Assembly (NCBI GenBank): GCA_013215175.1
Contig: JABSRH010000008.1
Coordinates: 1 to 33,448, forward strand
Reading direction: 5' to 3'
DNA length: 33,448 bases
From: Parvularculaceae bacterium
GTDB taxonomy: Bacteria; Pseudomonadota; Alphaproteobacteria; Caulobacterales; Parvularculaceae
How positions within the stretch are numbered: position 1 is the stretch's first letter; each line of letters starts with the position of its first letter. Below the pieces are notes generated by a model, which was not told where the DNA came from, made no database searches, and saw only the letters and a program-made list of their open reading frames with translations. Of this stretch, positions 1 to 33,448 are shown piece after piece. A program made the position numbers and the translations under genes.

Positions 1-1
1 G

Positions 2-448
2 CACACGTCCAATTGGGACCTACCCTTCATGCTGGGCGTGGCCTACAAGTTTCGCATTCGCCTCAATTGGATGGGCAAGGACAGCCTCTTTAAACCTCCG
101 TTCGGCTGGCTCATGAAGGCGCTCGGCGGTATCCCCATCGACCGCTCAAAGGCCAACAATGTCGTTACACAGATGATCGAGATCTACGATAAGGCCGACC
201 AACTCGCTGTCGCGATCCCGCCCGAGGGCACCCGGTCAAAAGTCCGTGTATGGAAGACCGGCTTCTACAACATCGCCCACGGCGCGGGCGTGCCCATCGC
301 CTTCGGCTTCCTCGACTACGACCGTAAAGTCGGCGGCATCGGCGGCGTCTACACCACCACCGGCGACTATGACAAAGACATCGAAGAGATCAAAGCCTTC
401 TACGCCGAAATCATCGCCAAACACGAAGCCAAGTACAACGAAAAGTAG
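2..448 (+). CDS. 1-acyl-glycerol-3-phosphate acyltransferase-like protein (PlsC family), 5' truncated by window edge
   Basis: This is a membrane-associated lysophospholipid or glycerol-phosphate acyltransferase that moves an acyl group onto a lipid hydroxyl. The ORF track starts at an internal ATG at 29, but the same frame is open to the window edge and reads HTSNWD at codons 1-6. That is the catalytic HX4D motif of the PlsC family, so the true start lies upstream. Further family motifs follow in order: GGIPIDR (block II), PPEGTRS (block III, glycerol-phosphate binding) and VPIAFGF (block IV). The remaining length suits the short stand-alone acyltransferases of about 190 residues. The stop lies inside a 33-bp repeat that recurs near 1435. 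The family is clear; the acyl acceptor cannot be told from sequence. Confidence 0.88.
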   Translation, partial: HTSNWDLPFMLGVAYKFRIRLNWMGKDSLFKPPFGWLMKALGGIPIDRSKANNVVTQMIEIYDKADQLAVAIPPEGTRSKVRVWKTGFYNIAHGAGVPIAFGFLDYDRKVGGIGGVYTTTGDYDKDIEEIKAFYAEIIAKHEAKYNEK

Positions 449-471
449 GGCACCTTGCAAAGTCAGCTACC
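439..471 (+). repeat. Copy A of a 33-bp imperfect direct repeat, spanning the acyltransferase stop codon
   Basis: It starts CGAAAAGTAGGGC and matches 1435-1467 at 27 of 33 bases, with the first 13 identical. Copy B forms a good hairpin. Most of the differences in copy A are transitions that break that hairpin, so A looks like a decayed copy. The two copies bracket about 1 kb holding one small ORF and several palindromes. Confidence 0.6.
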
Positions 472-544
472 TTAGTCTGCTGAGGACGATGAAGAGAATG
501 CTGGCTCAAGTTGGCAATGCCATACCACTATTTAGGACGCAGGG

Positions 545-799
545 ATGATCACCAGGGCTGATCTGGCGGCAATAAAAACCAGGCTGGCCGTCGCAACGCC
601 AGGAAGGTGGGTGTCGCACATTGAAGGACGAGATCATGACTCCGGTTCGAACTTCATCATGACAGGTGTAGGAGCGCGGCGAGGCCCGGACATTGAGTTA
701 TCTGGCGCTACGAATGCTGACCAAGACTTCATTGCGCACGCTCATCAAGATATGGAGGTGCTCATTGACGCCTTAGAGCGGTTAATGGAGCAAGCTTAG
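545..799 (+). CDS. Small hypothetical protein, 84 aa
   Basis: Function not recognised. It is an 84-residue soluble protein without signal peptide or membrane segment. The N-terminal ATPGRW and the later ATNADQDFIAHAHQDM followed by an amphipathic helix match a pattern seen in small uncharacterised proteins, some phage-borne (ATPGPW near the start, ADAEFIAHAR-like near the end). An AGGAC/AGGG purine stretch precedes the ATG. The gene stands alone between the two 33-bp repeats and next to palindromic elements, which would fit an inserted fragment. It could also be a gene remnant, but the frame is intact. Confidence 0.55.
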   Translation: MITRADLAAIKTRLAVATPGRWVSHIEGRDHDSGSNFIMTGVGARRGPDIELSGATNADQDFIAHAHQDMEVLIDALERLMEQA

Positions 800-833
800 A
801 GAGGTTCGCCAGTATACAAACGTTTTGTGCTCC

Positions 834-914
834 CCACGGCTTGACCGTGGGTTCCATCTCCCGACTGAACGCACCGGAGATGCGCCGGTGATGGGTGCCA
901 CGGTCAAGCCGTGG
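834..914. repeat. REP/BIME-like intergenic palindromic element
   Basis: Two 25-bp arms, 834-858 and 890-914, are inverted copies matching at 22 of 25 positions. Each arm contains its own palindrome, CCACGG-CTTGA-CCGTGG on the left and its reverse complement on the right. Between them lies a second perfect hairpin, CACCGG-N7-CCGGTG (872-890). Mobile-like intergenic palindromes with a CTTGACC core are frequent in alphaproteobacterial genomes, which is the basis for the name. Confidence 0.65.
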
Positions 915-970
915 CAAGCGCCCTGCAGGCAACATAGACCGGGGATGCGATCGCTGGGACTAGCCCCAAA

Positions 971-1007
971 ACCTCTCCCTCGGGAGAGGTCCAAATCTCC
1001 GATTTGG
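971..1007. repeat. Tandem pair of perfect hairpins
   Basis: ACCTCTCCC-TC-GGGAGAGGT (971-990) is followed at once by CCAAATC-TCC-GATTTGG (991-1007). The pair may belong to the same class of dispersed intergenic repeat as the element at 834-914. There is no T tract, so a simple intrinsic terminator is unlikely. Confidence 0.55.
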
Positions 1008-1434
1008 GGAGACGGGCACCTCACTGTGATTGATCCGGGATCCATCCAGAAAAAACCGCACACCCAACTTATCCCCCCACCAACCACCCATGCTACAAGC
1101 CGTCCATCGGCAGGGCTGGGACGTTCCGGATCGTCAACGGATGCCTGCCGTGGTGCAAAGCTCCGTAGGACGACTGAATCGAGCGTGAGCTTCAAGTTAG
1201 GCCGTTCGGTACGTAGTGAGCCTGCATCGCTCTGGCGCTTGGACCCGGTGGGACGGGCTCATGCCGCAGCATTCCCTCATCACACCCATTCGCAGCGGCA
1301 ACGCGCGCCAGGGCTTCCCAGACTTCTAGAGCGGTCCGCGAAAGCGGATGATCTGCATGCCCCGCGCTCAACTAGCCGGAGGCGATAGCACCAGCAAAGA
1401 CTCGCTCAAAGAGGCCGCAAGGCCGACAGCGTAT

Positions 1435-1467
1435 CGAAAAGTAGGGCGGCTTGCGAAGCCAGCCGCC
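1435..1467 (+). repeat. Copy B of the 33-bp direct repeat; hairpin downstream of the NDUFA9-like gene
   Basis: It matches 439-471 at 27 of 33 bases. Here the repeat folds as GGC-GGCTT-GCG-AAGCC-A-GCC, about 8 bp of stem with one bulged A. It lies 9 bp beyond the stop of the minus-strand gene and could act as its 3' hairpin. Confidence 0.5.
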
Positions 1468-1475
1468 AGCTCTAC

Positions 1476-2450
1476 TCAAACAGGCACTTCCGGTGAGAAC
1501 TGCCCCTGTTTCCGATAACGGAACAAGTAGGTCGGCAAGATCGCATCGAGCGTCTTTGGCGTGATGTCCAAGTCCTTGAACGTCTTCACGCCCGACGCCG
1601 ACACAATATTATCCGACTTTAGAAGGGTTACCTGATCCCGAGTGATCAACGGTTCCACAAAGGGCAGGATCGCCGCGGTCTCGAAAAACAGTCCCATCGC
1701 ATAACCCATCAAAAACGGCAGAGGCATCAATGGCCGCTTTCGATCGATGATCTTCAGCATCAGCTGCAAACATTCTTTGAACGTCAGAACTTCGGGTCCG
1801 CCCAATTCATAGATGCCGCCTGTGGGTGCTTCGCCGTCGATCAACTTGACCACCGCGTCGGCCACATCGTCCACATATACCGGCTGGAACTTCGTTTTGC
1901 CGCCACCAATCAGCGGCAAGAAAGGCGGGAAGGGGAACTGCCGCGCCATGCCCGCAAACTGATTGAAAAAGTCATCCTGCGGACCAAAAATGATCGAGGG
2001 CCGCACCACGGTGGCACCAGGGATGGCATCCATCACCGCCTGCTCACCTTCGGCTTTCGTCCGTGCATAGACAGACTTGCTTTCGGCATTCGCACCGATG
2101 GCGGACACCTGGACCATGTTGTCGATGCCCAGCTTCGCCGCTTCTTCGGCCACGTGGGCCGCGCCTTGCGCCTGCACACTGTCAAATTTTTGCTTCCCCG
2201 TGGGTGCCAGGATACCGACCAGGTTCACCACGGCATCTGCACCGATCAGCGCATCGGTCACCGACTCGCGCACCCGAACATTGGCCTTCACCAACTGGAT
2301 CTGCCCCACGGCGCCCATCGGCTGCAGGAACACCGCATCGTGCGGGTGCCGCACCGCGGCGCGCACGCGGTGACCGCGCTTGGCCAGCTCGCGCACCACG
2401 TGCCGACCGACAAATCCTGAGGCGCCAAAAACCGTGACAAGCTTCGCCAT
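1476..2450 (-). CDS. Complex I NDUFA9-subunit-type NAD(P)H-binding epimerase/reductase family protein
   Basis: This is an atypical short-chain dehydrogenase of 324 residues, of the group related to mitochondrial complex I subunit NDUFA9. The N-terminus VTVFGASGFVGRHVV is the Rossmann GxxGxxG nucleotide-binding loop. YARTKAEGEQAV carries the YxxxK pair, and VVRPSIIFGPQDDFFNQ is the conserved substrate-side segment of this family. Alphaproteobacterial homologues are commonly annotated as complex I NDUFA9 subunit family protein, although the protein is not one of the core Nuo subunits. No nuo genes are in the window. The ATG is the only sensible start. Family assignment is firm; whether it binds complex I is unknown. 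Confidence 0.88.
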   Translation of the reverse strand: MAKLVTVFGASGFVGRHVVRELAKRGHRVRAAVRHPHDAVFLQPMGAVGQIQLVKANVRVRESVTDALIGADAVVNLVGILAPTGKQKFDSVQAQGAAHVAEEAAKLGIDNMVQVSAIGANAESKSVYARTKAEGEQAVMDAIPGATVVRPSIIFGPQDDFFNQFAGMARQFPFPPFLPLIGGGKTKFQPVYVDDVADAVVKLIDGEAPTGGIYELGGPEVLTFKECLQLMLKIIDRKRPLMPLPFLMGYAMGLFFETAAILPFVEPLITRDQVTLLKSDNIVSASGVKTFKDLDITPKTLDAILPTYLFRYRKQGQFSPEVPV

Positions 2451-2559
2451 GTGATAAACTCCGCTACGTTGTCCCCGCTAAGGGCCCATGGCCTACAATA
2501 TGGTGGGCTCGGGTCCAGGCCCCAACGCGCGAAAAAGCGCAGGGGGCGCCACCTTTCCC

Positions 2560-2588
2560 TTGACGGCCTAGGGGTCAAATCGTATCCC
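2560..2588 (+). promoter_or_regulatory. Candidate sigma-70 promoter of tRNA-Leu
   Basis: TTGACG (2560-2565) and TATCCC (2583-2588) are separated by exactly 17 bp and end 15 bp before the mature tRNA 5' end. The -35 box is near consensus; the -10 box is weak. Confidence 0.5.
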
Positions 2589-2603
2589 GCGCGCTCGACA
2601 CCT

Positions 2604-2690
2604 GCCCAGGTGGCGGAATTGGTAGACGCGCCAGCTTCAGGTGCTGGTGTCCGTATGGACGTGGAGGTTCGAGTCCTCTCCTGGGCACCA
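2604..2690 (+). tRNA. tRNA-Leu (anticodon CAG)
   Basis: The 87-nt sequence folds as a class II tRNA. The acceptor stem is GCCCAGG paired with CCTGGGC, the discriminator is A, and CCA is encoded. The anticodon arm is CCAGC-TTCAGGT-GCTGG, giving anticodon CAG at 2638-2640. A long variable arm follows, and the T arm contains GGTTCGAGTCC. It reads CUG leucine codons. It is a single gene, with no other tRNA next to it. Confidence 0.97.
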
Positions 2691-2726
2691 TTCTTGATCT
2701 CGCGGCGCGTGGCGCCTTCGATGGGG

Positions 2727-2757
2727 CGGGCTGCTCGCCCGGCGACCGGTTGGTCGC
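2727..2757. terminator. Two adjacent GC-rich hairpins between tRNA-Leu and the acyl-CoA synthetase gene
   Basis: CGGGC-N5-GCCCG (2727-2741) and GCGACC-GGTT-GGTCGC (2742-2757) lie between the tRNA end and the stop of the convergent gene at 2818. Neither has a proper T tract, so use as a two-way terminator is only possible. Confidence 0.3.
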
Positions 2758-2817
2758 TTGGGGCGCAGAGTTCTATCGTAAGCGCGAAGCCTCACCAAGT
2801 CCCGGCTTAGCGGTTGA

Positions 2818-4689
2818 TCAGTCGGCGATGAACTCAAACGTCAGGGCGAAGTCGCCCAGTTGCTTGCGCAGCTCGGCAGTGTTGGAGCCAGTGACCCTCG
2901 TGATCATCCCTTGCTCAGCGTCTTGCAGAACCTCGACGCTAGCTTTCGTCTCAGTATCGGCAAGCGCGGTCTCGACGACGCGCTGAATGGCTTGCGCTCG
3001 CAAGGGCGGTTTGTGGATCTTGCCCACTGCGGTCACTGGCAAGGCTTCCATGACTTCCAAATAGACCGGCGCGGCGGCGCGCTCGGGAATGCGTTCCTTG
3101 GCCCAAAGTCGCAGGGCTTCGGCATCGATCTCCGCTCCGGGATGAAGCTGAACATAGGCCGCGGGCAGCTCACCAGCATAGACATCCGGTTGCCCGATCG
3201 CAGCGGCCAGCGCCACGGCGTCATGTTCCTCAAGGGTGTTCTCGATCATGCTAGGGTCAATATTATGCCCCCCACGGATGATGACGTCTTTCGATCGGCC
3301 GGTGATCCAGAAATACTGATCTTCGTCTTGGCGTCCCAGGTCGCCGGTGTTCAGCCATCCGTCCGAGCTCAGACCGTTATCGGCGCGCTTATGGTAGCCC
3401 GGGAAAACGCTCGGGCCGCGGATGACAATCGTACCAACTTCATTCGTGTCACAGAAGCGTTTGATCTCTCCGTGTTCGTCTAACTCGGCACACTGCATTT
3501 CGAGGTAGGGCATCCGCAGTCCAATCGAGCCCACGCGCTTCTCGCCACCGAGCGGGTTGGTGGTGGCGACCACGGTACTCTCCGTCAGCCCATAGCCCTC
3601 GAGGAGCTCCACGCCCGAATACTCGACGAAGTTGCGAAACAGCTCAGGCGAAAGCGGTGCTGCGCCAACCGCGGCAAACCTGAAGGACGATAAGTCGAGC
3701 CCATCGGTTGGAACGGAAATCAGCGCGGAATAGATCGTTGGTACACCCGACATCGAATTGGCACCAAATCGATCGATGACCTGCCAGAGGTTGTCGACGA
3801 CACCAGGCCCGCGAAATCCCATAGGACTGACCATGATCTGCGCTACGCCCGCCAGCATCGACGCAAGGCCTGTCACAATCACCGCGTTCACGTGAAAGAG
3901 GGGTAGGCCAACTACCGCCTTCTCGCCAGCCTCAAAGGGTGTGACCCGTGAAATCGCCCATGCGTTGAAGACTTCATTCTCATGCGTATGAGGAGCAAGC
4001 TTGGGCGTTCCCGTTGTTCCACCAGTGTGGAATAACGACGCAATGTCGGATGGGATGAAATCACGTTCGAAGTTCAGCCCTCCATCGGGCTGTTGATCCC
4101 GCGCATCCTGGAAACACACAATGGGCTTCCCCTTCGGTGTCTCTGTTGGCCGCGTTGCTCGCGGCATGCCAAAGTAATGTCCGGGGTCCACATAAACCAC
4201 CGTGGTCACGTGGCTGAGTTCGTCCGCGATGGCGACGAGGGGATCCCACAAGTTGATCGTCGGCAGTGGCGGTGTCGTGACGATCACTTTGGTCTCGGCG
4301 GCAATCAGGAGCTTGCGGATCGTTTCGGGTTCGAGCAGCGGATTGATCGCGTTGACGATTCCAGCGGCTTCCGCGCCCCAAATGATTTCCTGTGTCTCTG
4401 GCAAATTCGGCAAGATGTAAGAGACGACGTCGGAACTCCCGACATTCAATCCGCGGAAGAGGTTGGCGGTACCGGTGACGCGCTTAGCAAACTGCTCGTA
4501 GGTGATGGTGTGCGGTTCTTCAGCAGCCGTCCCAAACGGTAGGAACATGATCGCTGGTAGATCGCCATGGCGTGCTGCAGCATCTTGGATAATGTCAAAT
4601 GTACTGGTGTGCGGACAGTACTCACGCCATGGTGTGCGCTCAATGTCTTCGATGTCTCGGATCGTTTTGATGAGGGGGTATCTAGACAT
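2818..4689 (-). CDS. Acyl-CoA synthetase (AMP-dependent, class I adenylate-forming)
   Basis: This 623-residue cytoplasmic enzyme activates a carboxylic acid to acyl-AMP and then acyl-CoA using ATP and CoA. The ATP-binding motif is HTGGTTGTPKLAPHTH, and YGLTES is the A5 motif. The segment TGRSKDVIIRGGHNI is the hinge and A8 region, and TAVGKIHKPPLR contains the catalytic C-terminal lysine (A10). It resembles the generically named acyl-CoA synthetase group more than FadD. The C-terminus carries about 70 residues beyond the A10 lysine. It lies downstream of, and co-directional with, the TonB receptor gene, about 130 bp away, suggesting that an imported acid is activated here. Chain length and substrate are unknown. 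Confidence 0.92.
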   Translation of the reverse strand: MSRYPLIKTIRDIEDIERTPWREYCPHTSTFDIIQDAAARHGDLPAIMFLPFGTAAEEPHTITYEQFAKRVTGTANLFRGLNVGSSDVVSYILPNLPETQEIIWGAEAAGIVNAINPLLEPETIRKLLIAAETKVIVTTPPLPTINLWDPLVAIADELSHVTTVVYVDPGHYFGMPRATRPTETPKGKPIVCFQDARDQQPDGGLNFERDFIPSDIASLFHTGGTTGTPKLAPHTHENEVFNAWAISRVTPFEAGEKAVVGLPLFHVNAVIVTGLASMLAGVAQIMVSPMGFRGPGVVDNLWQVIDRFGANSMSGVPTIYSALISVPTDGLDLSSFRFAAVGAAPLSPELFRNFVEYSGVELLEGYGLTESTVVATTNPLGGEKRVGSIGLRMPYLEMQCAELDEHGEIKRFCDTNEVGTIVIRGPSVFPGYHKRADNGLSSDGWLNTGDLGRQDEDQYFWITGRSKDVIIRGGHNIDPSMIENTLEEHDAVALAAAIGQPDVYAGELPAAYVQLHPGAEIDAEALRLWAKERIPERAAAPVYLEVMEALPVTAVGKIHKPPLRAQAIQRVVETALADTETKASVEVLQDAEQGMITRVTGSNTAELRKQLGDFALTFEFIAD

Positions 4690-4748
4690 TTTTTCTCCGC
4701 CAAATCCGTGCCAAGGCAGTGCTGACCATCAGGCGCGTTTAGGGTGTC

Positions 4749-4769
4749 GGCCGGCGCGGTGCGCCGGCC
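4749..4769. terminator. Strong hairpin between TonB receptor and acyl-CoA synthetase genes
   Basis: GGCCGGCGC-GGT-GCGCCGGCC is a perfect 9-bp stem with a 3-nt loop, 51 bp past the receptor stop on the minus strand. There is no T tract. It may stabilise the receptor mRNA 3' end or reduce read-through into the synthetase gene. Confidence 0.45.
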
Positions 4770-4820
4770 ATCGAGAATTGGAAGGCAGGGAGGTCCCTCC
4801 AACCCTACTCATTAGAGGCC

Positions 4821-7166
4821 TTAGAAGTTGAGGCTAAGCTCAACGCCATAGGTACGGGGTGCACCGACGACACACCGCTGAGGCGTTTGCAGGTTGACGG
4901 TGCCGTTTAACGAACCGCCAAAGGGCTGATCGAACATAGCGGTGCAGTAGCCTTCGTCGGCGAGGTTCCGGCCCCAAAGCGTAAGGCGCCAATCGCCATC
5001 CGCCGCTGCAATGCCCACGCGGGCGTTGAATAGCGAGTAGGCGTCTTGCACCGATTGCGGGTTATTGTTGGTGTTGGCGCCATGCTTCTGTTCAGCGATG
5101 ATTTGAGCCTCGCCCCTGATGACGTATTCCAGGTGCGTTGCCGCCAATTGATCCGTCCAGTCTATCACGAGTGATCCTTGGACATCAGGTGAGTAGTGGG
5201 CTTCGCCGCCGGTTAAGTCTTGCACCGGACCGCCGGGCAACGGTGAAGCGTTTTGGTAGTCCAAGAATTCGGAGTCCAGGAACGACAGGCCGCCATTGAC
5301 CGTGAGTTCATCAAGCGGTGCCAAAATCAAATCAGCCTCGACACCCTGCTGACGCAGCTCGCCAACATTTCGTGTAATGAAGGAAATGCCGTCAAACGCA
5401 CGATCTTGGTAATCCTCGAGATCCATGCGATAGGCGGTGATGTTCGCTTGCAGGGTATTGTTCAGCAGCTGACTCTTAATGCCGATCTCGATATTGTCAG
5501 ATGTTTCCGCACGGAACACACGTTGGTCAGCGGCGAGGGCCGGGAAGGTGCCTTGCGTGTTGAAGCCGCCACCCTTGTAGCCGGTGGAATAGGTCGCAAA
5601 GACCATGACATCTTCGGTCGGGAACCAGCTGGCGTTGGCAAAATAGGTGGTCTGACTTTCACTTATCGTCGTAGCAGGCAGTACCTCTGCCCCGCGGATG
5701 CTCAGAGCCGTGACGAAAGGGTTGTTCACGGTGCTGGTGAACTCGCCGTCCTTCTCTTCATCCGTCCACCGAAGGCCACCAGTGAAGGCCAGCTTCTCGT
5801 GGGGGCGCCACGTACCTTGTCCGAAGAGCGCATAGCTTTGAAGGTCTTGCGAGAAGTCAGCTTCCGCAGCGCCCACTTGTTGTCCAGCCGCACAGGCTTG
5901 GGCAGCGCCAATGCCAGCCAAGCCGGCGACAACGGGAATGCAGAACTGAGCGCCGAGGTCTGAGCTATCACTTATCTCGTAGCTTTCATCGTAGTAGAAA
6001 GCACCGACCACATATTCGAAAGCTCCACCTGTGGGGGATAGCAACTGTAGTTCTTGGCTGAACGTGCTGTTCTCGAACTCCTGTGCGCGGGGGAACAGTT
6101 GAGCAGGGAACCTCAGTGAACTGCCGAAGTTGGTGGCCTCCCACTCTCGGCCCGATGTTATGGAACGAAGCGTATGACCGGAAGCCAGATCATAATCAGC
6201 GTGTACGGAGAGCCCCCATTGGGAATCGTCCGAGAAGTCGCGGTGATCTTGATAAATCTCATGGTCAAAGGGGTCTGCCGACGCTGCTAGCAAGCCATCA
6301 CGGGCTTCCGCGCCAAACAGAGCACCCAACGTTGCCCCAAAGGCAGGCGAAGGGATCGTGTCCGCCAACAGCTCGACAGTCTGCCCGCCGAAATTGATCT
6401 CAGAATAGTCAGCGGATACTTTCAGCGTGAGTTGCTCGGTCGCGTTGAAAAGAACCTTGCCACGCAAGACGAGATCGTCCCGGGCGCCAAACTCCTCCCC
6501 ATTGAGAAGGTTGGTGCCGTAACCTCCGCGTTCAGAATATTGACCGGCTAACCGAACGGCGACGCTGTCCGACACAACACCGTTGAGGACAACATTGGAG
6601 TTGTAAGCGTCAAAATTACCTGCGCCTAGTGTCACAGCCGCACTATTGCCGCTGAACGATGGGTCATTCGTCCGAATGTTCAGTGCACCAGCAGCCGTGT
6701 TACGACCAAACAATGTGCCTTGCGGGCCGCGAAGAACCTCAACGGCACTCACATCGAGCAGATTGCCGAGGATAGAGCCGGGTCGCGGAAAATAGACGTC
6801 GTCGATGAAGACACCGACGGAGGGCTCAATACCGGCATTGCCAACCGAACCGACGCCGCGGATTTGGATCCGAGCGTTTGTCAGCTGACTCGAACTCGGC
6901 AGGAGAAAGTTCGGTGAGTAGAGCGCCAGGTCTTGGAGGGTCTGCACGCCAGACTCTTTTATGAAGTCAGCGGAGTAAGCTGAGATGGAAAGCGGGACAT
7001 CCTGAACATCCTGCTCGCGTTTCTGTGCCGTGACAGTGATGATGTCTAACCGCCCACCTTCTTCGGCCGCCGAGGCGTCGGGGCCATTTTGTGCCCAGGC
7101 TGATGGATTCATGACAGCAATTGCTGAGATGAAGCCTACGGACTTTAGAACCGTTTTGTATTTCAT
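4821..7166 (-). CDS. TonB-dependent outer-membrane receptor
   Basis: This is a 22-stranded-barrel type receptor that uses TonB/ExbBD energy to import a large or scarce ligand. I start it at the second methionine of the track ORF (MKYKTVLK; 781 aa) because GGAGG lies 7 bp before that ATG and a clean signal peptide follows, ending AWA-Q. DIITVTAQKR is the TonB box. The plug domain has the family blocks VPLSISAYSADF, IRGVG and EVLRGPQGTLFGRNTAAGALNI. The barrel ends in the classic C-terminal aromatic residue (VELSLNF). It is divergent from a Crp-like regulator 78 bp away. The overall type is the broad group often found with sterol, lipid or aromatic catabolism rather than a known siderophore receptor. 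The ligand is unknown. Confidence 0.93.
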   Translation of the reverse strand: MKYKTVLKSVGFISAIAVMNPSAWAQNGPDASAAEEGGRLDIITVTAQKREQDVQDVPLSISAYSADFIKESGVQTLQDLALYSPNFLLPSSSQLTNARIQIRGVGSVGNAGIEPSVGVFIDDVYFPRPGSILGNLLDVSAVEVLRGPQGTLFGRNTAAGALNIRTNDPSFSGNSAAVTLGAGNFDAYNSNVVLNGVVSDSVAVRLAGQYSERGGYGTNLLNGEEFGARDDLVLRGKVLFNATEQLTLKVSADYSEINFGGQTVELLADTIPSPAFGATLGALFGAEARDGLLAASADPFDHEIYQDHRDFSDDSQWGLSVHADYDLASGHTLRSITSGREWEATNFGSSLRFPAQLFPRAQEFENSTFSQELQLLSPTGGAFEYVVGAFYYDESYEISDSSDLGAQFCIPVVAGLAGIGAAQACAAGQQVGAAEADFSQDLQSYALFGQGTWRPHEKLAFTGGLRWTDEEKDGEFTSTVNNPFVTALSIRGAEVLPATTISESQTTYFANASWFPTEDVMVFATYSTGYKGGGFNTQGTFPALAADQRVFRAETSDNIEIGIKSQLLNNTLQANITAYRMDLEDYQDRAFDGISFITRNVGELRQQGVEADLILAPLDELTVNGGLSFLDSEFLDYQNASPLPGGPVQDLTGGEAHYSPDVQGSLVIDWTDQLAATHLEYVIRGEAQIIAEQKHGANTNNNPQSVQDAYSLFNARVGIAAADGDWRLTLWGRNLADEGYCTAMFDQPFGGSLNGTVNLQTPQRCVVGAPRTYGVELSLNF

Positions 7167-7244
7167 TTTGGCCCTCCCTGTTTTTCTGTGATAGTACTCC
7201 AACGCAAAGCCAAAACTGCAAACTTATTGGCAATTGGTGGGAAT

Positions 7245-7904
7245 ATGCGGAATCCGGAAGCGAAGCGTGGTGGCCCTCACGAGGCTGAGATGTCGGAGGA
7301 AGTCATTGAAATTCTACGCCAACATGGCACGCCTAGAGCCTTCAAAAAGAAGCAGCTCGTGGTGTCGATTGGCGATGACTTCGACAACCTGTTCTTGATC
7401 GACACGGGGCGTTTTTCCTATTCGATCATGAATGCTCAGGGTGATGTCTACATTTACGGGTACAAAGCCACCGGCTCGACGTGGGGGCTCACCGCGTCAC
7501 TCACAGGGAAGCCCGCTGCCTTTTCGTTCGAGGCAGTGGAAGACAGTGTGCTGACAAGTGTGCATCGCAACATCCTTTGGTCATTGATCGACACAAATCC
7601 TGTGGTGCGGCATGGCCTCATCTTGGGCCTGGGTTGGGCGGTGCGAAAGGCGATCGCCGTCGGGCACGAGCAGATGACCCTCTCTTTGCCGCAACGGATC
7701 GCCAACTTCTTGCTCGATAACGCCGATAGCGAGGGCAATGTTGAACTCTCGCAATCCATCCTTGCGCGGAACTTAGGTGTATCCCGTTATGCCTTGGGCA
7801 ACCACTTGCAAAAGCTGAAACATCGCGCCCTGATCGAGATCGCCTACGGCCGGGTCAAAGTCATCAATCCTACGCAACTTGCGCGGCTGGGCATGCCGTC
7901 TTGA
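7245..7904 (+). CDS. Crp/Fnr-family transcriptional regulator
   Basis: It has an N-terminal cyclic-nucleotide-binding-like beta-roll (about residues 25-110), a long dimerisation helix and a C-terminal winged helix. The recognition region is LSQSILARNLGVSRYALGNHLQKL. There is no cysteine, so no Fnr-type iron-sulfur cluster. The canonical cAMP-binding RxS segment is not visible, so the effector is probably not cAMP. I start at ATG 7245, preceded by GGTGGGAAT, giving 219 aa; an earlier ATG at 7188 would overlap the receptor leader, and ATG 7290 is also possible. It heads a plus-strand run of four genes and faces the TonB receptor gene, which it probably controls. Confidence 0.87.
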   Translation: MRNPEAKRGGPHEAEMSEEVIEILRQHGTPRAFKKKQLVVSIGDDFDNLFLIDTGRFSYSIMNAQGDVYIYGYKATGSTWGLTASLTGKPAAFSFEAVEDSVLTSVHRNILWSLIDTNPVVRHGLILGLGWAVRKAIAVGHEQMTLSLPQRIANFLLDNADSEGNVELSQSILARNLGVSRYALGNHLQKLKHRALIEIAYGRVKVINPTQLARLGMPS

Positions 7905-7980
7905 TAGGGTCTACTAATTGCCAACGCGCTGGCAGTTCTGTCTGCGCGCCACCCTACACTGTCAACTTGGAGTACCGGCG

Positions 7981-8475
7981 ATGTCACGAACATCCATCTT
8001 GAGTCTGATCTTCGCCGCCTTCTTGGTTCTCCAAGGGTGCGGCTCAAAGGAAGACGCGACCCTGGCAGACCGGGCGGCCATTACGGATCAATTGGCGCGG
8101 TACGCTCAGTCTTGGGATCGAAAAGACGCAAAAGCTGTTGTTGCTCTGCTCACAGAAGATGCAACGTTTGAGTGGGAGTTTTTGCTGGCTGAGGAGCAGC
8201 CCCCTCTTGTGACAGGGCGCGAGGCTATTCTTCAGTATGCCCGGCATGCGCATGAAACGCGGCTTGAGGGCCGCCAGTCGCGGCATCACTTCTCCGGACT
8301 GGTCTTCGAAGAACTCACGCCGACGGAAGCGCTGACCGAGAATATCTTCGAGGTTACCCATCACGTCCCTGGTCAAACACCGGTCGTCATTGCGACCGGG
8401 CTCTATCGCATCAATTGGGTGAAGACCGACGAAGGGTGGCGGATGGCCTACCGCAAACTGTTGGTCGACCGTTAG
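7981..8475 (+). CDS. Lipoprotein with SnoaL/NTF2-like domain
   Basis: I start at ATG 7981, with GGAG 7 bp upstream. The longer track ORF from 7918 would bury the signal sequence. The N-terminus is a lipoprotein signal with lipobox LQGC (Cys20). Glycine at +2 suggests outer-membrane sorting. The rest, about 140 residues, has the NTF2-like cone-fold pattern: an N-terminal helix DRAAITDQLARYAQSWDRKD, the phrase LLTEDATFEW and a C-terminal GWRMAYRKL strand. Members of this fold are ligand-binding proteins or small isomerase-like enzymes. It sits 76 bp after the Crp-like gene and 26 bp before the DUF1214 gene. The exact function is unknown. Confidence 0.8.
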   Translation: MSRTSILSLIFAAFLVLQGCGSKEDATLADRAAITDQLARYAQSWDRKDAKAVVALLTEDATFEWEFLLAEEQPPLVTGREAILQYARHAHETRLEGRQSRHHFSGLVFEELTPTEALTENIFEVTHHVPGQTPVVIATGLYRINWVKTDEGWRMAYRKLLVDR

Positions 8476-8501
8476 GCCGCTGCTTGGGAGAGGGGTTCTT
8501 T

Positions 8502-9113
8502 GTGCAGATTAAACACTCGCTGCTTCTTGGTTCGGCGTCTTTTCTGGTCGCGGCCATAGCAGCAGGCTGGGTCAGCGTCGCGTTGACGAAAGCCGGTCTG
8601 GCTGGGCCGAAGGGTTTCGAGAGCAGCTTTGAGGCCGTCAACGGCGCTTGGATGTACTCGGATAAAGTTGGTTCTCCGGCGGCATCTCGAACGGAGAGGG
8701 CCCGCGTAGCGTTGGGTGGGCCGCTAGCTCTTTCATCCGAGGAAACCATTTATTTTATGGCCTTGGAGGACGATGGGGGTGATCAGCTCACCTCTTCCTG
8801 CGATTATCGTATCACCGGCCAATCCTTCGATACACGGTGGTGGTCCTTGACGCTCTATGACAGCGAAACCCAAGTCTTTGTACCGAACGATACCAATCGG
8901 GCGAGCTGGAACAGCCGCGCCATTGGATACAACGCCGATGGTTCTTGGACAGTGATGATTTCGAACGAGCAGCAACCTGGCCATTGGCTGCCGGTTCATC
9001 AGGAGTCTGATAAACGCTTCGACCTCTTGTTGAGACTGTACAACCCCTCTGCCGAGACCCGGCGTTTAGCTCGTACGCTACCCTTGCCAACGATTGAGAA
9101 GGCCCAATGCTGA
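8502..9113 (+). CDS. DUF1214-domain protein, membrane-anchored
   Basis: I start at GTG 8502, which follows GAGAGGGG at good spacing. This gives a 203-residue protein with an N-terminal signal anchor (SLLLGSASFLVAAIAAGW). The ATG at 8415 used by the track lies inside the previous gene. The C-terminal half has the DUF1214 pattern: CDYRITGQSFDTRWWSLTLYD, then VFVPNDTNRASW and WTVMIS, ending in LLLRLYNPS. DUF1214 is often fused to DUF1254 in one protein of about 450 residues; here the two are separate short genes overlapping by 7 bp. The biochemical role of this pair is not established. Confidence 0.82.
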   Translation: MQIKHSLLLGSASFLVAAIAAGWVSVALTKAGLAGPKGFESSFEAVNGAWMYSDKVGSPAASRTERARVALGGPLALSSEETIYFMALEDDGGDQLTSSCDYRITGQSFDTRWWSLTLYDSETQVFVPNDTNRASWNSRAIGYNADGSWTVMISNEQQPGHWLPVHQESDKRFDLLLRLYNPSAETRRLARTLPLPTIEKAQC

Positions 9114-9643
9114 CACGAGCACTTCCCATTGTTGTGATGGCTGTTCTTGTTGGCTCCGCATTCGGAGCTTTGCTGGGTTGGAACCTGACGCTTGAGCGTG
9201 TGCCGGTGGCAGTGATGGAGGCTATAGAGGCCAAAATGATCGGCCCAGACCGGCAATGGAACAAGTGTGTTCACGAACGGCAATATGGACCCTTGCCAAG
9301 GGTCGCCCGGTCGAACCCGGACAGCATGGTCACCCGTGTTGCCTATGATCTCAGCGAGGGCTCATTAAGGTTGAGAGGGGAGACGTGGGCGGACTATTGG
9401 TCCTTATCCGTATACCAGCAAAACACCGACAACGTCTTCGTGATCAATGCCCAGCAGATTCAGGGTCGAACCTTCGACTTCACCTTGTCACCCAGCCAGG
9501 ATTCTCCGGTGCGTTCACCTTCACAGCGGATCATCTCACCGACGACTAAAGGGATCTTGCTGATCCGCAGGTTTGTGGTGTCGGAGGACGATGTGCCCGC
9601 TGTGCATGCGAACCAAGACAGTATGACGTGCGAACTCGTCTAG
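9107..9643 (+). CDS. DUF1254-type membrane-anchored protein
   Basis: This 178-residue protein starts inside the previous gene (ATGCTGA overlap), so translation is probably coupled. It has an N-terminal hydrophobic anchor (ALPIVVMAVLVGSAFGALLGW) followed by a periplasmic domain. The sequence ADYWSLSVYQQNTDNVFVIN resembles the DUF1254 partner usually found with DUF1214. It is the last gene of the Crp-led run and ends only 17 bp from the convergent SARP-like gene. I assign the family from this phrase and from pairing; function is unknown. Confidence 0.72.
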   Translation: MLTRALPIVVMAVLVGSAFGALLGWNLTLERVPVAVMEAIEAKMIGPDRQWNKCVHERQYGPLPRVARSNPDSMVTRVAYDLSEGSLRLRGETWADYWSLSVYQQNTDNVFVINAQQIQGRTFDFTLSPSQDSPVRSPSQRIISPTTKGILLIRRFVVSEDDVPAVHANQDSMTCELV

Positions 9644-9660
9644 CCAACGCTTGCGAGAGA

Positions 9661-11850
9661 CTACGGTGACGCCAACAAGTCATTGACCAGATTGCTGCAT
9701 TGAGCTTCGGTGGACTGATCCCCCTGATCAATCGGCCAAGTGCAATATTGAGAGGCTGGGCTGTCGAACCCGAGATAGGGCCGAACGGGGCGAAGTGCTT
9801 CTTGGGCTTTGCGTTCGTTCCCTAAGCTCATGTGGAGCAACGCCGCTTCGAGGGAGGCAGCCACAGCGGATTCCTTCTCCGTAAACGGTGTTTCTGCCAG
9901 ACATGTCAGCGCGGCCTCCGTTTGGCCATTCAATCTCAGGGCACGAATAAAAACCCACTCATACCAATCAGGATAAGAATAGGGGCGGAGTTGCATGGCC
10001 CGCGTTGCTGCCTGCTGTGCGTCGGCGATTCGGTCGGTGAACGTCAGCATGTAGGCATAGATTGCCATAGAATCCGTGCTACTGGCATTGATCTTCAGCG
10101 CTGCCTGGATCTGTTCCAGCCCTTGATCGAGGTTGCCGCGAAATAGCTCTAGGACGGCGAGAAGGTTGAGCGCCGGAATGAATTCGGGGTTTGCTTCGAG
10201 CGCCTTGCGAGCATAGCCTTCACTGGCAAGCGTTGCTTCCTCGGAGAAGTTCTGCCAACGGAAGAACATGGGGCTGGAATAGGTGTAGCCCATACCAGCG
10301 TTGGCACCGGGATGCGCCTCGTCGATCGCCAGCGCTTTAGCGAACGCGGCGCGTGCCAATTGGTTGGCTACGGGCGTTGATTCATTGAGGTAAGCAAAGC
10401 CGCGCGTCGTGTGCCGAAGGACTTCGAACGAGGTGGGCTCATATAGTCGGTAGGCTAGCGCCTGCTGTCCGTCGGTCAGGTTTTCATGCACCACCTGCCA
10501 GGCCGACTTCGCGAGGCTGTCGAGCGCGGCATTGTGATCAGAAGAAAGACTGTCGACGCTGTTTGTGTCGTTGAGAATTCGCTGCCCATTCGCGTTGTCC
10601 AACAAGCGTAGTCCAAACTGTAGCTGATCATCGCCGTTATCCATCAGTGTAGGAATGAGCGTGTGCGTCGCGTTATGCTTTGCCGCGAGGCCTCCGATAT
10701 CAGACGTACCAGCATCAGTGGGGCCGATGATCACATTGATACCGGGAATAATCGAAACGGCGGAAAGAACAACCTGGCTTGCGTTCTGTGCCAACAAGCT
10801 TTCGTCTTCGCTCGCCGTTCGATCGGTAATCGGAAGAACAAGGAGGACCGGCTGCTCTCCAGGTCGCACGCTCTCCTGCAGCATGCACATCGCCGGGTCG
10901 TTGTTATCCGCCGCGACTAGAGCCTCATTGCTTTGCGATTGGAACAGGTAGAGTGAACTAAGAAGCGCCATCCCCACCAGCGCCGATGCGGCAATTGACA
11001 CGGCTGACCGGTGACGGAAGATCAGTTTCTGCCATCGCGACCCAAGAGGCGAACGTTGGCCAGGGTCTGGCGTGCCTTCGCTGCGTTCCTCGTTCTTTGC
11101 GCGCGGTGAAGGAGCCTCACCGGAACGAATTTCTTCCGCTAGCTGAAGAGTCTCTTCGCTGGGCTCTACGTCGAGCTCGGCTTTCAAGGCCCTCTGACAG
11201 GCTTGGAACTGTCGCAATGCTGCGGCGCGCCCTTGCGTTTTGGCGTAGAGCTGCATCAGCAACCGGTGGCCTGGCTCGTGCGCTGGGTCCGCTTTGACCA
11301 GCCGCTCCGCGAATTCGATGGCCTTGTGGGGACTGCCGTCGGTGTCGAAGGATGCTGCCAAGTGTTCGAGCAGCGTCGAAAGGTGTGCGCGGTGTCGCTC
11401 AACCAAGGGGGCCGCCCATTCGGCGAAGGGTGTCGAGACGCTGGCTAGTCCAGAGGCAAACTCCTCCCGGTAGAGATCGACGGCTGCCATCTGCTGATCG
11501 CGGTCATCGCTTTGCCGCAAGGCATCGAACTGGTCGATGTCGGTGACGAACTGATCGGCTAGCAAGAAGACGTTGTCGCCGTCGGTCCCGATCAACTCGC
11601 GATCGTGCTGAGCCAGTGACTGGCGCACACTGCTGAGGGCCTGTCTCAGGCTTTGCCGACCTTGGTCGGGAAAGCGGTCCGGCCAGAGCAATTCGATGAG
11701 TTCTTCGCGGTGGGTCGCCTTGTCTTTGTTGGCTGCCAGATACGCGATCAAAGCCAGGCCTTTTCGTCCCGGTTGCACGGCGATGGCGGATCCGTCGACG
11801 GCGAACTCTGCTGGCCCGAGAAGGCTGATCGTCAATGGCGTCTTCGGCAT
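9661..11850 (-). CDS. Membrane-spanning SARP/BTAD-type regulator with periplasmic TPR domain
   Basis: This 729-residue one-component regulator has, in order, an OmpR-like winged helix (about 5-95; GRKGLALIAYLAANKDKATHREEL, then LRQALSSVRQSL) and a bacterial transcriptional activation domain of TPR helices (about 100-240; DIDQFDALRQ, FQACQRALKAELDVEPS). A charged linker, a single membrane helix at about 283-303 (AVSIAASALVGMALLSSLYLF) and an extracytoplasmic part follow. The latter begins with a TolB/FlgO-like segment (VLLVLPITDRTASEDE) and ends with TPR repeats (about 480-690). Classical SARPs are soluble; the layout here is like ToxR/CadC, with DNA binding inside and sensing outside. It is divergent from the CarF-like desaturase gene, 180 bp away. 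Target and signal are unknown. Confidence 0.82.
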   Translation of the reverse strand: MPKTPLTISLLGPAEFAVDGSAIAVQPGRKGLALIAYLAANKDKATHREELIELLWPDRFPDQGRQSLRQALSSVRQSLAQHDRELIGTDGDNVFLLADQFVTDIDQFDALRQSDDRDQQMAAVDLYREEFASGLASVSTPFAEWAAPLVERHRAHLSTLLEHLAASFDTDGSPHKAIEFAERLVKADPAHEPGHRLLMQLYAKTQGRAAALRQFQACQRALKAELDVEPSEETLQLAEEIRSGEAPSPRAKNEERSEGTPDPGQRSPLGSRWQKLIFRHRSAVSIAASALVGMALLSSLYLFQSQSNEALVAADNNDPAMCMLQESVRPGEQPVLLVLPITDRTASEDESLLAQNASQVVLSAVSIIPGINVIIGPTDAGTSDIGGLAAKHNATHTLIPTLMDNGDDQLQFGLRLLDNANGQRILNDTNSVDSLSSDHNAALDSLAKSAWQVVHENLTDGQQALAYRLYEPTSFEVLRHTTRGFAYLNESTPVANQLARAAFAKALAIDEAHPGANAGMGYTYSSPMFFRWQNFSEEATLASEGYARKALEANPEFIPALNLLAVLELFRGNLDQGLEQIQAALKINASSTDSMAIYAYMLTFTDRIADAQQAATRAMQLRPYSYPDWYEWVFIRALRLNGQTEAALTCLAETPFTEKESAVAASLEAALLHMSLGNERKAQEALRPVRPYLGFDSPASQYCTWPIDQGDQSTEAQCSNLVNDLLASP

Positions 11851-12030
11851 GGGGGCAACCTACGCCGTCACTCCGGATCATAGCCACCACAAAAAAGCGG
11901 CTCGAAGCGCGAAAAATGCCCTGTTTTACGGCTTTTTGACGCCCGTTGACGGCGACCTCACGGCTCCTTCTCCGCTCTCCTGACGGTCGGCAGCGCAGAT
12001 GGTCCCCAGCGTTATGAAGGAGAGAGACGC

Positions 12031-12618
12031 ATGACCATCGAGGCGATCCTGTTTGGCGGCCTTCAAGTTCTGGGCGGCATTCTGCTCGCGGATTTCATCA
12101 GCGGCGTCATCCACTGGCTTGAAGACACCTATGGGCAAGAAGATATGCCCGTGATCGGCAAGAGTGTGATTGAGCCGAACATTCGGCATCATTACGCACC
12201 GCTCGATTTCGTGAAGGCGAGCTATTGGATGCGCAACCGTGCGGTCCTGGTGATTGGCGCCTTCTTGTTTGCTCTGTTCTGGGCGCTGGGCGCCATCAAC
12301 GCCTTCACCGTCACGTTCCTAGTGGTCGGAAGCCAGGCGAACGAGTTCCATCGTTGGGCGCACATGCCTTCGGGGCAAAGGCCCAAGCTGGTCGCTTGGC
12401 TGCAGCGGGCGAAGATCATTCTCACGCCGCAGCATCACTGGGCTCATCATCGCCGCCCCTTCCGCGTCGCCTATTGCACGGTGACGAACGTGCTCAATCC
12501 AGTGTTGGACCGCGTCAGGTTCTTTCGCGGCCTCGAGTTTTTGATCGGCCTCACCACGAAGGCTAAGCCTCGCGAAGATACCGGCAAACCTCCTACTAAT
12601 ACCCACGCTGCCGCTTAA
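12031..12618 (+). CDS. CarF/TMEM189(PEDS1)-type lipid desaturase, probable plasmanylethanolamine desaturase
   Basis: This is a 195-residue integral membrane di-iron enzyme of the lipid desaturase (Kua/TMEM189/CarF) family. Characterised members put the vinyl-ether double bond into plasmalogens. The N-terminus GGILLADFISGVIHWLEDTYG is the family signature. Histidine clusters follow at RHHYAP (53-54), NEFHRWAH (107, 111) and QHHWAHH (135-136, 139-140), which with His28 give the expected metal ligands. Hydrophobic segments lie at about 5-25 and 71-103. AAGGAGAGAG precedes the ATG. FAD4-type plant enzymes of the same family act on acyl chains, so a different substrate is possible. No other ether-lipid gene is in the window. 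Confidence 0.85.
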   Translation: MTIEAILFGGLQVLGGILLADFISGVIHWLEDTYGQEDMPVIGKSVIEPNIRHHYAPLDFVKASYWMRNRAVLVIGAFLFALFWALGAINAFTVTFLVVGSQANEFHRWAHMPSGQRPKLVAWLQRAKIILTPQHHWAHHRRPFRVAYCTVTNVLNPVLDRVRFFRGLEFLIGLTTKAKPREDTGKPPTNTHAAA

Positions 12619-12629
12619 ATGCTGCGCTG

Positions 12630-12657
12630 GTGCACTGAACAATCTGTGTAAGTGCAC
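12630..12657. repeat. Inverted repeat between two convergent genes
   Basis: GTGCACT (12630-12636) and AGTGCAC (12651-12657) are perfect inverted copies 14 bp apart, between the stops of the desaturase and dehalogenase genes. It could form a weak hairpin. There is no T tract. Confidence 0.35.
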
Positions 12658-12675
12658 TAGGCAGCCTGGATCAAA

Positions 12676-13630
<955 letters not shown>

Positions 13631-13640
13631 AAGGCTGTCA

Positions 13641-14285
13641 ATGCCCAGCCAGCACTGCTATAGCAATAGCCCCCACCGCAGAGCCCTAAAGGGAGTGAAG
13701 GTTATTCAGACCAAGCCGATTTCACCCAAGCAACGCCAGATCTTAGAGGCGGCTCTCGCTCTTCTGAGTGAGGTCGGTGGCACCGGTCTGTCGATGCGGA
13801 AGCTGGCTGAGCGAGCCGACATGCGGCTTAGCAACGTGCAATACTATTTCCCGTCAAGGGATGACGTTCTCAGATCGATGGTGCAGCTGTATTTTGAGGA
13901 GTGTACAGATAGTATCCATGAGCTGACCGCCGCTTCTGATGCAACCACAACCGAGGAGCGTTTGAGGTACCTCGTCCGTCTCGGGCTGAGTCATGGCGAA
14001 ACGCTTTCTGAAATGTGTAAGATATTCCGAGAGCTGTGGGCTGTCGCTGGCCGCAACGAAGCTGTCCACGATTGCCTCATGGACTATTACCGAGGCTTCG
14101 CGGACGTCGTTTCCATTTTCATCGTGGGCAGAGAAGTCGCTTCTTCTGTCCACGAACGGGTAAAGGCCATCCTCATCCCTTACTTTGAAGGCTATTCCAT
14201 CGCCGCGCCGTCACTGTCGCTATCCGTGGACGAGGTTGAAGACATGCTTTTCGACATGATCATGCAGAACATTCTATCCAATTAG
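13641..14285 (+). CDS. TetR/AcrR-family transcriptional regulator
   Basis: The N-terminal helix-turn-helix is clear: QILEAALALLSEVGGTGLSMRKLAERADMRLSNVQYYF. A ligand-binding helical domain of about 150 residues follows, without a specific subfamily signature that I recognise. The ATG at 13641 gives 214 aa, but its first 20 residues look unlike a natural TetR N-terminus and no ribosome site precedes it. GTG 13695 would give a more usual N-terminus, though GGGA there is too close, so the start is unsure. It is divergent from the haloalkane dehalogenase gene and probably represses it. Its stop overlaps the stop of the convergent dioxygenase gene. Confidence 0.86.
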   Translation: MPSQHCYSNSPHRRALKGVKVIQTKPISPKQRQILEAALALLSEVGGTGLSMRKLAERADMRLSNVQYYFPSRDDVLRSMVQLYFEECTDSIHELTAASDATTTEERLRYLVRLGLSHGETLSEMCKIFRELWAVAGRNEAVHDCLMDYYRGFADVVSIFIVGREVASSVHERVKAILIPYFEGYSIAAPSLSLSVDEVEDMLFDMIMQNILSN

Positions 14286-15193
14286 AACGGAGCAAAGCCG
14301 TCCGGTTTGGCGAGCGGCGTGCTCCAGCGGGTGCGGGCATCCACGTCATGGCCGCCAAAGCCCGGCGGTGGCGTCTGGCCCTGGTCGCCATAAAGCCAAA
14401 GCACCAGGTTCGAGCGCTCGCCGCGTGTGATGGGCTTGGACGCATGCGGAACGTCACCTCGATGGATGACCGCAACACCCGGTTCAAAGGCGTAGTCAGT
14501 GACCTCGCCCGTCTTCCGATTGAAGAAGCTCACGGCAGAACCAGTGTAGTCTTCATCTGGAAGGTTCAAATTGATATTCAGCGTCGTGGATGAAGCATCC
14601 GTATGGGGACGAAGTGATGTGTCCTTGTTCGGCTGCCACTGGATCGAGAACCCAAACGTTTGATTGTCGTATCCGGTGACCTCTGGAAACAGCAGCCGAG
14701 AGATAGGCCGCATAAAGCGGTCCATCAGGTCCTTGTAGAACCTCTGGAACGCTGGCGCTGCGAGATAGCCTTCAGAACGAGGGTCGAGCATGGCGCCTCC
14801 TCGATTGAGAGCGATGCCATAAGGCGGCCTCAGCGGAATGTCCGCATGGGCTGTTTTGTCCAAGTAGGTGCGTAGGCGGTGCAGTTCGGCTGGATCAAAC
14901 AGCTGTGCCTGATAAACCCCGGGTAGCACTTCTTGCCATTGTTCGGCAACGGCCGCTTCGCTGTCAGGGGTAGCCCAAGCTGCATCTACGGCGGTTCTCA
15001 TTTTGTTATCGTACAGCGTGCGGTCTAACGTCAGCGACGGGTCACCATGGTCAGCTTCCCACTCTTGCCAGGCTGTTTCGAGCAGGCCTTTGTTATGGTT
15101 CCAGAACTGATGGACTGACGGAGACCGCGCGAGCATCGCCTCTCGCGTCGGTTTCGGTAGGTCGTGTACACGGTTCAATGCGCATTGAGCCAT
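14282..15193 (-). CDS. 2-oxoglutarate/Fe(II)-dependent oxygenase (prolyl-hydroxylase-like fold)
   Basis: This 303-residue soluble enzyme is expected to couple 2-oxoglutarate decarboxylation to oxidation of a substrate. The iron ligands are visible as His197 and Asp199 (RPHTDASSTTLNINLN) and a distal His250 (RGDVPHASKP). Arg260 in ITRGERSNLVLWL would bind the 2-oxoglutarate carboxylate. The phrase around HTD and LNINLNLPDEDYTG resembles the OGFOD2 group of the P4H superfamily. About 110 N-terminal residues lie outside the recognised fold. It is the last gene of a minus-strand set, starting 14 bp after the SDR gene, and overlaps the TetR stop by 4 bp. The substrate is unknown. Confidence 0.85.
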   Translation of the reverse strand: MAQCALNRVHDLPKPTREAMLARSPSVHQFWNHNKGLLETAWQEWEADHGDPSLTLDRTLYDNKMRTAVDAAWATPDSEAAVAEQWQEVLPGVYQAQLFDPAELHRLRTYLDKTAHADIPLRPPYGIALNRGGAMLDPRSEGYLAAPAFQRFYKDLMDRFMRPISRLLFPEVTGYDNQTFGFSIQWQPNKDTSLRPHTDASSTTLNINLNLPDEDYTGSAVSFFNRKTGEVTDYAFEPGVAVIHRGDVPHASKPITRGERSNLVLWLYGDQGQTPPPGFGGHDVDARTRWSTPLAKPDGFAPF

Positions 15194-15207
15194 TGTCTTT
15201 GCTCCGG

Positions 15208-16023
15208 TCAGGCTGATGCCGTCAGCATCGTGATGACTTCATCGATGACTTGGACCAGCTTCTTGTTCTTGGTGTTGTCCAAGGCATCAGGGTGCGGGGT
15301 GCCAAATTGTCGGCGGTCATTGTCAAAGTAGCGTCCCGTGATACCGGCGAAGTCGTCGCTCAGCGCAGCACGCTGCAGGATCTCGGCGCCGATGCCGAGG
15401 TCGTGGCCTGCTGATCCGTAGGCTTCTTTCACCATCTTGCTGCCGAGGAAGGAGGCGGGGTTGATCGCGACTACCGATGGTCCGTCCGTACCCAGCCCCT
15501 GCGCCAGGTCGAAGGACCACATGGTGATGGCGAGCTTGCTTTGCGCGTAGGCATCGCTATCGTTCAGTGTACGCTTGCCGAGAAGGGCATTCAAATCAAC
15601 TGGCGCTTGTGCTGCTGACGACAGATTGATGATGCGGCCCTCACCACTCATGACGGGCAGCAGCCGCCTCGTCAAAACGTACGGTGCAATCAGGTTGACG
15701 ATGAAGCGCACGTCAAAGCCTTCTGGCGTCACCGGCGTCGGTGTCTTGAACACGCCTGCATTGTTGATCAGGACATCGAGTGATGTCGTCTCAGCGGCCA
15801 CCGCCTTCGCCAGAGCTTCGACGTCGGCCAAATTTGAAAGGTCCGCACGCAGCGTTTTTACCACAGCGCTGGGTGCTTCTTTAAGGACCGTGGCCTTGGC
15901 GGCTACGAGTTTGTCTTCGCTTCTGCCGTGAAGCAGCAGCTCGTGACCGTCGGCGGCCAGTCGCTTCGCGGTTTCAAGGCCGATGCCATCAGTGGCGCCA
16001 GTAAGAAGAATTGTCTTGGTCAT
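15208..16023 (-). CDS. Short-chain dehydrogenase/reductase (SDR)
   Basis: This is a classical SDR of about 271 residues that oxidises or reduces an alcohol/carbonyl group with NAD(P)(H). The cofactor loop is TGATDGIG, NNAG stabilises the central sheet, INLSSAA contains the catalytic serine, and YAQSK holds the Tyr/Lys pair. HGRSEDKL after the second strand suggests NADP(H) preference because of the basic residue, an inference only. I use the ATG at 16023 (MTKTILL), with AGGA just upstream; the track's earlier start adds 15 unlikely residues. It is the middle gene of the LysR-linked operon, 47 bp after the CmcJ-like gene. Confidence 0.9.
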   Translation of the reverse strand: MTKTILLTGATDGIGLETAKRLAADGHELLLHGRSEDKLVAAKATVLKEAPSAVVKTLRADLSNLADVEALAKAVAAETTSLDVLINNAGVFKTPTPVTPEGFDVRFIVNLIAPYVLTRRLLPVMSGEGRIINLSSAAQAPVDLNALLGKRTLNDSDAYAQSKLAITMWSFDLAQGLGTDGPSVVAINPASFLGSKMVKEAYGSAGHDLGIGAEILQRAALSDDFAGITGRYFDNDRRQFGTPHPDALDNTKNKKLVQVIDEVITMLTASA

Positions 16024-16070
16024 GATGAAATCCTGTTTGGTGTCTTGTCGTTTCTTGAGAGGACGCACGG

Positions 16071-16853
16071 CTAGTTGTAACGAACCAGCGTCCGGCTTTC
16101 GATGCTTTGGCGTGGCCTGGCGGCGTTTTCGTCCCCAGGCAGATCAAGGGCGCTATGGGCTAGGTGAGGCCGGCCCTTGCTGTCATAGATATTGAAGATC
16201 ACGGCCTCGTCAGGGGTCATCCGTGATCTGAAAAACCATTCGTGTGCTGTATTCGCGGCAACGCCAAGGATCTGGCCAAATCGGTCAGGGTAGATGAGGC
16301 CAATGTCCATCCAATCCGTTGGCACCATTGACTGCGGGCGAATGAAGCCAAGGGGCGACGACTCGATCACAGCCCCGATGGGGCGCCACACGTTCACGAA
16401 GCCGAACCCTGATTGATGGAAGTCGGTCGATCGTTCTGCCCCAATAATATCGATCAACCGTTGTTCGGCACCCGCACGATTGTAGTCATTGTGCACATTA
16501 CGAGCAGGTCGGCGCACGGCGTCGGGATCATCGATCCGTACCGTATGGTCAAAGACGATGACTTCAGCAGCACCGATTTGGTCCTTTAGAAGCCGCTCGA
16601 GCTCATCGTCGTAGACAGTCTGCCAAGATGTCGAGCTGTCAAAACTCTCCACTTGGCTCGGCTCATCAACGAAGCGGATGCCGTCGGTTTCGAAATCAGG
16701 CTGGAACTGACCATCGCGGATGTCCTGCACGCTGATCGCATGGGTGAGCAGTTCCGGTGACACCAGGTTACCAGCGATGCCATCGACGTCAAAGCGGAAC
16801 GCCTGCGGGGCATCGCTTTTGATATGGTAGTTCACGCTGGCTGGCACGGACAC
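16071..16853 (-). CDS. CmcJ/NvfI-family Fe(II)/2-oxoglutarate-type oxygenase
   Basis: This 260-residue protein belongs to the family that includes cephamycin CmcJ, fungal NvfI and gibberellin GA4-desaturase-like proteins. HNDYN gives His121 and Asp123 as iron ligands, GFVNVWRPIG is the conserved core strand, and EWFFRSRMTPDEAVIFNIYDS followed by AHSALDLP (His233) completes the site. RQSIESRTLVRY near the end is a family hallmark with the likely 2-oxoglutarate arginine. The start is a GTG with GGGAG 8 bp upstream. It is the first gene of a three-gene operon with an SDR and a second, unrelated 2OG oxygenase, and is divergent from a LysR gene. The substrate is unknown. Confidence 0.86.
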   Translation of the reverse strand: MSVPASVNYHIKSDAPQAFRFDVDGIAGNLVSPELLTHAISVQDIRDGQFQPDFETDGIRFVDEPSQVESFDSSTSWQTVYDDELERLLKDQIGAAEVIVFDHTVRIDDPDAVRRPARNVHNDYNRAGAEQRLIDIIGAERSTDFHQSGFGFVNVWRPIGAVIESSPLGFIRPQSMVPTDWMDIGLIYPDRFGQILGVAANTAHEWFFRSRMTPDEAVIFNIYDSKGRPHLAHSALDLPGDENAARPRQSIESRTLVRYN

Positions 16854-16977
16854 GGCGAGGCTCCCTTCGAAACCGCCAAGCAGGGACTGCTCGGCTCCAG
16901 TCCTAGCTAATAGGTCGCTGAAGCCTTATAAATGGGCCAATCAGATAATCAGTTTTTTGATATTGGATATAATTGAC

Positions 16978-17883
16978 ATGGATACGCAGGCACTGAGGCT
17001 GTTCGTCAAAGCGGCTGAGCTGCTGAACATCAGCGCGGCGGGGCGCCAGTTGGGTCTGTCCCCCGCGGTCGCTGGCGCGCGGTTGTCCAAGCTCGAGAAG
17101 GAGGTCGGTGCGGACCTGCTTCACAGGTCGACTCGCAAAGTGTCTTTGTCCTTGGAGGGGATCGAATTTCTTCCCTATGCGAAGGAAATCATTGCTCAGG
17201 AAGATGCCGGGCTGGCGGTGCTAGGTCGGGGAGATACGGAGATCCGAGGCACTATCCGGTTCGCCTGCTCCAGTACCTTCGCGCAGCTCTACGTCATGCC
17301 GGTGTTGCCTGAGTTTCTGGAGCGATACCCCTCCGTCAACTTGGAGCTCAAGCTGTCTGACACCCAGGCCGATTTGATCGAGGGCGGCTTCGATCTGGCG
17401 CTGCGCAACTTCGCCGTGGCGGATAGTTCTCTGATTGGGCGAAAGCTCGCCGATGACACCCGCATCCTCTGTGCGTCTCCGGATTATCTCAAGAAGCATG
17501 GCACGCCGTCCACCCCCGATGATTTGAGTGATCACCAATTGCTGGTATTCATGAACGCCAAGGCACGGCATCTTCGATCAGCATCAGAACGTTCGTGTAC
17601 CTATCCGCCACCGGATGGGCGCAACCGAGTTGTCTGTGATGACGGTACCAGCATGCGCCTCGCCGCAACGGCAGGGGCGGGGATAGCGATGGGATCGCTT
17701 TGGAGTCTCCACGGGGACCTCAAAAAGGGTTCCTTAGTCCGCGTCTTGCCCGAATACGAAGTGACCGACGGTTCGGCCATCTGGCTCGTCTATCCAAAGT
17801 CAAACGTCCTTACGGGGAAGGTGCGCGCGTTCATCGATTTTCTTGTCGACGTGGTAGGAACCCCGCCGCTATGGAGTCGATAG
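16978..17883 (+). CDS. LysR-family transcriptional regulator
   Basis: The N-terminal winged helix reads ALRLFVKAAELLNISAAGRQLGLSPAVAGARLSKLEKEVGADLLHRSTRKVSLSLEG in family order, and a periplasmic-binding-protein-like effector domain fills residues 90-300. I start at ATG 16978 (MDTQALRL; 301 aa) rather than the TTG at 16957. No Shine-Dalgarno sequence precedes this ATG. Instead TATAAT lies 5 bp upstream, so translation from a leaderless mRNA is possible. It is divergent from the CmcJ-like/SDR/2OG operon with 124 bp between, the usual LysR arrangement, and is the likely regulator of that operon. Confidence 0.93.
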   Translation: MDTQALRLFVKAAELLNISAAGRQLGLSPAVAGARLSKLEKEVGADLLHRSTRKVSLSLEGIEFLPYAKEIIAQEDAGLAVLGRGDTEIRGTIRFACSSTFAQLYVMPVLPEFLERYPSVNLELKLSDTQADLIEGGFDLALRNFAVADSSLIGRKLADDTRILCASPDYLKKHGTPSTPDDLSDHQLLVFMNAKARHLRSASERSCTYPPPDGRNRVVCDDGTSMRLAATAGAGIAMGSLWSLHGDLKKGSLVRVLPEYEVTDGSAIWLVYPKSNVLTGKVRAFIDFLVDVVGTPPLWSR

Positions 17884-17976
17884 AGCAGGGGCGATGAACC
17901 CTGGCGAAGTCAGTCTCCGGCGTAACTATTCGGGCGGCCGCAACGAACGAATAGGTGCTCGGGGAGGAGCGCGAAG

Positions 17977-18564
17977 ATGAACCAGCCAACGGAACAGTTG
18001 GGCACCACCAATGCCAGAGATGCCGACGTTGCGTTGATGCAGATGATTGCGCAAGGCAATGAAAAGGCGATGGAAAACCTGTATCGTAAGCATCAATCCG
18101 CTGTCTTCGCCTTCGCGATGAGCCGCATTGGCGACCGCTCCCAGGCTTGGGATGTGGTCCACGACGTCATGGTGGATGTCTGGCGCAAGGCTGGCAGTTA
18201 TTCCGGCAAGGCTTCGGTTCGCACGTGGGTGCTCACGCTCACCCGGAATAAGGCTATTGATCGATTGCGCCGGGGTGTGCGGATGGATTATGGCGACGAC
18301 GGGCTCGACCTTGTTTCCGATGCACCATCACAAGAGGATGATCTTCTCGCTGAAGAGCAAGCGAAGCAGGTTCGTGCGTGCATGGACCAATTGCCGCCGA
18401 AACGCCGCGGCGTCCTCCACCTCGCGTTCTTCGAAGATCGCACGTACCCGGAGATTGCTAAGATCGAGGGAATTGCTGTCGGTACGGTCAAATCGCACGT
18501 ACACGATGCAAAAAAAGCCTTGGCTTCTTGCCTGAAGGCTCTGCTCGACGTGGTGACCGGCTAG
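17977..18564 (+). CDS. ECF-type RNA polymerase sigma factor
   Basis: This 195-residue group IV sigma factor has region 2 (about 35-105; LYRKHQSAVFAFAMSRIGD, then VHDVMVDVWRKAGSYSGKASVRTWVLTLTRNKAIDRLRR) and region 4 (about 135-185; MDQLPPKRRGVLHLAFFEDRTYPEIAKIEGIAVGTVKSHVHDAKKAL), without regions 1.1 or 3. GGGGAGGAG lies upstream of the ATG. Unusually, the likely anti-sigma gene is on the opposite strand and the two stop codons overlap by 4 bp, so the pair is not in one operon. A TGAACC box 77 bp upstream could be an ECF -35 element. Confidence 0.93.
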   Translation: MNQPTEQLGTTNARDADVALMQMIAQGNEKAMENLYRKHQSAVFAFAMSRIGDRSQAWDVVHDVMVDVWRKAGSYSGKASVRTWVLTLTRNKAIDRLRRGVRMDYGDDGLDLVSDAPSQEDDLLAEEQAKQVRACMDQLPPKRRGVLHLAFFEDRTYPEIAKIEGIAVGTVKSHVHDAKKALASCLKALLDVVTG

Positions 18565-19127
18565 TTCCGCTGAACGCTTTCCACGAGATCATCGGCTTCT
18601 TCGAGGGCGGATTGCACCTCCTCCAATGTCCCTTCCCGCGTAGCAGCAATCTCATAAAGACCGAGTGCAGATGGTCCGCTCACAAACGTTGCATCCACTG
18701 ACAGCAACAGGGCACGAATATCCGCCTCGGTAGCTTCCGGTACAAAGGCCACGGTGAGGGTCGGTCGCTCTTCGGTGCTCCCTGCCGTCTGGTAGGTGGC
18801 ATCGTCTTTCACTGGCGCTGTGGTGAACAGCGAGCCTGCAAACTGGACTGTCAAGGCGACGAGCGCGATGGAGGCGGCGAGCTGCCAAGGGGCCACACGC
18901 TTTTGGCTCCACCACGGGCCATCAATGACCGTTGGCGCGGCTTCCCGATCGGCTTCGATCGTCCGCTTGACCCGTTGCCAAGCGAAGTCGTTGAAGGGCT
19001 CTTCTTCGGGCTGAGCCAGGAGGATCTTCTCAGCCAAGGCACGATCCTGGTGATCTTCTGGCGTCGCATCAGCGGGCAAGGGGCGTCCCTCCCGGATGTC
19101 GCGGAGATGGTCTTTCAGGTCAGCCAC
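18561..19127 (-). CDS. Membrane protein with subtilisin-propeptide-like periplasmic domain, probable anti-sigma factor
   Basis: This 188-residue protein has a charged cytoplasmic half (1-80; NDFAWQRVKRTIEADRE), one membrane helix at about 82-101 (WQLAASIALVALTVQFAGSL) and a periplasmic tail. It has no cysteine, so it is not a zinc (ZAS) anti-sigma factor. Its size, topology and position beside an ECF sigma gene fit an anti-sigma factor. The tail (122-188) reads LTVAFVPEATEADIRALL, then GPSALGLYEI, then EVQSALEEADDLVESVQ. This beta-alpha-beta-beta-alpha-beta order is that of inhibitor I9/fervidolysin-type subtilisin propeptides. An S8 subtilisin is encoded 1.2 kb away. Anti-sigma function and the I9 likeness are inferences. 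Confidence 0.68.
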   Translation of the reverse strand: MADLKDHLRDIREGRPLPADATPEDHQDRALAEKILLAQPEEEPFNDFAWQRVKRTIEADREAAPTVIDGPWWSQKRVAPWQLAASIALVALTVQFAGSLFTTAPVKDDATYQTAGSTEERPTLTVAFVPEATEADIRALLLSVDATFVSGPSALGLYEIAATREGTLEEVQSALEEADDLVESVQRN

Positions 19128-19238
19128 GGGCCCTCATTTCAGCTCAGAGTGTATCTTCTAGGGTTCGTCGTGCGAAACACCCAAAAGGTTCATGCGCGGG
19201 CCTCATTTTTTCGGCTTGGCCTCTGTTAGGGGACGTTC

Positions 19239-20342
19239 ATGGTGGTCTTGGCAGCTTTGCTCAACGTCGCGGCTGGCGCTGCGCCCGTGAGCTTGCCTGT
19301 CGAGCTCGGCGGTTTTGCGCGCCTGCGTTACGAGCTGAGTGACGCCGACAGCGCGCCGGAACCCAGCGACGCCCTAACCTTAGCCGTGAGAAGCTTCGCC
19401 GTTTACGAGCCCAGCCGGTCGTGGTCTTTCCTGGCGGAGGTCGAGGCTGTGGGCGTCCTCGCTGGCGAGTTTGATGACGGCGAGGGCCTGCCGGATGGCA
19501 CCGTGCCGATCCCGGACCCGGCGGCGTTCAATCTCAACCGGCTCTATGTCAGTTATCGCCCGGACGACCAGACCTTCGACGGTGGAAGAGCAGTGGTCAC
19601 TTTGCCCTCGGGCCTTTCTGTCGATTTCAGCATCGTCGACGCCGTGCAGCGGCCGGCCGGCTTGCGGCGCACGCCGCAGCACCTGGGCGGATCCGCAACG
19701 TTTTTAAAGACAGAGGTCCCGACGCGGGCGGGCCTCCTCCACGGCTTCCGCTATGATCTCCAGTTCGGTGAGAACGGCGTGCCGTCGGCCCTGCCGGCGG
19801 GGCGCTCGGTGACCTATGGCGCGGGTCTCGATGGTCGTTGGGGCGGCGCGCCGTGGGCTCTGCGCTGGTCCTTCGCCCTGGCGCAGCAAGCAACGGACGA
19901 TGACCGGCCGGGGCTCTCAGGGACTGCGCCCTACGGCAAGGCCGAGCTCGCGGTGGAACGCCAGCGCACCGACGTCATCTGGCGCTATGAGCGCTTAGCA
20001 GGTGGCAACGCACCATTTCGAACACCGCTCGCCACGCTCCATCGCTTTCAAGGGTTTGCCGACGTCTTTCTGGTGACGCCCAATCAAGGGGTTGAGGACA
20101 ATTCCCTCGAGATCCGGCACCGCCTGGGTCGCGTTGGCCCCATGCGAAGGGTTGGTGGTTTTGTGCGTGTGCACGACTTCAACGCCACCGAAGGATCGGG
20201 CGATCTTGGCCACGAGATCGATGTGGGCGTCGCTGGCTCCTTTAGAGGCGTGCGGTTTTCGCTTCAGCGCGCCCAATATTGGAGTGATGGCTTCGCATCA
20301 GACACCGAGCGCTGGTTTTTGACCGCCGGCCGTAGCTTCTAA
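19239..20342 (+). CDS. Outer-membrane beta-barrel protein, porin/alginate-export-like
   Basis: This 367-residue protein has a short N-terminal hydrophobic stretch (VVLAALLNVAAGAAP), probably a signal peptide cut after an Ala-rich site. Alternating strands follow, such as LGGFARLRYELSD, SFLAEVEAVGVLAG and RLYVSYRP, and the last residue is Phe (WFLTAGRSF), the usual outer-membrane assembly signal. The strand pattern (LTLAVRSFAVYEPSRSWSFLAEVE) resembles alginate-export-family porin-like proteins of alphaproteobacteria. It lies 5' of the S8 protease gene with only 31 bp between, so both are likely co-transcribed. A pore for a secreted product or solute is plausible. The family match is moderate. 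Confidence 0.66.
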   Translation: MVVLAALLNVAAGAAPVSLPVELGGFARLRYELSDADSAPEPSDALTLAVRSFAVYEPSRSWSFLAEVEAVGVLAGEFDDGEGLPDGTVPIPDPAAFNLNRLYVSYRPDDQTFDGGRAVVTLPSGLSVDFSIVDAVQRPAGLRRTPQHLGGSATFLKTEVPTRAGLLHGFRYDLQFGENGVPSALPAGRSVTYGAGLDGRWGGAPWALRWSFALAQQATDDDRPGLSGTAPYGKAELAVERQRTDVIWRYERLAGGNAPFRTPLATLHRFQGFADVFLVTPNQGVEDNSLEIRHRLGRVGPMRRVGGFVRVHDFNATEGSGDLGHEIDVGVAGSFRGVRFSLQRAQYWSDGFASDTERWFLTAGRSF

Positions 20343-20373
20343 ACCTTTGGGGGTCGTCGAACGACTAAGCATC

Positions 20374-21537
20374 ATGACTGATCCCAGCGTCGCCTTCTTT
20401 CGCTTCGTTCGCCGTGCCTGGCAGTTGCCCCTGCTGTTGGCGCTGGGTGCGCTTGCTGCTTGTGAGAGCACGACATTATCGCTTGCGCCGCTGAATGAGA
20501 TCCTGGCCGACCTCGACGATGTCGTGGCTGAAAATGAGATCGTCGTGCTGGCAGAGACGAAAGACGCGGCGCAGACGTTGGCCATGAGATCTCGACCGCT
20601 CGGTTATCGTGTGCGGACGACGGAGGAGCTCACAGCGCTGGGTATGACGCAGCTGGTGCTGGATGTGCCGGCAGGCCGGACCGCGATGCAGGCCATCGGC
20701 GAGCTTGAGCGCTTGGCCCCAGGGATCACCGCAGGCGCGAACCATGCCTACCGCGCCCAGGGCGTCGCCTCGCCGCGCACCTATGCGGCCGAGGCGATCG
20801 GTTGGGCCAACGCAAGCTGTACGATGCGCCATCCTGTGGGTGTGCTGGATAGCGGTGGTAGTTTGGAAAGCGGCGCCCTAAGCGTCACGGATTTCACTGG
20901 TGGTCGTCCTAGTGCGGATGACCATGGTGCGGAAATCGTTCGGCAGCTTTCAAGCCCAGACCTCTTCACCCAAGCGCAAGTCCATCTCGGTGTAGTAGTC
21001 AGGAACTCGGACGGTGCCGCGGGAGAAGCGGGTGTCGATGACCTCATCCGTGGCATTGATGGCTTCCTGGCGCGGGGCGTGCGGATCATGAACGTGAGCC
21101 TATCGGGTCCCTACAACATGCTACTCGACCGCGCCGTACAAAGAGCGTCGCAACGCGGTGCGATCATTGTGGCGGCGGTGGGGAACGATGGGCCGCAAGC
21201 AAAGCCGCGATACCCCGCAGCCTTTCGGCAAGTGATTGCTGTGACGGCGGTCGATGCCGCTGACCAGCCTTACCAGCGGGCGGTGCGCGGGCGGCATGTG
21301 GATGTGGCCGCGCCCGGTGTTCAGATCTTCATCGACTACAAGGACGGCCTTTATAGAACGGGTACGTCTTACGCTGCTCCCTATGTCACCGCGCTTCTAG
21401 CGGCGGGTGAGCAACACCCTGTGTCGGTTCGTGAGGCGCGGAAGATGATTTATGCCCGGACGGATGATCTTGGTGCAGAGGGCAGGGACGCCATTTACGG
21501 TGTCGGCCGGTTGAATGCACAATCCGCCTGCCAATAA
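20374..21537 (+). CDS. S8 (subtilisin-like) serine peptidase, lipoprotein
   Basis: From ATG 20374 (387 aa; a TTG at 20347 is the longer alternative) the protein begins with a lipoprotein signal, lipobox LAAC with Cys30. Residues 53-127 form a propeptide-like domain (EIVVLAETKD to GITAGANHAYR). The catalytic triad is Asp159 (GVLDSGG), His184 (DDHGAEIV) and Ser332 (GTSYAAPYVTALL), with the oxyanion Asn271 in AAVGNDGP. It should be an active peptidase anchored to the inner or outer membrane and facing the periplasm or surface. It follows the barrel gene closely and precedes the VPLPA-type surface protein. Likely targets are the neighbouring membrane anti-sigma protein or the surface protein; this is inferred from context. 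Confidence 0.9.
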   Translation: MTDPSVAFFRFVRRAWQLPLLLALGALAACESTTLSLAPLNEILADLDDVVAENEIVVLAETKDAAQTLAMRSRPLGYRVRTTEELTALGMTQLVLDVPAGRTAMQAIGELERLAPGITAGANHAYRAQGVASPRTYAAEAIGWANASCTMRHPVGVLDSGGSLESGALSVTDFTGGRPSADDHGAEIVRQLSSPDLFTQAQVHLGVVVRNSDGAAGEAGVDDLIRGIDGFLARGVRIMNVSLSGPYNMLLDRAVQRASQRGAIIVAAVGNDGPQAKPRYPAAFRQVIAVTAVDAADQPYQRAVRGRHVDVAAPGVQIFIDYKDGLYRTGTSYAAPYVTALLAAGEQHPVSVREARKMIYARTDDLGAEGRDAIYGVGRLNAQSACQ

Positions 21538-21682
21538 AATACGCCTGTAGGGTGCTGACGATTCAACATTTTTCGACCAGTTAGAACTTTTTTCACCCTA
21601 ACACCCAACCTCTCCACCTTCTCAAGCGACTTCCCTTTGTTCCGCCACTAGGCGGCTTCAAAAATTCGTAAGAGGACTAATC

Positions 21683-24073
21683 ATGACCCAAATCTCGAAT
21701 GGAAATCGCTCTACCGTATACGGTAAGAAAGCAGCTCTCATGGCTGTAGCCAGCACGCTAGCGCTCGCCACTTCGGCCTACGCTCAGACGGAAACCATCG
21801 ACACAGATGGCGCCCTCGTTAGCAAACCAGCTGACGCTGACGTGCTCGTCGCTGACGCGCCAGCGGTGGTGATCGACGCCAATGACGTGGTACTGACCAA
21901 CGCTGGCCGTCTCGCCACGTCAGGTGTCACCCAGACGATCCAAATCAATGACGGCACCACCGACACCATGGTGAAGAACCAACAAACGGGCGAGATTGTT
22001 GACTTCTCCCGTGCGGTCGATGTGCGCGGCGACAACGCCACGGTGGCAAACGCGGGTCTGATCGGCGCGACGGGCGATCAGCGCAACGGTGTGATCTACA
22101 CGAACGATACTGCCAACGGCTTCACCATCCAGAACCAAGCCCCTGGCTCCATTGATCCGGGTTCGGTCTATTCAGGCGCGGCGATCTCCATCTCGCTCGA
22201 CCCCAACAACCCCACAGAGGGCACGATCACCAACGCTGGTAGCATTGCTGGTCGCGGAAACGCGGGCGCCGGTACGGGCCTAGCAGGCGATGGTATCCGG
22301 TTTGAGACGGTTCGCGCGGGCGGTGCCCTTGGCGTCAACGCGGGCACGTTCGAAGGCGATATCACCAACGCTGGTACGATCTCGTCAGACGGGGCCAACG
22401 GCACCGTTGCAGGCATTCGCTTCGTGAACGGTGTTTCTTTTGATGGTCGCCTCACCAACGAGGTCACTGGTGTGATCTCAGGTACCCAGAACGGCGTCTA
22501 TTTCGGTAACGCGATCCCAGCGGGCGGCGGTGATTTCTCGAACGCCAACCTCGACAATTTCGGCACGATCTCCTCCGGTAGTCGTGCACTGAACATTGAT
22601 GGCGATGGCCTCACCGTCATCAACTCAGGCAGCATTCTCGGCACAGGCAACCAGCGCAATGGTACGATCTACGCTGACAGCACGGCGCAGAATTTCCGCA
22701 TTGCCAACAGTGGTTTGATTGACGCCGGTGTCGGCAACCAAGGCGCTGCATTCTCGGTCGAGCTGACCTCGACGGGCAATGATTTCACCATCGACAATAG
22801 TGGCCACATCTATGGTCGCGGTCAGGCCAGTGCGGGCGCAGCGACGGCAGGTGACGGCCTACGCTTTGAACGGACGCGGGTCGGCGGCGCCCTCGACGGC
22901 ACAACGAGCGGCCTCTTCACGGGCGACATCATCAATAGCGGCGTGATTGCATCGGAGTCGGCCCAAGGCACGGCTGGCGGCATCCGCTTCGTGAACGGCG
23001 TTTCCTTCAGTGGTGAGATCAACAACAGTGGCACGATCAAGGGTGTGCAGAACGGTCTCTATTTCGGTAACCCAACGCCAGCAGGCGGCGGCGACTTCAC
23101 GGGCGCAGTGGTCAACAACACAGGTACCATCAGCTCAGGTAGTCGTGCACTGAACATTGATGGCCGTGGCCTGTCGGTAAACAATGACGGCTACATCCTC
23201 AGCACGGGCAACCAACGCAACGGTACTGTCTATGTCGATGGCACAGCAAACGCCTTCACCGTCAACAACCGCCTCGGCGGTGTGGTGGATGCGGGCAAGG
23301 GCAACAACGGCTCAGGCGTTAGCATCCAAGTCGGTGCCGCCGATGGCGCGACGCAGACGTTCTCGCTGAACAACAAAGGCACCATCGCCGGGCGTGGCGA
23401 CAGCCTCCCATCAGGCGAAGCAGCTGGCCTTCGTTTGTTCGGCGGCGCGGCCAACACCTCCGCCGCGGCCAACATCACCAACACGGGCAAGATCTCCTCG
23501 GAAACGTCCGCAGCCGTCCTGATTGAAGGTGTTGATTTCACCGGAACGTTCACCAACGGCGGTGAGCTCTACGGCCCCCGCGCCTTTGATGCCAGCGCGG
23601 CCACAGGCGGCGTGAACTTCGTGCAAGTGGGCGGATCGCTCAAAGGCTCCTTCGAAGGTTCAGGCTTTGCCGACAGCATCGAATTTGCGGGTGGTCGCTT
23701 TGGAGGTGAGGTCAACCTCAATGGCGGTGATGACATCTTTACACTGATCAGCGATGCCCTGAGTGGGGGCACGACGCGGATCGACTTTGGCGATGGTTCG
23801 GACACGTTCGCGTTCAGCCTCGACGACTTCGACGCCACCTTTGCCGAAACAGGCGCCTTCGCAGGTATCCTGGAAGCGACGAGTTCAGCCGGAACTGTCA
23901 GCCGGTTCGTTCTTGCCAACATCGAGAACTTCTCAATCGATGGACGGCTCGTTTCCTTTGCGAACCTCGATGGCGTCATCCCAGTGGGGGAAGTCCCGAT
24001 CCCCGGTGCACTGCCGCTCTTTGCCGGGAGCATCCTAGCAGGAGCTTGGGCACGTCGCCGTCGCCGCGCTTAG
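21683..24073 (+). CDS. Large secreted beta-solenoid protein with VPLPA-CTERM-like sorting signal
   Basis: This 796-residue protein has a signal peptide with a long n-region ending SAYA-Q (cleavage after about 34). Most of the chain consists of short NxGxI-type turns (ITNAGTIS, INNSGTIKG), as in right-handed beta-helix adhesins and autotransporter passengers, but no autotransporter barrel follows. Two full repeats and one partial repeat of 187-191 residues are visible. The end is VPIPGALPLFAGSILAGAWARRRRRA, which is a PEP/VPLPA-CTERM signal: motif, one membrane helix and an Arg cluster, normally processed by an exosortase/XrtD-type enzyme. AGAGGA precedes the ATG. No cysteines are visible. It is likely a cell-surface adhesin or matrix protein; no exosortase gene is in the window. 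Confidence 0.85.
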   Translation: MTQISNGNRSTVYGKKAALMAVASTLALATSAYAQTETIDTDGALVSKPADADVLVADAPAVVIDANDVVLTNAGRLATSGVTQTIQINDGTTDTMVKNQQTGEIVDFSRAVDVRGDNATVANAGLIGATGDQRNGVIYTNDTANGFTIQNQAPGSIDPGSVYSGAAISISLDPNNPTEGTITNAGSIAGRGNAGAGTGLAGDGIRFETVRAGGALGVNAGTFEGDITNAGTISSDGANGTVAGIRFVNGVSFDGRLTNEVTGVISGTQNGVYFGNAIPAGGGDFSNANLDNFGTISSGSRALNIDGDGLTVINSGSILGTGNQRNGTIYADSTAQNFRIANSGLIDAGVGNQGAAFSVELTSTGNDFTIDNSGHIYGRGQASAGAATAGDGLRFERTRVGGALDGTTSGLFTGDIINSGVIASESAQGTAGGIRFVNGVSFSGEINNSGTIKGVQNGLYFGNPTPAGGGDFTGAVVNNTGTISSGSRALNIDGRGLSVNNDGYILSTGNQRNGTVYVDGTANAFTVNNRLGGVVDAGKGNNGSGVSIQVGAADGATQTFSLNNKGTIAGRGDSLPSGEAAGLRLFGGAANTSAAANITNTGKISSETSAAVLIEGVDFTGTFTNGGELYGPRAFDASAATGGVNFVQVGGSLKGSFEGSGFADSIEFAGGRFGGEVNLNGGDDIFTLISDALSGGTTRIDFGDGSDTFAFSLDDFDATFAETGAFAGILEATSSAGTVSRFVLANIENFSIDGRLVSFANLDGVIPVGEVPIPGALPLFAGSILAGAWARRRRRA
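22020..23300 (+). repeat. Tandem in-frame coding repeats of 573 and 561 bp
   Basis: The QRNG motif codons recur at 22079, 22652 and 23213, giving periods of 573 and 561 bp (191 and 187 codons). IRFVNGVSF, GGGDF and TISSGSRALNIDG recur at matching places. A 27-bp stretch, starting GGTAGTCGTGCACTGAACAT, is identical at 22577-22603 and 23138-23164. The DNA-level identity suggests recent duplication or gene conversion. Outer edges of the array are approximate. Confidence 0.8.
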
Positions 24074-24098
24074 TGGCTTGATGGTCGACCGCTGGGGG

Positions 24099-24127
24099 AG
24101 CGGCGTCGGGAAACCGGCGCCGCTTTT
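24099..24127 (+). terminator. Rho-independent terminator after the solenoid-protein gene
   Basis: AGCGGCGTCGG-GAAA-CCGGCGCCGCT is an 11-bp stem with one G-T wobble and a GAAA tetraloop, running into TTTT. It lies 26 bp past the stop codon and closes the sigma/protease/surface-protein locus. Confidence 0.88.
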
Positions 24128-24180
24128 ACGATGAGTCAGCTTACAGAGTATATGATAGAGGCAACCTAGGACGCAGGCGC

Positions 24181-24558
24181 TTACTTTTTGCGGTGCAGGC
24201 GCCAAGACGTGAAATGCGCCGACACCAAAATGACACCGCCAGCAACCGTGAGAGGCACTTCAAAGTCCTCAAGCGCTTCGCTCAAGACGGGAGCAAGGAG
24301 CAGGCCGAGGCCGATCGCCAGCACACCGGCGAAAGGAACCACAAAGGCGTCGTTGCGGCGCTGAAACATGGCCCAGAGTGAGACCGGCACGGCGGAGAAC
24401 GCGAGCAATTTATGCAGCCACTCTGCCTCGGCCGCGACACCAATAACCGGCAAGACCGCCGCGAAGCTTGGCAACAGAAGGCAGTGTGCCAGGCACAGGC
24501 CGGCAAACCCGATGCCCAAAGGGTCAGCTGCGTTCTTGGAGGCCGAGGGCGTGGTCAT
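24181..24558 (-). CDS. MerC-domain membrane protein
   Basis: From ATG 24558 (MTTPSASK; 125 aa) the protein has four hydrophobic segments and the first-helix pair Cys-Leu-Ala-His-Cys (Cys22, Cys26; GLCLAHCLLLP). This is the metal-binding pattern of the MerC family of mercury-uptake-like proteins. The track start at 24705 adds about 50 residues that overlap a terminator and look non-coding. GAGAAAG lies about 9 bp upstream of my start. There is no merR, merA or other resistance gene nearby. Stand-alone MerC-domain proteins in alphaproteobacteria are often of unknown function, so mercury transport should not be assumed. Confidence 0.82.
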   Translation of the reverse strand: MTTPSASKNAADPLGIGFAGLCLAHCLLLPSFAAVLPVIGVAAEAEWLHKLLAFSAVPVSLWAMFQRRNDAFVVPFAGVLAIGLGLLLAPVLSEALEDFEVPLTVAGGVILVSAHFTSWRLHRKK

Positions 24559-24685
24559 GGGCCAATCTTTCTCTAACATGCTGCGACGCGGCGCGATATA
24601 TTGTGACGCCCGTAGCACGTTGCAACGCTGGGTGCGATCATATTTGTCGCTGCCAGCGGCCGCTGTGATCGCCAGGCCCTGGACC

Positions 24686-24717
24686 AAAGAGAAAGGGCCC
24701 GCCATACGGCGAGCCCT
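24686..24717 (-). terminator. Rho-independent terminator of aceA
   Basis: Read on the minus strand, AGGGCTCGCC-GTAT-GGCGGGCCCT (10-bp stem, one wobble) is followed by TTTCTCTTT. It lies 24 bp past the aceA stop and before the MerC-like gene. Confidence 0.82.
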
Positions 24718-24732
24718 CCCCTCCCTAGACTG

Positions 24733-24754
24733 CCAGTTCTCCTAGGAGAACTGG
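24733..24754. repeat. Perfect 22-bp palindrome across the aceA stop codon
   Basis: CCAGTTCTCC-TAGGAGAACTGG is identical to its reverse complement over 22 bases and contains the TAG stop of aceA. It is distinct from the terminator hairpin just downstream. Confidence 0.85.
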
Positions 24755-26334
24755 TTCATCGTATTGTCGGCGCCGCCGGCTTTCAGCGCAGCATCGCCAG
24801 CGAAGTACTCCTTGTGGTCGTCGCCGATATCAGAGCCCGCCATGTTCTGGTGCTTCACGCAGGCGATCTGTTGACGGATCTCTTCGCGCTGAACGTTGAG
24901 CACGTAGCCAAGCATCGCTTCGTCGCCGAAATAGCGCTTGGCCAAGTTGTCCGTGGACAGCGCAGCCGTGTGATAGGTTGGCAGCGTGATCAGGTGGTGG
25001 AAGATGCCAGCGCGCTTCGAACCATCGCGTTGGAAGGTGCGGATCTTCTCGTCAGCCTCTTTTGCCAAGTCTGTTTCGTCATATTCCACCGACATCAGCT
25101 TGGCGCGATCGTAGGCTGACACGTCTTTGCCTTCTTCGCTCCATGCATCAAAGACCTGCTGGCGGAAATTCAGTGTCCAGTTGAACGATGGCGAGTTGTT
25201 GTAGACCAGCTTCGCGTTCGGGATCTCCTCGCGAATGGCATCCACCATCGAAGCAATTTGCTCGACGTGAGGCTTCTCGGTCTCGATCCACAGGAGGTCA
25301 GCGCCGTTTTGCAGCGACGTGATACAGTCGAGAACACAGCGCTCTGCGCCGGTACCTTCTTTGAACTGGAAGAGGTTTGAGGCGAGGCGCTTCGGACGCA
25401 TCAACTTGCCGTCGCGTTTGATGACAACGTCGGATGGATCAAGCTGATCAGCGGTCACTTCCTCACAGTCGAGGAAAGCGTTGTACTGATCACCGAGGTC
25501 GCCAGGTTGGCTGCTGTAGGCAATCTGCTTCGTCAGACCAGCGCCAAGCGAGTCGGTCCGCGTGACGACGATGCCGTCTTCCACACCCATCTCCAAGAAA
25601 GCATAGCGGCAAGCGCGCACCTTGGCGAGGAAGTCTTCATGCGGAACGGTCACTTTGCCGTCTTGGTGGCCGCACTGCTTCTCGTCAGAGACTTGGTTCT
25701 CGATCTGCAGGGCGCACGCACCAGCTTCGATCATTTTCTTGGCGAGCAAGTAAGTTGCTTCAGCGTTGCCGAAGCCAGCGTCGATGTCAGCGATGATCGG
25801 CACAACATGCGTCTCGTGATTGTCGACGGCTTGCAGCAGCTCTTTCTCTTTCGCGCTGTCACCAGCGGCGCGAGCGGCGTCGATCTCGCGGAACATGCCG
25901 CCAAGCTCACGGGCGTCAGCTTGCTTCAAGAACGTGTACAGCTCTTCGATCAGTGCAGGAACAGACGTCTTCTCGTGCATCGACTGGTCAGGCAGCGGGC
26001 CAAACTCAGAGCGCAGAGCGGCAACCATCCAGCCCGATAGGTAGAGGTAGCGGCGCTTCGTCGAGCCGAAATGCTTCTTGATCGAAATCATTTTCTGCTG
26101 GCCGATAAAGCCGTGCCAGCAGCCCAGTGACTGGGTGTAGTTGGCGGGGTCAGCATCGTAGGCAGCCATGTCTTCGCGCATGATTTTCGCGGTGTAGCGG
26201 GCAATATCCAGGCCCGTTTTGAAGCGGTTCTGGGCCCGCATGCGGGCGACGCTCTCGGCGCTAATGCCGTCCCACGTTCCGTCGTAACTTTTGATCAGTT
26301 GAGAAATTTCATTGATATCAGATTGATAGGTCAT
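24742..26334 (-). CDS. aceA: Isocitrate lyase
   Basis: This glyoxylate-shunt enzyme cleaves isocitrate to succinate and glyoxylate, allowing growth on acetate, fatty acids and other C2-yielding substrates. The 530-residue length and the active-site motif KQCGH (SDEKQCGHQDGK) match the long proteobacterial form found in Pseudomonas aeruginosa, rather than the E. coli type with KKCGH. Other family segments are GCWHGFIGQQKMISIKKHFG, IIADIDAGFGNAEATYLLAKKMIEAGA and the substrate-binding TRTDSLGAG. GAGGA precedes the ATG at 9 bp. The gene is divergent from an ScfR/RamB-like regulator. Malate synthase is not in the window. Confidence 0.96.
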   Translation of the reverse strand: MTYQSDINEISQLIKSYDGTWDGISAESVARMRAQNRFKTGLDIARYTAKIMREDMAAYDADPANYTQSLGCWHGFIGQQKMISIKKHFGSTKRRYLYLSGWMVAALRSEFGPLPDQSMHEKTSVPALIEELYTFLKQADARELGGMFREIDAARAAGDSAKEKELLQAVDNHETHVVPIIADIDAGFGNAEATYLLAKKMIEAGACALQIENQVSDEKQCGHQDGKVTVPHEDFLAKVRACRYAFLEMGVEDGIVVTRTDSLGAGLTKQIAYSSQPGDLGDQYNAFLDCEEVTADQLDPSDVVIKRDGKLMRPKRLASNLFQFKEGTGAERCVLDCITSLQNGADLLWIETEKPHVEQIASMVDAIREEIPNAKLVYNNSPSFNWTLNFRQQVFDAWSEEGKDVSAYDRAKLMSVEYDETDLAKEADEKIRTFQRDGSKRAGIFHHLITLPTYHTAALSTDNLAKRYFGDEAMLGYVLNVQREEIRQQIACVKHQNMAGSDIGDDHKEYFAGDAALKAGGADNTMNQFS

Positions 26335-26431
26335 GTCGGCTGGTCCTCGTTGGTGATCTGCGAAAACTCTACGAGGGCGGAGGTAACGGTCCGCTCAAGA
26401 GATATGAACAACAAACGAGTAAGGAAGTACA

Positions 26432-26464
26432 ACTTTACAAAATCAGAAGGTCATGTTGTAAAGT
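26432..26464. promoter_or_regulatory. Paired RamB-like operator between aceA and its regulator
   Basis: ACTTTACAA (26432-26440) and TTGTAAAGT (26456-26464) are perfect inverted copies 15 bp apart. They resemble the ACTTTGCAAA-type box bound by RamB, the regulator of glyoxylate genes in Corynebacterium, whose family includes the adjacent gene product. The right half lies 16 bp before the regulator ATG, so autoregulation is likely. Confidence 0.65.
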
Positions 26465-26480
26465 TTGACAGGGAGCCGTT

Positions 26481-27887
26481 ATGTCTTCGTCAGCTAAACG
26501 ATCACGCGCCACCTATATCGGGCCGCGCCTGCGTCGCCTCCGGCGCGAGCTGGGCATGACGCAGGCCCAGATGGCGGACGATTTGGAAGTATCCTCCAGC
26601 TACATCGCGCTGATGGAGCGCAATCAGAGGCCGGTGACCGCGGAGGTGCTGTTGCGCCTCTCCGTGGCCTATGCGTTAGACGTGGCGCAGTTCGCCGGCG
26701 AGGACGCAGCTGATGTCTCGGATCGCTTAAGCGGCATGCTGCGGGATCCGATCTTCAACGACATCGAGTTCGCGCCAAGCGATATGCAGGACTTGGCATC
26801 GGGCTACCCGGCGTTGTCGGATGCCTTCTTACGTCTGTATACCGCTTATCGTGAGAACGAGACCGCGCTGGCGGACAGGTTTCATCAGCCCCCATCAGGT
26901 CCCGACCCCGTGGCAGAGGCGCGCCGTTTTCTCTCGGCACGCAAGAATTTCTTCCCCGTTATCGATGACCAGGCTGAACGTCTGGCGTCGCAGGTCACAG
27001 AGACCGGCCGCGTGGGTGAGTTGTTTGAGCACACGCAAGGCATGCGGATCCGCAGCCTTCCCCGAGACGTTATGGCGGGGGCCGTTCGGCGGCTCGATCA
27101 TCACCGGCGCGAGCTAACGTTGGACGAAACCCTCGATGCTGCTGGCCGCAACTTTCAGATCGCACTGCAGATCGCCTATCTTGAGCTCAACACAAGCATC
27201 GAGGCGGCGCTGGCGGAGGGTAGTTTTCAAAGCGAGAACGGCCGCCGGTTGGCCAAGCGAGCGCTCGCCAACTATGCCGCTAGCGCGATCCTTATGCCTT
27301 ATACGGATTTTCAATCATCAGCAGAGCGTCTGCGTTACGACATGGAGGCGCTGGGCCGCCGGTTTGGTGCGAGTTTCGAGCAGGTCGCGCACCGCCTCAC
27401 GACTTTGCAGAAGTCAGGGCAGGAAGGAGTGCCTTTCTTCTTCATCCGGGTCGATGCCGCCGGCAACGTTTCCAAGCGGCTTGACGGCGCAGGTTTTCCC
27501 TTTGCGCGACATGGCGGGTCTTGCCCGCTTTGGTCCGTACACCATGCCTTCCGAACACCGCGTGTGATCATCCCAGAATGGGTAGAGCTCCCTAGCGGCG
27601 ACCGGTACTTTACCGTGTCGAGAACGGTACGGGCAGGTGGCGGCGCCTTCGATGCCCCCGCCGTTGATCGCGCCATTGCTCTGGCGTGTGCGGAGGAGCA
27701 TGCTAGCCGTCTGGTCTATGCGGACAATGCCAGCCTATCGCCTTCGGACCCAACGCCGATTGGGGTGTCGTGCCGCCTTTGTCATCGAGCGGGTTGCCTA
27801 GCGCGGGCCGAGCCGCCGATTGGTCGGCCCGTGGCGGATGATACCTTTCGGCGCCCCGGCACACCGTTTGCCTTCACGGACGAGTAG
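26481..27887 (+). CDS. ScfR/RamB-type XRE regulator (short-chain fatty acyl regulator, DUF2083)
   Basis: This 468-residue regulator begins with a Cro/C1 helix-turn-helix (about 12-66; GPRLRRLRRELGMTQAQMADDLEVSSSYIALMERNQRPVT, read in pieces). An IrrE/DUF955-like middle follows (ALANYAASAILMPYTDF), then a DUF2083-type C-terminus with GSCPLWSVHHAF and a cysteine cluster CRLCHRAGC. This family regulates glyoxylate, methylcitrate and short-chain acyl metabolism. GGGAG precedes the ATG. It is divergent from aceA, and the paired box at 26432-26464 supports control of aceA and of itself. The metabolite sensed is probably an acyl-CoA, by family analogy. Its end overlaps the convergent Rieske gene by 14 bp. 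Confidence 0.91.
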   Translation: MSSSAKRSRATYIGPRLRRLRRELGMTQAQMADDLEVSSSYIALMERNQRPVTAEVLLRLSVAYALDVAQFAGEDAADVSDRLSGMLRDPIFNDIEFAPSDMQDLASGYPALSDAFLRLYTAYRENETALADRFHQPPSGPDPVAEARRFLSARKNFFPVIDDQAERLASQVTETGRVGELFEHTQGMRIRSLPRDVMAGAVRRLDHHRRELTLDETLDAAGRNFQIALQIAYLELNTSIEAALAEGSFQSENGRRLAKRALANYAASAILMPYTDFQSSAERLRYDMEALGRRFGASFEQVAHRLTTLQKSGQEGVPFFFIRVDAAGNVSKRLDGAGFPFARHGGSCPLWSVHHAFRTPRVIIPEWVELPSGDRYFTVSRTVRAGGGAFDAPAVDRAIALACAEEHASRLVYADNASLSPSDPTPIGVSCRLCHRAGCLARAEPPIGRPVADDTFRRPGTPFAFTDE

Positions 27888-29022
27888 TCGCCTTGCTGAG
27901 GGCTTTGTTGACGGTGTCGTTGAAGGCTGTGAGGGCCCCTTCGAACCGTCCAAAGAGCATCTCGTCGTTGGCGCCACTCGTCAGGGTCGACTGCATGCTC
28001 TCACCAATCACGAAATCCTCGTCGAGCGTTTTCATGGTGATGGCATGGTTGCGTTGCCAGTGCTCGGTGCGTTCGGCATCTTCCCGAACCACCAACGTAG
28101 ACAGATGCAGCCGCGTGCGATCAGCAGCAAGAGGTTCACTCCGGATCCATACGATATGATCTTGCTGCACCAACATCTGCGTCGTGGGAAAGAGCGTATA
28201 GAGAACGTTTGCATGATCGCGGAGGCGCCACTTCTCTCGCGTCTCTTGCGATAGCTCGCCCATGCTCACGCGGGGTAGGATGGAGCGCATGTTGGGGCCG
28301 AACGTTTGGTACGTTGACAGATTGTCTTCGAAGTAGGGGCCGATGGTCGACCGGTGAGCAACCTTGAAGTGATAGGCCTCAATGCCGCCTTCCACCAAGA
28401 TCTTCCAGTTGGCGCCGCGATCCATCACGGTTTGTTCCGCGATCACCATGTCACCGATGCCAAGCCCTTCAAGGTCCGGCGCAAGCCCCGCCATCATTGC
28501 GTCGATGTCAAACGCTCGATCCGGGTGCGGCGAAACCCAAATGAAGCCGTACCGCTCCGTGCAGGGTAATTGAACCAGGCCAAGTTGCGATTTCTCCAAC
28601 TCGGTGAACCCCTCATCGAAGTGCGGTGCACCGATGAGGTCACCTTCAGCCGAATAGGTCCAGGCGTGATAGGGGCAAGTAAACCGGCGCTTACAGCCAG
28701 CTTCATCATCCACCAATCGGGTGCCGCGGTGGCGGCAGGCATTGATGAAGGCACGAACCGCACCGTCCTTCGTGCGCGTGACCAATACGGATAGCCCAGG
28801 AATATTGCGCCGGACGAAGTCGTGCGCCTCATTGATCTCAGTAGACAGAGCAACGGCATGAGGCTGGCGCCGAAAGATATGGTTTTGTTCCTCGGCATAG
28901 CGGTCGGCGCTGGCGTAGTGTCGGGTCGCGCTCCGCCCGACCTGTTCGTCGAGGTAGAAGGACTTGTTCGCTTTCAGCTCAAGCAACTCATCGATGAGAT
29001 TTAACTCCTGCTGGCGTTCCAT
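27874..29022 (-). CDS. Rieske non-haem iron oxygenase, alpha subunit
   Basis: This is a terminal oxygenase that hydroxylates an aromatic, quaternary-amine or similar substrate using electrons from a separate reductase. I start at ATG 29022 (MERQQELN; 382 aa), with GGAGA upstream; the longer track ORF would read through the operator. The Rieske centre is C96-R-H98-RG with C116-PYH119-AW. The catalytic iron site is the NWKILVEGGIEAYHFKVAH segment (His218, His223), with an Asp near DEDFVIGESMQ. The arrangement resembles the carnitine/choline and benzoate-type alpha subunits. No ferredoxin reductase gene lies next to it. It is divergent from a TetR gene, which likely controls it. Confidence 0.92.
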   Translation of the reverse strand: MERQQELNLIDELLELKANKSFYLDEQVGRSATRHYASADRYAEEQNHIFRRQPHAVALSTEINEAHDFVRRNIPGLSVLVTRTKDGAVRAFINACRHRGTRLVDDEAGCKRRFTCPYHAWTYSAEGDLIGAPHFDEGFTELEKSQLGLVQLPCTERYGFIWVSPHPDRAFDIDAMMAGLAPDLEGLGIGDMVIAEQTVMDRGANWKILVEGGIEAYHFKVAHRSTIGPYFEDNLSTYQTFGPNMRSILPRVSMGELSQETREKWRLRDHANVLYTLFPTTQMLVQQDHIVWIRSEPLAADRTRLHLSTLVVREDAERTEHWQRNHAITMKTLDEDFVIGESMQSTLTSGANDEMLFGRFEGALTAFNDTVNKALSKATTRP

Positions 29023-29071
29023 AGCATCTCCAACTCTTTGTTTCTTTGATGATAAGTTTCGGCGATTGCGA

Positions 29072-29113
29072 CTTACCACATGGTAGGTTGCCCGCGACCT
29101 ACCATGTGGTAAG
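29072..29113. promoter_or_regulatory. Perfect 17-bp inverted repeat operator between Rieske and TetR genes
   Basis: CTTACCACATGGTAGGT (29072-29088) and ACCTACCATGTGGTAAG (29097-29113) are exact reverse complements with an 8-bp spacer. Each arm is itself nearly palindromic (TACCACATGGTA). It sits 49 bp before the oxygenase start and 24 bp before the TetR start, as expected for a TetR operator bound by two dimers. Confidence 0.85.
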
Positions 29114-29137
29114 CTCTCATGCAAATGGAGGCTGCAG

Positions 29138-29731
29138 GTGTCCAAGACCACGCGGGAGCAATTGTTGGATGTGGCCGAGAGGCAATTTGCCGAACGGGGC
29201 TTCTACGGGGTCAGTATCGCCGCCGTGGCCGATGAGCTGAGCCTCACGAAGCAGGCTTTGCTGCACCACTTTCGCACCAAGGAGAAGCTCTACGGGTCTG
29301 TGCTCGAACGCATCTCGCGCGACTATGAGCAGGCTCTCAACGACTTGAGCGGTCAGTCTGACGTCGAGACAGCTGAGCAGCTTACGGAATACCTTGTCCA
29401 GCTAGCCGAAGATGCCTGCCGACATAGTGCGCGTACGCAGTTGTTGATGCGTGAGTTGCTCGACAATAAACGCCGAGCCGAAACGGCGAGCACTTGGTAT
29501 CTGCAATCGTACTTGGAGACCTTGACGAACCGCATGGGTTCTTTGCCCGGATGGTCGAAGGTTTCGTCCGCACGCGTCTTTGCTCGCCTCTACCAGTTGC
29601 TCGGCGCGATCAACTACTACGCCATCTCACAGCCAACGTTGCGGGCGATTTTGGGTGCAGAGGAAGCGGACGCGGTTCGTTCGGTTTTTAGCAGCGAACT
29701 ACGGGCGCTTTTGGAAGCGCCCGTAAACTGA
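29138..29731 (+). CDS. TetR-family transcriptional regulator
   Basis: This 197-residue regulator begins at a GTG with GGAGG 6 bp upstream. The helix-turn-helix is EQLLDVAERQFAERGFYGVSIAAVADELSLTKQALLHHF, followed by the usual TRTKEKLYGSVL-like helix (here RTKEKLYG) and a C-terminal ligand domain. It is divergent from the Rieske oxygenase gene, with a perfect 17-bp inverted repeat between them. The gene ends in a strong hairpin and its stop abuts, without spacing, the stop of the convergent Gfo/Idh/MocA gene. The ligand is probably the oxygenase substrate or product, by analogy. Confidence 0.92.
   Translation: MSKTTREQLLDVAERQFAERGFYGVSIAAVADELSLTKQALLHHFRTKEKLYGSVLERISRDYEQALNDLSGQSDVETAEQLTEYLVQLAEDACRHSARTQLLMRELLDNKRRAETASTWYLQSYLETLTNRMGSLPGWSKVSSARVFARLYQLLGAINYYAISQPTLRAILGAEEADAVRSVFSSELRALLEAPVN
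29701..29724. terminator. Perfect hairpin in the 3' end of the TetR gene, possible two-way terminator
   Basis: ACGGGCGCTT-TTGG-AAGCGCCCGT is a flawless 10-bp stem with a 4-nt loop. It lies within the last TetR codons and 7 bp past the stop of the convergent oxidoreductase gene. There is no T tract on either side, so it may work as a structural 3' end for both mRNAs. Confidence 0.5.
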
Positions 29732-30826
29732 TCAAAAGTGATCGAGCCTGATCACTTGGCGTTCCGACGCGGCCCGTTGTGCACTCAAGCCCATGAGAAC
29801 GGCCCAGATGCCATCTTCGAGGCTGACTTCTGGCTCGCCACCTTCGATGATCATCTCAAGAAACTTCTTGTGCTGATAGAACGTCGAGCCGTGGTGATCG
29901 CCCACGCTGACGAGTGTGTCGTCAAGTTTGATCTCCTGCTTTATCGGCCCCTTAGGATGCCGCGGTGAGATCACCATCTCGGGGTGAGGTGAGGGGCCCA
30001 ACTCTTCTGGCCAGAACCGCTGTGGGCCAGGCAGACGACAGGCGATTTTACCGCGCGGTCCAATGGCGTGGATGATCTCGTTCCACTTTGATCCGTCTGC
30101 GAACATAGCGAGCTCGAGCATCGCTCGGGTACCATTGTCGAAGTCAAAGATCACGTAACCGCCGTCCCAAATATCCGGCGTCTGACCATCGTAGCTCTCG
30201 TCAACGTGGTTGATGATCTGGCCCGCACTCGACATGACGGATACGGGCTGCGCCTTCAGCATGAAACGCATCAAGTCAAAGAAATGGCAGCACTTTTCAA
30301 CGAACGTGCCGCCCGTGTTGGCGTTGAAGCGGTTCCAGTTGCCAACTTTCTCCAGGAACGGAAAGCGGTGTTCCAACATGGTCAGCATCTTGATGCCGCC
30401 GGTTACCTCGTCGGCCTGGTCGATGACTTTCGCGATCGGCGGCATGTAGCGATATTCCATCGCCACCCAGATCGGCGCGCCATAATCCGTCTGCAGCCTT
30501 TTGATCCGCGGAATGTCATCCTCGTGCGTGAAGAGCGGCTTTTCGCAGAGGATGGGGATCTGCCGGTGCCGAGCAATGTCTTCGAGTTGATCGATATGCA
30601 GATTATTCGGGCTCGCCACCACAATGGCGTCGAGTGTTTCATCCCGGATCAGCGCGTCAATCGACGCTGTAGCTGTTGCGCCGTCGCTTGCCGCGATGGC
30701 TTCGTCCACCTGTTCCTGCACTGGATCGTAGACCGACGTCACTTTCGCGCCGTCGAGCAAATTGATGTTGCGAATATGCTCGAGCCCCATCATGCCGCAG
30801 CCGATAAGGCCGTAGTTCTTGACCAC
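29732..30826 (-). CDS. Gfo/Idh/MocA-family NAD(P)-dependent oxidoreductase
   Basis: I start at GTG 30826 (VVKNYGLIGCGMMG; 365 aa), since GGAGG lies 8 bp upstream; the track's ORF start adds about 58 residues that overlap the GntR gene. The N-terminal Rossmann motif is GLIGCGMMG, then ASPNNLH and the family mark CEKPLF (EKP). The C-terminal alpha/beta domain contains NTGGTFVEKCCHFFDLMRFM with a conserved Lys-x2-His. Members oxidise sugars or act as NAD-dependent glycosidases. It follows the GntR gene by 26 bp and is divergent from the flavin monooxygenase and aldo/keto reductase genes, so a sugar or sulfosugar substrate is plausible. Confidence 0.9.
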   Translation of the reverse strand: MVKNYGLIGCGMMGLEHIRNINLLDGAKVTSVYDPVQEQVDEAIAASDGATATASIDALIRDETLDAIVVASPNNLHIDQLEDIARHRQIPILCEKPLFTHEDDIPRIKRLQTDYGAPIWVAMEYRYMPPIAKVIDQADEVTGGIKMLTMLEHRFPFLEKVGNWNRFNANTGGTFVEKCCHFFDLMRFMLKAQPVSVMSSAGQIINHVDESYDGQTPDIWDGGYVIFDFDNGTRAMLELAMFADGSKWNEIIHAIGPRGKIACRLPGPQRFWPEELGPSPHPEMVISPRHPKGPIKQEIKLDDTLVSVGDHHGSTFYQHKKFLEMIIEGGEPEVSLEDGIWAVLMGLSAQRAASERQVIRLDHF

Positions 30827-30852
30827 GACGATTTCCTCCCGACCCGCCTTAT

Positions 30853-31554
30853 CTAGCGGTGCCGTATTGTATAATTGGCCAAAGAGGCATCGAACCAAGT
30901 TCGAGAAAACTCGGCAGGCTGACCATACTGATCTTGGCTTACTCGTTTGATAAAGCCGCAGGGCTCGTAAGAGTCCAGGGCGAAGGCTTGAGGCCCCCAA
31001 TTGGGAACGGTGGCGATGCCCACCTGATCGGTAGCGTTCGCGATGAAGAGGTCGAACTTCTTCTGGTAGAAATAATAGAGCGAGTCGCTGAGGTCCTCTT
31101 TCGAGAACTCCTCATTGAACCGCCCGTCGAGCCAAATCTCCTCGAGAGCGATCGGTGTCTCATCAAGAAACCGCAGGCGGCGGACGCGATGTGCGGTATG
31201 GGCTGTGCCGAAGTCGGGCATGTCCGGCTCTTTCTCTAGGCGGTCGACGCTGATCACCTTCGCTGAGGGAAAGCCGCCGCCCTCGACTAGTTCAAGCCGG
31301 AAGAAGCCGTAGACGCCGCTCTTGTGAACATCGGATTTCACGTAGTTGCCTGAGCCTTGGATGCGCTCGAGCATGCCCTTTTCTTCAAGAATACTCAGCG
31401 CCTTACGGAGGGTTCCCACGGCCACGCCGAAGTGCGCGGCGAGCTGTCTCTCAGTGTGCAGGCGCGATCCATCGACCAGGCGCCCGGCAGCGATCTCGCG
31501 AATGAGCATTTCGCTGAGCAGGACCGGCTTGGGCAGCGGGCGAGAAGGCAGCAT
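30853..31554 (-). CDS. GntR-family regulator with UTRA effector domain (HutC type)
   Basis: It has an N-terminal winged helix (LLSEMLIREIAAGRLVDGSRLHTERQLAAHFGVAVGTLRKAL, then GSGNYV) and a UTRA-type effector domain (about 80-233), with RVRRLRFLDETPIALEEIWLD as the typical sequence. I start at ATG 31554 (MLPSRPLP; 233 aa) because the five extra N-terminal residues of the track ORF have no ribosome site. It is the first gene of a minus-strand pair with the Gfo/Idh/MocA gene and is divergent from the monooxygenase gene. UTRA regulators usually sense a sugar phosphate or similar pathway intermediate, so it likely controls both sides. GTATTGATAC (31579-31588) is a possible half-site. Confidence 0.9.
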   Translation of the reverse strand: MLPSRPLPKPVLLSEMLIREIAAGRLVDGSRLHTERQLAAHFGVAVGTLRKALSILEEKGMLERIQGSGNYVKSDVHKSGVYGFFRLELVEGGGFPSAKVISVDRLEKEPDMPDFGTAHTAHRVRRLRFLDETPIALEEIWLDGRFNEEFSKEDLSDSLYYFYQKKFDLFIANATDQVGIATVPNWGPQAFALDSYEPCGFIKRVSQDQYGQPAEFSRTWFDASLANYTIRHR

Positions 31555-31661
31555 GTGACAGCGTCCCAAATTGATTTAGTATTGATACATTACGTAGCTC
31601 GTGATACGCAAGCGAAAAATGCCGCCAATGCCGTTGGCGCTGCAACTCCCGAGGTGACGTC

Positions 31662-32816
31662 ATGACAGTGGTGCCGATCAAATCAGCCGGGCTCGATGCC
31701 GCAGAGGTTTCTTGGTTCTCCGCGCTGTGCGCTGACGACTACGAATATCTCGGCGTGCCGGACAATTCGCTCAAGTCGACGTGGGAGCACTGCCGCGACA
31801 TTTTGCTTGAGGCTGAGGAGCAAGGCTTCCGCAACATTCTGTGCCCGTCTTCCTACCAGGTGGGTCAAGACACGCTGAGCTTCGTGGCAGGCTGTGCGCC
31901 GTTGACCTCGAAAATCAGTATGCTGGCCGCCGTTCGTTGCGGCGAGATGCAGCCGATTATGCTGGCTCGGACCATCGCCACTCTCGACCACATGCTCAAA
32001 GGTCGCCTGACGATCAACATCATTAGCTCGGACTTCCCCGGCGAGCGTGTCGATAGTTCTTACCGATATCAACGGTCGCGCGAAGTCGTAGAGATCCTCA
32101 AGCAAGCCTGGACCCAAGACGAGATCAACCATGCTGGCGAGGTCTACAACTTTGAAGGCGTCAACACGGCGCCGGCCAAGCCATTCCAGACCGGCGGCCC
32201 TCTCCTGTACTTCGGTGGCTACTCGCCAGATGCGCTAGAGCTCTGCGGCGAGCATTGCGACGTGTACCTCATGTGGCCAGAGCGCAAAGAAGAACTCCAG
32301 GCCCGTATGAAGGCCGTGCATGACGTGGCGCAGCGCTACAATCGTGTGCTCGACTATGGTCTGCGCGTGCATGTCATTGTCCGCGATACAGAGGCAGAAG
32401 CGCGCGAATACGCCGACCACCTAGTGTCGAAGCTCGATGATGAGTACGGACAACTGATCCGCGACCGCGCTCACGATTCGATCAGCCTCGGTGTTTCGCA
32501 CCAGGCAAAGGCCCGCGAGCTGGCCGACAAGTACGGTTATGTGGAGCCTCACCTTTGGACCGGCGTGGGCCGTGCTCGCTCGGGCTGTGGTGCGGCACTT
32601 GTGGGGTCCACGGACCAAGTATTGTCGGAGCTTGAAGACTATCGTAAGATGGGTATCCGCTCGTTCATTCTCTCCGGATACCCACACATCGACGAGTGCA
32701 AATCCTTCGGCCAGCGTGTGCTGCCGCAACTCGAAACCTGTTCACTCCCAGAGGTTTACGGCCGCGTGCCGGACGGCGTTCCTGCCACGCCACTGGGCTC
32801 TTTGGAGCGTGTCTAA
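31662..32816 (+). CDS. SsuD-like FMNH2-dependent monooxygenase (LLM class), possible sulfoquinovose monooxygenase
   Basis: This 384-residue bacterial-luciferase-fold protein is of the alkanesulfonate monooxygenase (SsuD) type. Such enzymes use FMNH2 from a partner reductase and O2 to break a C-S bond, giving an aldehyde and sulfite. Family segments are [66 protein letters not shown] and [10 protein letters not shown] near the C-terminus. GAGGTGA precedes the ATG. It is directly followed (TAA-ATG with no gap) by an aldo/keto reductase gene and is divergent from GntR and Gfo/Idh/MocA genes. This set is like the smoC-smoB arrangement of sulfoquinovose degradation; that specificity is inferred. 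The flavin reductase must lie elsewhere. Confidence 0.87.
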
Positions 32817-33448
32817 ATGACCAACGCGAAACGCGTTTCCTTCGGCTCGAACCTCGAGCTGTCTTCCGTCGCCTACGGCATGTGGCGTCTCGGCGACGAT
32901 GACGATACCTCGCCGGCGCACATCCAAGCCAAGGTCGAAACGAGCCTAGCGCTCGGCATCACCACCATGGACCAGGCCGACATTTACGGCGGGTATGAAG
33001 CAGAAGAACTGCTCGGCACGGCCTTCCGTGCGACCCCAGGCTTGCGCGATCGGATTGAGCTTGTCACCAAATGCGGCATCGTCGCGCCCATGGGCCGCTA
33101 CAGCGATGCCCGGGTGAAATACTACGATACGAGCAAAGAACATATCGTTAGCTCCGTAGAGCATTCGCTCCGTCTGATGAACGTTGATACGATCGATCTA
33201 CTCCTCATTCACCGTCCCGATCCTTTCATGGATCCTCGCGAAGCAGCTGACGGTCTTGAGACCGTCTTGGCATCGGGCAAGGTCAAGAATGTCGGCGTGT
33301 CGAACTTTAAGCCGCACGATTTCACGCTACTTCAGTCCGCTATGTCCTCGCCGCTGGTGACCAACCAGATCGAGATGAGCGTCCTGGCCTTGGATGCTTT
33401 CACGAATGGCGATCTCGCCTTTATGCAAGAGCGCGGTTTGCCGATCAT
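32817..33448 (+). CDS. Aldo/keto reductase, YdhF-like, truncated by window end
   Basis: The frame stays open to the end of the window (about 210 codons), which is why the ORF track omits it. The ATG directly follows the TAA of the monooxygenase gene, and GGAG lies about 9 bp upstream. The catalytic residues are visible: Asp52 and Tyr57 in TTMDQADIYGGYEAEELLG, Lys85 in TKCGI and His132 in LLLIHRPDPFMD. GKVKNVGVSNFKPHDF and TNQIEMS are typical AKR segments, and the overall sequence is close to E. coli YdhF. In the sulfoquinovose monooxygenase pathway an AKR (SmoB) reduces 6-oxo-glucose to glucose; whether this protein does so is untested. Confidence 0.92.
   Translation, partial: MTNAKRVSFGSNLELSSVAYGMWRLGDDDDTSPAHIQAKVETSLALGITTMDQADIYGGYEAEELLGTAFRATPGLRDRIELVTKCGIVAPMGRYSDARVKYYDTSKEHIVSSVEHSLRLMNVDTIDLLLIHRPDPFMDPREAADGLETVLASGKVKNVGVSNFKPHDFTLLQSAMSSPLVTNQIEMSVLALDAFTNGDLAFMQERGLPI

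Follow-up and report, generated by a model that had tools for sequence, protein, structure and literature searches.

A propeptide-like periplasmic tail on membrane anti-sigma factors encoded beside subtilase or caspase genes: a candidate site-1 proteolysis module in Proteobacteria

Which protease starts the release of a sigma factor is a recurring question in the study of extracytoplasmic function (ECF) sigma factors. The bacterial site-1 proteases listed in a review are DegS, DegP, SipS/SipT and Prc, with neither an S8 nor a C14 peptidase among them (PMC7593790). The anti-sigma factor RsiV is known to act as an enzyme-binding receptor (PMC5014341). Outside bacteria, a precedent for an S8 peptidase as site-1 protease is found in mammalian S1P, and the protein SPRING binds the S1P prodomain epitope outside the active site, permitting SREBP2 cleavage (PMC11231238).

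This report addresses an ECF sigma and anti-sigma gene pair of a Parvularculaceae bacterium (assembly GCA_013215175.1), located in a window of 33,448 nucleotides, which is the whole stretch of DNA analysed (contig JABSRH010000008.1). A preliminary description of the sequence had proposed that the periplasmic domain of a probable anti-sigma factor resembles a subtilisin propeptide and could couple a nearby subtilisin to the sigma factor. We compared the locus with its relatives, and the tail marks a module that is widespread in Proteobacteria, in which a subtilase or a caspase gene nearly always adjoins the anti-sigma gene.

The locus and its genes

The features of the locus are collected in the table below. 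The ECF sigma factor P0003 scores 98.7 bits against TIGR02937 (sigma70-ECF, cut-off 42.9), and its gene converges on that of the anti-sigma factor P0001, with an overlap of 4 bp. P0001 consists of a short sigma-binding N-terminal part, a single membrane helix, a linker and a periplasmic tail, and the hydrophobic peak of the helix lines up across the alignment of the anti-sigma family. A zf-HC2 domain scores above its cut-off at the N-terminus of relatives with the same layout (L003 and L049), and the window protein has no zf-HC2 match. Position and layout fit a membrane-bound class I anti-sigma factor, and the identity first proposed is supported by the adjacent sigma gene and by the zf-HC2-bearing relatives. 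The region first singled out as propeptide-like (18561-18765) is likewise real, with a small correction: residues 122-188 correspond to 18564-18764, the quoted span including the stop codon and being one base off.

Features of the window at the anti-sigma locus, with coordinates on the forward strand
Feature	Coordinates	Strand	Basis
ECF sigma factor P0003, 195 aa	17977..18564	+	Pfam Sigma70_r2 3.7e-15, Sigma70_r4_2 2.1e-15
Anti-sigma factor P0001, 188 aa, GTG start	18561..19127	-	Adjoins sigma gene; family alignments
Propeptide-fold tail of P0001, residues 117-188	18564..18779	-	AF2, Foldseek, PF22148 in relatives, arm length
Linker motif Y112-Q-T-A-G116 of P0001	18780..18794	-	Motif class varies with neighbouring protease
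Predicted membrane helix of P0001, about residues 82-102	18822..18884	-	Sequence read directly (QLAASIALVALTVQFAGSLF)
Barrel-like gene between anti-sigma and protease	19239..20342	+	Outer-membrane-barrel-like by eye
S8 subtilase P0002, 387 aa from ATG	20374..21537	+	PF00082 1.1e-17
Repeat-rich large surface protein, directly 3' of protease	21683..24073	+	

The protease P0002 is placed in peptidase family S8 by its PF00082 match and an intact Asp/His/Ser triad. Residues D159, H184, N271 and S332 are present, the triad being D159, H184 and S332, and all 19 module S8 proteases compared agree in the triad and in the oxyanion Asn. P0002 is probably a lipoprotein, because it carries the lipobox LAAC30. 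It also has a prodomain of its own at about residues 53-127, with the same order of elements as the anti-sigma tail (pLDDT about 56-86 in an AF2 model built on two sequences, which is poor as a whole at pLDDT 40.6 and usable for the prodomain alone). The expectation of a nearby subtilisin with a similar domain of its own is thus upheld, with moderate confidence for the pro-segment.

The protease gene lies in a separate, divergent transcription unit together with the outer-membrane-like gene. The product of that gene has no Pfam or NCBIfam match, and its homologues occupy the same position in two modules of the same genus (L051 and L052). Inspection by eye of the regions upstream of the sigma and protease genes revealed no clear common promoter motif. 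An M50 site-2 protease is encoded in the genome (G000).

The repeat-rich protein has a homologue of 57-63% identity in one distant module (L102/L147), placed relative to the protease as in the window, and none was found in the other modules examined. In that alphaproteobacterial module, the homologue is an autotransporter-like protein of 1892 aa downstream of the S8 gene (L147:3561-9239, minus strand). Further homologues (G187:C27 and G265) lie away from any module. The repeat protein might be a cargo or substrate of the window protease, which is speculative; as a general substrate of the module it was dropped, since it recurs in only one other module.

Fold and ancestry of the tail

The tail alone (residues 117-188) was modelled by AF2 with confidence (mean pLDDT 90.8, pTM 0.73) from the window and L003 sequences, a two-sequence input. 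The predicted elements of the 72-aa construct (E8-12, H18-27, E30-34, E41-46, H52-61, E66-71) follow the beta-alpha-beta-beta-alpha-beta order that had been read from the letters, and together with the Foldseek matches they give the ferredoxin-like fold of PF22148. Among the 50 PDB matches listed by Foldseek, the top TM-score belongs to the prosegment of subtilisin BPN' (1spb_P, 0.67/0.68, 2.2 A over 69 columns). A second prosegment follows closely (1scj_B, TM 0.65/0.66), and EpiP and POIA1 are likewise among the matches listed. Since many structures share the ferredoxin-like fold, the Foldseek E-values come out weak (0.06), and the support therefore comes from sequence too.

Sequence profiles point to the fervidolysin type of propeptide. 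With E-values up to 10 allowed, PF22148 (Fervidolysin_NPro-like) finds seven of the 18 tails in the alignment, the best at 1.3e-6. Two full-length relatives pass its gathering cut-off of 21 bits (L050 with 27.0 and L003 with 23.0), and residues 122-188 of L003, whose tail is about 50% identical to that of the window, align to positions 17-81 of the 81-position model. The window protein itself has no Pfam match, PF22148 included. Inhibitor_I9 (PF05922) matches neither the window protein nor any of the 18 tails at E-values up to 10, so that of the I9/fervidolysin-like character first proposed, the fervidolysin half stands and the I9 half does not. PDB sequence searches with profiles of the tails and of the S8 prodomains returned nothing convincing.

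Additionally, the tails can be aligned with the own prodomains of the module S8 proteases. The hhalign probability is 43-53%, below 90%, and the alignment is collinear over 66 columns, which is the whole domain; 13 control segments from sigma factors and S8 catalytic domains reach at most 2.5%. The LAEP signature of strand 4, typical of S8 propeptides, occurs in distant tails (L091, L096, L097, L102 and L105). Homology of the tail to fervidolysin-type S8 prodomains is supported by these sequence comparisons.

The tail departs from a classical propeptide at its end. In the BPN' prosegment, the chain runs on for 13 residues once strand 4 has begun, and the last of them form the active-site arm. 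Counted from the same point, 18 of 20 aligned tails end after 5-8 residues, the window tail after 7, and a typical tail is about six residues too short to supply the arm with which classical propeptides plug the active site. The arm of a classical inhibitory S8 propeptide is thus mostly absent, because the chain ends too early, and module S8 proteases retain a prodomain of their own. A tail lacking the arm is unlikely to be a tight inhibitor of the product type, and its shape would rather suit docking or licensing.

Neighbouring proteases and the linker motif

Relatives were gathered solely by similarity to the anti-sigma or tail profile, so that the protease played no part in their choice, and a neighbour was scored when an S8 or C14 gene lay within 3 kb; L104, which the tail profile had picked up wrongly, was left out. 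An S8 gene adjoins 85 of 121 tail-bearing anti-sigma genes, a C14 caspase gene 30 and neither the remaining six, two of which (L205 and L206) lie near a contig end. Among tail-less control loci, similar to the anti-sigma in the N-terminal and membrane part only, the counts are 1/21 for S8 and 0/21 for C14. The first 59 loci gave a Fisher p of 2.9e-13, to be read with the fact that the sampled genomes include related species and the 121 loci are not independent. The proposed coupling of the tail to a neighbouring S8 protease is supported at the level of gene neighbourhood. The usual order of an S8 module is sigma, anti-sigma, S8, with the protease gene downstream of and co-directional with the anti-sigma gene in 41/48 modules, often with short overlaps; the window and its nearest kin have the divergent layout.

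The sole control with an S8 gene is L124. There (L124:3640-6214), an S8 protease of the same clade is encoded beside an ECF sigma factor, and the anti-sigma factor has a different, unrelated periplasmic domain.

The caspase variant was first seen in L098, L100, L101, L138 and L143, with PF00656 E-values of 1e-32 to 1e-39 in L098, L100 and L101, and a family search around G640 and G843 brought many further C14 modules. The C14 genes stand in place of S8 genes (for example L100:4450-5256, minus; L138:5383-6351, plus; L177:5138-7195, plus) in the 30 tail-bearing modules. At least two C14-module genomes, G619 (L101) and G894 (L143), both scored 100% complete, contain no S8 gene anywhere, and docking of an S8 protease therefore cannot be the only role of the tail.

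Some C14 modules have further particularities. In L098 (4911-5582, minus) and L101 (4945-5358, minus), a second small membrane protein with the same tail and no sigma-binding part is encoded beside the full anti-sigma factor; these tail-only proteins are possibly decoys or accessory sensors. A subtype with larger anti-sigma factors (about 360-460 aa) and a metacaspase-like C14 protease is represented by L103, L153, L170, L177 and L207. In L177 and L103, the upstream sigma-like protein lacks either a Pfam hit or similarity to the sigma query.

Between the membrane helix and the tail, the linker motif differs with the class of the neighbouring protease. Linkers beside S8 genes carry [YFLM]-x-[TVPA]-[AL]-[SGATE], typically Y-x-T-[A/L]-[S/G] and YQTAG in the window, and those beside C14 genes carry a hydrophobic-Arg-small motif. 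The S8-type motif is found in 65/85 linkers with S8 and 0/30 with C14. Twenty of the 85 S8 linkers are without it, including L039 from the window's own clade. The motif was defined on sets 1-3 and then tried on the newly fetched set 4, where it was present in 28/36 S8 and 0/22 C14 linkers (p = 1.1e-9). The Arg motif [LIVMFWT]R[AGSTND] occurs in 28/30 C14 and 11/85 S8 linkers, in a form widened post hoc, after set 4; the earlier narrow form [TVM]R[GAN], fixed beforehand, matched only 2/17 in set 4. The Arg motif in loci scored as having no protease led to overlooked adjacent divergent C14 genes, in L177 (4.9e-15) and L175 (2.7e-8) by Pfam and in L103, L153, L170 and L207 by profile.

These counts have to be read on the phylogeny. 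A tree of 97 sigma factors holds about four changes of protease class, at least two of them on well-supported branches, and with so few switches, p-values from counting sequences overstate the case. Tree-aware pairing gave two well-supported pairs (four at most), with the Arg motif going in the same direction in 1.7 of 2 on average; with only two to four independent pairs, such a test cannot reach significance.

Subtilisins prefer an aromatic or hydrophobic residue at P4 and a hydrophobic or small one at P1, and metacaspase-like C14 enzymes cleave after Arg or Lys. By these general preferences, both linker motifs fit the protease that they accompany. The putative site-1 cleavage site of the window anti-sigma factor would be Y112-Q-T-A-G116, with P4 Tyr to P1 Ala and Gly at P1'.

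A candidate mechanism, its alternatives and known systems

The window contains a single copy of a conserved signalling module with three parts, an ECF sigma factor, a membrane anti-sigma factor with a propeptide-like periplasmic tail and a secreted S8 protease. In the reading that we prefer, and to which we give an even chance, the S8 protease acts on its own anti-sigma factor as site-1 protease, with the tail as docking domain and the linker as cleavage site. The tail, derived from a propeptide, would hold the S8 protease as an exosite, and the protease, probably a lipoprotein in the window, would cut at Y112-Q-T-A-G116 in the flexible linker that joins the tail to the membrane helix. After the cut, a short stub would remain in the membrane as substrate of the site-2 protease, and the sigma factor would be released. 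We infer this direction of signalling, as we do the physical docking and the cut in the linker.

The neighbouring protease is proposed to cut the linker because linker motif and protease class change together, and the tail, as a homologue of S8 prodomains, is the obvious candidate surface for S8 docking. The preliminary description had left the tail as sensor, substrate or inhibitor. As the linker motif follows the protease class, substrate plus docking is the likelier role, and the inhibitor part loses ground with the missing arm. The related proposal of docking in trans as a propeptide keeps its fold, its homology and its S8 neighbour, and is weakened by the absent arm and by the tails beside C14 genes. 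Against the S8-docking model itself stands the S8 module of L124 with its unrelated anti-sigma ectodomain, by which the tail is not indispensable to an S8 module.

More tentatively, the anti-sigma family may have taken over, from an S8 propeptide, the half that binds the exosite and not the inhibitory arm, thereby recruiting and licensing its own site-1 protease. The arrangement would be plug-and-play, with the S8 protease replaceable by an Arg-directed C14 caspase and a matching linker motif. To our knowledge, no earlier case is known of a bacterial anti-sigma factor whose site-1 step is driven by an S8 protease or a caspase.

Among the alternatives, the protease could be simply an output of the sigma factor, the tail sensing a peptide or ligand and the neighbourhood reflecting co-regulation alone. 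Proteases are common regulon members, and the window protease sits in its own divergent unit with an outer-membrane-like gene. However, co-regulation leaves unexplained both the protease-prodomain homology of the tail and the switch of linker motif with protease class, and inspection by eye turned up no promoter motif in common; we consider it unlikely. Less probable still is an elaboration of the docking model, in which the armless tail displaces the inhibitory prodomain of the S8 protease from a shared surface and so activates the protease beside its substrate. It has a parallel in SPRING, which shares the S1P prodomain epitope on the S8 domain, stays out of the active site and licenses cleavage (PMC11231238), and it agrees with a prodomain homologue without an arm, but the C14 modules are left unexplained. 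Equally doubtful is a tail bound in the S8 active site in the manner of a cleaved propeptide, which would hold the protease inactive or report protease that is free, with titration or digestion of the tail signalling to the sigma factor as in RsiV with lysozyme. In its favour are the S8-prodomain fold and homology, the S8 adjacency and the precedent of RsiV, an anti-sigma factor that uses its ectodomain to bind and inhibit the very enzyme that it senses (PMC5014341). Against it are tails too short for an arm, S8 proteases that have their own prodomain, and at least two complete genomes in which a C14 module retains the tail and no S8 is present.

If the preferred reading of the S8 protease as site-1 protease is true, the anti-sigma linker tells both protease class and cut site, for at least 121 cases sampled across Proteobacteria, and a signalling role is added for S8 proteases and for bacterial caspases. 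A literature search returned no paper describing the tail or the module; the major ECF classifications lay outside its coverage, and an earlier mention there is possible.

The closest structural relatives of the tail, the fervidolysin-type prodomains (PF22148) and the BPN' prosegment (1spb_P, 1scj_B), share its beta-alpha-beta-beta-alpha-beta fold. Unlike them, the tail is borne by a membrane anti-sigma factor, mostly lacks the arm and is also found beside C14 caspases. RsiV, the lysozyme receptor of the sigma-V system of Bacillus subtilis, is likewise an anti-sigma factor with an enzyme-binding ectodomain, with release by regulated intramembrane proteolysis. However, the enzyme that RsiV senses is foreign, and signal peptidase makes the cut, whereas the likely partner here is a co-encoded protease, and a relation between RsiV and the window anti-sigma factor was neither found nor expected. 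In RseA-DegS, MucA-AlgW and Prc-dependent site-1 cleavage, a periplasmic protease cuts a membrane-bound regulator outside the membrane, as is proposed here, but DegS and AlgW are S1 PDZ proteases and Prc belongs to S41, whereas the module proteases are S8 or C14. Mammalian S1P (MBTPS1) with SPRING is an S8-family site-1 protease controlled through its prodomain-binding surface; it is, however, a eukaryotic Golgi system, and SPRING is a protein apart from the substrate and not homologous to a prodomain. The ECF54-type sigma factors resemble the module in having subtilase and caspase-like CHAT genes in their context, but are proposed to dispense with an anti-sigma factor and to rely on proteolysis of the sigma factor (PMC8999054). 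We file the module as a variant of ECF/anti-sigma signalling with regulated proteolysis.
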